From Mycolicibacter virginiensis (lineage in GTDB: Bacteria > Actinomycetota > Actinomycetes > Mycobacteriales > Mycobacteriaceae): a stretch of 64,000 nt of DNA. Of this stretch, positions 1-64,000 are shown in pieces. The stretch covers positions 2,480,001 to 2,544,000 of the forward strand of contig NZ_CP092430.2 of NCBI RefSeq assembly GCF_022374935.2, in the 5' to 3' direction. Made by a program: the position numbers and the translations under genes. A model generated the notes under the pieces. It was not told the origin of the DNA. It searched no databases and was given only the letters and a program-made list of their open reading frames with translations. How positions within the stretch are numbered: position 1 is the first letter of the stretch; the number at the start of each line of letters is the position of its first letter.

Positions 1-1010
1 TTCGCGTGGGCGGCGAGCGTCACCACCGGCGATGCAGGAAGGTCTAGTTCGTCGCCGACGTCGCCGGGGCGGCGCGTGGGGCTCACCCGGTCGAGACGAA
101 GTGCCAGGTGGGGAATGCGGTCATCCTCCAAATCCCGCATGAATTGCAGGAGTACGTCGCTCTTCCCGGTACCTGCGGCGCCGTCGACGAGCACGATACG
201 GTGCGATTCGACGAGTTCGCGAAGCTGCTGAGCTTCGGTACGCACGATCAGTTGACCGCCGATCAAGGTCTGCTCTCGCGAGGCGCGGAAGCGGGAGTTG
301 GCGGCGTCGACTTTGACCGCCAGGCCGTGTCCCCTGCGCCACAAATTCGGTTCGTAGCGCTTGCCGCGTAACTCACGCCACAGGTCTGCGGCGGTCAGGT
401 ACTCGCCGGCGTGATCGCGCACAAGCTCGGTCATCACCGCGACCACGTGGTCGAGGTCGCCGGTCAACGCCACTTCGGCTTGCAACCGAACCATCGCCTT
501 CAGTTGGTCGTCGCCGATCGTGGCGACTTCAATGCGGCGCAGCGCGCTGAACGCGACTTCAGCACCAGGGTCGCCCCAGAGCTTGCACAGCTTGTCGAAC
601 TTGGCCCTCCATTCAGGCGCCTTCAGGTAGACGTCGACGAACTGCTCCGCCGACGCCGCGAGGCGGGCCCGGTCGGCCAACTCACCGAGCGCGTCGGTGG
701 CGTGGGTGGACGCGAAAACGCACTGGGCCCGAGGGTCGCGCAACTTTGTGAAGAACGTGCTGAGCACCCCGGCAGACTCGAGTGCCGTCAGATTCCACAC
801 ACCTTCGCGGGTGCGTTGCCGCTTGCACTGGTGGTAGACATCGCGGTCGGAGTACCGCAACACGAACTCGACTCCGTCGTCGCCGGGTCCCGACGGCTCG
901 AGGTCGATCGCCTCGGCCACGTCGTCGAGCACGTCGAACACGTACCGGGCGGTCCAGCGGTCCTCAAAACGATTGCCCAGCTTGTCGGAGAGCCCGCCCG
1001 GCATCGGCAT
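1..1010 (-). CDS. Cap4-like nuclease / P-loop NTPase, putative anti-phage defence protein (partial, C-terminus outside window)
   Basis: The minus-strand frame is open from 1010 to the left edge, so 336 N-terminal residues are visible. Residues 5-130 resemble the Cap4/Mrr-type PD-(D/E)xK dsDNA-nuclease domain: a GNRFEDRW helix near residue 12, then E48 and the Q61-x-K63 core (HQCKRQ). After a helical linker comes a Walker A motif GAAGTGKS with K283, preceded by a hydrophobic strand (RIVLVD), as in STAND/NACHT-type ATPases. An N-terminal Cap4 nuclease fused to a STAND NTPase is the known architecture of some Avs (AVAST) immune sensors; membership here is inferred, since the sensor region is not visible. 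The start is ATG at 1010 or ATG at 1004; an in-frame stop lies about 100 nt upstream and no other start codon intervenes. No clear Shine-Dalgarno sequence is seen. Other large nuclease-ATPases remain possible. Confidence 0.75.
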   Translation of the reverse strand, partial: MPMPGGLSDKLGNRFEDRWTARYVFDVLDDVAEAIDLEPSGPGDDGVEFVLRYSDRDVYHQCKRQRTREGVWNLTALESAGVLSTFFTKLRDPRAQCVFASTHATDALGELADRARLAASAEQFVDVYLKAPEWRAKFDKLCKLWGDPGAEVAFSALRRIEVATIGDDQLKAMVRLQAEVALTGDLDHVVAVMTELVRDHAGEYLTAADLWRELRGKRYEPNLWRRGHGLAVKVDAANSRFRASREQTLIGGQLIVRTEAQQLRELVESHRIVLVDGAAGTGKSDVLLQFMRDLEDDRIPHLALRLDRVSPTRRPGDVGDELDLPASPVVTLAAHA

Positions 1011-1199
1011 GTGCTCAGTGTACGGAGGAGCGGTTGTGCGTCTGCGACACCAACGGGCCCGACGTGGGTTTGCTCGCTGCGGGTTCCGTCGTCGCGCAGA
1101 CCCGACGGGTCAGCTCAGCCGTTCGTTGTCCTTTGGGTCGCGTAGCCGGCGCGCGATCTAGTCCAGCAGGAGCTGAGCGGACGCTCGACCAGTGCTCCG

Positions 1200-1229
1200 G
1201 GATGAGTTCGAATCTCACCGAGGCCACCA
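1200..1229 (+). other. Orphan tRNA 3' end (putative att site / island border)
   Basis: The segment reads as a T-arm (stem ATGAG/CTCAC with one mismatch, loop TTCGAAT), then a 7-nt acceptor 3' strand CGAGGCC, discriminator A and encoded CCA. The matching 5' acceptor strand GGCCTCG is not found in the preceding 120 nt and no D- or anticodon arm can be folded, so this is a 3' fragment rather than a gene. Such fragments are left at the distal border of elements that integrate into tRNA 3' ends. The orientation puts the element to the left, over the defence-like gene. Confidence 0.6.
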
Positions 1230-1412
1230 CAAACGTCACGTCGACGCCGCCTGTCTGAACAGCGCAACCGCGCATCTCGATTTGCTATAGCGCGCGCTTT
1301 GCTCACGGACGGCTCCTGGCCACGAGCCCCGAACGATTCGCCATTGTCGCCCCTACCGACACCGCCGAACCTAAACTCGGGCACGCCGCGACTGGGCAGC
1401 CGAGGAGGGCCA

Positions 1413-1976
1413 TTGAGGAAATCCGTGCTGGGTGTGCTGGTGCTGCTGCTGGGCGTGTCGGCCGGCTTTCTGGTGTGGACCTCGACCAAAACGCACGACA
1501 CCACACACGTGCCGGCCAAGGCGCGCGGGCAATACGACGATGCGTCAACCGGCCATGACGGCGGAGTCGGCGGCAACCTCATGCAACGCGACCCGCTGCA
1601 GGAGCTTGCGCGCGAGCCCAGCTATGACGATTGCGAATCGTGCCATCTGCCGTTTGTGCCGTTTTTCGGGACGCGGGCCGGGTTCAACTGCGAGATCAAC
1701 TACCGGCGTGGCGAACTGCCCGATTCGGCTTACTGCATGTCGGTAAATCCGCCGCAGCATGTATCGATGGACACCGATGGAGAGTTGTCGATTTGCCGTG
1801 ACGGCGTTAACTGCTTGTCCAATCCCCCGTTCGATCAACCGATCCTCCCGTTCGGCCAGAGCGCCGGCGCCGGACCGTTCACCTGCCAATCGGACGCCAC
1901 TGGCGTGACATGCACCGTGGACTCGTCGGGACGCGGGTTCGTCATCTCAAAGGCGGGGATCGAACCCGTCGGCTGA
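1413..1976 (+). CDS. Secreted or membrane-anchored Cys-containing mycobacterial protein, unknown function
   Basis: No function is recognised. The chosen start is TTG at 1413 because a strong GAGGAGG lies 5-11 nt upstream; the frame is open back to 1299 but that stretch lacks protein-like composition. The product (187 aa) begins with basic residues and a hydrophobic segment (about residues 5-25) without an obvious cleavage site. A polar ectodomain follows with several cysteines (DDCESCHLP, FNCEINY, AYCMSV, ICRDGVNC, FTCQSD, VTCTVD) that probably form disulfides outside the membrane. The end has a conserved-looking GRGFVISKAGIEPVG. It is the first backbone gene right of the presumed island border. 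Confidence 0.6.
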   Translation: MRKSVLGVLVLLLGVSAGFLVWTSTKTHDTTHVPAKARGQYDDASTGHDGGVGGNLMQRDPLQELAREPSYDDCESCHLPFVPFFGTRAGFNCEINYRRGELPDSAYCMSVNPPQHVSMDTDGELSICRDGVNCLSNPPFDQPILPFGQSAGAGPFTCQSDATGVTCTVDSSGRGFVISKAGIEPVG

Positions 1977-1982
1977 GGCGCG

Positions 1983-2309
1983 TCAGCGCGGCGAATACAT
2001 GATCACGCCGACGCCGATCAGACAGATCAGCGCACCCAGGACGTCTGCACGGTCGGGCCGGAAACCGTCGAACGCCATGCCCCACGCCAGCGAGCCGGCG
2101 ACGAACACCCCGCCGTAGGCGGCCAGGATCCGGCCGAACTGGGCGTCGGGCTGCAAGGTGGCCACGAAGCCATAGAGCCCCAGGGCGATCACCCCGGCGC
2201 CGGCCCACAGTAGGCCACGGTGCTCCCGCACGCCCTGCCACACCAGCCAGGCCCCGCCGATCTCGGCGATGGCAGCCAACACGAAGAGTGCGACGGAACG
2301 GATCACCAT
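1983..2309 (-). CDS. YnfA/UPF0060 family membrane protein
   Basis: This 108-aa integral membrane protein matches the UPF0060 (YnfA) family of the small multidrug resistance superfamily in length, four hydrophobic helices and motifs: [11 protein letters not shown] near residue 15, [11 protein letters not shown] near 60 and [11 protein letters not shown] near 90. Family members are putative efflux or transport proteins of the inner membrane with an unsettled substrate. It is convergent with the secreted-protein gene on its left, with stops 6 nt apart, and divergent from the adenylate cyclase gene on its right. Confidence 0.85.
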
Positions 2310-2386
2310 GAGCGCAGACCTTAGACGTAGGCCCCCGACCTGGTGAAACCACCAACGGCCCAGCTCAGCGGATTAGGCTGTCGCTT

Positions 2387-3697
2387 GTGTCCGTCAAGCG
2401 GTTCCTCGCGGTGCCGGCCGAGGCTTCCAGCCCCTACCGGCGCACACACTGCATACCGGCCCGCACCCGCCATTACGCGGCCCGGCTGTCGCAACGGCTG
2501 CGGATCCTCAAGCTGTCCGCCGGGCTCGCGGCGCTGATCAGTGCGGGCTGGGGACTGCTGGAGATCTGGGTTGACCCCGCCTACTGGTGGATCGGAGCGA
2601 TCAATCTCGTCGCCGCGGTCGCGCTGGCCCTGACCCCGCTGCTGTATCACTATGGCGAGCTCATCGCACCGCTGACCTTCGTCGCCATCGCCTACTCGAC
2701 GACCGCGATCGTCTGCTGGGTGGTGGGCACCGGATCAGGGATCCAGTTCTATTTCCTGGCCTCGGCGTCGATCAGCGTGCTGATTTTGGGCGTGGACCGG
2801 ATCAAGCTGGCCGCCATCGTGGCCGGCATCGGTGCGGCGCTGACGATCGCCCTGCAGTTCCTGGTTCCGGCAGACAACCTGCACCAACCGGAATGGCTGC
2901 ACAACCTGTCCTACGTGCTGGTGGTCGTGTCGGCCTGCTTCATGGTGGTTGCCACGGTCTGGTTCGCGCTGCGCGAGATCTCCCACGCCGAAGCGGCGAT
3001 GGAGGCCGAGTACGAGCGGTCTGAGGCCCTGCTGGCCAACATCTTGCCGACGGCAGTCGCCGACAGACTGAAGAACCCGGCGGTGGACGTGATCGCCGAC
3101 AGCTACACCGATGCCTCGGTGCTGTTCGCCGACATCGCCGACTTCACCCGTCGGGCCAGCCAGACCGACCCGGGCCAGCTGGTCGGATTCCTCAACGAGC
3201 TCTACAGCGACCTGGACCGGCTCGTGGATCAACACGGCCTGGAGAAGATCAAGACCAGCGGTGACTCCTACATGGTGGTCAGCGGTGTGCCCGATCCGAG
3301 ACCCGATCACCTGCATGCGCTGGCGCGTCTGGCGCTCGACATCGCCGCAACCGTCGCCGACCTACGCGACCCGCTGGGCCGGCCGGTGTCGCTGCGGATC
3401 GGCCTGGCGACCGGCCCGGTGGTGGCCGGAGTCGTCGGCAACCGCCGGTTCTTCTACGACGTGTGGGGCGACGCGGTGAACCTCGCCTCCCGGATGGAGT
3501 CGACCGGCGCCCAGGATCGCATCCAGGTGCCGCAAGCAGTCCACGAACGCCTCAACGATGACTTCGTGTTCGAGGAGCGCGGCGACGTCGACGTCAAAGG
3601 CAAGGGCATCATGCGCACCTGGTTCCTGGTCAATGCCCGCTCCCCGGCCGCGCACGGTCCGGCGCCCCGCTCCCTGTCGGCGACCCCAGCGGGCTGA
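2387..3697 (+). CDS. cya: Membrane class III adenylate cyclase (Rv1625c/Cya-like)
   Basis: The protein (436 aa, GTG start) makes cAMP from ATP at the inner face of the membrane. It has a cytosolic N-terminus, about six hydrophobic helices between residues 42 and 200, a short linking helix, and a class III catalytic domain (about residues 240-415). Visible catalytic features are FADIADFT with metal-binding D249, a second metal Asp in KTSGDSYM, the adenine-selecting Lys of EKIKTSGD and Asp of FYDVWGDAVNL, and the transition-state Arg of NLASRME. Length and architecture match M. tuberculosis Rv1625c (443 aa), which works as a homodimer. The complete set of substrate residues suggests an active adenylate rather than guanylate cyclase. 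Confidence 0.93.
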   Translation: MSVKRFLAVPAEASSPYRRTHCIPARTRHYAARLSQRLRILKLSAGLAALISAGWGLLEIWVDPAYWWIGAINLVAAVALALTPLLYHYGELIAPLTFVAIAYSTTAIVCWVVGTGSGIQFYFLASASISVLILGVDRIKLAAIVAGIGAALTIALQFLVPADNLHQPEWLHNLSYVLVVVSACFMVVATVWFALREISHAEAAMEAEYERSEALLANILPTAVADRLKNPAVDVIADSYTDASVLFADIADFTRRASQTDPGQLVGFLNELYSDLDRLVDQHGLEKIKTSGDSYMVVSGVPDPRPDHLHALARLALDIAATVADLRDPLGRPVSLRIGLATGPVVAGVVGNRRFFYDVWGDAVNLASRMESTGAQDRIQVPQAVHERLNDDFVFEERGDVDVKGKGIMRTWFLVNARSPAAHGPAPRSLSATPAG

Positions 3698-3772
3698 CCC
3701 GCATAGACCGGGTGGTTCGGCCGGTTTCGGTAGGGTGCCGAACCAGGTCGTCCCACAACGCTGAGGAGCGCA

Positions 3773-5026
3773 ATGCGAAGGCTTTTGGCCGTGCTCGGTT
3801 CGCTGGCCGGTCTGGCCACCACCGTCAACGGGTATCGCCCGCTGACCAAGCGCGGCTATCCGTCGCTGTACGCATTCGCGTTCGGCCTGTTCGCCTCGGA
3901 GCTGCCGTTGCAGCTCATCGCCGGACAATCCGCGGCGTTGGCGGCGGTGAGCCGGCGGCTGTCACCGCGGGCTCGGCGGACCAGCTGGCTACTCTCGGCG
4001 CTCTCGTGGCTGGGCCTGTTGGGGCTGAACTATGCCGGGCGGATGGCCAATAAGCCGTTGACTGCGGCGCTGGACGCCGAACTCGGTGCGGGACGACGCA
4101 CCGAAAGCCGGGACCTGTGGAAGCGGCCGGGGCCGGACGCGGAGATTGCCAAGGCGCCCGGCGTGGTTCGCATGATGCGGGTCTACCAGGACTACGCCAC
4201 CGACTCCGACATCCCCTACGGCGAATACGGCGGCCGCAACACCCTCGATGTGTGGCGGCATCGCGACCTGCCCCGTGACGGTCGCGCGCCGGTCCTGCTG
4301 CAGATCCCCGGCGGCGCCTGGATGGTGGGAAGCAAACGCGGCCAAGCACATCCGCTGATGGCCCACCTGGTCGAGCGCGGTTGGGTGTGTGTGTCGATCA
4401 ACTACCGGCTGAGCCCACGCTCCACCTGGCCCGACCACATCATCGACGTCAAACGGGCCTTGGCCTGGGCCAAAGCCCACATCGCCGACTACGGCGGCGA
4501 CCCGGATTGGGTCGCGGTGACCGGTGGCTCGGCAGGTGGCCATCTGTGCGCCCTGACAGCGCTGACCGCAAACGATCCGCGTTTCCAGCCGGGTTTCGCC
4601 GACGCCGATACCAGCGTGCGAGCGGCGGTGCCGTTCTACGGGATCTACGACTTCACCGGCGAGACCGGATTGCACCCGTTGCTGACCCCGGCATTGGGGG
4701 CCTATGTGTTCAAGCAGAGCCGGCGGCGCTTCCCCGACACCTACCGCGACGCCTCCCCGATGACATATCTGTCTGCCGATGCCCCACCCTTTTTCGTGCT
4801 GCACGGAACCAATGATTCGTTGGTGCCCGTGGAGCAGGGCCGCGCATTTGCCGGCCGGCTACGCGAAGTCAGCACGAGTCCGGTGGTCTATGCCGAGTTG
4901 CCTTTGGCGCAGCACGCTTTCGACATCTTCGGCTCGCCCCGGGCTGCGCATACCGCGGTAGCCGTCGAGCAGTTCCTCGCCGAGGTCTACGCGCGGCAGA
5001 CCACGCAGATCATCTCGGGCCGCTGA
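3773..5026 (+). CDS. Lip-family carboxylesterase (HSL-type alpha/beta hydrolase)
   Basis: The 417-aa protein has a hydrophobic N-terminal half (about residues 1-110, probably membrane associated) followed by an alpha/beta hydrolase domain. Catalytic elements of the hormone-sensitive lipase family are visible: the oxyanion-hole segment QIPGGAWM (HGG variant), nucleophile elbow TGGSAGG near residue 255, acid in HGTNDSLVP near 345, and catalytic His in AQHAFD near 383. Size and layout resemble mycobacterial LipO/LipC/LipH-type esterases; the exact orthologue is not assigned. The start ATG follows GAGGAG by about 5 nt. Substrate is unknown; short- or medium-chain acyl esters are typical for the family. 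Confidence 0.88.
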   Translation: MRRLLAVLGSLAGLATTVNGYRPLTKRGYPSLYAFAFGLFASELPLQLIAGQSAALAAVSRRLSPRARRTSWLLSALSWLGLLGLNYAGRMANKPLTAALDAELGAGRRTESRDLWKRPGPDAEIAKAPGVVRMMRVYQDYATDSDIPYGEYGGRNTLDVWRHRDLPRDGRAPVLLQIPGGAWMVGSKRGQAHPLMAHLVERGWVCVSINYRLSPRSTWPDHIIDVKRALAWAKAHIADYGGDPDWVAVTGGSAGGHLCALTALTANDPRFQPGFADADTSVRAAVPFYGIYDFTGETGLHPLLTPALGAYVFKQSRRRFPDTYRDASPMTYLSADAPPFFVLHGTNDSLVPVEQGRAFAGRLREVSTSPVVYAELPLAQHAFDIFGSPRAAHTAVAVEQFLAEVYARQTTQIISGR

Positions 5027-5074
5027 GGCGGCCAATACCCGGCCGAAACGCCGCATCTGTGCCAGACTTCGGCC

Positions 5075-5665
5075 ATGGAAACATCGGTTTCGAGCCTGCT
5101 GCCGAATCTGTGGAAGTCGACACTGGTGTCTGGTGTCTTGGCCCTCGTCTTGGGCGTGCTGGTCTTGGTGTGGCCGGGCCGGTCGGTCATCGCCGCGGCC
5201 GTGCTGTTCGGTGTGTATCTGGTCGTCACCGGAATCGCGCAGTTGATCTTCGCGTTCAGCCTGCCCGTCATGTCCGCCGGCGGACGGGTATTGCTGTTCC
5301 TCAGCGGCACCGCGTCGGTGATTCTGGCGGTCCTGTGTTTCCGGCACTTCAACTCCGACGAAGAAGCCCTGGCGGTGTTGCTGCTGGCCATCTGGGTCGC
5401 GGTCGGCTTCATCTTCCGCGGGGTGGCGACCGCCGTGGCGGCCATCAGCGACCCGGCGCTGCCGGGCCGCGGCTGGCAGATCTTCATGGGCGTGGTCAGT
5501 CTGCTGGCCGGTCTGGTGACGCTGGCGTCGCCGTTCGCCTCGCTGTGGGTGCTGGCGGTGGTCGTCGGCAGCTGGCTGATCGTGATCGGAATCGTCGAGA
5601 TCGTCACCGCGCTCAAGATTCGGAGCGCATCCCACAAAGTCGCTGCCGCGTTGTCGGCCGGGTAG
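5075..5665 (+). CDS. HdeD/DUF308 family membrane protein
   Basis: This 196-aa protein consists of six closely spaced hydrophobic helices in two similar halves, typical of the HdeD/DUF308 family (motifs LALVLGVLVLVWPGRS and SLLAGLVTLASPFAS at the start of each half). HdeD in enterobacteria is linked to acid resistance; in mycobacteria the role is unknown. It lies 48 nt after the esterase gene on the same strand and could be co-transcribed. No regulatory site is evident. Confidence 0.85.
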   Translation: METSVSSLLPNLWKSTLVSGVLALVLGVLVLVWPGRSVIAAAVLFGVYLVVTGIAQLIFAFSLPVMSAGGRVLLFLSGTASVILAVLCFRHFNSDEEALAVLLLAIWVAVGFIFRGVATAVAAISDPALPGRGWQIFMGVVSLLAGLVTLASPFASLWVLAVVVGSWLIVIGIVEIVTALKIRSASHKVAAALSAG

Positions 5666-5764
5666 CGGCGACCGACGGCCCGCGGCCTGTTTGCCCAGTC
5701 GCGGGTACCCTTGGGTTCTGACCTGTTTTGACACTGACTGAAGCTCTGATCTGGAGTCTGCTCA

Positions 5765-6328
5765 ATGCCCGAGTCCGGCATGCCCTCGCTGTCGCCTGAG
5801 TCTCAGCAATCCTGGCCGTCGCCCGGTCCCAGCTATCCCCCGCCGCCGCCGGGTTACCCGTATCCGGTGCCCGGGCAGTACCCCGGCTATCCGCCACCTG
5901 CGGCGCCCCCAGTGCTACGGAACGGTGCGGGCATCGCGGCCCTGATCGTTGCGATCGCCGGCATCGTGACCGCGTTGTCGGTGATCGGTGGCGTCGGACT
6001 GGGCCTGGCGGCCATCGTCCTCGGACTCATCGGCCGCGGCCGGGCCAAGCGCGGCGAAGCCGACAACGGCGGTGTCGCACTCGCCGGGATCGTCTTGGGT
6101 GCGCTGGCGGTGATCGCCGGTATCGGCTGCATCTTCGTCTACGTCGGCATTTGGCGGACCGCCGGCGCCGGCGACTACGTGGCGTGCATGAGTAAGGCCG
6201 GTTCCGACACCGACGCCCAGCAGCAGTGCACCGAACGATTCCGCGAGCACTTCGAGAACACCTTCGGCAGCGGTGCCGACGCGCCGATGGTGCAGGAGGA
6301 ATCGGACTCCGCGCTGATGCCGGCCTAG
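5765..6328 (+). CDS. DUF4190 domain-containing membrane protein
   Basis: The 187-aa protein starts with a Pro/Tyr/Gly-rich cytoplasmic segment (residues 15-55, YPYPVPGQYPGYP type). A DUF4190-like pair of transmembrane helices (about 60-125) flanks a charged RGRAKRGE loop, and a short extracytoplasmic tail with two cysteines (YVACMSK, QQQCTE) follows. This plan is common among actinobacterial envelope proteins of unknown function. Its TAG stop is the first three bases of a palindromic repeat element (6326-6385) shared with the convergent tesB gene. Confidence 0.8.
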   Translation: MPESGMPSLSPESQQSWPSPGPSYPPPPPGYPYPVPGQYPGYPPPAAPPVLRNGAGIAALIVAIAGIVTALSVIGGVGLGLAAIVLGLIGRGRAKRGEADNGGVALAGIVLGALAVIAGIGCIFVYVGIWRTAGAGDYVACMSKAGSDTDAQQQCTERFREHFENTFGSGADAPMVQEESDSALMPA

Positions 6329-6385
6329 CGGGAACTGCCAGCGCGGCGAAGCCGGGCGAAGCAGGTTCTCGCCATCGGCCTAGCG
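6326..6385. repeat. Palindromic repeat element, copy 1 (supplies stops of two convergent genes)
   Basis: The element begins TAGCGGGAACTGC and ends GCCATCGGCCTAGCG, with an inner GCGCGGCGAAGCCGGGCGAAGC. It is almost identical to 16690-16748. The outer parts are inverted (GCGGGAAC / GTTCTCGC), so a stem-loop can form. The left TAG is the stop of the DUF4190 gene and the right CTA is the complement of the tesB stop, so this one element ends both genes. Its core resembles the 53-bp VNTR at 15962-16173, so they are probably one repeat family. It may act as a bidirectional terminator. Confidence 0.75.
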
Positions 6386-7258
6386 CTTCGAGCTCGGGAA
6401 GTACTTCAGCACGCCTTCTTGTGTGACGGTGGCCAGCAGGTGTCCGGATCGGTCGAAGAAGTGACCGGTGCCCAGCCCGCGGGAGTCCGCCGCCACCGGT
6501 GACGACGTCGCATACAGCACCCAGTCGTCGAACCGGATCGGCCGGTGAAACCACAATGTGTGGTTGGCGCTCGCCGCGAAGATCCGGTCGAAGCCCCATG
6601 ACAGCCCATGTGTGGTGATGATCGAGTCGAGCACCGTGGTGTCCGACGAATAGACCATCATCGCGGTGTGCAGCACCGGGTCCTCGGGGATCGCCCCGTC
6701 GGCCTTGACCCAGACCCGGTTGTGGCCCAGTTTGCCGCCCTTGTCGCGCATCACCCAGGCCGGGTCGTTGGTGTAGCGCCACTCGATCGGGTGCGGCGCC
6801 TTGACGAAACCCGGGACGACTTCCTCGTAACCGGTGAGCAGTTCGCGCAGCCGTGGCAACGACTCGGGCTCGACGACCGTGGGCGCCTCGACGCTGTGCT
6901 CCAGGCCGCTCCCCCCGGAGAGGTAGGAGACCATCGACGTGGCGATCAAGGTGTCACCCTGCAGCGCGTCGACGCGGCGATTGGCGAACCGGCGTTCGTC
7001 GCGCAGTCGGTGCACCCGGAATTCGATGTCGCGGGCGGGATCACCACCGTTGATGAAGTGGACCGACAGCGCACCGGGTGGCAGGTGGTCGGCGACGGTA
7101 CGGCTGGCGGCGACGAACGACTGGGCCATCAATTGACCGCCGAAGGTGCGCAACGGGGTCTTGCTCGGGTGCGATCCGACGAAGACGTCGTCGTCGACAC
7201 TCTTGAGATCCAGTACCGCCAGCAGCTCCTCGAGATCCGTGTTCGGCTCGGCCGGCAC
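6380..7258 (-). CDS. tesB: Acyl-CoA thioesterase II
   Basis: The 292-aa protein hydrolyses acyl-CoA to free fatty acid and CoA. It has the double hot-dog fold of TesB: an N-terminal half with FVGSHPSKTPLRTFGGQLMAQS (about residues 27-48) and SVHFINGGDP, and a C-terminal half with LDSIITTHGLSWG and HTLWFHRPIRFDDWVLY. The Asp, Thr and Gln that activate water in this family fall in these segments. Gene order after pykA matches M. tuberculosis tesB1 (Rv1618). The start GTG overlaps the pykA stop by one base (TAGTG), indicating translational coupling. The stop lies in the palindromic element at 6326-6385. Confidence 0.93.
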   Translation of the reverse strand: MPAEPNTDLEELLAVLDLKSVDDDVFVGSHPSKTPLRTFGGQLMAQSFVAASRTVADHLPPGALSVHFINGGDPARDIEFRVHRLRDERRFANRRVDALQGDTLIATSMVSYLSGGSGLEHSVEAPTVVEPESLPRLRELLTGYEEVVPGFVKAPHPIEWRYTNDPAWVMRDKGGKLGHNRVWVKADGAIPEDPVLHTAMMVYSSDTTVLDSIITTHGLSWGFDRIFAASANHTLWFHRPIRFDDWVLYATSSPVAADSRGLGTGHFFDRSGHLLATVTQEGVLKYFPSSKR

Positions 7259-8676
7259 TAGATGTCGTCCTCCCCGAGACGGTGCACGTGGATCATGTTG
7301 GTCGAGCCCTCGGTTCCCGGCGGGGCGCCCGCGACGATCACCATCAGATCACCGCGCTCGTAACGCCCCAGATCGAGCAGCGCCTTGTCCACCTGGCGGA
7401 TCATCCCGTCGGTGGTGTGTGCCTGCGGGACGATGAAAGTCTCGGTCCCCCAGGTCATCGCCAACTGGCTGCGAATCTCGGGCAGCGCGGTGAACGCCAA
7501 CAACGGCAGCGGGGTGTGCAACCGGGCCAGCCGTCGCACGGTGTCACCCGATTGGGTGAACGCCACCAATGCCTTGGCATCCAGCCGTTCACCGATTTCG
7601 CGTGCCGCGAATGAGATCACGCCCCGCTTGGTGCGCGGCACGTGCGTCAACGGCGGTGCCGCCGTGGAGTTCTGCTCCACCGCGCAGATGATCCGGCTCA
7701 TGGTGCGCACGGCGTCCAGGGCGTGCTTGCCCACCGCGGTCTCCCCCGACAGCATCACCGCGTCGGCGCCGTCGAGCACCGCGTTGGCCACGTCGGAGGC
7801 CTCCGCCCGAGTGGGCCGGAAGTTCTCGATCATCGACTCCAGCATCTGGGTCGCCACGATCACCGGCCGGGCGTTCTCGCGTGCCACCTGGATGACGCGC
7901 TTCTGCACCAGCGGCACCTCTTCGAGGGCCAGTTCCACGCCCAGGTCACCGCGGGCCACCATGACCGCGTCGAAGGCCAGGACCACGGCCTCGAGATTCT
8001 CGATGGCCTCCGGCTTCTCCATCTTGGCGACCACGGGGACGCGACGGCCGACCCGGTCCATCACCTCGTGCACCAGTTCCACGTCCGACGGCGAGCGGAC
8101 GAACGAGAGCGCCACGATGTCGACGCCGAGCTCCAGGGCGAACTCCAGGTCCTCGATGTCCTTCTCCGACAGTGCCGGCGCGGAGACGTTCATCCCGGGC
8201 AGCGAAATGCCCTTGTGGTTGCTGACCGGACCGCCCTCGGTGACCGTGCAGACCACGTCGTCACCGTCGATGTGCTCCACCACCAGACCGACCTTGCCGT
8301 CGTCGACCAGCACCCGGTCACCCGGAGCTGCATCAGCGGCCAGCTGCTTGTAGGTGGTCGACACCCGGTCGTGGTCGCCGGGGCAGTCTTCGACGGTGAT
8401 CCGCACCGTCTCACCGTTGGCCCAGTAGACGGGGCCGTCGGCGAAACGCCCCAACCGGATCTTGGGGCCCTGCAGGTCGGCCAGCACGCCGACTGCCCGC
8501 CCGGTCGCATCCGAGGCGGCACGCACCCACTCGTAGGACGCCTGGTGGTCCTTGTGATCACCGTGGCTGAAGTTCAGGCGGGCCACGTCCATGCCCGCGT
8601 CGACTAGTGCCCGGACCATCTCCGCGGAGTGAGTCACGGGACCAAGAGTGCAGACGATCTTTCCGCGTCTATTCAC
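7258..8676 (-). CDS. pykA: Pyruvate kinase
   Basis: The 472-aa enzyme transfers phosphate from phosphoenolpyruvate to ADP in the last step of glycolysis. Diagnostic features are the N-terminal RRGKIVCTLGP, the NFSHGDH substrate loop near residue 37, DLQGPKIRLG near 68, the active-site signature VAKMEKPEAIENL near 220, the metal-binding VARGDLGVE near 240, and ATQMLESMI near 285. A C-terminal allosteric domain follows. Length matches M. tuberculosis PykA (Rv1617, 472 aa). It is the first gene of a pykA-tesB pair. Confidence 0.97.
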   Translation of the reverse strand: MNRRGKIVCTLGPVTHSAEMVRALVDAGMDVARLNFSHGDHKDHQASYEWVRAASDATGRAVGVLADLQGPKIRLGRFADGPVYWANGETVRITVEDCPGDHDRVSTTYKQLAADAAPGDRVLVDDGKVGLVVEHIDGDDVVCTVTEGGPVSNHKGISLPGMNVSAPALSEKDIEDLEFALELGVDIVALSFVRSPSDVELVHEVMDRVGRRVPVVAKMEKPEAIENLEAVVLAFDAVMVARGDLGVELALEEVPLVQKRVIQVARENARPVIVATQMLESMIENFRPTRAEASDVANAVLDGADAVMLSGETAVGKHALDAVRTMSRIICAVEQNSTAAPPLTHVPRTKRGVISFAAREIGERLDAKALVAFTQSGDTVRRLARLHTPLPLLAFTALPEIRSQLAMTWGTETFIVPQAHTTDGMIRQVDKALLDLGRYERGDLMVIVAGAPPGTEGSTNMIHVHRLGEDDI

Positions 8677-8767
8677 GGCGCCAGCATAGTCGGACCGGCT
8701 GAGCCGGCTCCCTCAGGAATGGTTGCCGCCAACGAAAAACCGTGTGACGCACGGGTGCGGCGGTTGA

Positions 8768-9163
8768 TCAGGTGCTGTCGCGCAGCGGTCGACCCTGCTT
8801 GTCGTGCACCCGTCCGCTGAGCATCAGAATCGCGTCGATGACACCCCAGACGAACGGTACGACGATGCCCAGCCCGTAGGTCGTGATGGTGGCCAACACA
8901 CCGATCAACAGCTGGACCAGGCCCAGCCCGGTTTGGCCCAGATATATGCGACCGAATCCGAGGAAGCCGAAGAACCCCAACAGCTGCAACAGTGCGGCGG
9001 TGACTTTCGACTTCGGCGAATAGGGCTGGCCGGTCCTCGGATGCCGGCCGTAGGGCGCCCACACGTCCGGGTAGCCCGGGTAAGGCCCCGGATGGCCCGG
9101 CGGTGGCGGGTAGGGCTGTCCCCCGCCCTGCGGCCCCGGTGGGGGCCACGACGGTACGGTCAT
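8768..9163 (-). CDS. TM2 domain-containing membrane protein (Rv1616-like)
   Basis: The 131-aa protein has a Pro/Gly/Tyr-rich cytosolic N-terminus (residues 1-50), then a TM2 domain: two hydrophobic helices (about 57-75 and 85-110) with GFGRIYLGQTGLGLVQL between them and a FVWGVIDAILML end. TM2 proteins are small envelope proteins of unknown function. Position between lgt and pykA and length agree with M. tuberculosis Rv1616 (132 aa). Confidence 0.85.
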   Translation of the reverse strand: MTVPSWPPPGPQGGGQPYPPPPGHPGPYPGYPDVWAPYGRHPRTGQPYSPKSKVTAALLQLLGFFGFLGFGRIYLGQTGLGLVQLLIGVLATITTYGLGIVVPFVWGVIDAILMLSGRVHDKQGRPLRDST

Positions 9164-9208
9164 GTCTGCAGCATGCCAGAAATACCGGGTACGGCGTCTG
9201 GCTCGCTG

Positions 9209-10753
9209 TCAGTGCGGGTCAGCCTCGTCCGAGGCGTCCGGTTCTTCGGATTCGTCCGACTCGTCTGGGTCGGTCGGTTCGTCGGAGTCGTCCGAATCGG
9301 CTTCGACGGCTTCGGGTTCGTCGGCCACCTCGTCAAAGGGATCGTCGGGGTGTTCGGTGTCGTCTGAGTCGTCGGATTCCGCTGTGACGTCGCTGTCCGG
9401 CTCGGTATCAACTGCCTCGTCTTCGTCGGCATCCGTCGTCGCTTCGGGCTCGGCCGACTCCTCCGCTGCGGCGTCCACCTGGGCGGCCTCCGGCTCCGCG
9501 GAGTCCTCGGCCTCGTCAGTCGGCTCGGCCTCGGCTGGCCCCTCGTCGCCGCCGGCCTCGGTGTCCACGTCGGCCGCGACGGCCTCTTCGGGGGTTTCCT
9601 CATCAGCCTCGTCGGCGTCCTCGGCTTCCGACTCGGCGACCACCGCGTCCGGCTCTTCCTCATCGGACGTCTCGGGTTGTTCGTCGGCGCCGTCATCGGA
9701 GTCGGCCTCGGCCGAGTCAGCGTCGCCGGTAAGCCTTTTCGGCACCCGAACCACTGATCCGACGCCGTTGGCGACGCCGGCCGCCACCAGCTCTTTGTCG
9801 TCGGACCCTTCGTGCTCTTCGTCCGGCTCGGCTTCGGAATCCGCCTCTGCTGCAGCGTCCTGGTCGGTGGTCTCCTCGGGTTGCCACGCTCGACGGATGG
9901 CTTCGGGATCTTCTCGCCCCTTGGTTGCGAGCAGGATGTACACCACCGCCCCGATGAAGACGAACGTCGAGGTGAACGAGTTGACCCGGATACCGGCAAT
10001 ATGGGTCGCCGCATCGTCACGGAGCAGCTCAATACCGAACCGGCCGATGCAGTAGCCGGCGACGTAGAGCGCGAACAGTCGTCCGTGCCCCATCCGGAAC
10101 CGTCGGTCGGCGTAGATCAGCACGAGGAACACCACTAGGTTCCACAACAATTCGTACAAGAACGTGGGCTGCACGATCTTGTAGAGCTCGCCCGTCGATA
10201 TCCCGTCGAGCAGGTGCGGGTCGCGGACCCCGGCGGCGTCTTCGCGCCAGAAGATCTCCAGGCCCCACGGCAGCGTTGTCTCCCGGCCGTAGAGCTCCTG
10301 ATTGAAGTAGTTGCCGATGCGTCCGATGGCCTGTGCCAACACGATCCCGGGGGCGACGGCATCGCCGAACGCCGGCAGGGAGATCCCGTGGCGTCGACAA
10401 CCTATCCACGCGCCGACCCCACCGAGCGCCACCGCGCCCCAGATCCCCAGACCGCCGTCCCAGATCCGCGGCGTCGCTTCCCATCCGACGCCACCCTCGC
10501 CGAAGTAGGTACGCCAATCGGTCATCAGGTGATAGAGCCGACCGCCGATCAGCCCAAACGGCACCGCCCACAGCGCGATGTCATAGATGACGCCCGGTTC
10601 GCCGCCGCGGGCCCGCCACCGGCGATCACCAAGCAGCAGGGCGATGATGATGCCGATGATGATGCACAGGGCGTAGGCCCGGATCGGCACCGGTCCGAGG
10701 TGCCAGACACCGCGAGCAGGACTGGGAAAGTAGGTCAGCCAATCCAACGTCAT
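9209..10753 (-). CDS. lgt: Prolipoprotein diacylglyceryl transferase with long acidic C-terminal tail
   Basis: Lgt transfers diacylglycerol from phosphatidylglycerol to the lipobox Cys of prolipoproteins, the first step of lipoprotein maturation in the cytoplasmic membrane. Residues 1-280 form the multi-helix Lgt domain with the family signature AQAIGRIGNYFNQELYGR near residue 140, an upstream GGRLYHLMTDW region, and YCIGRFGIELLRDD near 230. Residues about 290-514 are a low-complexity tail extremely rich in Asp, Glu, Ala and Ser, predicted disordered. Mycobacterial Lgt commonly carries such tails; this one is long. The ATG start overlaps the trpA stop (ATGA), so lgt is co-translated with the trp genes. 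Confidence 0.95.
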   Translation of the reverse strand: MTLDWLTYFPSPARGVWHLGPVPIRAYALCIIIGIIIALLLGDRRWRARGGEPGVIYDIALWAVPFGLIGGRLYHLMTDWRTYFGEGGVGWEATPRIWDGGLGIWGAVALGGVGAWIGCRRHGISLPAFGDAVAPGIVLAQAIGRIGNYFNQELYGRETTLPWGLEIFWREDAAGVRDPHLLDGISTGELYKIVQPTFLYELLWNLVVFLVLIYADRRFRMGHGRLFALYVAGYCIGRFGIELLRDDAATHIAGIRVNSFTSTFVFIGAVVYILLATKGREDPEAIRRAWQPEETTDQDAAAEADSEAEPDEEHEGSDDKELVAAGVANGVGSVVRVPKRLTGDADSAEADSDDGADEQPETSDEEEPDAVVAESEAEDADEADEETPEEAVAADVDTEAGGDEGPAEAEPTDEAEDSAEPEAAQVDAAAEESAEPEATTDADEDEAVDTEPDSDVTAESDDSDDTEHPDDPFDEVADEPEAVEADSDDSDEPTDPDESDESEEPDASDEADPH

Positions 10754-11556
10754 TGGGTGGAAACCTTTTGACGCACACCAGAAGCCAGCTCTTGCGTCAA
10801 CGCTCGCAACTCGGCCAGACCATCGGCGAGTGCGGTGACGAGCGCCGAACCGACGATGACACCGTCGGTGTAGGCACCGATCTCAGCGGCCTGTGCGCCC
10901 GAGCGCACGCCCAGTCCCACGCCGACGGGGATATCAGAGACCTCGCGAACCCTGGCCACCAGCTCCGGCGCCGCGTTGGACACCGTGTTGCGGGCGCCGG
11001 TGACACCCATAGTGGAGGCGGCGTAGACGAATCCGCTGGTCGCTTTGACGGTTTCGGACAGTCGCTGCGGCGTCGAGGAAGGCGCCACCAGGAAGATCCG
11101 ATCCAGCGCATGCTGTTCGGAGGCGGCCAGCCAGTCATCTGCCTCGTCGACGATCAGGTCCGGGGTGATCAGACCCAACCCACCGGCTGACGCCAGGTCC
11201 CGAGCGAACGCGTCGACGCCGTAACGCAGCACCGGGTTCCAGTACGTCATCACCACGGCCCGTCCGCCGGCTTTGGTGATGGCCTCCACTGCGGTCAGTG
11301 TGTCGCGCACCCGCACCCCGCCCTGCAGGGCGGTCTCGGTGGCGCGTGCGATGGTCGGGCCGTCCATTCCGGGATCGGAATAGGGCACGCCGACTTCGAT
11401 GAGGTCACAACCGGATTCGACGAGGGCGGTCAACGCGGCGATGGAGCCCGGCACGTCCGGGTAGCCGGTCGGCAGATAGCCGATCAGCGCGGCGCGGCCC
11501 TCGGCTCGGCACGCAGCGAACAGCGGGGCCAGCCGGTCACCGGCGTGGTCGCTCAC
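10750..11556 (-). CDS. trpA: Tryptophan synthase alpha chain
   Basis: TrpA cleaves indole-3-glycerol phosphate to indole and glyceraldehyde 3-phosphate and channels indole to TrpB. The TIM barrel shows the signature [16 protein letters not shown] with catalytic E54 and D65, and a C-terminal phosphate-binding GVGLGVRSG. The start is taken as GTG at 11556, which overlaps the trpB stop in GTGA and gives 268 aa, the usual length. A longer reading from 11592 adds residues that overlap trpB. The stop overlaps the lgt start by 4 nt. Confidence 0.96.
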
Positions 11557-12821
11557 GACCCATCTCCTGCCTCGTCGAACAGACCGAACCACTTGGCGGC
11601 GGTCTCCACGTCTTTGTCGCCGCGCCCGGACACGTTGACCACGATGACCTTGCCGGGACCCAACTCCGTCGCCAGCTTGAGCGCTCCGGCCACCGCGTGT
11701 GCTGATTCGATTGCCGGAATGATTCCCTCAGTGCGGCAGAGGATTCCGAACGCATCCATCGCCTCGGTGTCGGTGATCGGCCGGTATTCGGCGCGGCCGG
11801 TCTCACGCAGCCAGGCGTGCTCGGGGCCCACACCCGGGTAATCCAGCCCGGCCGAGATCGAGTGCGACTCGATGGTCTGACCGTCCTCGTCCTGCAGCAG
11901 GTAGGAGAACGATCCCTGGAAAGCGCCCGGTGTCCCACCGGCGAATGTCGCGGCGTGCCGGCCGGTGTCGACGCCGTCGCCGCCGGCTTCGAACCCGACC
12001 AGTCGGACCGCGGGATCGTCGAGGAAGGCGTGGAAGATGCCGATGGCGTTCGACCCGCCGCCCACACACGCCACCACGGCGTCGGGCAGACGACCGGCCA
12101 TCTGTTGGATCTGAACGCGCGTCTCCAGTCCGACGATCCGCTGGAAGTCGCGCACCATGGTCGGGAACGGGTGCGGCCCGGCCGCGGTGCCGAAGCAGTA
12201 ATAGGTGCGGTCGGCGTTGGTGACCCAGTCCCGGAAGGCTTCGTTGATGGCGTCCTTGAGGGTCTGCGAACCGGATTCGACCGAGACCACCTCGGCGCCC
12301 AGCAGTCGCATCCGTGCCACGTTGAGCGCTTGACGGCGAGTGTCGACGGCACCCATGTAGATCACGCATTCCAGGCCGAGCAACGCGCACGCGGTGGCGG
12401 TGGCCACCCCGTGCTGACCGGCGCCGGTCTCGGCGATCACCCGGGTCTTGCCCATGTGTCGCGCCAGCAGGGCTTGACCGAGCACGTTGTTGATCTTGTG
12501 AGAACCGGTGTGGTTCAGGTCTTCTCGCTTGAGGAAGATGCGGGCCCCGCCGGCGTGCGCGGTCAGACGCTCGGCTTCATACAGCGGCGAGGGCCGGCCG
12601 GTGTAGTGCGTCTGCAGGTCATCGAGGGTGTCCAAGAACGCCGGGTCGTTGCGCACCTTGTCGTAGGCGGCGGTGACCTCTTCGATGACCGCCATCAGCG
12701 CTTCGGCGACGTAGCGGCCTCCGTAGACACCGAAGTGCCCGCGGGCATCGGGGTCGTGTGCGGTCGGCTCAGCCACTCCGGCGCTGGCACGCGGAAGGCT
12801 CGGATGCGAGGTGTCTGACAT
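11553..12821 (-). CDS. trpB: Tryptophan synthase beta chain
   Basis: The 422-aa PLP enzyme condenses indole with serine to give tryptophan. Motifs: [11 protein letters not shown] near residue 28, the PLP lysine in [11 protein letters not shown] (K109), [14 protein letters not shown], and the glycine-rich phosphate loop [13 protein letters not shown]. The ATG follows the trpC stop directly (TAAATG). Order trpC-trpB-trpA matches M. tuberculosis Rv1611-Rv1613. Confidence 0.97.
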
Positions 12822-13640
12822 TTAGCGAGCCGACTTCGGGCAGGACGGATGCTTACCCGCACTGACCAAATCGGCAACGGCCGCCCGCGGGTCGCCACTG
12901 GTGACCAGTCCCTCGCCGACCAGGACAGCGTCTGCCCCGGCACCGGCGTAGGCCAGCAGGTCCGCGGTGCCGCGCACCCCGGACTCGGCGATCTTGACCA
13001 CCTCGGTGGGCAGCCCGGGTGCGATCCGCGCGAAGCAGTCGCGGTCGACCTCCAGCGTGGTCAGGTCACGCGCGTTGACGCCGATCACCTTGGCGCCGGC
13101 GGTCAATGCCCGGTCGGCCTCTTCTTCGGTGTGCACCTCGACCAGTGCGGTCATGCCGAGCGACTCGGTGCGGTCCAGCATCGACTCCAGTGCCTGCTGC
13201 TCAAGCGCCGCCACGATCAGCAGCAGCATGTCCGCGCCGTGGGCGCGGGCCTCGTGAATCTGGTACGGCCGCACGATGAAGTCCTTGCGCAGCACCGGAA
13301 CCGACACCGCGGCACGCACTGCGTCCAGGTCGGCCAACGAGCCGTTGAACCGGCGCTGCTCGGTGAGCACGCTGATCGCACGGGCCCCGCCGTCGGCGTA
13401 AGAGCTGGCCAGCTCCGCCGGGTCGGCGATGGGCGCCAGCTGGCCCTTGGAGGGGCTCGCGCGCTTCACCTCGGCGATGACGGCGATGCCCGGCTCCCGC
13501 AGTGCGGCCATCACGTCGCGTGGCGGAGGCATGGCCTCGGCCGCTGCCTTGACTTCCGCGAGCGGGACGAGGGCCTCTCGGGCGGCAAGGTCGGCGCAGA
13601 CTCCCTCGATGATGGAGTCGAGCACGGATGCCGAAGTCAT
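12822..13640 (-). CDS. trpC: Indole-3-glycerol phosphate synthase
   Basis: TrpC closes the ring of CdRP to indole-3-glycerol phosphate. The 272-aa product has the family signature [13 protein letters not shown] (about residues 57-70), VLRKDFIV near 117, [13 protein letters not shown] near 188 and AESGV near 217, all on the TIM-barrel catalytic face. The start is ATG at 13640, preceded by GGAGAGGAAG; upstream in-frame codons to 13667 lack support, and the length then equals M. tuberculosis TrpC. About 100 nt without a gene separate it from the upstream Trp-region membrane protein, so an internal promoter is possible. Confidence 0.96.
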
Positions 13641-13743
13641 GACTGCCGCTTCCTCTCCCGCGTCCAATGGACCTTCGTCGAAGACCTTTATCGAAGGGTA
13701 ACGACCGTCGCTGCCCGCGGTGTCACCGGCCCGTCAAGTACGC

Positions 13744-14403
13744 CTAGCCGTCTGGGTTGGTTTCCCGGTTATCCGGATCCCCGGTGGGGTCCCGGCCCTC
13801 GTCGAGCGCGTCCCACATCATGCGTTCAGACAACTGCCCATCCGGGTCGGCCCGCTTGTCTGCCTCTACGTCACGCGCAGCCGCCCGGCGCTCCGCAGGC
13901 GCCGAATACTTGGTGACCCGGCCGGCGCTGTGTGCGGCGACGCGCATCAACAGCACCGCCGCAACCAGCACACCCAGGGCCGCGACCAGGCTCAACACGG
14001 CGCCGGTGAGACGGCGCTCGGTGCCCAGCAGCGACGTCAGCGGAATCTCGGCGATGTCTAGGGCCCGCAGGGTGATGTCGCGGGCCGCCCACATGCTGGT
14101 GGCCAGATAACCGCACGCCAGGCTTACCGTGGCCAACACCACCGCCAGCACCCGCAGCTGCCACCCGCGCACCGCCATCGCGGCGACGGCGGCCGCCAGG
14201 CACAGCAACGCCAGGGGCACCAGCGCCGTCGACCAGGACGCGCCGGTCAGGCTGATCTCCTTGGGCTGCCCGAGCCCGTCGAACGAGTGGATCAGGACCC
14301 ACGGCAGCCGCGCAGCGCCCCACAGACCTCCGGCGGCCGCTACCAGCAGCAGTTGCGCCCCGCGGAGCGCGCGGGTGTCGTGGCGTTCGCGACCGTCAGC
14401 CAT
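13744..14403 (-). CDS. Trp-region conserved membrane protein (TIGR02234, Rv1610-like)
   Basis: This 219-aa protein belongs to the actinobacterial family found between trpE and trpC. Four hydrophobic helices lie at roughly residues 15-30, 55-75, 80-105 and 135-160, and a charged C-terminal tail (residues 170-219) ends the protein. A tryptophan-pathway membrane role has been suggested only from context. The start is ATG at 14403, which overlaps the trpE stop by 8 nt; the frame is open to 14520 but that part lies wholly inside trpE. Confidence 0.88.
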
Positions 14404-15937
14404 CGGTTCCGGGCGCCGACAGGGTCTCGGCGGCGGCGATCGCGGCCAGCACGGCCCGGGCCTTGTTGGATGCCTCGGTGTATTCGTAAGGGCCGTTGGA
14501 GTCGGCGACCACTCCGCCACCGGCCTGGACGTAGGCGGTGCCGGCGCGCATCAACGCCGTGCGGATCGCGATCGCGAAGTCGGCGTTGCCGGCGAAGTCC
14601 AGGTAGCCGACGACGCCGCCGTAGAGGCCGCGCCGGGTCTTCTCGACCTCCTCTATCAGCTCCATCGCGCGCACTTTGGGCGCCCCGGACAAGGTGCCCG
14701 CCGGGAAGCACGCCGTCACGGCGTCCAGCGCGGTCCGGTCCTCGGCGAGCTCTCCGGTGACGGTGGACACCAGGTGCATGACGTGGCTGTAGCGCTCGAT
14801 GTGGCTGTAGTCGGAGACCCGCACGGTCCCCGGAACACACACCCGGCCCAGGTCGTTGCGGCCCAGGTCGACCAGCATCAGGTGCTCGGCGAGTTCCTTC
14901 TCGTCGTTCAACAGGTCCTTGGCCAGCAGCTGGTCTTCGTCCTCGGTTGCCCCGCGCCACCGGGTGCCGGCGATCGGGTGGGTGGTGGCGCGGCCGTCCT
15001 GCACGGTCACCAGCGCCTCGGGACTGGAGCCGACGATCGAAAAGGCCAGTCCCCCGTCGTCGTCGGGCACCTGCAGCAGATACATGTACGGGCTCGGATT
15101 GGACACCCGCAGCATCCGGTAGACGTCGAGGGGGTCTGCCGGCGTGGTCATCTCGAAACGCTGGGACGGAACCACCTGAAACGCTTCACCGGCCTCGATC
15201 TCGCCGACCAGCTGCTCGACGATCGCCCCATACTCCTCGGGGGTGCGCTGACCGCGGTAGACCGGGTCCGGCCGATCGAAGGTGGCGACGCTGGACTCCA
15301 GCGGCTGACTCAGCGCTGCGGCCATCACATCGAGGCGGGCGATCGCGTCGTCGTAGGCCTCATCGACGCGCTCATCGGTGCCGTTCCAGTTGACCGCGTT
15401 GGCGATCAGCGTGATGGTGCCCTCGTGGTGGTCGACGGCGGCCATGTCGGTGGCCAGCAGCAGCAGCATGTCGGGCAGCTGCAAGTCATCGACGGCCAGC
15501 TCGGGCAAGCGCTCCAGGCGGCGCACCAGGTCGTAGGTGAAGAAACCCACCAGGCCGCTCGACAGTGGCGGCAGGCCGGGGATGGCGGCCGTCTCCAGCA
15601 GCGTCAGCGTGTCGCGCAGGGCCTGCAACGGGTCCCCGCCGGTGGGTGCATCCTGCGGTGCTGCACCCAGCCACACGGCATTGCCGTCTCGCACCGTCAG
15701 CGCCGAGGTCGTGCCGGCGCCGATGAACGACCACCGCGACCACGACCGGCCGTTCTCGGCCGACTCCAGCAGGAAGGTGCCGGGCCGGTTGGCGGCCAGC
15801 TTGCGGTATGCCGACAGCGGTGTCTCGGCGTCGGCCAGCACCTTGCGGGTCACCGGGACCACGCGGTGCTCAGCCGCCAGCGCCCGGAAGTCCGCCCGGG
15901 ATGTGACGCCGGCCCTTGAAGTGCTCGTGGTTTGCAC
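14396..15937 (-). CDS. trpE: Anthranilate synthase component I
   Basis: TrpE converts chorismate to anthranilate with ammonia from a glutamine amidotransferase partner, which is not in this window. The 513-aa protein has an N-terminal feedback domain with an LLES-type motif near residue 55 ([17 protein letters not shown]) and a C-terminal chorismate-binding domain with [19 protein letters not shown] and [12 protein letters not shown]. The start is GTG at 15937 with GGAAG 8-12 nt upstream; no in-frame ATG lies nearby. It opens the Trp cluster and is divergent from bcpB across the 53-bp VNTR. No leader peptide or attenuator was seen. Confidence 0.96.
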
Positions 15938-15961
15938 GCGCCCATCTTCCCAGATATTGGC

Positions 15962-16173
15962 GGGTCGTCAGAATCAGCACTGGCGATCGCAAGCGCGGCG
16001 GAGCCGGGCGCAGCGGGTCGCCAGATTCAGCACTGGCGATCGCAAGCGCGGCGGAGCCGGGCGCAGCGGGTCGCCAGATTCAGCACTGGCGATCGCAAGC
16101 GCGGCGGAGCCGGGCGCAGCGGGTCGCCAGATTCAGCACTGGCGATCGCAAGCGCGCCGGAGCCGGGCGCAGA
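15962..16173. repeat. 53-bp tandem repeat (MIRU/VNTR-like), 4 copies
   Basis: Four head-to-tail copies start at 15962, 16015, 16068 and 16121. Each begins GGGTCG and contains CACTGGCGATCGCAAGCGC and GGCGGAGCCGGGCGCAGC. Copies 2 and 3 appear identical; copy 1 differs near its start (GTCAGAATC for GCCAGATTC) and copy 4 has GCCGG for GGCGG and diverges in its last bases. The array fills most of the divergent trpE-bcpB promoter region. It looks like a mycobacterial interspersed repetitive unit, so copy number probably varies between strains. Confidence 0.92.
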
Positions 16174-16227
16174 CCCGCCCACCACTATCGCCGCCGCCGC
16201 AGGCGCAGCCGGAGTAGCCTGGCCGCC

Positions 16228-16692
16228 ATGAAAACCGGTGACACCGTGGCCGACTTCGAGCTCCCCGACCAAACCGGGGCGCCGCGCAAACTCAGCGATC
16301 TGCTGGCCGACGGGCCGGTGGTGCTGTTCTTCTACCCGGCCGCTATGACGCCGGGGTGCACCAAGGAAGCCTGCCACTTCCGCGACCTGGCCGGCGAGTT
16401 CGCCGCCGTTGGGGCCACTCGGGTCGGCATCAGCGCCGACGCGGTGGCCAAACAGGCCAAGTTCGCCGACCAGCAGGGCTTCGACTACCCCCTGCTGTCC
16501 GACACCGACGGCACGGTCGCCGCCCAGTTCGGCGTTAAGCGCGGCATGCTGGGCAAGCTCATCCCGGTGAAGCGGACCACATTCGTCATCGACACCGATC
16601 GCACCGTGCTGGACGTGATCGCCAGCGAATTCTCGATGGACACCCACGCCGACAAGGCGCTGGAGGTGCTGCGGGCGCGCTCGTCGGCTTAG
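16228..16692 (+). CDS. bcpB: Thioredoxin-dependent peroxiredoxin (Bcp/PrxQ type)
   Basis: The 154-aa thiol peroxidase reduces H2O2 and organic hydroperoxides. The peroxidatic and resolving cysteines are C44 and C49 in TPGCTKEAC, the one-helix atypical 2-Cys arrangement of PrxQ/Bcp. Downstream lie GISAD and the RTTFVID strand. The start is ATG at 16228; the frame remains open through the VNTR upstream, but that translation is repeat-derived. The neighbour relation (divergent from trpE) equals M. tuberculosis bcpB/trpE (Rv1608c/Rv1609). Its TAG stop is the first triplet of the palindromic element at 16690. Confidence 0.95.
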   Translation: MKTGDTVADFELPDQTGAPRKLSDLLADGPVVLFFYPAAMTPGCTKEACHFRDLAGEFAAVGATRVGISADAVAKQAKFADQQGFDYPLLSDTDGTVAAQFGVKRGMLGKLIPVKRTTFVIDTDRTVLDVIASEFSMDTHADKALEVLRARSSA

Positions 16693-16748
16693 CGGGAACT
16701 GCTCGCGCGGCGAAGTCGGGCGAAGCAGGTTCCCGCCATCGCGCTAGC
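16690..16748. repeat. Palindromic repeat element, copy 2
   Basis: This is the second copy of the element at 6326-6385. It begins TAGCGGGAACTGC, contains GCGCGGCGAAGTCGGGCGAAGC and ends GGTTCCCGCCATCGCGCTAG. The outer arms GCGGGAAC/GTTCCCGC pair perfectly. Its first TAG is the bcpB stop. It lies between convergent bcpB and the coiled-coil operon, where a bidirectional terminator is expected; the coiled-coil stop at 16786 is about 40 nt beyond its right end. Confidence 0.75.
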
Positions 16749-16785
16749 GGCGGTCGGTCGGCGCCCGCCTCCGAAAACCAGCCGG

Positions 16786-17697
16786 CTAGGCCTGCTCGGA
16801 ATCCCCGGTTCGCTTCACCACGCTCATCCGGTCGCGACGGATGGCTGACTCGATTCGGCTCTGGATCTCGCTGAGCGCGCCGACGACGTCACCGCGGACG
16901 TGAATCAACTGCATGACTTCGGCATCGGTGCGCTCCAGGATGAGCTTGGCTTCACGCTCCGCGCTGGCGATCAGGGCTGCGGCGTTGAGGCGGCTGTCCT
17001 TTTCCATGTTGGCGATCTGGATCTGCGCCTGTTCCCACGCCGCACTGACCTGCTTGGCCTGCTCGCGTTCGCTTTCGCGCCGGCGCCGCTCGTCTTCCTC
17101 GGCGAGTCGCTGCGCGGCCTCGCGGCGGGCACGCTCGGTCTCCTCGGTTTCGCTGATCAGCCGGGCGCATTCGGCCTGCGCGGCGCGCAGCAGCTCCTCG
17201 GCCTCGGCCTTGGCGTCGGTAAGGATCTGCTCGCGACGTTGCGACGTCGATTCCTGAAGCTCAGCCAAAGCGGCACTGGCCGCGGCGCGATCCTGGCGAG
17301 CTGCCTCAAGCTCGTCGCGCAGGTCGCGAGTGAGCGCCTCGGCTTCCTCCTGAGCCATTGCCTTGGTGCGCCGGGCCTCATCGGAGGCCACCCGCATCAT
17401 CCGTGCGATTCGATCGGACATCCCCTCGACGGAATCGATCGGACCGGACAACCGGGCGATGTCACCGCGCAGCGCATCAATCTCACTGCGCAGCCGGGTC
17501 CGATCATCGTCGGTGTTGGTGAGATCGCGCCGGGCATCGGCAAGCTGGTCTTCGAGTGCCGGGACGCGCTGCTTGAGAGATTCGAGCTCCTGGTGCAGGT
17601 TCTGGATGTACTCCAGCACCTGGCCACGGTCGAGGCCGCGCAGCTGCGTCGTGAAGTTGGGCAATTGCGGCTCGAATAGAGAAATTGCTGTGCTCAC
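16786..17697 (-). CDS. DivIVA-like coiled-coil protein
   Basis: The 303-aa protein begins with a DivIVA/GpsB-type segment (FTTQLRGLDRGQVLEYIQNLHQE, residues 15-37, quoted in part: LRGLDRGQVLEYI). It continues as a nearly uninterrupted alpha-helical coiled coil rich in Glu, Arg, Ala and Gln to about residue 275, with a short basic tail. DivIVA-family proteins scaffold polar growth and septation at the membrane in mycobacteria; whether this one does is inference. The GTG start follows the upstream gene's TAG stop by 8 nt, and that stop overlaps the TAGGAG ribosome-binding site, so the two genes are coupled. The pair occupies the place of chaA in M. tuberculosis. Confidence 0.75.
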   Translation of the reverse strand: MSTAISLFEPQLPNFTTQLRGLDRGQVLEYIQNLHQELESLKQRVPALEDQLADARRDLTNTDDDRTRLRSEIDALRGDIARLSGPIDSVEGMSDRIARMMRVASDEARRTKAMAQEEAEALTRDLRDELEAARQDRAAASAALAELQESTSQRREQILTDAKAEAEELLRAAQAECARLISETEETERARREAAQRLAEEDERRRRESEREQAKQVSAAWEQAQIQIANMEKDSRLNAAALIASAEREAKLILERTDAEVMQLIHVRGDVVGALSEIQSRIESAIRRDRMSVVKRTGDSEQA

Positions 17698-17705
17698 CGG
17701 GGCTC

Positions 17706-18545
17706 CTAGTTGAGGTGTGTTTCGTCGGAGGATTGGGGGTCGAGGGCCGGCCGTTCGAGCCGCTTCGTCGAAGGACGCTGCTGGAATAGGACATCCCAGT
17801 CCTCGCCTTCATCGGGGCTGTTAACCCGGCGCGAGGTCACGGTTACGGTGCGGGCCTTGTCGATTGGCTCCGCGGACTGCTCCAGCTCATTGACCTTGGC
17901 GTAGAAGTCGCGCAGTTGTTCGGTGATCATCGCGCGCACCGCCACGAGTTCCTGCAACTTGGCCTGTGCCGCTGCCTGCTGCGCTTCGATGTCAAGCCGG
18001 ACTTGGGCCAGCAGTTCCTCGGCTGCACTCTCGGCGTCGCGCACGATGTCGGCGGCATCCTGACGCGCCTGCTGACGCAGCAGTGCCAGGCCGGCGTGCA
18101 GTTGGCTGGTCTGTTCTTCGAGGTTGGCGCGCAACGCGACCGCCGCGTCGTGTTCCTTCTGCGCTTCGGCGATGATCTCGGCGGCGTGGTCATGCGCGTT
18201 GGTGCGGATTCGATCGGCTTCGGCCGTGGCCGAAGACAAGATCGACGTCAACTGATCACTGAGGTCGGCGATATCGCCGGGGATTGCCCGGGCCAGTTCG
18301 GTGTACTGCGCCGAGGTGGTGGCGAGCTCGTACCGGGACTTGTCGACCTGATCGCCGAGCGCGGCGATCCGCGTCTCGCTGCGGCGGATCAAGGTGTGCA
18401 GCTCGGAGAGCTCCTTGTCATGGGCCTCGCTATGGCGGTAATTCATCCGCTCCATATCTGCGGAAATACGGGCGTAGATGGCAGCGGCTTGGACGTCGAC
18501 GCGTTGGCTGATGATCCTCGCTTGCTCTCCCGTCACGCGGGTCAC
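17706..18545 (-). CDS. Coiled-coil protein, first gene of a two-gene operon
   Basis: The 279-aa product is soluble and predicted helical throughout (about residues 10-235) with heptad-like Ala/Leu/Glu/Gln patterns such as AAEIIAEAQKEHDAA and QEAR-type segments. The C-terminal tail is charged and disordered, ending DETHLN. It has no signal peptide or membrane segment. The repeated AEADRIRTNAHDHAAEI-like blocks resemble cytoskeletal or DivIVA-associated proteins. The GTG start at 18545 has no Shine-Dalgarno but a TAAAGT box about 8-13 nt upstream, so a leaderless transcript is plausible. A repeat-rich region (18581-18775) precedes it. Function is not assigned. Confidence 0.7.
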   Translation of the reverse strand: MTRVTGEQARIISQRVDVQAAAIYARISADMERMNYRHSEAHDKELSELHTLIRRSETRIAALGDQVDKSRYELATTSAQYTELARAIPGDIADLSDQLTSILSSATAEADRIRTNAHDHAAEIIAEAQKEHDAAVALRANLEEQTSQLHAGLALLRQQARQDAADIVRDAESAAEELLAQVRLDIEAQQAAAQAKLQELVAVRAMITEQLRDFYAKVNELEQSAEPIDKARTVTVTSRRVNSPDEGEDWDVLFQQRPSTKRLERPALDPQSSDETHLN

Positions 18546-18580
18546 TATATCGACTTTAATTGACGCTTAGGCAAGTCCCA

Positions 18581-18775
18581 TTTTGTTAATCGATATTTTC
18601 GCTGGATGGCGCAGGAGGCACGCAAGAAGGCCTCAATCCCCAGCTCAACGCCTCTTTGTTAACCGCTATTTCGGAAGGGCGGCGCATGCCGATCGATGGG
18701 GCGGCTTCGCCATTCTTCGGGCCTCGGCTCCATTTGTTAATTACCATTACCGACTGTTAACGACTATTCGCGGTC
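18581..18775. promoter_or_regulatory. Four iteron-like TTTGTTAAYCG repeats upstream of the coiled-coil operon
   Basis: Four direct copies of a motif close to TTTGTTAAYCGMTATTTCG occur, with GTTAA at 18585, 18658, 18736 and 18756. Spacings are about 73, 78 and 20 nt, close to multiples of a helical turn. The 18546-18892 gap has no gene and is visibly richer in A+T than its surroundings. It separates the hisI 3' end from the coiled-coil gene start. The array is a candidate operator or protein-nucleation site. Confidence 0.6.
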
Positions 18776-18892
18776 GCGGCTACAGATAAATAGGTAGTAA
18801 AACTGTATTTGTGCGTACCCGGCGGGAGTGGCGAACGTGCTCTGGGTCCCGGACCGGGCCGATTTGGCGCGTAGTCCGTCACCGCCGCACGA

Positions 18893-19255
18893 TCAATCCG
18901 TAGCTTCCAACAGCACGTCGTCGTCGAAACAGGTACGGGCACCGGTATGGCAAGCTGCGCCGACCTGATCGACTTCCAGCAGCACGGTGTCTCCGTCGCA
19001 GTCCAGCCGCACCGAATGCACATACTGGGTGTGGCCGGAGGTCGCGCCCTTGATCCACTGTTCGTTTCGCGATCGTGAAAAATACGTCGCTTCGCGGGTC
19101 GCCAGGGTGCGGGCCAGCGCGTCGTCATTCATCCAGGCGATCATCAGTACCTCTCCGGTACCCCGCGCCTGCGCAACCGCCGCGATCAGTCCTTCGGCGT
19201 TTCGCTTGAGCCGCGCCGCGATCGCCGGATCCAGCCGGTGGGTCATCGGACTCAT
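18893..19255 (-). CDS. hisI: Phosphoribosyl-AMP cyclohydrolase
   Basis: HisI opens the adenine ring of PR-AMP, the third step of histidine synthesis. The 120-aa protein shows [14 protein letters not shown] near residue 35, [15 protein letters not shown] near 55, and the zinc/magnesium ligands in [11 protein letters not shown] (Cys, Asp, Asp) and [10 protein letters not shown] (two Cys). It is monofunctional, without a HisE domain. The ATG overlaps the hisF stop in ATGA. It is the last gene of the his cluster. Confidence 0.96.
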
Positions 19256-20037
19256 CGCACGGTGATCCCCTCTGCCGCCATCGCGGTTTTGACCTGGCCG
19301 ATGGTCAGTTCCCGGAAGTGAAACACGCTGGCGGCCAGAACCGCATCGGCACCCGCGGCGACCGCCGGTGCGAAATGTTCTGCCGCACCGGCTCCCCCAC
19401 TGGCGATCACCGGCACGCTCACCGCAGCCCGAACTGCACGCAGCATCGTCAGATCGAATCCGGCCTTGGTGCCGTCGGCGTCCATCGAATTCAGCAGGAT
19501 CTCCCCCACGCCGAGCTCCACACCGCGGATGGCCCATTCGACCGCGTCGATACCGGTGCCCTGCCGGCCGCCATGTGTGGTGACCTCCCATCCCGAGGCG
19601 GTGGGCGGAGAACCGGCCGGGACGGTACGGGCGTCGACCGACAGCACGATGCATTGGGAGCCGAATTGGCGGGACAACTCCGCCAACAGTTCCGGGCGGG
19701 CGATAGCGGCGGTGTTGACCGAAACCTTGTCCGCGCCGGCCCGCAGCAACACGTCGACATCGGCGACGGTGCGCACGCCGCCGCCGACGGTGAGCGGGAT
19801 GAACACCTGATCGGCGGTGCGCGCGACGACCTCGAGCATGGTGGCCCGGCCCGACGACGACGCGGTCACGTCGAGGAAGGTCAGCTCGTCGGCGCCCTCG
19901 GCGTCATAGGCCGCGGCCAGCTCGACCGGGTCGCCGGCATCGCGCAGGTTTGCGAAGTTGACGCCCTTGACGACGCGGCCGCCGTCGACGTCCAGACACG
20001 GAATGACCCGTACCGCCACATCACTGCGCTGATGCAT
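19252..20037 (-). CDS. hisF: Imidazole glycerol phosphate synthase subunit HisF
   Basis: HisF is the cyclase half of IGP synthase and works with HisH. The barrel has both (beta/alpha)4 half motifs: [18 protein letters not shown] with catalytic Asp near the N-terminus, and [30 protein letters not shown] with the second catalytic Asp. The ATG at 20037 gives 261 aa, slightly shorter than M. tuberculosis HisF (267 aa). However, the frame stays open upstream through a 57-bp tandem repeat to ATG at 20151, one base after the impA stop. Starting there would add a duplicated 19-residue segment ([19 protein letters not shown] type). Either start is possible. Confidence 0.93.
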
Positions 20038-20146
20038 CGGTCCCAACTTCGCCTCTCCTGCGTCGAGCCTCGCTGAACCGCTGCGCTTATGCATCGGTCC
20101 CAGCTTCGCCTCTCCTGCGTCGAGCCTCGCTGAACCGCTGTGCTGT
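20033..20146. repeat. 57-bp tandem duplication, in frame with hisF
   Basis: Two copies start at 20033 and 20090 and differ by single bases. On the minus strand each carries GCAGGAGAGGCGAAG then GGGACCGATGCA, that is, a Shine-Dalgarno-like GGAGAGG and an ATG about 15 nt later. The 57-nt period is 19 codons, so the hisF frame is kept through both copies. MIRU-type repeats are known to sit between coupled genes in mycobacteria; this one separates impA and hisF. Confidence 0.85.
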
Positions 20147-20152
20147 TCCATG

Positions 20153-20968
20153 TCAGTAGTCCCCCGGTGCGCCGACTCGCTTGAGGATGTCGAGAATCTG
20201 ATCGTGTGCCCCCGGCGCGGCGACCAGCGCCGAGTCCGAGTGGGCCGTCCACGGTGCGCCGGCCAGGTCGGTGACGATGCCGCCGGCTGCGCGCACCATG
20301 GCCACACCGGCCGCGTGGTCCCAGATGTGGTCGCCGAAACTGATTGCACCGCCAAGGGTTCCGTCGGCGACGTAGGCCAGGTCGATTCCGGTGGCGCCGT
20401 GCATCCGTGTCCGCGAGGTCACCCGGGTCAGGCCTTCGAGCACCGCAAGCCGGTAGCGGCCGGGGAACCGGCCGCGCCATTCGACGTTGAAGGTGCCGAT
20501 ACCGACCAACGAGTCGGCGAGGTCGACGGGTTTCAGGGGCGGCTGCGCCACCCCGTTGCGAATCAGCGGGCCGCCGGCGACCGCGGTGTAGCGCTGGTCG
20601 GCGAAGGGCAACCAGGTCAACCCCGCGACCGGCTCACCGTCGCGCAGCAGTCCCAGCAGAATCGCGGACATCGGTGATCCGGCGGCGTAGTTGAAGGTCC
20701 CGTCGATGGGATCCAGCACCCACACCAGCGGCGAATCGATCGGTGGGCCGCCGAATTCCTCACCGTGCACCCCGATTCCGGTTGCCGCCACCAGCGCCTC
20801 GGTGATCTGCCGTTCCAAGGCCAGGTCGACCTCGGTGGCGAAGTCGTTGGCGCCCTTGCGGACCGCGGAGTCGGCCCGGTGACCGGCCAGGAAAGGCTCG
20901 GTGGCGACATCGAGGATCTGCGACGCCGCTGCGACCAGCGCGTCCAGCTCCGCGGTGTCCAGCGCCAT
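20153..20968 (-). CDS. impA: Inositol monophosphatase family protein ImpA
   Basis: The 271-aa Mg-dependent phosphatase has the two family signatures: [12 protein letters not shown] (about residues 87-98) for metal binding, and [15 protein letters not shown] near 213. An upstream Glu in HGEEFGG serves as a third metal ligand. M. tuberculosis ImpA (Rv1604) has the same place between hisA and hisF. The substrate may be inositol-1-phosphate; the his-operon setting also permits histidinol-phosphate. The ATG follows the hisA TAG by 6 nt with an overlapping GGAGTAGG ribosome-binding site. Confidence 0.92.
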
Positions 20969-20974
20969 GTCGGC

Positions 20975-21739
20975 CTACTCCTGCACCGTTGACAGTGCCT
21001 CGGGCAGAGTGAAGCGACCCGCGTAGAGCGCCTTGCCGACGATGGCGCCTTCTACGCCGCGGCCGACCAGTGTGGCGATCGCCCGCAGGTCGTCCAGACT
21101 CGACACGCCCCCGGAGGCGATCACCGGCGCGTCGGTGCGGTCGGCGACTGCGCCGAGCAGCTCCAGGTTGGGGCCGCCCAGCGTGCCGTCCTTGGTCACG
21201 TCGGTGACTACGTAGCGCGAACAGCCTTCCCGGTCAAGACGTTCCAGTACCGGCCACAGGTCACCGCCGTCGGTCTCCCAGCCGCGGCCGCGCAGACGGT
21301 GGATGCCGTCGGGGTGATTGGGGTCGATCTGCACGTCCAGCCCGACCGCGACCTTCTCGCCGTGCTCAGCGATCGCCCGCGCGCACCACTGCGGGTTCTC
21401 CAAGGCCGCTGTGCCCAGGTTCACCCGTGCGCAGCCGGTGGCCAGCGCCGCCGCCAGCGTCTCGTCGTCGCGGATGCCGCCGGACAGTTCGACCTTCACG
21501 TCAAGGCGCCCAACGACATCGGCAAGCAGCGCGCGGTTCGATCCGCGTCCGAATGCGGCATCCAGATCGACCAGGTGGATCCATTCGGCGCCGTCGCGCT
21601 GCCAGCCCAGTGCGGCGTCCAGCGCCGAACCGTACTCGGTCTCGCTGCCGGCCTTGCCCTGCACCAGACGAACCGCGCGGCCATCGACCACGTCGACGGC
21701 CGGCAACAGAACCAGTGCCTTGTTCACAGCAGTACTCAC
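20975..21739 (-). CDS. hisA: Phosphoribosylformimino-AICAR ribotide isomerase (HisA/PriA)
   Basis: HisA isomerises ProFAR to PRFAR. The 254-aa TIM barrel shows [15 protein letters not shown] with the catalytic Asp near residue 18, [30 protein letters not shown] with the second catalytic Asp, and [10 protein letters not shown]. No trpF gene lies in the trp cluster here, which fits the bifunctional PriA activity known from mycobacteria and streptomycetes. The GTG overlaps the hisH stop in GTGA and is preceded by GGTGGAGG. Confidence 0.95.
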
Positions 21740-22355
21740 AGTGCCTCCACCCAGTTGCTCAACAGTGTCGCCCCGGCATCCCCACTCTTTTCGGGGTGAA
21801 ACTGGGTGGCGGCCAACGGCCCATCCTCGACAGCCGCCACGAACGGTACCTGATGGGTCGCCCAGGTCACCAAAGCCTGCGGACGCCCCTCCCACCGCTG
21901 TGCGGCGTAGGAGTGCACGAAGTAGAACCGGGTATCGGCGTCCAGCCCGGCCAACAGGGTGCTGCCGGGCGCGGCGTCGACGACGTTCCAGCCCATGTGC
22001 GGGATCACCGGGGCGTCCAGCCGCGTGACCGCACCCGGCCACTGGCCGCAGCCGGCGGTGTCCACCCCGAATTCGACTCCGTGGGCGAACAGGATCTGCA
22101 TCCCGACACACACTCCGAGTACCGGGCGGCCGGCCTGTACTCGTTCGGCGATGATCTTGTCGCCGTTGACCTTGCGCAGCCCGGCCATGCATGCCGCGTA
22201 TGCCCCGACGCCCGGCACCAGCAGACCGTCGGCATCGGCGGCGGCGTCGGCGTCGGCGGTCACCTCGACCTGGGCGCCGACCCGTTGCAGCGCGCGCTGG
22301 GCGGAGCGCAAGTTGCCGGAACCGTAGTCCAGGATCACCACCCTGGGAGAGCTGC

Positions 22356-22359
<4 letters not shown>
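21736..22359 (-). CDS. hisH: Imidazole glycerol phosphate synthase subunit HisH
   Basis: HisH is the class I glutamine amidotransferase that feeds ammonia to HisF. The 207-aa protein has [11 protein letters not shown] at the N-terminus, PGVGAY near residue 49, the catalytic Cys in GVCVGMQ near 85, and the His-Glu pair in [10 protein letters not shown] near 185. The GTG start overlaps the hisB stop by 4 nt, and the stop overlaps hisA by 4 nt. Confidence 0.97.
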
Positions 22360-25443
<3,084 letters not shown>

Positions 25444-25552
25444 TGTCCCAGAGCGGCTCAAGCCAATATCGCAGCGCCAGCATGACCCGCCGTGCACCGG
25501 CTCGCGACTAGGGTGGTGCGCAGTGTGACGTCCCACGAGGAACGGAGTTGCC

Positions 25553-25963
25553 ATGGCTTCCGACAAGGGTGCCGCTGACCCGTCCACGCTGCCGGCTGTG
25601 TTCCCGGCGTGGGTGGATCGCCTGCAGATCAAGTATGTGAACCCGGTGGTCAAGCCGCTGTCCAAGTTCATTCCGGGCACATCGGTGATCACCCATCGGG
25701 GACGCAAGTCCGGCAAGCCCTACGAGACTGTGGTGACCACCTACCGCAAGGGCAACATGCTGGCGATCGCGCTCGGACACGGCAAGACCGACTGGGTCAA
25801 GAACGTCGTGGCCGCCGGCGAGGCCGATGTTCAGCTGTCCCGCAGACAACTGCATGTGGTCAACCCGCGGATCCTGCCGGCCGGTTCGGGTGACACCTCG
25901 CTGCCGTTCCTGCTGCGGGTACAAAACCGCAAGGTGGCGGTGCTCGTCACCGATATCAGCTGA
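25553..25963 (+). CDS. Nitroreductase/deazaflavin-dependent (Ddn) family protein, Rv1598c-like
   Basis: The 136-aa protein has the split beta-barrel pattern of the F420-dependent Ddn family: [30 protein letters not shown] (in part [14 protein letters not shown], about residues 48-61) and [16 protein letters not shown] near 71. The basic GRKSGK segment contacts the cofactor phosphate in relatives. Length and position opposite hisD agree with M. tuberculosis Rv1598c. The ATG has GAGGAACGGAG upstream. The substrate is unknown. Confidence 0.88.
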
Positions 25964-25973
25964 GTCGGCGCGT

Positions 25974-26022
25974 GATTTCGGCGCGGTTCTGCCCGCTGAG
26001 CGGGCAAGAGCGCGCCGAAATC
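25974..26022. terminator. Nested palindrome between convergent genes (bidirectional terminator)
   Basis: Perfect 12-bp arms GATTTCGGCGCG (25974-25985) and CGCGCCGAAATC (26011-26022) enclose a second palindrome TGCCCGCT/AGCGGGCA (25990-26006). It lies 10 nt after the Ddn-like stop and 10 nt before the nadC stop. Position and symmetry suit termination in both directions; there is no U-tract, as is usual in mycobacteria. Confidence 0.75.
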
Positions 26023-26032
26023 GTTACATGTC

Positions 26033-26890
26033 TTACATGTCCAGGCCGATGTCGAGCACCTGCACCGAATGGGTGAGGCCCCCCACGGCCAGGTAGTCGA
26101 CTCCGGTGGCGGCGTAGGCGCCGGCGCAGTCCAGGGTGAGTCCACCCGATGACTCCAGCAGTACGCCGGGCGCGCGGGAGTCGCGCCGCTGCACCGCCAT
26201 CTGGGTCTGCCAGACCTCGAAGTTGTCCAGCAGCACCAACTCGGGCCCCTCGGCGAGCACCTCGTCGAACTGCTCGAGCGAGTCCACCTCGACCTCGCAG
26301 GGCACGTCGGGCGCCGCCGCCCGCACCGCCCGCAGCGCCGCTGCGACCGAACCCGCCGCGGCCACATGGTTGTCCTTGATCAGGGCGGCATCGCCCAGGC
26401 CCATCCGGTGATTCACCCCGCCGCCGACGCGCACCGCGTACTTCTGCAGCACCCGCAGCCCGGGCAGCGTCTTGCGGGTGTCGCGGATGCGGGCCGACGT
26501 GCCGTCCACCGCATCGACCCAGGCCGCGGTGGCCGTAGCGATCCCGGACAGGTGGCACACCAGGTTGAGCATGGTGCGCTCGGCGGTCAGCAGGCCGCGA
26601 GTGTCGGCCTTGAGGCTCAGTACCGGTGCGCCGGCCGGCAGCCGGGCGCCGTCGGCCACCTGGTCCAACACCTGGTAGCCGTCGGATCCGAGGACTTCGT
26701 CGAGCACCAGCAGCGCCAGTTCGACCCCGGCGATCACCCCGGGCACCCGAGTGACCATGGCCGCTTCGGCCGTCACACCGGCGGGAACCGTTGCGGCGGT
26801 GGTGACATCGGGCCCGTAACGCAGATCCTCATCGAGCGCGCGGGCGATGACCTGGCGTGCCTCGTCGAGTTCGGTCTCGGACAGCATCAC
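26033..26890 (-). CDS. nadC: Quinolinate phosphoribosyltransferase (decarboxylating)
   Basis: NadC joins quinolinate and PRPP to form nicotinate mononucleotide. The 285-aa protein shows RTMLNLVCHLSGIAT near residue 105, DTRKTLPGLRVLQKYAVRVGGG with the substrate-binding Arg/Lys residues near 138, HRMGLGDAALIKDNH near 160, EVEVDSLEQ near 200 and LESSGGL near 243. The GTG start overlaps the nadB stop (GTGATG). It is the last gene of nadABC. Confidence 0.96.
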   Translation of the reverse strand: MMLSETELDEARQVIARALDEDLRYGPDVTTAATVPAGVTAEAAMVTRVPGVIAGVELALLVLDEVLGSDGYQVLDQVADGARLPAGAPVLSLKADTRGLLTAERTMLNLVCHLSGIATATAAWVDAVDGTSARIRDTRKTLPGLRVLQKYAVRVGGGVNHRMGLGDAALIKDNHVAAAGSVAAALRAVRAAAPDVPCEVEVDSLEQFDEVLAEGPELVLLDNFEVWQTQMAVQRRDSRAPGVLLESSGGLTLDCAGAYAATGVDYLAVGGLTHSVQVLDIGLDM

Positions 26891-28472
26891 GATGCGACTC
26901 CCGCGGGTGTCTCGAGCGCGACAATCCCGTCGCGCAGCCGGATGGTGGAACTACGGGCCTGACCGGGGTCGATGGCCGGGCAGTCGGCCCGATGGTGGCA
27001 GCCTCGGCTTTCGGCGCGCGCCGACGCCGCCACCGCGACGACCCGGGCGGCCAAGGTCAGTGCGGCGTCCTCGACGCCGGCCCGGTCGGTGACCTGGCGT
27101 GTACCGGCGCCGGCCAGCAGCTCCTGCAGCTGGGTGAGCCCGCGCGCGTCGCGGACCACCGAGGCGTCGCGCGACATCGCTTCCTGCAGCGTCGGCCGGT
27201 CCAGTGCCGCGTGCCGGGCTGGCTCGGCTACCGCGGCGTCGGACTGACCCACCGCGGCGGCGTGCGCCGCAGCCGCAGCGCCCGCGCGGTCACCGACCAC
27301 CAGGCCTTCCAGCAAGCTGTTGGAAGCCAATCGGTTGGCGCCGTGCATCCCGGTTCGTGCCACCTCGCCCGCGGCGAACAGGCCGGGCAACTCGGTGCGG
27401 CCGGTCACGTCGGTGATCACGCCACCACAGCTGTAGTGCGCACCCGGAACCACCGGAATCGGTTGGCGCACAGGGTCGATACCGGCGCCGTGGCAGGCTG
27501 CGGTGACGGTCGGGAAGCGTTCTGCGAAACCGTCGATCCCGCGCGCGTCGAGATACGCGCACTGGTCGCCGGTCTCGCGCAGGCGCGCGTCGATCGCCCC
27601 CGCGACCACGTCGCGCGGAGCCAGGTCCCCCATCGGGTGCACGCCTTCGGTGATCGATGCGCCGCGGGCATCGATCAGCTTGGCGCCTTCTCCGCGCACC
27701 GCCTCGGTGATCAGCGGCCTGCGCCCGCCACTGGAGCTGCCGTTGACGGCTCCGGAGAACAGCATGGTCGGATGGAACTGGATGAATTCCAGGTCGCTGA
27801 CCGTGACGCCGGCCCACAGTGCTAGGGCCACCCCGTCGCCTGTCGCCCCACCGGGATTGGTGGTCGCCCGGTACAAGTGGCCCAGACCGCCGGTCGCCAG
27901 CACCACCGACGGGGCGTGGATCACGCCGATTCCGTCGGCATTGGCCACCAGCACACCGGTGACGCGCTCGGCGTCACGCAGGATTTGCAGCACCACCTGG
28001 CCGCAGCGAACATCGAGTTCGGCGGCGGCCTGGTCCAGGGCACGTTGCACCTCGGCCCCGGTGGCGTCGCCGCCGGCATGAATGATGCGGCGCCGGGAAT
28101 GTCCGCCTTCGCGGGTGAGCGCCCAGTTCCCGTCCGAGCCCTGGTCGAACACCGCACCCGCGCCGGCAAGGTCAGAGACCGCGCGATAGCCGTCGGCCAC
28201 GATCGAGGTCACCGCGTCGCGGTCGCACAATCCGCCGCCGGCGGCGAGGGTGTCGGCGACGTGTGCCGCCACCGAGTCGTCATTGCCCGGCAGGACCACC
28301 GCGATCCCGCCCTGGGCGTAGTGCGTCGCCGTTGCCGCGGAACCCGCAGCGGACTTGCTGAGTACCACGACCTCGCGCCCGGCGCGGCGCGCGGACCGCG
28401 CCGCCGCCAGCCCACCGACACCCGTGCCGATGACGACGACATCGGCCCGCTGCTGCCAGCTGGGACCAGCGG

Positions 28473-28476
<4 letters not shown>
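26887..28476 (-). CDS. nadB: L-aspartate oxidase
   Basis: NadB oxidises L-aspartate to iminoaspartate with FAD. The 529-aa flavoprotein has an N-terminal dinucleotide fold [13 protein letters not shown] (about residues 13-25), [11 protein letters not shown] near 50, [17 protein letters not shown] near 125 with active-site Arg, LEFIQFHPT near 225, [14 protein letters not shown] near 280, and a C-terminal helical domain. The GTG overlaps the nadA stop (GTGA). Confidence 0.96.
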
Positions 28477-29525
<1,049 letters not shown>

Positions 29526-29547
29526 GAGCGACTCCTTCTCAAAACAG

Positions 29548-29570
29548 GTTTTCGACTTATAATCGAAAAC
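29548..29570. promoter_or_regulatory. Palindromic operator/promoter between nadA and nrtR
   Basis: A perfect inverted repeat GTTTTCGA-N7-TCGAAAAC has CTTATAA as its spacer. The spacer and its flank form a TATAAT-type -10 box on the plus strand and a similar TATAAG on the minus strand. The nrtR GTG codon begins at 29571, directly after the palindrome. A dimer bound here would block both divergent promoters. The most likely ligand is the adjacent NrtR product. Confidence 0.75.
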
Positions 29571-30263
29571 GTGGTCCATACTAGCACCGCGCACGAAGTG
29601 CTCACCGTGGTCTTCCAGGTTGGCGGCCTTGACCAGCGCCGTCCCCGACTCAATGTGCTGCTGTGGGAACGCGCGCGCGAACCGCAGTCGGGGCGCTGGT
29701 CACTGCCCGGTGGCCTGCTGCGCAACGACGAGGATGTCACGGCATCGGCCCGTCGCCAGCTGGCCGAGAAGGTCGATCTACGTGAGATCGCCCACCTTGA
29801 GCAGCTGGCTGTGTTTTCCGACCCCGGCCGCGTGCCGGGAGTCCGCACTATCGCCTCGACGTTTCTGGGCCTGGTGCCCTCCCCCGCCGACCCGGAATTA
29901 CCGAGTGACACCCACTGGCATCCGGTTGACGACTTGCCGCCGATGGCGTTCGACCACGGACCGATGGTGGCGCACGCACACAGCCGTCTGGTGGCAAAGA
30001 TGTCGTACACCAACATTGGATTCGGTTTGGCGCCAACCGAATTCATCCTGTCAACGCTGCGCGACATCTACAGCGTCGTGTTGGACTACCAGGTCGACGC
30101 GACCAACCTGCAGCGGGTGTTGGTGCGCCGTGGGGTGATCACCCGTACCGGCACCACCGCCCGTTCAGGGCGAAGCGGGGGCCGTCCGGCGGCCCGATAT
30201 CGGTTCACCGACTCCGAACTTCGCGTCACCGACGAATTCGCCGCGTTGCGTCCGCCCGGGTGA
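29571..30263 (+). CDS. nrtR: NrtR-type transcriptional regulator of NAD synthesis (Nudix-wHTH)
   Basis: The 230-aa protein has an N-terminal Nudix-like domain: [31 protein letters not shown] near residue 35, with a degenerate Nudix box [21 protein letters not shown]-terminal winged helix (about 155-225) contains [13 protein letters not shown] and GRPAARYRF. This is the NrtR architecture, in which the Nudix domain senses an NAD metabolite such as ADP-ribose. Place and length fit M. tuberculosis Rv1593c, next to nadABC. The GTG at 29571 follows a TATAAT box by about 7 nt, so the mRNA is probably leaderless. Longer upstream reading opposite nadA is rejected. Confidence 0.9.
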
Positions 30264-30305
30264 GTCGACTGGAATCTTAACGCCTTCTTAAGCAACAATG
30301 CCGGG

Positions 30306-31643
30306 ATGGACGTCGACAGTCTGGCCCGCGAAACATCTGTCGAGTGGATCGGGCAGGCCCCGCACCAGCCGTTGCAAGCGGGCGAACGCCCCCTGCCGGT
30401 CGCCGAAGATCCGTTCTATGAGCCACCTGCCGGCTTCCAGCACGCGGTGGTCGGCACCGTTCTCCGCTCTCGCGACGTTGAGCTGGCCTTTTTGGGCCTA
30501 ATCCCGCAGCAACTGCAGGCCACCCAGCTGCTGTACCGTACCGTCGACCGCAACAACGTCCCGCAGGTGTCGGTGACCACCGTGGTGGTGCCCACCGATC
30601 GGGATCGGACCCGGCCGACTCCGATCGTGTCGTACCAGTGCGCGATCGACGCGGTGGACGGTCGGTGTTTCCCGTCTTTCGCGCTGCGCCGCCTCGCTCG
30701 GGCGCACGGATCGTTCACCCAACTCGAGTTCGTGCTGATCGCAGCCGTCCTGTCGCAGGGGTGGGCGGTGTCGATTCCCGACCATGAGGGCCGCTTCGGT
30801 CACTGGGGGGCACCGGACGAACCCGGCTACTACGTGCTCGACGCGCTGCGGGCCGCGCTGGGCTTCGAACAGCTGGGACTGTCCCCCGACACCCCGGTGG
30901 GCCTGTGGGGCTATTCCGGCGGCGGCCTGTCCACGGCGTGGGCGGCCCAGGTCTGCGGCGACTACGCGCCCGACCTCAACATCGTCGGCGCTGCCCTGGG
31001 CTCACCGGTGGGCGATTTGGGCAACACCCTGCAGCGACTCAACGGGTCATTCTGGTCCGGCCTGCCGGCCATCATGATCTCCGCGCTGGCCCGGGTCTAT
31101 CCCGACCTCGACAAGGTCATCGAGGAGCACGCCACCGTCGAAGGCCGTGCACTGCTGCACTCACTGGAGTCGGTCACCACCGCGAGCGCGGTGCTGCGAT
31201 TGCACCACCGAGCCCTGGACACCTTCATCGACCGGCCGCTGCAGCAACTGATCGAACACCCCGTCGTCCAGCACGTGTTCGACGACACCCGGTTGGGCGG
31301 CGAGATCCCGGCTGTCCCGGTGCTGATGCTGCAGGCCATCCACGACCAGGTGATCTCCGTCGACGACATCGACACCCTCGCCGAGACCTACGCCGCCGGC
31401 GGCGTGCGGATCACCTATCACCGCGATCTGCTCAGCGAGCACGTGACCTTGCATCCACTGTCGGCACCGATGGTGCTGGACTGGTTGCGGGACCGGTTCG
31501 CCAATCGGCCGTTGCCCCAGACACCGGTGAGCAGCGCGTGGCCGGCGTTGCTGAATCCCAAGACCTACCTCGGGCTGTTGCGCCTGGGTGTGGTCGCGGG
31601 CCGGGTCATCACCGGCGGGGCGGTGCGACGCCTTCCGCTGTGA
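30306..31643 (+). CDS. LIP-family (secretory lipase) alpha/beta hydrolase, Rv1592c-like
   Basis: The 445-aa protein matches the secretory lipase family: nucleophile elbow LWGYSGGGLST near residue 202, an acid in QAIHDQVISVDD near 345, and a catalytic His in LSEHVTLH near 380. M. tuberculosis Rv1592c (446 aa) has the same neighbours and size and is reported as a lipase/esterase. No convincing signal peptide is present despite the family name. Its 3' end overlaps the convergent Rv1591-like gene by 35 bp, so no terminator separates them. Confidence 0.9.
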   Translation: MDVDSLARETSVEWIGQAPHQPLQAGERPLPVAEDPFYEPPAGFQHAVVGTVLRSRDVELAFLGLIPQQLQATQLLYRTVDRNNVPQVSVTTVVVPTDRDRTRPTPIVSYQCAIDAVDGRCFPSFALRRLARAHGSFTQLEFVLIAAVLSQGWAVSIPDHEGRFGHWGAPDEPGYYVLDALRAALGFEQLGLSPDTPVGLWGYSGGGLSTAWAAQVCGDYAPDLNIVGAALGSPVGDLGNTLQRLNGSFWSGLPAIMISALARVYPDLDKVIEEHATVEGRALLHSLESVTTASAVLRLHHRALDTFIDRPLQQLIEHPVVQHVFDDTRLGGEIPAVPVLMLQAIHDQVISVDDIDTLAETYAAGGVRITYHRDLLSEHVTLHPLSAPMVLDWLRDRFANRPLPQTPVSSAWPALLNPKTYLGLLRLGVVAGRVITGGAVRRLPL

Positions 31644-32241
31644 CGGCAGGCTGCGGTCGCCGCACGGGCTCCGGCGGATAGCCGCCAAGGTCATCACGAG
31701 TGCTCCACGTGGCGCACATGCCGTACACCAGCGCCGCAGTGGCGGCGGGCAACAGCAGTGAGGCCGCGATCTGCAGCGGCGTGTGTCCGAAGAACACCGG
31801 CGGCCCCTCGGCGACGTAGTGCACCCGGTGCTCGGGGCTCACCGGTGCGGCCTCGACATCGATCGTGCCGTAGCGCCGCTGCACCAAGACGGTGCCGGTC
31901 AGTACCGCCAGCACTGCCCCGGCACTCAGGCCCACCAACAGGCCGGCGACCATTCCCGGCCCCCGATGCGCCCGCCACTGCCAGGCCAGGGTGGCCGCTA
32001 CCACCGCCGTCACACTCAACAGGCCGAGCAGCAGAAACGGCGCGATGAAGAAGTGTTCGGCCTCGTTGCCCAGGTAGGCCTGCACTCGTTCGCCGCTGCG
32101 GGTCAATGCCACTACCCCATTGATGGGCGGGGCGACCCACGCCCACAAGGCGCCGATCGGCAGGCCCACCACGGCCAATCCGGCCGCGATGGTCAGGTAC
32201 GCGCGTCCCCGCGTGATCCGCGGGGCGCCGGGCGATGTCAC
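31609..32241 (-). CDS. DUF2567-type membrane protein, Rv1591-like
   Basis: The 210-aa protein has four hydrophobic helices (about residues 15-35, 60-85, 95-120 and 160-180) with an extracytoplasmic loop between the first two ([21 protein letters not shown]). It corresponds in place to M. tuberculosis Rv1591. Function is unknown; co-transcription with bsaP and bioB suggests a loose link to biotin metabolism. The start GTG at 32241 overlaps the bsaP stop (GTGA). Confidence 0.82.
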
Positions 32242-32480
32242 CGCTGGGTGTCCAGGTCGGTCGAATCGACCAGGCCGTGCCGCGAGCACTTGGCCCACCA
32301 ACCGTCCGGGCGGACCTGCACCATCATCCGGCGACCGCAGGATGCGCAGAATCGCGGCGGCTCCAGACCCAACTGGGCCGCGGTGGGCAGCGATGCGCCG
32401 GCAGGATCGTCGATCTGCACGCCGGTGTAGACGTTGTAGACACCGGCTCCCACCGGAACGGGCAGGTCGCGGACCATCAC
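32238..32480 (-). CDS. bsaP: Biotin synthase auxiliary protein BsaP (Rv1590-like)
   Basis: The 80-aa protein contains a zinc-ribbon or Fe-S-like set FCASCGRRM (CxxC) and AKCSRHG near its C-terminus. Position directly after bioB and length match Rv1590 of M. tuberculosis. From memory of the recent literature, that protein is an accessory factor needed by mycobacterial BioB to convert dethiobiotin to biotin. The GTG/ATG start overlaps the bioB stop (GTGATG). The auxiliary role here rests on orthology. Confidence 0.8.
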
Positions 32481-33475
32481 AGGGTGGCGTTGAGTGCCTT
32501 GATCGGCATCTGCAGGTCGTCGAGCAGTTCCAGATCGGTCTCGGCCGGCCGGCCCAGGGTCGTCAGGTAGTTGCCGACGATGATGGCGTTGATGCCGCCC
32601 AGGATGCCCTGCTTGGCGCCCAGGTCGCCCAGCGTGATCTCCCGGCCGCCCGCGAAGCGCAGCATGGTGCGCGGCAGGGCCAGCCGGAACGCAGCGACAG
32701 CCCGCAGTGCGTCGGCGGCCGGCAGCACTTCCAAGTCGCCGAACGGGGTGCCCGGGCGCGGGTTGAGGAAGTTCAGCGGTACTTCGTCGGGGTTCAGCTC
32801 AGCCAGATCGGCGGCGAACTCCGCGCGCTGTTCCAGCGTCTCGCCCATGCCGAGGATGCCGCCGGAGCAGACCTCCATGCCGGCTTTGGCCACCATGCGC
32901 AGGGTCTCCCAGCGCTCTTCCCAAGTGTGGGTGGTGACGACGTTGGGGAAATGCGATCGCGCGGTCTCCAGGTTGTGGTTGTAGCGGTGCACGCCCATGG
33001 CGGCCAGCTTGTCCACCTGCTCCTGGGTCAGCATGCCCAGCGAACAGGCGATCTGGATGTCGACCTCGTTGCGGATCGCTTCGATGCCCGCGGCGACCTG
33101 GGCCAGCAGCCGTTCGTCGGGCCCGCGTACCGCGGCGACGATGCAGAACTCGGTGGCACCGGTCTTGGCGGTCTGCTTGGCCGCCTCGACCAGGCTGGGA
33201 ATGTCCAGCCACGCGCTGCGCACGGGCGAGGAGAACAGTCCCGACTGCGAGCAGAAGTGGCAATCCTCCGGGCAGCCACCGGTTTTCAGGCTGATGATGC
33301 CCTCGACCTCGATCTCCGGACCGCACCAGCGCATCCGCACCTCGTGGGCCAACGCCAGCAGCTCATCGAGGCGGTCGTCGGGCAGCTGCAGCACCTCGAG
33401 AACCTGATCGCGCCGCAACGCCTCGCCGCGCTCCAGTACCTGTTCCCGCGCCAGCGCCAGGATGTCGTCAGTCAT
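32477..33475 (-). CDS. bioB: Biotin synthase
   Basis: BioB inserts sulfur into dethiobiotin by radical-SAM chemistry. The 332-aa protein carries the cluster motif CPEDCHFC (C68, C72, C75), SQSGLFSSP, further candidate [2Fe-2S] ligands in [11 protein letters not shown] and IACSLG, and [12 protein letters not shown]. It is slightly shorter than M. tuberculosis BioB (349 aa), mainly at the ends. GAGGAGGAG lies about 10 nt upstream of the ATG inside a dispersed 5' element. A BioQ-type operator is 74 nt upstream. Confidence 0.96.
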
Positions 33476-33476
33476 G

Positions 33477-33520
33477 CGCGCCGCTCCTCCTCATCGCTTC
33501 GCTTCTGCATCGTCGCCGCC
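33477..33520 (-). promoter_or_regulatory. Dispersed 5' element with Shine-Dalgarno ahead of bioB
   Basis: On the minus strand the leader reads GACGATGCAGAAGCG, AAGCGATGAGGAGGAGCGG, then CGCGC before ATG. Very similar leaders occur ahead of many genes in M. tuberculosis (recalled, not searched). The GAGGAGGAG provides the ribosome-binding site. Confidence 0.5.
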
Positions 33521-33548
33521 GCGGGTCACGCGTGCTCCCCTCAAGACT

Positions 33549-33561
33549 TGAACGGTGTTCA
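33549..33561. promoter_or_regulatory. BioQ operator (bioQ-bioB divergent region)
   Basis: The palindrome TGAAC-GGT-GTTCA is flanked by GACT on the left and GGTTAG on the right. It matches the TGAAC-N3-GTTCA box known for BioQ in actinobacteria. It sits 16 nt upstream of the bioQ GTG, and a second copy with conserved flanks precedes bioF. Confidence 0.8.
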
Positions 33562-33576
33562 GGTTAGGCTAGCGGG

Positions 33577-34152
33577 GTGCAGCTGCACAAACCTGACGTG
33601 GTCGCCGCGGCGACCACCATCCTGGACGACTACGGCATCGCCGATCTGTCGATGCGCCGGCTGGCGCGCGAGCTCAATGTCAGCCCCAGCGCGCTGTACT
33701 GGCATTTCGCCAACAAGCAGCAGCTTCTGGGGGCGGTCGCCGACCGCGTATTGGCGCCGGCCTGTGCAGACCCCGGGCCGGGCGGCTGGCAGTGGCGGAT
33801 CCAGACCGTAGGTGAACGCCTGCGGGATGCACTGCTGTCTCACACCGACGGCGCCGAACTGGTGTCGGCCAGCATGGCGGCGGGTCAGTCCCGGGCGGCC
33901 ACCGACATTCTGGCGCTGTTGGCGGAGTCGGCGACCGCCGCAGGCGTGCACCCGGATCAGGCCGGGCAGGTCGCCCGCACCGTCGTCTACTACGTCTTGG
34001 GGTTCACCGCCGACGAACAGTCCCGCCTGCAGTGGGACGCCGCCGGGGCCGCCGAGATCACGCCCGAGGCCGACCCGAGCAGCGCATTCGCGTTCGGGCT
34101 GGGATTGCTGATCGACGGGCTGGCGATGCGGGCCGGTCTCGCAGTCAGGTAA
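33577..34152 (+). CDS. bioQ: TetR-family biotin repressor BioQ
   Basis: The 191-aa regulator has an N-terminal HTH (IADLSMRRLARELNVSPSALYWHF, in part RRLARELNVSPSALYWHFA, about residues 27-45) and a helical ligand domain. It is divergent from bioB with a BioQ-type palindrome between them, so it probably represses bioB, bioF-bioD and itself. A TAGGCT -10 box ends 6 nt before the GTG, suggesting a leaderless mRNA and direct steric autorepression. M. smegmatis has BioQ at the same kind of locus, whereas M. tuberculosis is not known to have it. The 3' end overlaps the convergent 2H-phosphoesterase gene by 8 bp. Confidence 0.88.
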   Translation: MQLHKPDVVAAATTILDDYGIADLSMRRLARELNVSPSALYWHFANKQQLLGAVADRVLAPACADPGPGGWQWRIQTVGERLRDALLSHTDGAELVSASMAAGQSRAATDILALLAESATAAGVHPDQAGQVARTVVYYVLGFTADEQSRLQWDAAGAAEITPEADPSSAFAFGLGLLIDGLAMRAGLAVR

Positions 34153-34651
34153 TGAGATATTCGGTGCGCGCGTTGCCATCCCATCGGCGCAGCCCGACAA
34201 AGCTCCCGCTGATATCGGAGCGGCCGGCGATGCGCTGAGCCCGGCCCAACTGGGCCGGACCGACCCGGCGGGCCAGCGTAGTGTGCGCCGTCCACTGGCC
34301 GGGCGCCACATTGGCCAGCGGGCCCGGACTCAGATGCGGCGCGCACAACCGGTACACCTGCTCGTGCAGCTCCAGCAGTGCCGCCGTCGGCACCACCAGC
34401 CGAGCCAGTACCCCGTGCGAGCGGCCGAAGATCAGCGTCGCGCCAAGCGTGCAGGCCATGGGCAGTCGGTGAGCAACGGTGGCCAGCGCGGCGTCGACCT
34501 GCGGGTCGATGCGCTGGGTGACCACCAGGGTGACGTGCGGTCGAGCGGCCGGGGCCTGGCTGGGCACCCCGGCGGCGGCCAGATCGGTCCAGATCTGCCG
34601 GACCGTTGTCTCGGTGTCGGCGTCGAAGACCAGCTCGATCGAGTGCACCAT
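34145..34651 (-). CDS. 2'-5' RNA ligase / 2H phosphoesterase family protein, Rv1571-like
   Basis: The 168-aa protein contains the two HxT motifs of the 2H phosphoesterase superfamily: PHVTLVV near residue 40 and AHTTLAR near 127. Both His-Thr pairs are intact, so cyclic-phosphodiesterase or RNA-ligase-like activity is possible. Size and place after bioD equal M. tuberculosis Rv1571. The ATG at 34651 is 2 nt after the bioD TAG, so it is probably co-transcribed with bioF-bioD; a biotin role is not evident. Confidence 0.83.
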   Translation of the reverse strand: MVHSIELVFDADTETTVRQIWTDLAAAGVPSQAPAARPHVTLVVTQRIDPQVDAALATVAHRLPMACTLGATLIFGRSHGVLARLVVPTAALLELHEQVYRLCAPHLSPGPLANVAPGQWTAHTTLARRVGPAQLGRAQRIAGRSDISGSFVGLRRWDGNARTEYLIT

Positions 34652-34653
34652 TG

Positions 34654-35334
34654 CTACCCCGCCAGGGTGCGCACCCAATCGGTGTCGAACGCTGCGGTAC
34701 TCATCGCGGCGAACTCCGCATCGCCCAGCGCGCCGGCTCCGGCCGGCAGCACGGCGCGTACCGGCGCCTGCCGGGCCAGCACCCCGCGATTGCTGGCGGC
34801 GGCCGGTCCGGGCTGAGGCGGCCAGCTGCCGATCACCAGACCGGCGCACGACAACCCTTGACCGGCAAGCGATTCCAGGGTCAGTGCGGTGTGATTTAAG
34901 GTGCCCAGTTCGGCGTCGACCACCACCAGCACGGCAGCCCCAAGGTCGACGGCCAGATCGCGCAGCGTGACGCCGCCGGCGGCCAGCTCCACCAGTAGGC
35001 CACCGGCGCCCTCCACGAGGGTCAGTCGTCCCGGCCGGTCGGCGGCGCGGATCATGGCCAGCAGGTCTGCGCGGGTCGGCAGCGCCATACCGGCCTGCTC
35101 GGCCGCTGCCGCCGGGGCCAGCGGCGCCGGATAGCGGGCGGCGCCGAACAGTTCGCTCACCCCCGACAGCCGGCCGACCTCGGCCAGGTCGTCGTCACCG
35201 TCCGCGGTGCCGGTCTGAACCGGCTTGCATACCGCCACATCCAGGTCCGCCTGCCGGGCAGCGCCGGCCAGCGCGGCGGTGGCGACCGTCTTGCCCACCC
35301 CGGTGCCAGTGCCGGTGATGACCAGGATGGTCAT
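34654..35334 (-). CDS. bioD: Dethiobiotin synthetase
   Basis: BioD closes the ureido ring of DAPA using CO2 and ATP. The 226-aa P-loop protein has [17 protein letters not shown] at the N-terminus, the substrate lysine in CKPVQTG near residue 37, and the [10 protein letters not shown] segment near 108. The ATG overlaps the bioF stop in ATGA. Confidence 0.95.
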
Positions 35335-36488
35335 GACAAGGAGGCGGGATGGTCGCGCAGCACGTCGCGCAGCACCCGTCGCGCCAGCTCCAGATCGTCG
35401 GTGGTCAGCGAAGCCCGCGCGGTCAACCGCAGCCGCGATGTGCCCGCCGGCACCGTGGGCGGCCGGAAGCAGCCGACCCGGACCCCAGCATCCAGGCATG
35501 CCGTCGCGGCGGCTACCGCGGTCTCCGCGTCCCCGAGAATGACCGAGACCACCGCCGATTCCGGCTGATGGCCCAGTCCACAGATCCCCGCCAGCACGCC
35601 GGCGTGCCGCAATACGTCGGCGGCGCGCGATGGCTCGGCAATCAGCACGTCCAGGGCGGCCGAGGCGGCACCCAGCGCCGCCGGGGCCAGACCGGTGTCG
35701 AAGATGAACGTGCGGGCGGCGTCGATGAGGTGGTCGCGAACCTCCACCGGTCCCAGCACCGCACCGCCCTGACTGCCTAGGGCCTTGGACAACGTCGTAG
35801 TGACCACCACGTCGGGTGCGCCGGCCAGCCCGACCTCGTGCACCAGCCCGCGGCCGCCGGCGCCCCGCACGCCCAGCGCGTGCGCCTCATCGACGATCAA
35901 CAGCGCGCCGTATCGGCGGCATACCTCATGCAGTTGGCGCAGCGGGGCCAGCGCGCCGTCCGTGCTGAACACCGACTCGGTGAGTACCACGGCGCGGTCC
36001 TCGGTCCGGCCGGCCAGGGCGACGGCCACCGCGTCCACGTCACGGTGCTCGGTGACGACGACCCGCGCCCTCGAGAGCCGGCAGGCGTCCACCAGAGATG
36101 CGTGACAGTAGGCGTCCGACACCAGCAGTGCCCCCGGCCCGGACAGGCTGACCACCGCGCCGAGGTTGGCGGTGTAACCGGAGGAGAACACCAAACCCGC
36201 TGGCGCACCGACGAAGTCGGCAAGTTTCTGTTCGAACTGCTGATGCAGTTCGGTATTGCCGGTCACCAGGCGCGATCCCCCGGCGCCGCCGCCCCAGGTC
36301 TGCAGCGCCTCGACACCGCCGGCGATGACGGCCGGGTGTGTCGCCAGGCCGAGGTAGTCGTTGGACGCCAGGTCCAGTTCGGTGGCGACGACGGGCCGCA
36401 CCCGCAGTGAGCGTCGCAGACCGGCCTGTCGACGCCGCTGTTCCACTTCGGCCAGCCAGGCCAGTGGCGACACATCGGTGCGGGTCAC
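35331..36488 (-). CDS. bioF: 8-amino-7-oxononanoate synthase
   Basis: BioF condenses pimeloyl thioester with alanine. The 385-aa PLP enzyme shows [11 protein letters not shown] near residue 40, [12 protein letters not shown] near 70, [23 protein letters not shown] near 203 and the PLP lysine in [12 protein letters not shown] near 235. The start is GTG at 36488, with AGGGAG 7 nt upstream; length then equals M. tuberculosis BioF1 (386 aa). A BioQ box lies 32 nt upstream, overlapping the bioA stop, so bioFD has its own regulated promoter. Confidence 0.95.
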
Positions 36489-36519
36489 GCGGCGCTCCCT
36501 GTGCGGTCTCGAGACGACT

Positions 36520-36532
36520 TGAACACTGTTCA
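36520..36532. promoter_or_regulatory. BioQ operator ahead of bioF (overlaps bioA stop)
   Basis: The palindrome TGAAC-ACT-GTTCA lies in flanks conserved with the first box (GACT on one side, AGGCTAA on the other). The bioA stop codon at 36530-36532 is formed by its last bases. Shared flanks suggest that both boxes overlap similar promoter parts on the minus strand. Confidence 0.8.
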
Positions 36533-37822
36533 GGCTAAGGCATGCACCGCGCCGACCATCGCGCCGCCGATCCGGGCGATCTCCTCGGGCGTGCAGACGT
36601 AGGGCGGCATCGCGTAGATCAGGTTGCGGAACGGGCGTAGCCACACGCCGTCGGCCAGCGCCGCTCGAGTCGCAACGGCCAGGTCCACTGGCTGCCGGCA
36701 TTCGATGACTCCGATGGCACCGCAGACGCGGACATCGGCGACTCCGGGTAGCTCATGTGCGGGTTCCAGGGCGGCGGTCAACCCGGCACCGATCTCGGCG
36801 ACCGAGGCGCGCCAGTCCTGGCCCAGTAGCAGCTCGGTGCTGGCGACCGAGACCGCACAGGCCAGCGGGTTCGCCATGAACGTCGGCCCGTGCATCAGTG
36901 CGCCGGCTTCGCCGCCGCTGATGGTGTGGGCGATCTCGGTGCTGCACAAGGTGGCGGCCAGGCTGAGGTAGCCGCCGGTCATGGCCTTGCCGACACACAT
37001 GATGTCGGGGCTCACGCCCACGTGGTCGGCGGCGAAGAGTTCACCGGTGCGCCCGAAGCCGGTGGCGATCTCGTCGAATATCAGCAGCACGCCGTGGCGG
37101 GTGCAGGACTCGCGCAGGTCCGCCAGATAACGCGGATCGTGGAAGCGCATGCCGCCCGCGCCCTGCACCACCGGCTCGACGATCACGGCCGCCAACTCTT
37201 CGCGGTGCTGCTCCAGCTGCGCCTCGAACGCGGCACTGTAGGCCGGGTCGTAGTCGCGGGGCACCTGCGGGGCGAACAGCTGCGCCGCCAAGACATCGCG
37301 CCACAGCGAGTGCATGCCCCCATCGGGGTCGCAGACGCTCATCGGGGTGAACGTGTCGCCGTGGTAGCCGCCGCGCCAGGTCATCAACCGGTGTTTGGCG
37401 CCGCGGCCGCGAGCGCGCCAGTACTGCAGCGCCATCTTGACCGCGACCTCCACCGACACCGACCCCGAGTCGGAGAAGAACACCGTGTCCAGCCCGGCCG
37501 GGGTGATGTCGACCAGCAGCTTGGCCAGCCGGGCGGCGGGTTCGTGGGTGAGCCCGCCGAACATGACGTGGCTCATCGTGCCCACCTGCGCCGTGAGCGC
37601 GGCATCCAGATCGGGGTGGCCGTGGCCGTGGATCGCAGTCCACCAGGAGCTCATCGCGTCGAGTACGTCAACCGGTGCATCGTCGACGACCAAAGTCAGG
37701 TAGGCGCCTCGGGCGGCCAGCGCCACCGTCGGCGCCAGAGATTCGGCGCCAATGGTGCTGTATGGATGCCACAGGTGTGCGGCGTCGATGGCGCTGATCT
37801 GGTCGGGACTCAACGCGGACAT
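36530..37822 (-). CDS. bioA: Adenosylmethionine-8-amino-7-oxononanoate aminotransferase
   Basis: BioA makes 7,8-diaminopelargonate from KAPA with SAM as amino donor. The 430-aa class III PLP aminotransferase shows LWHPYSTIG near residue 16, [16 protein letters not shown] near 65, [13 protein letters not shown] near 125, [15 protein letters not shown] near 253 and the PLP lysine in [11 protein letters not shown] near 283. ATG at 37822 is chosen by length (437 aa in M. tuberculosis); further upstream reading enters the divergent ripD promoter. No BioQ box was found upstream of it. Confidence 0.94.
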
Positions 37823-37979
37823 GCCTGACGACAGTAGTGGCCGCCGGCGTAACCGTTGGATCACAGGTTGCGCAATTTCTCCTCCACGGCGGCTGACGGG
37901 GCGTAAACGCCGGTAGTCTCTGTGACAGAAGTGACGAGTGATACTGCCGTGAATATCGGCCGAGAAGGGGGTTGCTCCT

Positions 37980-38618
37980 ATGAAACGCGTCTGCGCTACC
38001 GCGATCGCATTGGCGGCGGCCCTGGCCCCGGCGCTGACCACCGCGCCTGCCTCTGCCGACCCGCTGTCACAGACCGGTCAGAACCAGCTCGTCGAGCGGG
38101 TGATCCAGCGTGCGCTGTCGCAGCGCGGCGTGCCCTTCGTCTACGGCGGCGGTGACGTCAACGGGCCCACCAACAGCGCGCGGGCCCGCGCGGCCACCAC
38201 CCGCAGCTCGCTGACCGACATCACCGGCCGCGCCAGCCTCCCGAGCGCCCCCAGCAATCCCCTGCTGCCCGGCAGCGTCACCCCGGCCCTGCCGGGTGCG
38301 TCGCTGGTGCCGACCGAGGAAATCCCGGACACCACCACCGTCGGTTTCGACGCATCCGGCCTGATCCAGTACGCGTTCGCCGGTGCCGGCATCAGGATGC
38401 CGCGCACCTCCGGCGAGCAGTGCAGCGTCGGACAGAAGGTCCCGCCCGCTCAGGCCCGCCCAGGTGATCTGCTGTGCTACGGCCCGGGCGGAACCCAGAG
38501 CGTCGCGCTGTACCTGGGCAACAACCAGATGATCGAGGGCACCAGCCCCGCGGTCGCGGTGTCGCCGGCGCGCACCTCCAACATGGTCCCCTACCTGACC
38601 CGGGTGCTCGGTTCCTGA
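37980..38618 (+). CDS. ripD: RipD-like NlpC/P60 protein lacking catalytic residues
   Basis: The 212-aa protein has a clear signal peptide (about residues 1-27, AxA site at PASADP). Its NlpC/P60-like domain carries [14 protein letters not shown] near 52, [12 protein letters not shown] near 123, and [20 protein letters not shown] near 165. In active NlpC/P60 peptidases the GFD segment reads D-C-S-G and the later one has H; here Cys is Ala and the expected His is Ser. That matches M. tuberculosis RipD (Rv1566c), which binds but does not cleave peptidoglycan. The position divergent from bioA is conserved. Confidence 0.9.
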
Positions 38619-38689
38619 CCGACTCGGTCGACGTCACAACGCACAGAATGCGGTTTCTCCAGGCAGGTTAGGTAGATTGTCGGGCGATC

Positions 38690-40900
38690 ATGATTGCCCT
38701 GTCCCCGCCTCGACCGGCAGTAAAAGCTGTCGCGGAACCCGCATCCGGTCCACGTCCGACCCCCGGGTCGGCCACCGCGATGGGCACCCGCAAACAGGGC
38801 TTCTACCGCCACGATCTGGACGGTCTGCGGGGCGTCGCAATCGCGTTGGTGGCGGTGTTCCACGTCTGGTTCGGGCGGGTCTCCGGCGGGGTCGACGTCT
38901 TCCTGGCGCTCTCGGGTTTCTTCTTCGGCGGCAAGCTGCTGCGGGTCGCGCTGAACCCGACCTCGTCACTGTCACCGGTCCCCGACCTGGTCCGGTTGGT
39001 CCGCCGCCTGCTGCCCGCCCTGGTGGTGGTGCTGGCCGCCTGCGCGGTGCTGACCATCTGGATCCAGCCGCAGACCCGCTGGGAGACGTTCGCAGACCAG
39101 AGCCTGGCCAGCCTCGGCTATTACCAGAACTGGGAGCTGGCCCGCAGCGCCGCGGACTACCTGCAGGCCGGTGAGGCCGTCAGCCCCCTGCAGCACATCT
39201 GGTCGATGTCGGTGCAGGGCCAGTTTTACTTGAGCTTCCTGCTGCTCGTCTTCGGCTTCGCCTTCCTGTTCCGGCGCGTGCTCGGCAAGCACCTGCGTGC
39301 CGCGTTCGTCGTGCTGCTCACGGCGCTGACCGTGGCCTCGTTCTGGTATGCGATCGTCGCGCATCAGGACAATCAGTCACTGGCCTACTACAACAGCTTC
39401 GCCCGCGCCTGGGAGCTGTTGATCGGCGCGCTGGCGGGCGCGCTGGTCCCCTACATCCGCTGGCCGATGTGGCTGCGGACGGTCGTCAGCACGGTGGCGC
39501 TGGCAGCCATCCTGAGCTGCGGGGCCCTGATCGAGGGCGTGCGAGAGTTCCCCGGCCCGTGGGCGCTGGTGCCGGTCGGCGCCACGGTGGCATTCATCCT
39601 GGCCGGGGCCAACCGGCAATCCCGGCCAAGTACCAGCGCCAAACTGCCCTGGCCCAACCGGTGGCTGGCGTCAGCGCCGCTGGTGACGCTCGGCTCGATG
39701 GCCTACTCGTTGTACCTGTGGCACTGGCCGTTGCTGATCTTTTGGCTGTCCTACAGCGGGCATCGGCACGCAAGCCTGCTCGACGGCGCAGTGATCCTGT
39801 TGGTGTCGGGTGTCTTGGCATATCTGACCACCCGGTTCGTCGAAGATCCGCTGCGCTCCCGCAAGCCCGCCGGCCAGGCGGCTGCGCCGGTGGTGCGGCC
39901 GCGGTGGCGCAAGCCCGCGGCCGGCTGGTGGCGGCGCCCGACGTCGGTGCTGGGCTCGACGGTGGTGCTGCTGGGGGTGGCGCTGACGGCGACGTCATTC
40001 TCCTGGCGCGAACATGTCACGGTGCAGCGTGCCAGCGGCACCGAGCTGGTCAAGCTCAGCAAGGACGACTACCCCGGCGCCCGCGCGCTGCTGAAGCACA
40101 AGCGAGTCCCCAAACTGCGGATGCGGCCCACCATCCTCGAGGCCAAGAAGGACCTGCCGCGCTCCACTCGGGAAGGTTGCATCAGCAACTTCACCAACCC
40201 GGACCTGATCAACTGCACCTACGGCGACAAGGAAGCGACGCGGACGGTCGCGCTGGCCGGCGGATCGCATGCCGAACACTGGCTGCCCGCGCTGGACATC
40301 CTCGGCCAGCGGCACCACTTCAAGGTGGTCACCTACCTCAAGATGGGCTGCCCGCTGTCCACCGAGAAGGTCCCGCTGATCATGGGAAACAACGCCCCCT
40401 ACCCGCAGTGCTACCAGTGGGTGGGCAAGACGATGGAAAAGTTGATCGCCGATCACCCGGACTTCGTATTCACCACCGCCACCCGGCCGTGGAACATCAA
40501 ACCCGGCGACGTGATGCCGGGAACCTATATCGGGATCTGGAAGCAGCTGTCGGACAACCACATTCCCATCCTGGGAGTCCGCGACACCCCGTGGCTGGTC
40601 CGCGACGGTGACCCGTTCCAGCCGGCGGACTGCCTGGCCTCCGGCGGTGACGCGGAGTCCTGCGGCATCAAACGCTCCGAAGTGCTCGTCGAGCGCAACC
40701 CCACCCTGGACTTCGTTGGGAAATTCCCGCTGCTCAAGCCGCTGGACCTCTCCGACGCCGTCTGCGACAAAGAGATCTGCCGCGCGGTCGAGGGGAATGT
40801 GCTGGTCTATCACGACTCTCACCACCTGTCGGCGACCTACATGCGCACCATGACCGGAGAGCTCGGTCGTCAGATGGGTGCGGCCACCGGCTGGTGGTGA
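38690..40900 (+). CDS. Acyltransferase-3 / SGNH membrane protein (Rv1565c-like)
   Basis: The 736-aa protein has an N-terminal acyltransferase-3 membrane domain with about 10-11 helices (residues 35-460) and a C-terminal extracytoplasmic SGNH-like domain (about 500-730). The conserved motif RGVAIALVAVFHVWFGRVSGG (in part VAVFHVWFG) carries the family His. The SGNH part shows AGGSHAEHW and HDSHHLS as catalytic blocks. OafA/YrhL-type proteins O-acetylate sugars or cell-wall glycans. M. tuberculosis Rv1565c (729 aa) is the positional counterpart. The acceptor is unknown. Confidence 0.88.
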   Translation: MIALSPPRPAVKAVAEPASGPRPTPGSATAMGTRKQGFYRHDLDGLRGVAIALVAVFHVWFGRVSGGVDVFLALSGFFFGGKLLRVALNPTSSLSPVPDLVRLVRRLLPALVVVLAACAVLTIWIQPQTRWETFADQSLASLGYYQNWELARSAADYLQAGEAVSPLQHIWSMSVQGQFYLSFLLLVFGFAFLFRRVLGKHLRAAFVVLLTALTVASFWYAIVAHQDNQSLAYYNSFARAWELLIGALAGALVPYIRWPMWLRTVVSTVALAAILSCGALIEGVREFPGPWALVPVGATVAFILAGANRQSRPSTSAKLPWPNRWLASAPLVTLGSMAYSLYLWHWPLLIFWLSYSGHRHASLLDGAVILLVSGVLAYLTTRFVEDPLRSRKPAGQAAAPVVRPRWRKPAAGWWRRPTSVLGSTVVLLGVALTATSFSWREHVTVQRASGTELVKLSKDDYPGARALLKHKRVPKLRMRPTILEAKKDLPRSTREGCISNFTNPDLINCTYGDKEATRTVALAGGSHAEHWLPALDILGQRHHFKVVTYLKMGCPLSTEKVPLIMGNNAPYPQCYQWVGKTMEKLIADHPDFVFTTATRPWNIKPGDVMPGTYIGIWKQLSDNHIPILGVRDTPWLVRDGDPFQPADCLASGGDAESCGIKRSEVLVERNPTLDFVGKFPLLKPLDLSDAVCDKEICRAVEGNVLVYHDSHHLSATYMRTMTGELGRQMGAATGWW

Positions 40901-40950
40901 ACCCGGCCATGCTCGGCGGCGGACGCCGGGAAAGCGGATAAGGTCGAGCG

Positions 40951-43119
<2,169 letters not shown>

Positions 43120-43120
43120 G

Positions 43121-44497
43121 CTAGGCCGCCCGGCGCCCGAAGTAGCGGATCCCGGCGAGCTGTGGAATGCGATACGGGCTGCGGAGGCGCCGCGTCGCCT
43201 GCCCGCGTCCGCGCAAGTGATATCGGCTCAGTTCGCGTCGCACCGAGGGCGCCAGCAGCGGCCCCAACACGGCGCCGGCGCCCAGCGCCAGGGCAAGCCC
43301 GGCGGCCAGTCCGAGGGTGCCTCCGGCGTTGGGCTGCCCGTTGACCAGTTGCACGAAGCCCCGGAACAGGGTCAGTCCGGGAACCAGCGGGATGATGCCC
43401 GCCATGATGATCACCAGCGGCGTGACCCGCAGCCGCGGCGCCAGCAGGGTGCCGACCAGCCCGGTCGCCGCGGCGGCCGCGAACGAGCTCACAATCGGAT
43501 TGGCCTGCACCAGTTGCAATCCGAAGAACAGCAGCGTGGCGGTCGCCCCGGCGAGACCAGCCGCCAGTGCCGCCTTGAGTTGCGCGTAGCCGGCAAGCGC
43601 AGCGGCGGCCGCGCCGGTGGCGCCCGCCATTAGGTACACCGGAACGCTCAGCGCCGCGACCGGCATCTCGGGGCTCACCCGGACCTGCACTCCGAACGCC
43701 CCGCCGATCTGCACCGCGATCGAGACGCCGACCAAAATGCCGACCGACAAGAGCAGGATGTCCATGCCCCGGGAGACGGCCGTGAGTTGGTAGCCGGTGA
43801 TGGCGTCCTGCACGGAGCCGACGGTGGCCAGCCCGGACAACAGCACCACGATATTGGCGGCCACCACCGGTGCCACCGGGGTCCCGGCGGGCAGCCAGCC
43901 GACGGCATGCAGGCCGATGGCCACCCCGGTGGCGACCGCGGCGGCGACGACCTGCTGGAACAGCAGTGGCAGTTGCCAGCCGTTGAGCACGCGGCCGATC
44001 CGGTCGATCAGGGCGGTGGTGCCTGCCGAGATCAGGGCGACCAGGGGCCCGGCGCCGATCAGTACGGCGAAGGCACCGGCCATCACCGCCCAGCCGGTGG
44101 TGGCCACCCAGCGGGGATAGGGGTGGTCGGCCCGAATCACGATGTCGAGCTGCTGTTGCACCCACTCGGGATCGGGCGTCGTGTTCACGACGCGCTCGGC
44201 CAGGTTGGTGGCCAGCTGCAGCCGGGTGTAGTCCAGTGAGCGTGACTGCACCAGATACATCGCGGTGACCGGGGCGCCCGGCACCCCGCGCGGTACCGAC
44301 ACCCGGATCGAGTTGGCCATGATGTCCACCTGGGTCTGCGGCAGCCCGTAGGCGGTGGCGATGGCCAACATGCTCGAGGCGACGTCGGCGGTTCCCGCCT
44401 GTGACCCCAGCAGCAGCTGCCCGAATCGCAGGGCGATATCCAGCACCCGACGGACGTCGGTTTCATCCATGCGCATTGTCTCCGATGACACCATCAC
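43121..44497 (-). CDS. ThrE-family threonine/serine exporter
   Basis: The 458-aa protein combines the N-terminal ThrE domain (DUF1212, about residues 15-260) and the C-terminal domain (DUF3815, about 280-410), with about ten hydrophobic helices. The soluble N-terminal part shows GTADVASSMLAIATAYGL and RVSVPRG, typical of ThrE. ThrE of Corynebacterium exports threonine and serine. It lies 54 nt downstream of ilvA (threonine dehydratase) on the same strand, suggesting a joint role in threonine overflow. GTG 44497 or ATG 44494 may start the protein. Confidence 0.85.
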   Translation of the reverse strand: MMVSSETMRMDETDVRRVLDIALRFGQLLLGSQAGTADVASSMLAIATAYGLPQTQVDIMANSIRVSVPRGVPGAPVTAMYLVQSRSLDYTRLQLATNLAERVVNTTPDPEWVQQQLDIVIRADHPYPRWVATTGWAVMAGAFAVLIGAGPLVALISAGTTALIDRIGRVLNGWQLPLLFQQVVAAAVATGVAIGLHAVGWLPAGTPVAPVVAANIVVLLSGLATVGSVQDAITGYQLTAVSRGMDILLLSVGILVGVSIAVQIGGAFGVQVRVSPEMPVAALSVPVYLMAGATGAAAAALAGYAQLKAALAAGLAGATATLLFFGLQLVQANPIVSSFAAAAATGLVGTLLAPRLRVTPLVIIMAGIIPLVPGLTLFRGFVQLVNGQPNAGGTLGLAAGLALALGAGAVLGPLLAPSVRRELSRYHLRGRGQATRRLRSPYRIPQLAGIRYFGRRAA

Positions 44498-44551
44498 GGT
44501 CGGCTACCCGTTCGGCGCCCGGAGCTCACCTGCCGCGGCGGATCCGCGCTG

Positions 44552-45865
44552 CTACAGCAGGTAGCGATAGGCCGGAGAGCCCGGCTCCAGCGGCTCGACG
44601 TGGATCTCCGAGGTGCGCATCCGGTCCAGCAGGCCGTCGAGATCGGCAGCCGAGCCCAGTTGCACACCGACCAGGGCCTCGCCGGTCTCCCGGTTATTGC
44701 GCTTGACGTACTCGAACAGTGTGACGTCGTCGCTGGGCCCGAGAACCTCGTCGAGGAAGCGCCGCAAGGCGCCCGGTTCCTGGGGGAAGTCGACCAGGAA
44801 GTAGTGCTTGAGGCCCAGGTGCACCAGCGAGCGCTCCAGGATCTCGCCGTAGCGGGAGACGTCATTGTTACCGCCGGAGATCAGGCACACCACCGTGGAG
44901 CCCGGGGCGACATCGGCCTCCAGCAGCGCGGCCACCGAGAGGGCGCCCGCCGGCTCGGCGATGATCCCCTCGTTCTGATACAGGTCGAGCATCGCGGTGC
45001 AGACCGCACCTTCGTCGACGGTGGTCACCGACACCATGTCGCCGGCCCCGGACAGCACCGCAAACGGCAGCGCACCGGCACGCCGGACGGCCGCACCGTC
45101 GACGAACTGGTCGACGTGGTCCAGGCTCACCAGCTCCCCCGCGGCCAGCGCGGCCATCATCGATGCGGCGCCGGCCGGCTCGACGCCAAGCACGGCACTC
45201 TTGGTGGTCCGCTCGGCCAGGTAGGTGGTGATGCCAGAGATGCAGCCACCGCCCCCGACCGGCACCACCACCAGGTCCGGTTCGGTATCGAGCTGGTCGA
45301 GTAGCTCCACCGCGATGGTGCCCTGGCCCGCCATTGTCCGCAGGTCGTCGTAGGGCGGCACCAGCGTCGCACCGGTGCGGGCGACATCGGCCAAGGCCGC
45401 CTCCGCGGCCAGGTCGTAGGTCGCACCGCCGACGATCAGCTCAATGAACTCGCCGCCGTGGTAGCGAATGCGGTCCCGCTTCTGCTTCGGCGTCTTGGCA
45501 GGCACATAGACCCGGCCGTGCACACCGAGCGACCGGCACGCGTAGGCGAATCCCTGCGCGTGATTACCGGCCGACGAGCACACCACGCCGGCCGCGAGCT
45601 CGGCCTCGCTGAGCTGGACCAGCAGGTTGTAGGCGCCACGCAGTTTGTAGGAGCGCACCGACTGCAGATCTTCACGCTTGACATAGACGTTGGCGCCGGT
45701 CAGCTCTGAGAGCCGGTCGCTGTACTGCAGCGGGGTGGGTGCGACCACACCGGCGATTCGCTTGGCCGCCGCGTCAATGTCGGCCGCGGTCAACGGACCC
45801 TTCAACGGGCCCTGTGCGGGGCCTGGATGGGAGCCACTTCGGTTCTGGCGCAGTTCGGCGGACAC
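44552..45865 (-). CDS. ilvA: Threonine dehydratase, biosynthetic type
   Basis: IlvA deaminates threonine to 2-oxobutyrate, the first committed step to isoleucine. The 437-aa protein has PLP lysine K74 in RSYKLRGAYN, the SSAGNHAQGFA loop near residue 95, and the glycine loop VPVGGGGCISG near 200. A single short ACT-like regulatory domain (about residues 345-437, YFLVDFPQEPGALRRFL) replaces the two found in enterobacterial IlvA, as in M. tuberculosis (429 aa). GTG start. Confidence 0.95.
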   Translation of the reverse strand: MSAELRQNRSGSHPGPAQGPLKGPLTAADIDAAAKRIAGVVAPTPLQYSDRLSELTGANVYVKREDLQSVRSYKLRGAYNLLVQLSEAELAAGVVCSSAGNHAQGFAYACRSLGVHGRVYVPAKTPKQKRDRIRYHGGEFIELIVGGATYDLAAEAALADVARTGATLVPPYDDLRTMAGQGTIAVELLDQLDTEPDLVVVPVGGGGCISGITTYLAERTTKSAVLGVEPAGAASMMAALAAGELVSLDHVDQFVDGAAVRRAGALPFAVLSGAGDMVSVTTVDEGAVCTAMLDLYQNEGIIAEPAGALSVAALLEADVAPGSTVVCLISGGNNDVSRYGEILERSLVHLGLKHYFLVDFPQEPGALRRFLDEVLGPSDDVTLFEYVKRNNRETGEALVGVQLGSAADLDGLLDRMRTSEIHVEPLEPGSPAYRYLL

Positions 45866-45893
45866 CGCAATATGGTGTCACCCAGCAGGGGGT

Positions 45894-46331
45894 TCAGCCC
45901 ACCGGGGTCAGCACGAACACCGGGATCTGACGATCGGTCTTCTCCTGATACTCGGCGTAGTACGGGAACGCTTCGACCGCGCGTTCCCACCACAGCGCCT
46001 TTTCCTCGCCGAATACCTCGCGGGCGTCGTAGTCGCCGGTGACGGGTCCGTCCTGCAGCTCGACGCGCGGGTTCGCGGCGACGTTGTAGTACCAGACCGG
46101 GTTCTGCGGGGCGCCGCCCAGCGACGCGACGATCGCGTACTCACCGTTGTGCTCCACCCGCATCAGCGGGATCTTGCGTAGCTTGCCGGTCTTGGCGCCG
46201 ACCGTGGTCAACAGCACGACCGGCTTGCCTTTCATCTCGATGCCCTCGGTGCCACCGGACTCCATGTACTTCTCGGCGTTCTCACGTGACCAATCCAACG
46301 GGCTGGGTGCATATTCTCCGCTCAGAGGCAT
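45894..46331 (-). CDS. Ddn family F420-dependent nitroreductase-like protein, Rv1558-like
   Basis: The 145-aa protein contains the Ddn fold motifs [21 protein letters not shown] (in part [15 protein letters not shown], about residues 43-57), [19 protein letters not shown] near 66, and [15 protein letters not shown] near the end. Such proteins use F420H2 to reduce nitro-compounds, quinones or enones. Position next to ilvA and length match Rv1558 (148 aa). Confidence 0.9.
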
Positions 46332-46421
46332 GCAGCCAGAGTAGTACCGTGCTACGACATAACAATCCGACCTGCAGATTTCGGCTGGCCTAACAATTGG
46401 TTATCGCGTACCGTTAATCGC

Positions 46422-46625
46422 ATGACCACCGCCGAGCGCTTCGGGCAGCAAGTGCCCATCGCCGGTGTGCCCTGGCCGGCCTACAAACTGGTTGCGCTGG
46501 CCATTGGCCTGGTCACCCTGTTGATCGTCGGTGCCGTGACAGCCAGCGCAGCGGCCGCGGTTCTGACCGCGGCTGGTGTCTGTACCGCGGTGTGGCTCGG
46601 CTTGGGACCGCTTCGCCGATCGTGA
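46422..46625 (+). CDS. Small two-helix membrane protein, hypothetical
   Basis: The 67-aa product has two hydrophobic helices (about residues 22-40 and 42-60) and a short basic end. The ATG follows an AT-richer patch (GTTATCGCGTACCGTTAAT) whose last part may serve as -10 for a leaderless transcript. Not recognised; kept because composition and codon use look protein-coding. Confidence 0.5.
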   Translation: MTTAERFGQQVPIAGVPWPAYKLVALAIGLVTLLIVGAVTASAAAAVLTAAGVCTAVWLGLGPLRRS

Positions 46626-46638
46626 CTGGGGCCGGGCG

Positions 46639-47085
46639 TTACTGCTCGAGCTTCTCGCCTTGAAGGCTGTAGCGGGGATTGGCGTGGCCGCGCGGGCCCG
46701 TCACTTCCACCTGGATGCGCGGCGGAGCGCCTTCGACAGCCACTAACGGGTAGGAGATCGTCGCCCCGGACGCGGTTGCCTGCTCGATACCCGACTGTCC
46801 CGGAGCCTCCTGGATGCTCCTGGCGATCACGTTCGGGTTCAGGTCGGCACGAGGGATGGTGTTCTGCTCGAGTGCGCCCGGTTCACTGCCGGTCAGATCC
46901 ACCGGGATGGGCGCGTCGACGGCCGCCTTTCCGCGGCGGTAGTCATATTCATCGACATTGCTCGGATTGTTCGGATCCACCACCTGCATCGCGACCATCG
47001 ACGGGTTGACTGACACCCGGATCACGCCGTAATCCGGCACGCCGACTTTGGCGTCGATCGCCTTGAACGCCCGGGCTGGGGAACC
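46639..47085 (-). pseudogene. C-terminal remnant of a lipoprotein-like secreted protein
   Basis: The frame from 47085 to 46639 encodes AFKAIDAKVGVPDYG at its start, then VIRVSVNPSMVAMQVVDPN, and ends GEKLEQ. This looks like the distal part of a secreted mycobacterial protein, but no signal peptide or lipobox is present. TAG at 47086-47088 closes the frame. In another frame an ATG overlapping the DUF488 stop reads MTAEGRAHLRALGFPSPG and runs into this region, so a frameshift near 47070 could join them. The only good internal start is GTG 47040 (133 aa). Probably a decayed gene. Confidence 0.5.
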
Positions 47086-47111
47086 CTAACGCCCGCAGAT
47101 GGGCCCGGCCC

Positions 47112-47624
47112 TCAGCCGTCATAGACCAGGACGCCGTGGGCAACTCGGGCTTCGGCGGTCGGCCGATGGTCGCGCAGCTTGCCGTCGTGCATCAGGTGCC
47201 GTACCTCGGTTGCGCGGACCAGTGCGAGATAGTCGGCGATCAGCTTGCGATGACATCGCCACCAGACGGTCTCGGCGCACATCACCGCAACCTGTTGGCC
47301 CGCCGCTTCCGCCAGCAGCTCGTCGATTCCGGCCTGGAAGTCCGCGCTGCGCATGTAGGCCGCGTAGGACCGAAACGAGTCATTGCGCAACCCGATGTCG
47401 GGGCTTGGCCCCTTGACCCGTCGCCAGCCGCCGAGCCGCGGTTCCCACCGATAGCCGATGCCGGCTGCTGGCAGCCAGTGCTGCATCTCCTCTCGCGCGG
47501 TGTCGGGATTGCGCCGGCTTCCCGGAGCGCTGCGTACGTCGACCAGGCTTTGCACGCCGGCACCCGCGAGCAGCGTGGCGATCTCGGCCCGGTCCGCGGT
47601 GCCGTGGCCGAACGTGAAAACCGT
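47112..47624 (-). CDS. DUF488 family protein with unresolved start
   Basis: The encoded sequence fits DUF488: FTFGHGTADRAEIATLL at the beginning, SLVDVRSAPGSRRNP, a GWRR block, then VAVMCAETVWWRCHR with the conserved Cys-x-E pattern and HRKLIADYL. The domain must begin at about 47624, yet between the upstream gene's TGA (47646-47648) and this point the frame has no ATG, GTG or TTG. An ATG with GGGAGA before it exists at 47638, but in a different frame. GTG 47555 would remove the conserved FGHG strand. A frameshift, a sequencing error or an unusual start is needed. Confidence 0.7.
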   Translation of the reverse strand, partial: TVFTFGHGTADRAEIATLLAGAGVQSLVDVRSAPGSRRNPDTAREEMQHWLPAAGIGYRWEPRLGGWRRVKGPSPDIGLRNDSFRSYAAYMRSADFQAGIDELLAEAAGQQVAVMCAETVWWRCHRKLIADYLALVRATEVRHLMHDGKLRDHRPTAEARVAHGVLVYDG

Positions 47625-47645
47625 TGGCGACGTAGCATTCTCCCG

Positions 47646-49478
47646 TCAGACTGCGGCGGCCGGTGCCGCGTCTTCGGCGGCTCGGGGCTGATGTACCTGG
47701 GGACCCGGGTCGTGGGCGTAGAGGCTTTCGATCTCCTCGGCGTATTTCTCGGCGATCGGCCGTCGTTTGAGTTTCATCGTCAGCGTCACCTCGTCGCCGC
47801 CGGGTTCCCATAATGCGGGCAGAACCCGGAAACGCTTGATCTGCTCGACCCGAGACAGCTTGGCGTTGCCCTCGGCGACGCCCGCCGCGATCTGCGCGAT
47901 CACACCCGGGTCATCGGCCAGCGCTGACGGTGTCGCCGAAAGGCCATGAGCAGCGGCATAGGGCGCCACCGAGTCGGCGTCGAACACCATCAGCGCGGTG
48001 TTGTAGGGCCGGGAATCGCCGATCGTGACCATCGCGCCGATCATCGGGCAGGCCGCCAGGATCGCGTTCTCGATGTTCGCCGGCGACATGTTCTTGCCCG
48101 CCGCGTTGATGATCAGTTCCTTCTTGCGGTCGACCACCCGCAGATAACCCTCGGCGTCCTGTTCGAGGATGTCGCCGGTGTGCAGCCATCCGTCGGCGTC
48201 GATCGCCTCGGCGGTCTTCGCCGGCTCCTTGCGGTAGCCCCGCATCACCAGGGGTCCGCGCACCAAGAACTCGCCGTCGTCAGCGATGCGGCTTTCCAGT
48301 CCCGGCAACAACTTTCCGACCGTACCGAGCCGGGCATCCCGCGGGTGCACGGTCGTCGCCACGCAGCTGAGTTCCGACATGCCCCACACTTCGCAGATCG
48401 GGATTCCGAGACCCGCGAAGAACGCGATGGTCTCCTTGGGAATCGGCGCCGCGCCCGACACCGCCCACCGCAGCTCACCCAGGCCCAGCTTGGCACGAAG
48501 CCTGGACAACACCAGCTCGTCGGCCTGCGCCCACTCCGCGGCCAGCTCGTCGGGGACCGGGTCACCGGCCAGTTGCGCCGCGGACCGTTTCGCGCCTACT
48601 GCCAGCGCCCACTGCAACGCGGCGCGACGATTGTCGTCCGGCTCCCCCGCGACAGCGAATTCGACTGCCGCCTTGAGCTTCTCCCACACCCGCGGCACCG
48701 CGCCCCAGATCGTCGGCCGCACATCCGGCAGGGCCGCACCGATCTGGCGTGCGTCGGGCACCACGGTCACCTGGACTCCGGCGATCTCGGAGTTGTAGAG
48801 GCCCATCGCGCGGTCGGCGATATGCGCCGAGGGCAGGTACGAGGTGATCCGGTCGCCGAAGCGCACCCCGAGCACCGCGTCGAGGGCAGCCGCCTCGAAC
48901 AGCAGATTGGTGTGCGTCATCTCCACACCCTTGGGCAGGCCGGTGGTACCGGAGGTATAGATCAGCGTCACGACATCGTCGGGCTGCACTGCCCGCCAGG
49001 CAGATTCGAAGTCAAAGTCGTTGTCGGCGGCGGCCAGCAGCTCCTCGACCGACAAAGTGCCGTCCGGATGCCCGTCTACGCAGACGATGTGTTCGATCGC
49101 CGCTCCGCTGGCCCGGATGGTCTCCACATACGCCTGCTCGCACATCACGACCTTGGTGCCGGCATTGGCGAACAGGTAGCCGAGCTGCTCGGCTGGCAGG
49201 GTGTTGTACACCGAGAACGACGTCGCGCCCAGATGCTGTGCTCCGACCTCCAGCGGGTAGAACTCGATCCGGTTCGCCATCATCAGCGACACCGTGTCAC
49301 CGCGGCGTACCCCGAGCCCGGCCAGGCCGGCCGCGACTTGGCGCACCTGCTGGGCGTAGTCACGCCAGGTCAGGGTCTGCGTATCGCCGACGGTGCGCAA
49401 TGCGACCGCGTCCGGATCGATTGCGGCGGTGCGCTGAAAGGCCTCGCATAAGGTGGCCGCCGGCGGTGTCTGCGTCAT
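47646..49478 (-). CDS. Long-chain fatty-acid-CoA ligase (FadD11/FadD15-like)
   Basis: The 610-aa ANL-superfamily enzyme activates fatty acids to acyl-AMP and then acyl-CoA. Signatures: the P-loop-like LIYTSGTTGLPKGVEMTH (in part YTSGTTGLPKGV, near residue 172), WAVSGAAPIPKE, the AMP-binding WGMSELSCV, GWLHTGDILEQD, VDRKKELIINAAGKNMSP, and C-terminal catalytic Lys in LTMKLKRRPI. Neighbourhood suggests a FadD11 (Rv1550) counterpart. It is preceded by an enoyl-CoA hydratase gene on the same strand 24 nt away, so both may act in fatty-acid degradation. Confidence 0.93.
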   Translation of the reverse strand: MTQTPPAATLCEAFQRTAAIDPDAVALRTVGDTQTLTWRDYAQQVRQVAAGLAGLGVRRGDTVSLMMANRIEFYPLEVGAQHLGATSFSVYNTLPAEQLGYLFANAGTKVVMCEQAYVETIRASGAAIEHIVCVDGHPDGTLSVEELLAAADNDFDFESAWRAVQPDDVVTLIYTSGTTGLPKGVEMTHTNLLFEAAALDAVLGVRFGDRITSYLPSAHIADRAMGLYNSEIAGVQVTVVPDARQIGAALPDVRPTIWGAVPRVWEKLKAAVEFAVAGEPDDNRRAALQWALAVGAKRSAAQLAGDPVPDELAAEWAQADELVLSRLRAKLGLGELRWAVSGAAPIPKETIAFFAGLGIPICEVWGMSELSCVATTVHPRDARLGTVGKLLPGLESRIADDGEFLVRGPLVMRGYRKEPAKTAEAIDADGWLHTGDILEQDAEGYLRVVDRKKELIINAAGKNMSPANIENAILAACPMIGAMVTIGDSRPYNTALMVFDADSVAPYAAAHGLSATPSALADDPGVIAQIAAGVAEGNAKLSRVEQIKRFRVLPALWEPGGDEVTLTMKLKRRPIAEKYAEEIESLYAHDPGPQVHQPRAAEDAAPAAAV

Positions 49479-49502
49479 CTGTTCCTCCTGCTCGCGGCCG
49501 CG

Positions 49503-50300
49503 TCAGCGGCGACTGACTCGTTCCAGATATGCCATCGCCGATGCCTGCGATTCGGGATCGTGCACCGCGGTGACCAGTGCATCGGCGTCGTTCCAGCTGC
49601 GAGTGGTCCCCACCATGCCGTCGGTCACGGCATTGACCTGCCGTTTGGTGCCGCCCAACGTGAGGGCGGACTTGTTGACCAGCTGGCCCACCAGCTCGTC
49701 GACCGCCGTGTCGAGGTCTGCCTCGGGTACCACTCGGTTGAGGAATCCGATCGCCTTGGCCTCGGCGGCACCGAACGGGCGGCAGGTCATCACCAGTTCC
49801 TTGGTGAGCGCCGGACCTATCTCGCGGACCAGCCTCGAGATCCCGCCCCAGGCCAGCGGAATGCCCAGGTCGACCTCCGGAATCGAGAACCGGGTGCCCT
49901 CGGCCGCCACCCGCAGGTCACACGCTGCGGCCAACACGACGCCGCCGCCCACACAGTGACCGTGCAGCCGCGCCACCGTCACCGCCCGCATGGCCTCGAT
50001 GGCCTCTGCCATCCGACGACCGGCGTCGGCGGCCTCCCGCAGGGCTCCGGCACCATCGGCGGCGGCCACGAACGCGGCCAGATCGGCGCCGGCAGAGAAC
50101 GCCCGGCCGCTCCCGGCCACGACCACCACCTTGACCGCGGGCCGAGCATCGAACCAGCGGGCCGCCGCCACCAGCTCGTCGAGCGTCACGGTGCCCAGCG
50201 GGTTGAGCTTGTCAGGCCGACTCAGCGTGATGGAGCCGAGCGCCCCGTCGGCTGTCACCGCGATGGTGGAGGCCTGCAGAATCTCGGTGGCGGTTTCCAT
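49503..50300 (-). CDS. Enoyl-CoA hydratase/isomerase family protein
   Basis: The 265-aa crotonase-fold protein has the oxyanion-hole residues in AFSAGADLAAF near residue 65 and HGHCVGGGVVLAAACD near 112, then PEVDLGIPLAWGGISRLVREIG near 142, where the Glu of EVDLG could be a catalytic acid. It may hydrate 2-enoyl-CoA or isomerise. It overlaps functionally with the following FadD gene; the echA number is not assigned. Confidence 0.88.
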   Translation of the reverse strand: METATEILQASTIAVTADGALGSITLSRPDKLNPLGTVTLDELVAAARWFDARPAVKVVVVAGSGRAFSAGADLAAFVAAADGAGALREAADAGRRMAEAIEAMRAVTVARLHGHCVGGGVVLAAACDLRVAAEGTRFSIPEVDLGIPLAWGGISRLVREIGPALTKELVMTCRPFGAAEAKAIGFLNRVVPEADLDTAVDELVGQLVNKSALTLGGTKRQVNAVTDGMVGTTRSWNDADALVTAVHDPESQASAMAYLERVSRR

Positions 50301-50386
50301 GGCGTCGACGTTAGTGGCGCTGCCCCGGCCAAGGCGCGGGATTGCCGTTACGGGCCGCTACCGGCGATATCGCTTACGGTGAGCGA

Positions 50387-51220
50387 ATGTCGATTCCCGT
50401 CACCGAGTTCAGCCGCCTCGAGCAGACCGCCTTCCTCACGGCGTATGCCCGCGCACTGGACTGTCGTGCTCCCGTCCCGATCCTCGGTGACGAGTTCTCC
50501 GACCGTGTCGTCGGCCTCATCGATTACGACTTCCCCGCATTCCGGATCCCGGCCAGTGTGGTGCGACAGACCGCCCTGCGCGCCAAAATGCTCGATGAGC
50601 GCGTCCGCGCCTACACGGCTGCGCATTCCGACGCGGTGGTGGTCGACCTCGGTGCCGGGCTCAACGAGCCGTTGGCGCGGGTGAAGCCGCCGGCCGGCGT
50701 CGATTGGTACAGCATCGATCTGCCGCACGTGATCGCGCTGCGCGAGAAGGTGGTACCGGCTCAGCGCGCCGAGCATATGATCGCCGCCGATCTCACCGGT
50801 ACGGAGTGGACCGACGGGATCCCGGTCGGGCGACCCACCATGGTGATCGCCGACGGGCTGTTCGCCTTTCTCACCGAGCCGCAGGTCATTGCCCTGATAG
50901 GGCACGCCATCGACCATTTCGGTACCGGTGAGTTGGCGTTCAACGACTACGGCCGGGTCGGGCCGTTCAGCTGGCTGGGCATGAAGCTGGCGCCCCGCGG
51001 AATGTTCACCGTGCTGCGCCATGTCTGGGCCAATCCCGGCTTCACCGACCCTCGCACGCCGCAGCGGTGGGAGCCTCGGCTGCGCCTGGTCGAACAGGCC
51101 TGCCTGGCGCACGCCGCCGAGGTGGATTCGTTTCCCGGCCCGGCCCGCGCGATCACCCGGCTTGCCGGCCGATTCAAGTCGGTGGCCGGCAAGGCCCGGG
51201 TGCTGCGCTACAAGTTCTGA
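50387..51220 (+). CDS. SAM-dependent methyltransferase of the LCMT/PPM O-methyltransferase family
   Basis: The 277-aa protein resembles leucine carboxyl methyltransferase-type enzymes that methylate carboxyl or hydroxyl groups. It shows VRQTALRAKMLDERV near residue 58, the SAM loop VVVDLGAGLNEPLAR near 85, YSIDLPHVI near 107, and a post-II segment VIADGLFAFLTEPQV near 150. The start is ATG at 50387, with GGTGAG upstream. Mycobacteria have many paralogues and the substrate is unknown. Confidence 0.83.
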   Translation: MSIPVTEFSRLEQTAFLTAYARALDCRAPVPILGDEFSDRVVGLIDYDFPAFRIPASVVRQTALRAKMLDERVRAYTAAHSDAVVVDLGAGLNEPLARVKPPAGVDWYSIDLPHVIALREKVVPAQRAEHMIAADLTGTEWTDGIPVGRPTMVIADGLFAFLTEPQVIALIGHAIDHFGTGELAFNDYGRVGPFSWLGMKLAPRGMFTVLRHVWANPGFTDPRTPQRWEPRLRLVEQACLAHAAEVDSFPGPARAITRLAGRFKSVAGKARVLRYKF

Positions 51221-51229
51221 CGTGCCTGG

Positions 51230-51946
51230 CTAGACACAACCGCCGAGGAAGTCACACGGGTCGAAGTCCAGGTTGGCGAACGGATCGTTCGGAATGAGAT
51301 AGTCCGGAACCTCAGGGGTCCACGAGTGGAACAGGCTGTTCCATATCTGCATCGGGGCGTCGTCGCCGAACTGGATCACGCCCGCGGACGTGAAGTTGAT
51401 CGGGTCTGTCACCACGGAGTAGTTGATGTCACCGAGAGACATGACCCAGTAGTTCAGGTCGTGCGGCCCGACGCCGTTGATCGTCAGGTTGGTGAAGTCG
51501 CCGATGTTGACCTCGTAGATCGAGGATCCGGACAGATATCCGAAGTTGCCCAGGCTGCTCATATCGAAGTCGGCGGGCAGGCTGGAGTTGGCGGTGAAGT
51601 CACCGAATTGGTAGGCCCTGGTGGAGAAGAACGAGTTCCAGTAGTCCTCGATCTTGATGTTGTACGTTCCGGCGTCGATCGTGTTGTCGCCGTCGGTCAC
51701 CTGGACGGTGTAAGGCTGGTCGCCCTTCCAGTCCGTGATGACCGGACGGATGCCCTCGTATTTCCAGTTCCCATCCAGAATGTCACCCATCACCAGGCAG
51801 ACCGCCCCGTTGCAGGTCTCGTACGGGCCGCCGTCCAGGAACGGGTCCCCCGCCGCGTTGGCGGTCGACACGGGTAGTACCAGCGCGGCGAATGCGGCGG
51901 CAGCGCCCATCCCGAGCAGGTTGAGAAGACGACGCGAAACCCACAT
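51230..51946 (-). CDS. Secreted mycobacterial protein, unknown function
   Basis: The 238-aa product has a signal peptide (about residues 1-32, hydrophobic core LLGMGAAAAFAALVLPV, AxA cleavage at ANAAGD). The mature domain is rich in Asp, Asn, Tyr and Phe, with GPYETCNGAVCLVMGDILD near its start and DPCDFLGGCV at the end (two Cys pairs). Beta-rich strands such as YTVQVTDGDNTIDAGTYNI suggest a secreted beta-sandwich. The start is ATG 51946, with GGAGG at 6 nt. It has a visibly lower G+C than the flanks and a 272-nt gene-free region upstream. Confidence 0.75.
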   Translation of the reverse strand: MWVSRRLLNLLGMGAAAAFAALVLPVSTANAAGDPFLDGGPYETCNGAVCLVMGDILDGNWKYEGIRPVITDWKGDQPYTVQVTDGDNTIDAGTYNIKIEDYWNSFFSTRAYQFGDFTANSSLPADFDMSSLGNFGYLSGSSIYEVNIGDFTNLTINGVGPHDLNYWVMSLGDINYSVVTDPINFTSAGVIQFGDDAPMQIWNSLFHSWTPEVPDYLIPNDPFANLDFDPCDFLGGCV

Positions 51947-51989
51947 GACTGCCTCCGTGTTGTTCATGCACATGCTTTTCTGTGTATCA

Positions 51990-52013
51990 ACAGACGTTTT
52001 TCGTTACGTCTGT
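51990..52013. promoter_or_regulatory. AT-rich upstream hairpin of the secreted-protein gene
   Basis: Arms ACAGACG and CGTCTGT enclose a 10-nt loop (TTTTTCGTTA), about 45-70 nt upstream of the secreted-protein start. The whole 51960-52200 stretch has no gene and is A+T-rich for this genome. It could be a regulator site or a 5'UTR hairpin. Confidence 0.4.
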
Positions 52014-52218
52014 GTTACAACATTGATATCCTATGCTAATTCTATTCTTGGGTAAAGTTCGATTATTTGGGTTAGTGCGCCCGCCGAAACCGGCTCCGCA
52101 CAGCCGTCAACAGTCTCCACCTCCCCCCGAGGCCACACGTGTTGTGTGAGAAGTTTCAGACGTTACACCAGTGATGCGATGTTGTAATCAGGAACGGATC
52201 TAACCGTAATGTTGAGAG

Positions 52219-52605
52219 TCAGACTTTCGGCGGATGGATTCCACAGGTACACGCGTCGATGGACGGACAGGTGCACCGCATTCCCCATTCGATGACCGCG
52301 CGAGCGCGCGACAACGACTCCAGCTGCGCATCGATCTCGGCGAGCTTGGCCTGGGCCAGCGCATGGCTCGCCGGACGCCCGGGCGCGTCATCGGCGAACA
52401 GCAACGCAATCTCGTCGAGCGCGAACCCCGCCGCCTTGCACAGGCCGATCACCTCCAGCCGGGCCAGCACTGCTTCGTCATAGCGGCGCTGGCCGCCGGC
52501 CCGAGGCGGCGACGCCAGCAAGCCGATCCGCTCGTAGTAGCGCAGTGTGGTTGCGGCGACGCCGCTGCGGTGAGCCACTTCGCCGATGGTGAACCGACCG
52601 GACAT
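52219..52605 (-). CDS. MerR-family transcriptional regulator with C-terminal Cys cluster
   Basis: The 128-aa regulator has the MerR N-terminal HTH (FTIGEVAHRSGVAATTLRYYERIGLL, in part TLRYYERIGLLASP, about residues 19-32), a dimerisation helix (ASHALAQAKLAEIDAQLESL), and a C-terminal MRCTCPSIDACTCGIH with four cysteines. The Cys cluster suggests metal or redox sensing, as in CueR/ZntR or SoxR relatives, but the spacing fits neither exactly. The start is ATG 52605, with GGAGG at 5 nt. It is divergent from a PPOX-family enzyme with a palindrome between. Confidence 0.87.
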   Translation of the reverse strand: MSGRFTIGEVAHRSGVAATTLRYYERIGLLASPPRAGGQRRYDEAVLARLEVIGLCKAAGFALDEIALLFADDAPGRPASHALAQAKLAEIDAQLESLSRARAVIEWGMRCTCPSIDACTCGIHPPKV

Positions 52606-52622
52606 CGGCACCTCCGAAGGAC

Positions 52623-52637
52623 TTGACTTGAAGTCAA
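52623..52637. promoter_or_regulatory. MerR-type operator
   Basis: TTGACTT-G-AAGTCAA is a perfect 7-1-7 inverted repeat in the 54-nt gap between the divergent merR-like gene and the PPOX gene. MerR regulators bind such dyads inside promoters with a long -35/-10 spacer; the TTGACT could act as -35. Confidence 0.65.
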
Positions 52638-52659
52638 CTCTAAGTTGTTTCGTGGTGGT

Positions 52660-53112
52660 ATGCATCCCCAACAACTCGAAGAGCTACGCGACACCCGCTA
52701 CGCGCTGCTGCGCACCTTCCGCCGCGACGGCACGCCGGTGGACACTCCGGTGTGGTTCGCGGTCGAAGACGGCGCCGTGTTGTTTCGGACCAAGACCGGA
52801 CCCAAGACTCGCAGGCTGACCCCTCGTCCGGATGTCGAGCTGACCGCCTGCGATTATCGCGGCCGGCGCCGTCACCATGCGACCGCGCTGCGCGGCCGGG
52901 CCACCATTCTGTCTGGCAATGAGGCCGAAGCCGCCAACCGCACCCTGCACCGGCGCTACGGCTGGCAGTGGAACGTCGTGCCGATGGTCCCGGTACCCGG
53001 CGTGACCAACGTCCACCGCGACCTGCCACTGCGGGACAAGTTGCGGCGCACCCGAACTCGTAACCTGTGGCCGGACAGCGTGATCGTCCGAGTTGTCCCG
53101 CTCGGGCGGTAG
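52660..53112 (+). CDS. PPOX-class (F420/FMN split-barrel) oxidoreductase
   Basis: The 150-aa protein fits the pyridoxamine-5'-phosphate-oxidase-like split-barrel family, many members of which use F420 in mycobacteria: RYALLRTFRRDGTPVDTPVWFAV near residue 13, GAVLFRTKTGPKTRRL near 40, and RGRATILSG near 82. The ATG at 52660 lies 22 nt after the MerR-type operator. Control by the adjacent MerR protein is inferred. The substrate is unknown. Confidence 0.83.
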   Translation: MHPQQLEELRDTRYALLRTFRRDGTPVDTPVWFAVEDGAVLFRTKTGPKTRRLTPRPDVELTACDYRGRRRHHATALRGRATILSGNEAEAANRTLHRRYGWQWNVVPMVPVPGVTNVHRDLPLRDKLRRTRTRNLWPDSVIVRVVPLGR

Positions 53113-53116
53113 ACCG

Positions 53117-56100
53117 TTACCCGCCCAGGCAGCCGGGGCCGAGCAATGCCTTCAAATCGCCCATCAGTGCCGACGACGGCGTCACGCGCAGCGAGGGATC
53201 CAGCTCCAATACGGTGATGCGCTCCCCGCTGATCAGCCGCAGCTGTACCTGCGCGGTGCCGGGATGGCGGGTCAACACCTGCTTGAGCGCACTGACCTTG
53301 TCCATCGTGCACTGCCGGGTCGGAAGGCTCACCGCCAGTGGACGATCCGGGGCATTGGCGGAGAAATCAGGCACCACCAGTTCGTTGGCGATCAACGAGA
53401 TCCGGTCGTCGCGGATGTTGACCTTGGCGCTGACCAGCACCACGGCGTCGTCGGCGACGTCAGCGCCGTACGCCGAGTAGGTCTGCGGAAAGAACATCAC
53501 TTCGATGCCGCCGGTGAGATCCTCCAATTGCGCCGAGGCCCAGGGCAATCCGTTCTTGTTGACGCGGCGGTTCACCGATGCCAGGATGCCGCCCACCCGC
53601 ACCTGGGTGTCGGCGGCGACGTCACCCTCCAGGATCGCCGGGATCTGGGTGTCGACCTGGGCGGCCAGCAGATGGGCGATGCCGTTGAGCGGATGCCCGG
53701 ACACATATAGGCCGAGCATCTCTCGCTCCAGGGCCAGCTTGTGCTTGTCGGCCCACTCCTCGTCGGGCACCTTGATGCCGAAAACGGCGTCGGTGGCGGC
53801 ACTTTCGCCGTCTCCCCCGCCGAACAGGTCGAACTGCCCCACCGCCTCGGCCTTCTTGGTGCCCAACACCGAGTCGACGGCGTCGGTGTGCACCAGGAAC
53901 AGCCCCTTACGCGGGTGCCCCAGCGAGTCGAAGGCGCCGGCCTTGATCAAGGATTCGGTGACCTTCTTGTTGCAGGCCGCGATGTCGATCTTGTTGAGGT
54001 AGTCGGAGAAGTCGGTGAACCGGCCCTTGTGTGTCCGGGTGGCGATCAGGGAACCGACGACATTGGCGCCTACGTTGCGCACCGCGCCCAGCCCGTAGCG
54101 GATGTCTGGGCCCACCGAAGCGAAGTTCAGCTCGGACTCGTTGACGTCCGGCGGCAGCACGGTGATCCCCAGCCGGCGGCAGTCAGCCAGGTACACCGCG
54201 GCCTTGTCCTTGTCGTCGCCGACCGACGTCAACAGTCCCGCCATGTATTCGGCCGGATAGTTCGCCTTCAAGTAGGCCGTCCAGTACGACACCAGTCCGT
54301 AGGCGGCCGCATGCGACTTGTTGAACGCGTACCCGGCGAACGGAAGGATGGTGTCCCACAACGCTTTCACGGCCTTCTCGGAGAAGCCGTTGGCCGTCAT
54401 CCCCTCATAGAAGCCCTTGTATTCGGCTTCCAGCACTTCGAGCTTCTTCTTGCCCATGGCTTTACGCAGCGCATCGGCCTTGCCCATCGTGTAGGAGGCG
54501 ACCTTCTGCGCGATGAACATGATCTGCTCTTGGTAGACGATCAGGCCATAGGTCTCCGACAGGATGCTGCGCAGCGGCTCTTCGAGCTCGGGGTGGATCG
54601 GCTTGATGACCTGACGGTTGTTCTTACGGTCGGCGTAGTCGTTGTGGGCGTTCATGCCCATCGGGCCGGGCCGGTAAAGCGCCAGCACCGCGACGATGTC
54701 GTTGAACTCGGTGGGCTGCATGCGGCGCAGCAGGTCACGCATCGGGCCGCCGTCGAGCTGGAACACGCCCAGGGTGTCACCGCGGCCCAGCAGTTCGTAC
54801 GTGGCGGGATCATCGAACGGCACGGTGTCCAGGTCCAGGTCGATGCCCCGGTTGGCCTTGATGTTCTCTAGACAGTCGCCGATGATCGTCAAGTTGCGCA
54901 GGCCCAGGAAGTCCATCTTCAGCAGGCCGATTTCTTCACACGACGGGTAGTCCCAGCCGGTGATGATCGCACCGTCCTGCGGGCGCTTCCACAACGGGAT
55001 CGCGTCGATCAGCGGCTCGGAGCTCATGATCACCGCGCAGGCATGCACGCCGGCGTTGCGGACCAGGCCCTCCAGGCCGCGTGCCGTCTCGTAGATGGTC
55101 CGCACGTCGGGATCTGTGTCGATCAGCCCGCGAACCTCCGCGGCCTCCTTGTACCGCTCGTGGTTCGGGTCGGTGATACCCGACAGCGGAATGTCCTTGG
55201 CCATGATCGGCGGCGGCAGCGCCTTGGTGATCCGGTCGGCGATCGCATAGCCAGGCTGGCCGTAGTGCACACGGGCTGAATCCTTCAGCGCCGCCTTGGT
55301 TTTAATGGTGCCGAAGGTGATCACCTGGGCGACCCGGTCACTACCCCACCGCTCTGCGGCGTAGCGCACCATCTCGCCGCGGCGACGGTCGTCGAAGTCG
55401 ATGTCGATATCGGGGGCCGACGGCCGTTCCGGGTTGAGGAAGCGTTCGAACAACAGCCCGTGCGGGATCGGGTCGATGTTGGTGATCCCCAGCGCGTAAG
55501 CCACCAGCGACCCGGCGGCCGAACCTCGGCCCGGGCCCACCCAGATGTTGATCGAGCGGGCGTAGCTGATCAGGTCCGCGACGATCAAGAAGTAGGACGG
55601 GAATCCCTTGCCGCAGATGACGTCGATCTCGTAGGACGCGCGGTCGGTGTACTCGCTCGGCACACCTGCCGGAAAGCGTCGTTCCAGACCCGCCTGCACC
55701 TCGTGGCGCAACCAGGATCCTTGGTCATGACCGTCGGGCACCGGAAACACCGGCATCCGGTCGCGCGGCGCCCAGACATCGGCATAGGACTGCACCCGCT
55801 CGGCGATGAGCAGGGTCGAGTCACAGGCGTCGGGCAGCTGGGCGTCCCAGAGCGCGCGCATCTCGGCGGCCGACTTCAGGTAGTAGCCGTCCCCGTCGAA
55901 CTTGAAGCGGGTGGGATCCGACAGCGTCTTGCCGGTCTGAATGCACAGCAGCGCCTCGTGATTCTGCGAGGCGTCGCGGGTGACGTAGTGGCAGTCGTTG
56001 GTGGCCAATGTCGGGATGCCAAGCTTGCGCCCGACCTCCAGCAGCCCTTCGCGTACCCGGCGCTCGATGGACAGCCCGTGGTCCATCACCTCCAGGAAAT

Positions 56101-56668
56101 AGTTCTCCGCTCCGAAGATCTCCCGCCATTTGGCGGCCGCCTCCAGCGCCTCTCGTTCGTGGCCCAGCCGCAGCCGGGTCTGCACCTCCCCGGACGGGCA
56201 GCCGGTGGTGGCGATGATGCCCTCGGCGTGCTCGGCGATGATCTCGGCGTCCATCCGCGACCATTTGCCGAGTTGGCCCTCGAAGGAAGCCAGCGAGGAG
56301 AGCTTGAACAGGTTGCGCAATCCGGTGGCGTTCTCGGCCACCATCGTCATGTGGGTGTAGGAGCCGCTGCCGGAAACGTCGTCGCTCTTCTGGCTGGGGT
56401 CACCCCACTGGACCCGGCGGGTGTCGAAACGAGACGCTGGGGCGATGTAGGCCTCCACCCCGATGATCGGCTTGATGCCGGACTTGGTCGCCGCGTTGTA
56501 GAACTCGCTGGCGCCGAACATGTTTCCGTGGTCGGTCATCCCGATCGCGGGCATCTCCAACCGCTGCGCCTCGGCCAGCATCGGGGCGATCTTCGCCGCG
56601 CCGTCGAGCATCGAGTACTCGGTGTGGTTATGCAGGTGCACGAAGGACCGCGAGGATGAACTGTCCAT
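53117..56668 (-). CDS. dnaE1: DNA polymerase III alpha subunit DnaE1
   Basis: The 1183-aa replicative polymerase starts with a PHP domain ([14 protein letters not shown] with metal-binding His residues, residues 10-24). The Pol3-type catalytic palm follows with [16 protein letters not shown] near 425. A fingers region carries [16 protein letters not shown] and [20 protein letters not shown], then an HhH motif, and an OB-fold domain ([11 protein letters not shown] near 1030) ends the protein. In mycobacteria the PHP domain gives the proofreading exonuclease. Length is as in M. tuberculosis (1184 aa). Confidence 0.98.
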
Positions 56669-56805
56669 AGGACCGCCAGTCTATGGCCGAGCACCGACGC
56701 TTCTCGGGCGTGTCGTCAACCGTGTCTTTCCCGCTGCCGTTTCCCGGGACAGCGGGCGCCGCCGTGCACTACGTTGAGGTTCGGCGCAAGCGAGGAGAGT
56801 CACAC

Positions 56806-57036
56806 ATGAGCGTGTACCGGGTGATCGACATCATCGGGACCAGCCCGTCGTCTTGGGAGAACGCCGCGGCCGAAGCGGTACACCGGGCCAAGCAGACCAT
56901 CGACGACATCCGCGTTGCTCAGGTCGTCGAGCAGGATCTCACCCTCGACGACAAGGGCGGGATCATCTACCGCACCAAGCTGCGCATCTCCTTCAAGATC
57001 CGGCCGCCGAAGTCGGCCAAGCCGGCCGACGAATAG
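56806..57036 (+). CDS. Dodecin
   Basis: The 76-aa protein is a dodecin (DUF1458): VYRVIDIIGTSPSSWENAAAEAV at the N-terminus contains the Trp that stacks on the flavin, and VVEQDLTLDDKGGIIYRTKLRISFK forms the later strands. Dodecins form 12-mers that store flavin or CoA. The ATG has GAGGAGAG 8 nt upstream. It lies 14 nt before a methyltransferase gene; in M. tuberculosis the pair Rv1498A/Rv1498c (dodecin and methyltransferase) is also adjacent, but at another place. Confidence 0.9.
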   Translation: MSVYRVIDIIGTSPSSWENAAAEAVHRAKQTIDDIRVAQVVEQDLTLDDKGGIIYRTKLRISFKIRPPKSAKPADE

Positions 57037-57050
57037 CGCTAACGAGCTCG

Positions 57051-57824
57051 ATGTCGCGCAGCTTCGACGATTTGGTGGCCGAAGCCGCCGCCGCACCCGT
57101 TGACGGCTGGGAATTCTCCTGGCTCGACGGCCGCGCCACCGAACAGCGACCGTCCTGGGGCTATCAGCGTCAGCTGGCGGGGCGGCTGTCGGGTGTCTCG
57201 GCCGCGGTCGACCTGCACACCGGTGGCGGCGAGGTGCTGGCCGGCGTGGAGAAGTTGGCGGAGTTCACGAGCTTCCCCCCGACTATGGCGGCCACCGAAT
57301 CCTGGCCGCCGAATGCCGCACGCGCCACCGCGCTGCTACATCCGCGTGGCGTGGTGGTGGTGACGGTGCCGGACCGGCCGCCGCTGCCTTTCGGCGACGA
57401 GGCATTCGATCTGGTCAGCAGCCGGCACCCATTGGCGACGTGGTGGGACGAGATCGCCCGCGTGCTACGGCCCGGCGGCCACTATTTCGCCCAGCAGATC
57501 GGGCCGGCGACGATGCGCGAGCTGACCGAGTTCTTTCTCGGGCCGATGCCGGGCAAAGGTGCCCAGTATGAGCCGGAAGCGGTGCGGGCCGAGGCGGCAG
57601 CCGCCGGCATGGAGATCCTCGATCTGCGGCTCGAGCGGCTGCGGGCCGAGTTCTTCGACGTGGGTGCGGTCATCTATTTCCTACGCAAGGTGATCTGGAC
57701 CGTGCCTGACTTTGCGGTCGAGGATCACCGTGATCGGCTGCGCGAGATGCACGAGCAGATCGAGGCGCAGGGGTGCTTCGTCGCACACGCCACCCGGGTG
57801 CTCGTCGAGGCCCGCAAGCCCTGA
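57051..57824 (+). CDS. SAM-dependent methyltransferase
   Basis: The 257-aa class I methyltransferase has a degenerate SAM loop (AAVDLHTGGGEVLAG near residue 48), FPPTMAATESWPPN, and a methyltransferase-11-like segment (PFGDEAFDLVSSRHPLATWWDEIARVLRPGGHYF, in part IARVLRPGGHYFAQQ, near 138). It has the same general form as Rv1498c. It is probably co-transcribed with the dodecin gene. The substrate is unknown. Confidence 0.83.
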   Translation: MSRSFDDLVAEAAAAPVDGWEFSWLDGRATEQRPSWGYQRQLAGRLSGVSAAVDLHTGGGEVLAGVEKLAEFTSFPPTMAATESWPPNAARATALLHPRGVVVVTVPDRPPLPFGDEAFDLVSSRHPLATWWDEIARVLRPGGHYFAQQIGPATMRELTEFFLGPMPGKGAQYEPEAVRAEAAAAGMEILDLRLERLRAEFFDVGAVIYFLRKVIWTVPDFAVEDHRDRLREMHEQIEAQGCFVAHATRVLVEARKP

Positions 57825-57843
57825 CGCTGCGCTTTGGGTGCGC

Positions 57844-58764
57844 TCAGCGGTTCAGGATGTCCAAGGCGTGTTGCAGGTCAGCGGGATATTCGCTGGTGAT
57901 CTCGATGCGCCGCCCGTCGCCGGGGTGGGCGAAAGCCAGTGAGCGGGCGTGCAGCCACTGGCGTTCCAGCCCGAGCTTGCGCGCCAACGTCGGATCGGCG
58001 CCGTAGGTGAGGTCGCCGCAGCACGGATGCCGCAGGGCCGAGAAGTGCACCCGGATCTGGTGGGTGCGGCCGGTTTCCAGATGGACGTCGAGCAGGCTCG
58101 CGGCGACGAACGCCTCCACGGTGTCGTAGTGGGTGATGCTGTGCCGTCCGTCGGCGGTCACGGCGAATTTCCAGTCCGGTCCGTGATGGCGCCCGATCGG
58201 TGCGTCGATGGTGCCACTGGACGGATCCGGATGGCCCTGCACCAGGGCGTGATAGCGCTTCTCGACGGTGCGCGCCTTGAACGCGCGTTTGAGCGCGGTG
58301 TAGGCGCGTTCGGAGATCGCCACCACCATCACCCCGGAGGTCCCGACATCGAGGCGGTGCACGATGCCTTGGCGCTCCGGAACCCCGGAGGTGGTGATGC
58401 GGTAGCCGGCCGCGGCCAGGCCGCCCAGCACGGTAGGCCCGGTCCAGCCCACCGACGCGTGCGCGGCGACTCCGGGGGGTTTGTCGACGGCGACGATGTC
58501 GGCGTCGGAGTACAGAATCGTCATGCCCTCGACCTCGGCCGGGGTGTTCTCCAGCGGCGGCGGCGCCTCGGGTAGCCGTACCTGTAGCCACGCACCGGCG
58601 ACGAGCCGGTCGGACTTTCCGACGGCTACGCCATCCAGTTCCACATCGCCGTTCTCGGCGAGGGTCGCCACAACATTGCGCGACAGGCCCAACAGGCGGG
58701 CCAGCCCAGCGTCCACGCGCATGCCGGCCAGCCCCTCGGGGACCGGCATGGATCGTTCGGTCAC
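57844..58764 (-). CDS. RluA/RluD-type pseudouridine synthase
   Basis: The 306-aa enzyme isomerises uridine in rRNA or tRNA. The N-terminal S4-like RNA-binding segment ([25 protein letters not shown]) precedes the catalytic domain with [13 protein letters not shown] near residue 93 and [14 protein letters not shown] near 137 holding the catalytic Asp. [19 protein letters not shown] near 228 is also present. Counterpart of M. tuberculosis Rv1540 (308 aa), directly after lspA. Confidence 0.93.
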
Positions 58765-58771
58765 AGCCGCA

Positions 58772-59383
58772 TCAGGCTTGCTCGCCGTTGCCGCCGCTGT
58801 CGCCGTCGGCGGTGCTGTCGCCGGCGCGGCGGCGACCCACCGCGTCGAAGTCGAAGCCGAACACCGACAGCGCCACCAGCAGGATCGCCCCGCCCACCAC
58901 AGCCGGGTCGGCGACGTTGAACACCGGCCACCAGCCGATCGACAGGAAGTCGACCACGTGGCCCTGCAGATGCCCGGGCGCCCGGAAGAACCGGTCCACC
59001 AGGTTGCCCAGCGCGCCGCCGAGGATCATCCCCAACCCGATCGCCCACCAGGGCGACACCAGGCGGCGCGACATCCAGATGATGCCGAGCACCACCGAGC
59101 TGGCGATCAGCGTCAGCACCCAGGTGTAGCTGGTGGCCATCGAGAACGCGGCGCCGGAGTTGCGGACCAGCGTCCAGGTCACGGTGTCGCCGATGATCGG
59201 CACCGGCTGGCCGGGGGTCAGCATCTTCACCGCGAGCACCTTGGTGACGACGTCGGCCAGCAGCACCACCGTGGCCACTGACAGCAGTAGCCCCAGCCGG
59301 CGGGGCGGGGCGGCGGGCTCCGTCTCAGGTGCCGCGACCGGGTCCACCTCCGTCTCGGTCGAGTCGGTTGTCTCGTCAGTCAC
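58772..59383 (-). CDS. lspA: Signal peptidase II (lipoprotein signal peptidase)
   Basis: LspA removes signal peptides from diacylglyceryl-prolipoproteins produced by Lgt. The 203-aa membrane aspartic protease has four helices and the conserved blocks VRNSGAAFS near residue 75, [12 protein letters not shown] near 125 with the first catalytic Asp, and [17 protein letters not shown] near 147 with the second. The N-terminal 30 residues are acidic, Thr/Ser-rich and cytosolic, typical of mycobacteria. The start is placed at GTG 59383 (GGGGA upstream); ATG 59395 is possible. It lies 7 nt before the rluD-like gene. Confidence 0.95.
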
Positions 59384-59425
59384 GCTCCCCATCATCCCTT
59401 AACCCAGGTGCGGCATGATCGCGGC

Positions 59426-60364
59426 ATGCTGTCCAAGCGCCTGACCGTCATCACCACCGGCGGCACCATCTCCTGCGGCACCGGAGGCGACGGGGCGCTG
59501 CGGCCCGCCCGCAGCGGCTCGGACCTGCTCGCAAACACCGGCGCCGCGGACGTCACCGTGGTGGACCTGATGGCGCGGGACAGCTCGGAGCTGGGCCCGA
59601 GCGACTGGGCTGCCCTCCTCGACGCGGTCAATGCCGCGGTGGACGGCGGCGCCGACGGCGTGGTGGTCACGCACGGCACCGACACCTGCGAAGAGGGTGC
59701 ACTCTGGCTAGAACTCGGCTACCGCGGGGACGCGCCGGTCGTGCTGACCGGGGCTCAGCGGGGTGCGGACGCCCCCGACGCCGACGGGCCGGGCAATCTG
59801 CGCGACGCCCTGGCCGTGGCCGCGGATCCGGCGGCCCGGGGGCTGGGGGTGCTGATGTGCTTCGGCGGCCGGGTGCTGGCCCCGCTGGGGCTGCAGAAGG
59901 CGACCATCACCGGCCTGACCGGATTCACCGGTCCGCTGCTGGGCAGCGTCACCGGCGGCCAGGTCGCGCTGTCCGGCGACAAGACTCGGCCCTACCTCGG
60001 CGCACCGGCCGCCGTGCCGCGGGTGGATGTCGTGGCGCTGTACGCAGGTGCCGACGCGGTCGCCCTGGATGCCTGCGTCGGCGCCGGTGCGCGCGGGGTG
60101 GTGTTGGCCGCGTTGGGGTCGGGCAACGCCACGCCGGCGGTGATCGATGGGGTCCGCCGGCACTGTGCGGCCGGCGTCGTGGTCGCGGTGTCCAGCCGGG
60201 TTCCGGCGGGACGCATCGGTGCGGACTACGGCCCCGGCCGGGCCCTGGTGGAGGCCGGGGCGGTGGTGGTGCCGCGACTGCGCCCGCCGCAGGCCCGGAT
60301 CCTGCTGATGGCGGCGTTGGCCGCCGGGCAGCCGGTCGCAGACGTCATCGACCGGTGGGGCTGA
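59426..60364 (+). CDS. ansA: L-asparaginase
   Basis: The 312-aa enzyme hydrolyses asparagine to aspartate and ammonia. Both Thr-Lys-Asp elements are visible: [11 protein letters not shown] at the N-terminus with nucleophile T14, and [14 protein letters not shown] near residue 75 with the second catalytic Thr. An [15 protein letters not shown] block follows. No signal peptide is seen, so cytosolic action is likely. The start at ATG 59426 is chosen over GTG 59408 because the beta-strand begins close to it. Divergent from lspA as in M. tuberculosis (Rv1538c/Rv1539). Confidence 0.95.
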
Positions 60365-60367
60365 CCG

Positions 60368-60829
60368 ATGGCCAGGGTTCTCGCCCTCCTCGGTGCCGCA
60401 GTTCTCACGCTCGGGTCCGCCGCGGCGGCCCACGCCGAGCCGCCGCCCGGGACGGACGCCGTCGACGACTACCCCGTGGCCACCGGGCGGTACTCGTCGC
60501 CGACCGACTTCTACTGGGTGTTCTTCAGAACGCCGGACGGCCGCTCGTGCGGTATCGGCCCCAACGGCGGGCCGATCGGCTGCGATGCGGTGCCGATGGA
60601 CGCGCCCGACGGCGCCAACCAGACCGTGCTCGAAGCCGGCGGGTTGCCCGCGACCTATCGCCACTCCGACATCGCGTCGTTCACCCGGGACGTGGATGTG
60701 CTGCCGGAGGGCCATCGACTGGAGAACTGGGGTTCCAGCTGTGCCGTGGGCTACCAGGGCACCGTGACCTGCAAAGGCTATGGCCACCACGGATTTACCG
60801 TCTCCAGCGTCTACGGTGTGCTGTGGTGA
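60368..60829 (+). CDS. Secreted hypothetical protein
   Basis: The 153-aa protein has a signal peptide (about residues 1-23, AHAEPP cleavage), then a mature domain with four cysteines (SCGIG, IGCDAV, SSCAVG, VTCKGYG) in two likely disulfides. FYWVFFRTPDGRSCGIGPNGG resembles a recurring mycobacterial secreted family. The ATG lies 3 nt after the ansA stop, so translation is coupled. Function is unknown. Confidence 0.72.
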   Translation: MARVLALLGAAVLTLGSAAAAHAEPPPGTDAVDDYPVATGRYSSPTDFYWVFFRTPDGRSCGIGPNGGPIGCDAVPMDAPDGANQTVLEAGGLPATYRHSDIASFTRDVDVLPEGHRLENWGSSCAVGYQGTVTCKGYGHHGFTVSSVYGVLW

Positions 60830-60863
60830 CGACCCCGCACCACCCCTAGCCCGTGGAGGCCGC

Positions 60864-61334
60864 GTGTCCACCCAACACACCTACACCGTGGATGTCAGCT
60901 GGACCGGCAATCACGGCACCGGGACCAGCGACTATCGCAGCTATGGGCGCGAGCATGAGGTGGGCGCGCAGGGCTGTCCCCCCATTCTCGGCACCGCCGA
61001 CCCGGCGTTCCGCGGTGATCCGACAAGGTGGAATCCCGAACAGCTGCTGTTGGCCGCACTGTCCCAATGCCACATGCTGTCGTACCTGTATCTGTGTTCG
61101 ACCAACGGCGTTGTGGTCGTCTCCTACCAGGACAGGCCGGTCGGCACGATGATCGAGAACACCGAGGGCGGACACTTCACCACTGTCGTCCTGCAGCCGC
61201 TAATCGAAGTCGCCGACGCCGCGATGGTGGAGCGGGCGCGGGCATTGCATTCCGACGCCCACCGGATCTGCTTCATCGCCAGCTCCGTCAACTTCCCGGT
61301 GCACCACGATCCAGTGGTGCAAGCACTCCCCTGA
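60864..61334 (+). CDS. OsmC family peroxiredoxin-like protein
   Basis: The 156-aa protein fits OsmC/Ohr: a beta-rich N-terminal half, and the helix with the peroxidatic Cys in NPEQLLLAALSQCHMLSYL near residue 68. A second Cys in HRICFIASSVNFP near 140 lies at the usual place of the resolving residue. OsmC proteins reduce organic hydroperoxides. The GTG start has GTGGAGG 5 nt upstream. Probably the third gene of ansA-secreted protein-osmC. Confidence 0.88.
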   Translation: MSTQHTYTVDVSWTGNHGTGTSDYRSYGREHEVGAQGCPPILGTADPAFRGDPTRWNPEQLLLAALSQCHMLSYLYLCSTNGVVVVSYQDRPVGTMIENTEGGHFTTVVLQPLIEVADAAMVERARALHSDAHRICFIASSVNFPVHHDPVVQALP

Positions 61335-61338
61335 CGAG

Positions 61339-62721
61339 CTAGCTGGGTTCCTCCGGGCGGGCGACGTAGTCCGGCCAGTCCAGGCTGGCCACCGGGTCGG
61401 CGCGGCTGATCCCCGGCTCATCGTCGGGAAACGTGCGCACCGGACCGGGGCCTGAGCCGCGCGTTTCGAAGCGGATCGTCATCACCCCGTGCCCAGCACC
61501 CTGTACCCAGCCGTGGCCGAGATCAGGGTGCTTGACGTCATCCCCGACTCGCCACGACGCCGCTGTCGTCGGAGAAAGTGGTTCTCGCGCAGTAACTTCC
61601 GGTGATACAGAGCCTATTTCTGGAAATTCCAGATCCGGGAACAACGACTCCTGGCGAACATCGGTCAGCCCGGAAAACCCCACACCGAGCAACCGGATCG
61701 GGCCGATCTCCTGCGGATCGAGCAGCAGCCGGCCGGCCGCCGCCGTGAGCGCGGCGACGTCGGTGGTCGCATACGGCAGCGTGGCCGAGCGGGTCAGCAC
61801 ACTCATATCGGCCTTCTTGAGTTTCACCGTCACGGTACGAGCGCCGCGCCCATCACGCAGCAGCCTGCGGTAGGCGTGCTCACCGATCGGACCGATCTCA
61901 GCCCGCAGCTGTTCCAAGGTGGTCAGGTCGACAGCGAAGGTGGATTCGGCGCTGATCTGTTTGGCCTCAGCACGTTCGGCGACCCGCCGGTCATCGATCC
62001 CCCGAGCCAAGCGGTGCAGTGCCGGGCCGATGGTGGCGCCCAGAATGTCAGCGACCTCGCTGTCGGTCAGTGCAGCCAGCTGCCCGATGGTGTCGATGCC
62101 CAACCGGTGCAGCTTCTCCTCGGCGACCGGACCGATCCCCCACAGTCGGCGTACCGGAAGCCCGTCCAGCAGCAGTCGTTCCTCGGAGCGGCTGACGACC
62201 CGCACCCCGTTCGGCTTTGCCAGATCGGAGGCGATCTTGGCGATCTGCTTGCCCGAGCCCGCCCCGACCGATGCCACCAAGCCGGTCTCGTCGAGTACTC
62301 GTCCACGCAGGCTTTCGCAGAACCGCAGCACCTCCGCAGCGGTTGCCCCCGCCAGCTCGGCCGGTTCCCCGAACGCCTCGTCGAAGGAGAGCTGCTCGAC
62401 GACCGGAATCACCGCACGCACGGTCTCGAAAACCCGTCGGCTGGCCATGCCGTACACGGCGCCACGCGGCGGCAGCACCACGGCTGGGGCCCCCACCAGC
62501 CGGCGCGCCTGATGCATCGGCATCGCCGAGCGGGCGCCGAAAACCCGCGCCTCGTAACTTGCCCCGGCCACCACGCCACGGCCCCCGAGCCCGCCGACCA
62601 GTACCGGGCGTCCCCGCAACGTCGGGCGGGTCAATTGCTCGACGGACGCGAAAAACGCGTCCATATCCAGGTGCAGGACCCATCGGGCGTCCACGGGCGT
62701 AAGCCTATTGGGCACTGCCAT
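61339..62721 (-). CDS. dinX: DNA polymerase IV (DinB family, DinX-like)
   Basis: The 460-aa Y-family translesion polymerase shows the palm motif [15 protein letters not shown] near residue 15, [21 protein letters not shown] near 55, the second catalytic motif [10 protein letters not shown] near 110, [20 protein letters not shown] near 152, and the helix-hairpin-helix [12 protein letters not shown] near 190. A little-finger domain follows, and a C-terminal tail (residues 390-460) contains [17 protein letters not shown]. tuberculosis DinX (Rv1537) has 463 aa. ATG 62721 is the chosen start; upstream reading meets the divergent methyltransferase. Confidence 0.95.
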
Positions 62722-62751
62722 GCCTGGCCGCATCCGACTAGGGTCGAGACG

Positions 62752-63318
62752 ATGGCAATGAATCTGGTGCACCGGCTGTGTTGCAGCTCCCGGTACTGGG
62801 CACGCAGCGTCGAGCGCGACCTTCTGCCGTGGGCGCTGGCAGACGTTGACCTCGGCGAGAACGCCCTGGAGATCGGGCCGGGCTACGGCGCCAACCTGCG
62901 GTGTCTGGTGAACATGACACCTCGGCTGACTGCCGTGGAGATCAACGCACCGATGACCGAACGCCTTCAGGCGAAATACGGTTCACGCGCCCACATCATC
63001 AACGGTGACGGCACCGCTACCGGGCTGCCGTCGGAGGACTTCAGTTCGGTGGTGTGTTTCACCATGCTGCACCACGTTCCGACGCCGGCGTTGCAGGACC
63101 GACTCTTCGCCGAGGCCTTTCGAGTGCTGCGCCGCGGCGCGGTCTTTGCCGGCAGCGACGGGGTGCACTCGACGATGTTCCGGTTGATGCACCTTCGCGA
63201 CACCTATAACCCGGTCTCACCCGATGCACTGCCAGAACGCTTGCGCAGCATAGGTTTCCGCGACGTACAGGTGACCACGGCGGGCGGTCAACAGCGCTGG
63301 CTGGCCGTCAAAGGATGA
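62752..63318 (+). CDS. Class I SAM-dependent methyltransferase
   Basis: The 188-aa protein has the SAM-binding motif [17 protein letters not shown] near residue 37, TAVEINAPM near 61, [26 protein letters not shown] near 85 and [15 protein letters not shown] near 122. It fits methyltransferase type 11. Divergent from dinX with a 30-nt gap. The substrate is unknown. Confidence 0.87.
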
Positions 63319-63325
63319 CGCAGCC

Positions 63326-63670
63326 CTACTTCGACCCTCCGCCGCCCTTGTTGAGCTGGTGCGGGCAATAGGTTTTCGCCGAGATCGCCGCAAACCGCGC
63401 TGCGTCGGCGACCGTCAGGTCGGGGTTGGCTTCGGTGATGTCGTTGAGCAGTTCCAGGCTTGTTTCACCGTTGGCCGCCAAGCCGCAGAGCGCTTCGGCG
63501 GCGGCCACGGCTTGGGCCGGGTTGTCGAAGATGATCCCGACCTGCCGAAGCGACGAGATGAACTCTGTACTGTCGACGGCGCTGACCTCCACCGCATTGG
63601 GGTCAGCGTGCCCGGGCGCGGCGAGAGCGAGCGCGGCGGCGGCAACGATCGGGACTAACAACAGCTTCAT
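63326..63670 (-). CDS. DUF732 family secreted protein
   Basis: The 114-aa protein has a signal peptide (residues 1-24, GHADPN cleavage). A small helical DUF732 domain follows with FISSLRQVGIIFDNPAQAVAAAEALCGLAANG (in part AVAAAEALCGLAANG) and AAISAKTYCPHQL, whose two Cys form the family disulfide. Start ATG 63670 with AGGAGGAA upstream. DUF732 proteins are abundant in mycobacteria with unknown function. Confidence 0.88.
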   Translation of the reverse strand: MKLLLVPIVAAAALALAAPGHADPNAVEVSAVDSTEFISSLRQVGIIFDNPAQAVAAAEALCGLAANGETSLELLNDITEANPDLTVADAARFAAISAKTYCPHQLNKGGGGSK

Positions 63671-63716
63671 CGGGTTCCTCCTGGGGCGGCCGAGGTCGTG
63701 AGGCACCGGGACCGCG

Positions 63717-64000
63717 TCAGCCGAGCGCGGACTGCGATCCGGCAAGCGCACTGTCCTCGTCGTCGAGGACGTGCACCGCGTGGATGCCCGGTTTCAGGGA
63801 CAGCTTCGCGACAAGCTCGTCGAGGCCGGCCTGGTCGACGTTCCAATGCTGGACCACATCCGGCGTCTGCTGCAATTGCGCGATCACCTGGTCGAGTGGG
63901 ACTGGCGCCTCGCGGTCCTTGATGTTGGTCGACACCACACGGGCGACCGGGGCCACCGTGCGGGTGGCCGGCGCGCCCAAGGCGCCGCCGGCCGCACTGC
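63717..64000 (-). CDS. Unrecognised protein, C-terminal part (N-terminus outside window)
   Basis: The frame is open to the right edge. The visible part (about 93 residues) has an Ala/Gly-rich stretch, then VARVVSTNIKDREAPVPLDQVIAQLQQ, a WNVDQAGLDELVAKLSLKPGIHAVHVLDDEDS block, and ends AGSQSALG. It has charged, helix-forming composition and no membrane segment in the visible part. A TTG at 63980 could start a short version, but the open upstream frame argues for a longer gene. Confidence 0.55.
   Translation of the reverse strand, partial: SAAGGALGAPATRTVAPVARVVSTNIKDREAPVPLDQVIAQLQQTPDVVQHWNVDQAGLDELVAKLSLKPGIHAVHVLDDEDSALAGSQSALG

What the first reader, a model, noticed from the sequence alone, without database searches (positions are those of the whole stretch)
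1..1010. Nuclease-NTPase defence-type gene at the left edge
The sequence shows an N-terminal PD-(D/E)xK-like block (E48, Q61-x-K63) followed by a Walker A motif (K283). The Cap4 nuclease plus STAND ATPase layout is used by Avs-type phage sensors, where the unseen C-terminus recognises a phage protein. Around it lies ordinary conserved mycobacterial backbone, so it stands out. It could be a new or divergent mycobacterial Avs-like system.
Basis: partly seen in the sequence, partly recalled or inferred. Interest (0 to 1): 0.7.

Follow-up and report, generated by a model that had tools for sequence, protein, structure and literature searches.

The report
Mycobacterial nuclease-armed STAND immune sensor
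A gene cut by the window edge encodes a complete 1491-residue protein built like a bacterial immune receptor (DNA-cutting effector, switch ATPase, long sensor arm), carried on a small tRNA island, and some of its relatives keep the switch and sensor while exchanging the weapon.

The parts
3..1010 (-). 5' part (residues 1-336) of the 1491-aa STAND nuclease gene; the rest lies left of the window (G000:C1:2476535-2480002)
   Evidence: homologues of nearly the same length
336..1010 (-). Cap4/DUF4297-type PD-(D/E)xK nuclease domain, about residues 1-225
   Evidence: AF2 model pLDDT 91.2; structural matches spanning 3-220
867..869 (-). E48, putative metal-binding acid (motif II)
   Evidence: E in 56 of 57 rows of A1, D in one; same spacing to QxK as D40 of DUF4297
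822..830 (-). Q61-x-K63, putative catalytic QxK (motif III)
   Evidence: Q61 and K63 in 57 of 57 rows of A1
3..293 (-). start of the STAND NTPase (residues about 240-336 of about 240-660)
   Evidence: nSTAND1 259-417 and NACHT 271-417, below Pfam cut-offs; A1 profile to 9n00_A over 12-656
159..182 (-). Walker A, residues 277-284
   Evidence: G277, A279, G280, G282, K283 in 57 of 57
1203..1233 (+). right end of the island: imperfect copy (29 of 31) of the 3' end of tRNA-Leu(caa); the tRNA itself lies left of the window at L003:11893-11969
1..1233 (.). right-hand part of the 5.26-kb tRNA-Leu island; the left part with the integrase-like remnants is L003:11943-16000
   Evidence: direct repeats; nearly empty site in G022; remnants

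Best explanation
A single-gene, Avs/NLR-like anti-phage sensor. The C-terminal half (about 660-1491) recognises a conserved phage component made during infection; recognition switches the STAND NTPase (about 240-660) to an ATP-bound oligomer; oligomerisation pairs the N-terminal Cap4/DUF4297-type nuclease domains (1-225), which then cut double-stranded DNA indiscriminately, destroying phage and host DNA so that the cell dies before phage is released. Shown here by sequence and structure: domain layout, intact active-site and Walker motifs, an exchangeable N-terminal domain on a conserved scaffold, defence-gene neighbourhoods of relatives, carriage on an integrated tRNA island. Inferred from Avs and DUF4297 precedents: ligand class, oligomer, DNA as substrate, abortive outcome.
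For: Intact 1491-codon frame. Nuclease fold; best structural matches Avs3 8dgc over residues 1-336 and HerA-DUF4297 (tied), then LmuA, Hachiman, Cap4. E48/Q61/K63 has the spacing of D40/Q53/K55, the residues mutated in DUF4297-HerA, where the mutant loses defence (passages of PMC11291478). Profile A1 matches the solved relative 9n00_A at E 4e-61 in two stretches, 12-656 and 977-1492. The STAND plus C-terminal scaffold is kept with other effectors: SEFIR/TIR in Nostoc plasmid protein L101:2404-7038 (profile 246-612 and 596-1492, E 5e-105 at a set database size of 1000), PNP_UDP_1 in P0070 (230-1157, E 2e-96, same setting), trypsin in front of a nuclease that lacks E38, E48, Q61 and K63 in P0062; P0062 lies inside a clade of nuclease-bearing, mostly Streptomyces proteins. 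108 nearest ORFs around 59 loci match 128 PADLOC families at E<=1e-10, against 13 for 73 ORFs further out. Patchy: present in the window's genome and in 0 of 60 sampled relatives, in 6 of 296 genomes of the phylum, own included. The same tRNA-Leu carries an ApeA-domain gene in G077.
Against: No trigger, oligomer, nuclease activity or phage protection has been tested. PADLOC lists only 4 weak matches to P0001 (best PDC-S01 at 0.0012), none an Avs model. Pfam STAND and HEAT hits are under their curated cut-offs. The Avs3 alignment has rmsd 11.8 over 285 residues, so the two proteins do not superpose as one body. The C-terminal half was not folded (structure tool switched off). PADLOC family counts are inflated because one methylase can match many models; how many neighbouring proteins were hit is not known, the ORFs were picked mechanically, and the near and far sets differ in size. 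Some relatives have ordinary neighbours (Rhizobium plasmid; triosephosphate isomerase, tRNA synthetase and transporter domains also occur among the near ORFs). The element that brought the gene here looks decayed.
Confidence: 0.78

Rival explanations
1. It senses nucleic acid rather than a phage protein (foreign DNA ends, plasmid or conjugating DNA), like Lamassu or Hachiman, and its nuclease degrades or kills in response to any invading DNA.
Against: The central module is a STAND NTPase with a long C-terminal half, the layout of protein-ligand sensors, not a helicase or SMC-like DNA sensor; the scaffold is shared with SEFIR, phosphorylase and protease effectors, which need no DNA substrate.
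Confidence: 0.12
2. It is a stranded, non-functional cargo gene left by a decayed integrative element.
For: The integrase next to the tRNA seems to survive only as short broken pieces; the gene is in the window's genome and in none of 60 sampled relatives.
Against: 4476 bases of uninterrupted frame, motif residues intact, and close homologues of nearly the same length at 88, 82 and 80% identity, so the coding sequence looks maintained.
Confidence: 0.06
3. It serves the mobile element rather than the host: a superinfection-exclusion or element-retention device that acts against rival elements.
For: tRNA-Leu is a busy integration site: of 7 sites fetched from other genomes of the genus because they looked occupied, 6 have a second copy of the tRNA end; two carry Pfam-confirmed integrases and one of these also a phage capsid gene.
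Against: Not exclusive of the main reading. No second gene of 130 aa or more that looks like a partner was seen between the repeats.
Confidence: 0.04

Closest known systems
PDB 9n00 / 9n01 / 9yix, 'AAA family ATPase', 1523 aa (no paper found)
   Same: Same length class; nuclease plus NTPase (12-656) and C-terminal part (977-1492) align with the family profile (E 4e-61)
   Different: Distant branch: QCKKN motif and DSLD instead of DQLD; its close relative P0073 and P0072 fall outside the main clade; what the entry does is unknown to me
Avs3 (PDB 8dgc), Cap4 nuclease plus STAND
   Different: Not among the 54 PDB sequences matched by the family profile up to E 10; longer chain (2028 residues); C-terminal half here looks HEAT-like by sequence
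Avs4 (PDB 8dgf) and Avs2 (9o4e)
   Different: Reported sequence similarity covers only the P-loop region (257-312, 266-306)
DUF4297 nuclease of DUF4297-HerA
   Different: There the ATPase is a separate HerA hexamer; here it is a fused STAND
PADLOC candidate PDC-M54A
   Same: P0075, a full-length PDC-M54A protein (1786 bits), is reached by the family profile (E 2e-25), mainly over the NTPase
   Different: Matches in the nuclease and C-terminal parts are weak or insignificant; P0001 itself is not listed for the model

Membership tests
Antiviral STAND (Avs) as a kind | N-terminal effector, central STAND NTPase, long C-terminal part in one polypeptide | tested here: met
   the C-terminal part is known only by sequence
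Antiviral STAND (Avs) as a kind | effector domain exchanged on a conserved NTPase-sensor scaffold | tested here: met
   SEFIR, PNP_UDP_1 and trypsin variants
Antiviral STAND (Avs) as a kind | direct binding of a phage protein, oligomerisation, protection from phage | not testable with these tools
   needs experiments
Avs2 | match to the subfamily along its length | tested here: not met
   PADLOC Avs2 model PDLC02165: no match in G000 at E 0.001; PDB 9o4e only at the P-loop, E 0.56
Avs3 and Avs4 | sequence homology along the length | tested here: not met
   profile A1 against PDB: Avs3 not among the matches up to E 10, Avs4 only at the P-loop, E 0.4
Avs1 and Avs5 | match to the subfamily along its length | tested here: inconclusive
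   no Avs model among the 4 PADLOC matches of P0001; that the library holds Avs1 and Avs5 models is recalled
Cap4/DUF4297 nuclease domain | PD-(D/E)xK fold of the Cap4 type | tested here: met
Cap4/DUF4297 nuclease domain | acid-x(12)-Q-x-K active site | tested here: met
Cap4/DUF4297 nuclease domain | double-stranded DNA cleavage | not testable with these tools
   needs purified protein
9n00-type family | homology in nuclease, NTPase and C-terminal part | tested here: met
   two stretches, 12-656 and 977-1492, E 4e-61; 657-976 not aligned
PDC-M54A | full-length match to the model | tested here: not met
   not among the 4 PADLOC matches of P0001
HEAT-repeat sensor | HEAT helical repeats in the C-terminal half | tested here: inconclusive
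   HEAT 22.2 bits against cut-off 23.5; profile hits designed alphaRep and HEAT chains, mostly over about 1290-1385; not folded
tRNA-integrated mobile island | duplicated tRNA 3' end, empty site in a relative | tested here: met
   29 of 31 repeat; 451 bp between the flanks in G022
tRNA-integrated mobile island | integrase gene beside the att site | tested here: inconclusive
   only pieces similar to integrases of other islands at this tRNA; Pfam finds none in them

The most novel reading that the evidence does not exclude
A separate, many-phylum family of single-gene bacterial NLR-like sensors, outside the named Avs types, with a conserved STAND plus helical-repeat scaffold that has exchanged its weapon more than once (DNA nuclease, protease, TIR/SEFIR, nucleoside phosphorylase) and that recognises a conserved phage component not yet known as an immune trigger; in mycobacteria it travels on tRNA-Leu islands.
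Probability: 0.5. Interest if true: 0.68.

Novelty: new variant of a known kind. Interest (0 to 1): 0.55.

Why it matters
Avs proteins show that bacteria recognise conserved phage proteins as animals and plants recognise pathogen patterns. Another family of the same build, outside the Avs types tested, with a solved distant relative and several exchangeable effectors, gives a direct way to look for new conserved phage triggers. It also adds a candidate innate defence for mycobacteria, where phage therapy is of practical interest (recalled). The gene is easily missed: a database gene call for this chromosome (P0002) starts at residue 111 and loses the nuclease active site.

Tried and rejected
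Rejected: ordinary restriction enzyme (STAND core present; no methylase-like ORF seen in the island). Rejected: common phage or plasmid gene (no match in 50,697 phage records at E 1e-5; in 72,556 plasmid records only 7, all under 60% identity; prophages in chromosomes are not covered by this). Weak as evidence: the Pfam scan of the integrase pieces (no family) and the VWB integrase match (E 0.6). The support comes from four integrase-like proteins of other islands at the same tRNA, two of them Pfam-confirmed: piece 1 38.6% over 44 aa, 28.1 bits against a best of 26.9 in 200 shuffles, so weak; piece 2, with an HTLRHTA motif, 47% over 32 aa, E 2.6e-6 in a four-protein database, without a shuffle control.

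In distant relatives (P0069, P0072-P0077) the aligner puts a DD pair at columns 44-46 and no acid at 48; by its place before strand 2 I read this as the same motif shifted by a gap, but that was not tested by structure. The conservation profile shows 661-960 as least conserved (2.14 bits per site against 2.61 in the NTPase); it names no ligand site. The fourth non-nuclease row, G187, shows no recognisable effector upstream of its NTPase. P0074-P0077 were labelled nuclease in the tree on their QVK/QAK motif alone. The tree has long branches for the SEFIR, PNP and distant rows, and their joining may be false. 9n00 was not among the rows shown by VIA-align; I did not find out why. A Herpetosiphon plasmid relative beside an integrase-family gene and a Tn3 transposase gene and a Segatella relative were not followed. 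Library searches for a paper on 9n00, on this family, on PDC-M54A or on Avs in mycobacteria gave nothing specific; subscription papers are mostly not held, so this does not show that nothing is in print. The founding Avs paper is not held. Passages of PMC13236601 were seen and not used.

Full report
OBSERVATION. The window's first 1010 bases hold the 5' part of a minus-strand gene. The window is G000:C1:2480001-2544000 of a single-contig 4.98-Mb genome. Reading leftwards, the frame continues to a stop at L003:12535, giving 1491 aa (P0001). In alignment A1 (57 rows: P0001 and 56 homologues; the other 13 of 70 proteins, partial or outlying, were left out before the count) E38, H60, Q61, K63, R64, the Walker A residues G277, A279, G280, G282, K283 and D346, Q347, D349 are the same in 57 of 57; E48 is E in 56 and D in 1; E16 is E in 54, Q in 1, missing in 2. 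The wider table, with 76 proteins, shows the departures: P0062 lacks E38, E48, Q61 and K63 together; P0069, P0070 and P0072-P0077 have no acid in column 48, all but P0070 carrying a DD pair just before it.

NTPASE AND C-TERMINAL HALF. Pfam gives nSTAND1 at 259-417 (E 4e-4), NACHT (E 0.0065) and HEAT at 1354-1377 (E 1.4e-4), all under curated cut-offs. The A1 profile matches designed HEAT-like alphaRep proteins and other HEAT chains, mostly at about 1290-1385. I call the C-terminal half HEAT-like with moderate confidence; it was not folded.

FAMILY. One homology search gave 69 proteins, most of full length and down to about 30% identity; a profile search gave 75; both scored only the about 8000 candidates sharing most words. 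In genome contigs 195 of 353 pattern-matched stretches encode a relative and 79 loci were kept, with record titles from Actinomycetota, Cyanobacteria, Chloroflexota, Planctomycetes, Verrucomicrobia, Acidobacteria, Pseudomonadota, Armatimonadetes and others. Among relatives it is rare: the window's genome and 0 of 60 others of the genus and order; in a sample of the phylum 6 of 296, own included, at E 1e-30. A solved relative exists, 9n00_A with 9n01 and 9yix, called only 'AAA family ATPase', matched at 12-656 and 977-1492; P0073 is close to it along its whole length (1758.8 bits). P0075 is a full-length PADLOC PDC-M54A protein and a distant relative. Against Avs2 and Avs4 the profile reaches only E 0.56 and 0.4, at the P-loop, and Avs3 is not listed up to E 10. 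PADLOC lists 4 weak matches for P0001, none an Avs model; HMMER's filters drop most matches above E 0.1, so the nominal limit of 10 is not a full test.

EFFECTOR EXCHANGE. With the A1 profile at a set database size of 1000: the Nostoc plasmid protein (1544 aa, annotated SEFIR; SEFIR E 1.2e-13 and TIR_2 E 5.8e-11) matches 246-612 and 596-1492; P0070, with PNP_UDP_1 at its N-terminus (E 2.2e-13), matches 230-1157; P0062 matches 2-1492 but has a 269-residue N-terminal extension with a trypsin domain (E 1.9e-8) and a nuclease without its catalytic residues. In the NTPase tree of 72 rows P0062 lies within a 17-row clade (100/99), mostly Streptomyces where named, and the SEFIR and PNP rows pair (100/98) with long branches. 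At least two changes of effector label are forced by well-supported branches. This is how sensors with replaceable outputs evolve, and it is the strongest sign that residues about 240-1491 are a signalling scaffold and not a nuclease accessory.

NEIGHBOURS OF RELATIVES. From 59 of the 79 loci I took, by a mechanical ORF rule, the nearest ORF of 130 aa or more on each side where present (108 ORFs) and, as control, the sixth on each side where present (73 ORFs). At E<=1e-10 the near set matches 128 PADLOC families (type IIG and III restriction-modification, Hhe, type IV restriction, dGTPase, Druantia and others among the 25 shown), the far set 13. Models overlap, so these are not counts of proteins, and the sets differ in size. 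Plain metabolic genes also occur among the near ORFs. A Sinorhizobium plasmid relative lies beside multiubiquitin, ThiF-family and recombinase genes; a Rhizobium one has ordinary metabolic neighbours. The Mycolicibacterium CH28 copy lies 177 bp from a TrwC relaxase gene.

ISLAND. tRNA-Leu(caa) is at L003:11893-11969. Its last bases recur at window 1203-1233, 29 of 31 identical, 5260 bp away. In G022 the same flanks (91% and 89% identity) are 451 bp apart instead of 5350, with one copy of the tRNA end. Between the tRNA and the gene are broken pieces resembling tyrosine integrases. Of 7 further sites fetched because a second tRNA-end or distant flank match suggested an insertion, 6 have two copies. 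Ten ORFs of these islands were given to Pfam: two are integrases next to the tRNA, one a capsid gene, one a PrimPol gene, and in G077 an ApeA N-terminal-domain gene (E 5e-18) lies beside a GHKL-ATPase gene. ApeA as a phage-defence protein is recalled.

MECHANISM. Shown: intact gene, nuclease fold and residues, STAND core, exchangeable effector, defence neighbourhoods, mobile carriage. Inferred: recognition of a phage protein, oligomerisation, cleavage of phage and host DNA, abortive outcome, by analogy with Avs1-Avs4 as summarised in PMC12931631 (passages) and with DUF4297-HerA.

NOVELTY. A known kind (antiviral STAND), in a family outside the Avs types tested, on a mycobacterial tRNA island; I found no description of it in the held library.

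Noticed in passing
window 1010 (-); P0002: A database gene call on this chromosome (P0002, 1381 aa) starts at residue 111 and so lacks the nuclease active site; homologues of nearly 1491 aa show that the start at 1010 is the better one.
   Followed up: partly
L003:12138-12483 (left of the window): Broken integrase-like pieces, including an HTLRHTA motif in another frame, next to tRNA-Leu.
   Followed up: partly
L090:1993-5722: In genome G077 the same tRNA-Leu site holds an ApeA N-terminal-domain gene and a GHKL-ATPase gene with a weak VRR_NUC match, which looks like another defence pair.
   Followed up: partly
L091, L093, L096: Other islands at this tRNA-Leu look like phage satellites or prophage remnants: integrases next to the tRNA in L091 and L093, a capsid gene in L093, a PrimPol gene in L096.
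   Followed up: no
window 1299-1976 (+): Cysteine-rich ORF with a hydrophobic stretch near its N-terminus, beside the island; no Pfam match.
   Followed up: no
P0062: Trypsin-like domain in front of a Cap4-type nuclease that lacks its catalytic residues, on the same STAND scaffold, in Streptomyces.
   Followed up: partly
L103:2857-5712: A Sinorhizobium plasmid relative lies beside multiubiquitin, ThiF-family, DUF6527 and recombinase genes.
   Followed up: no
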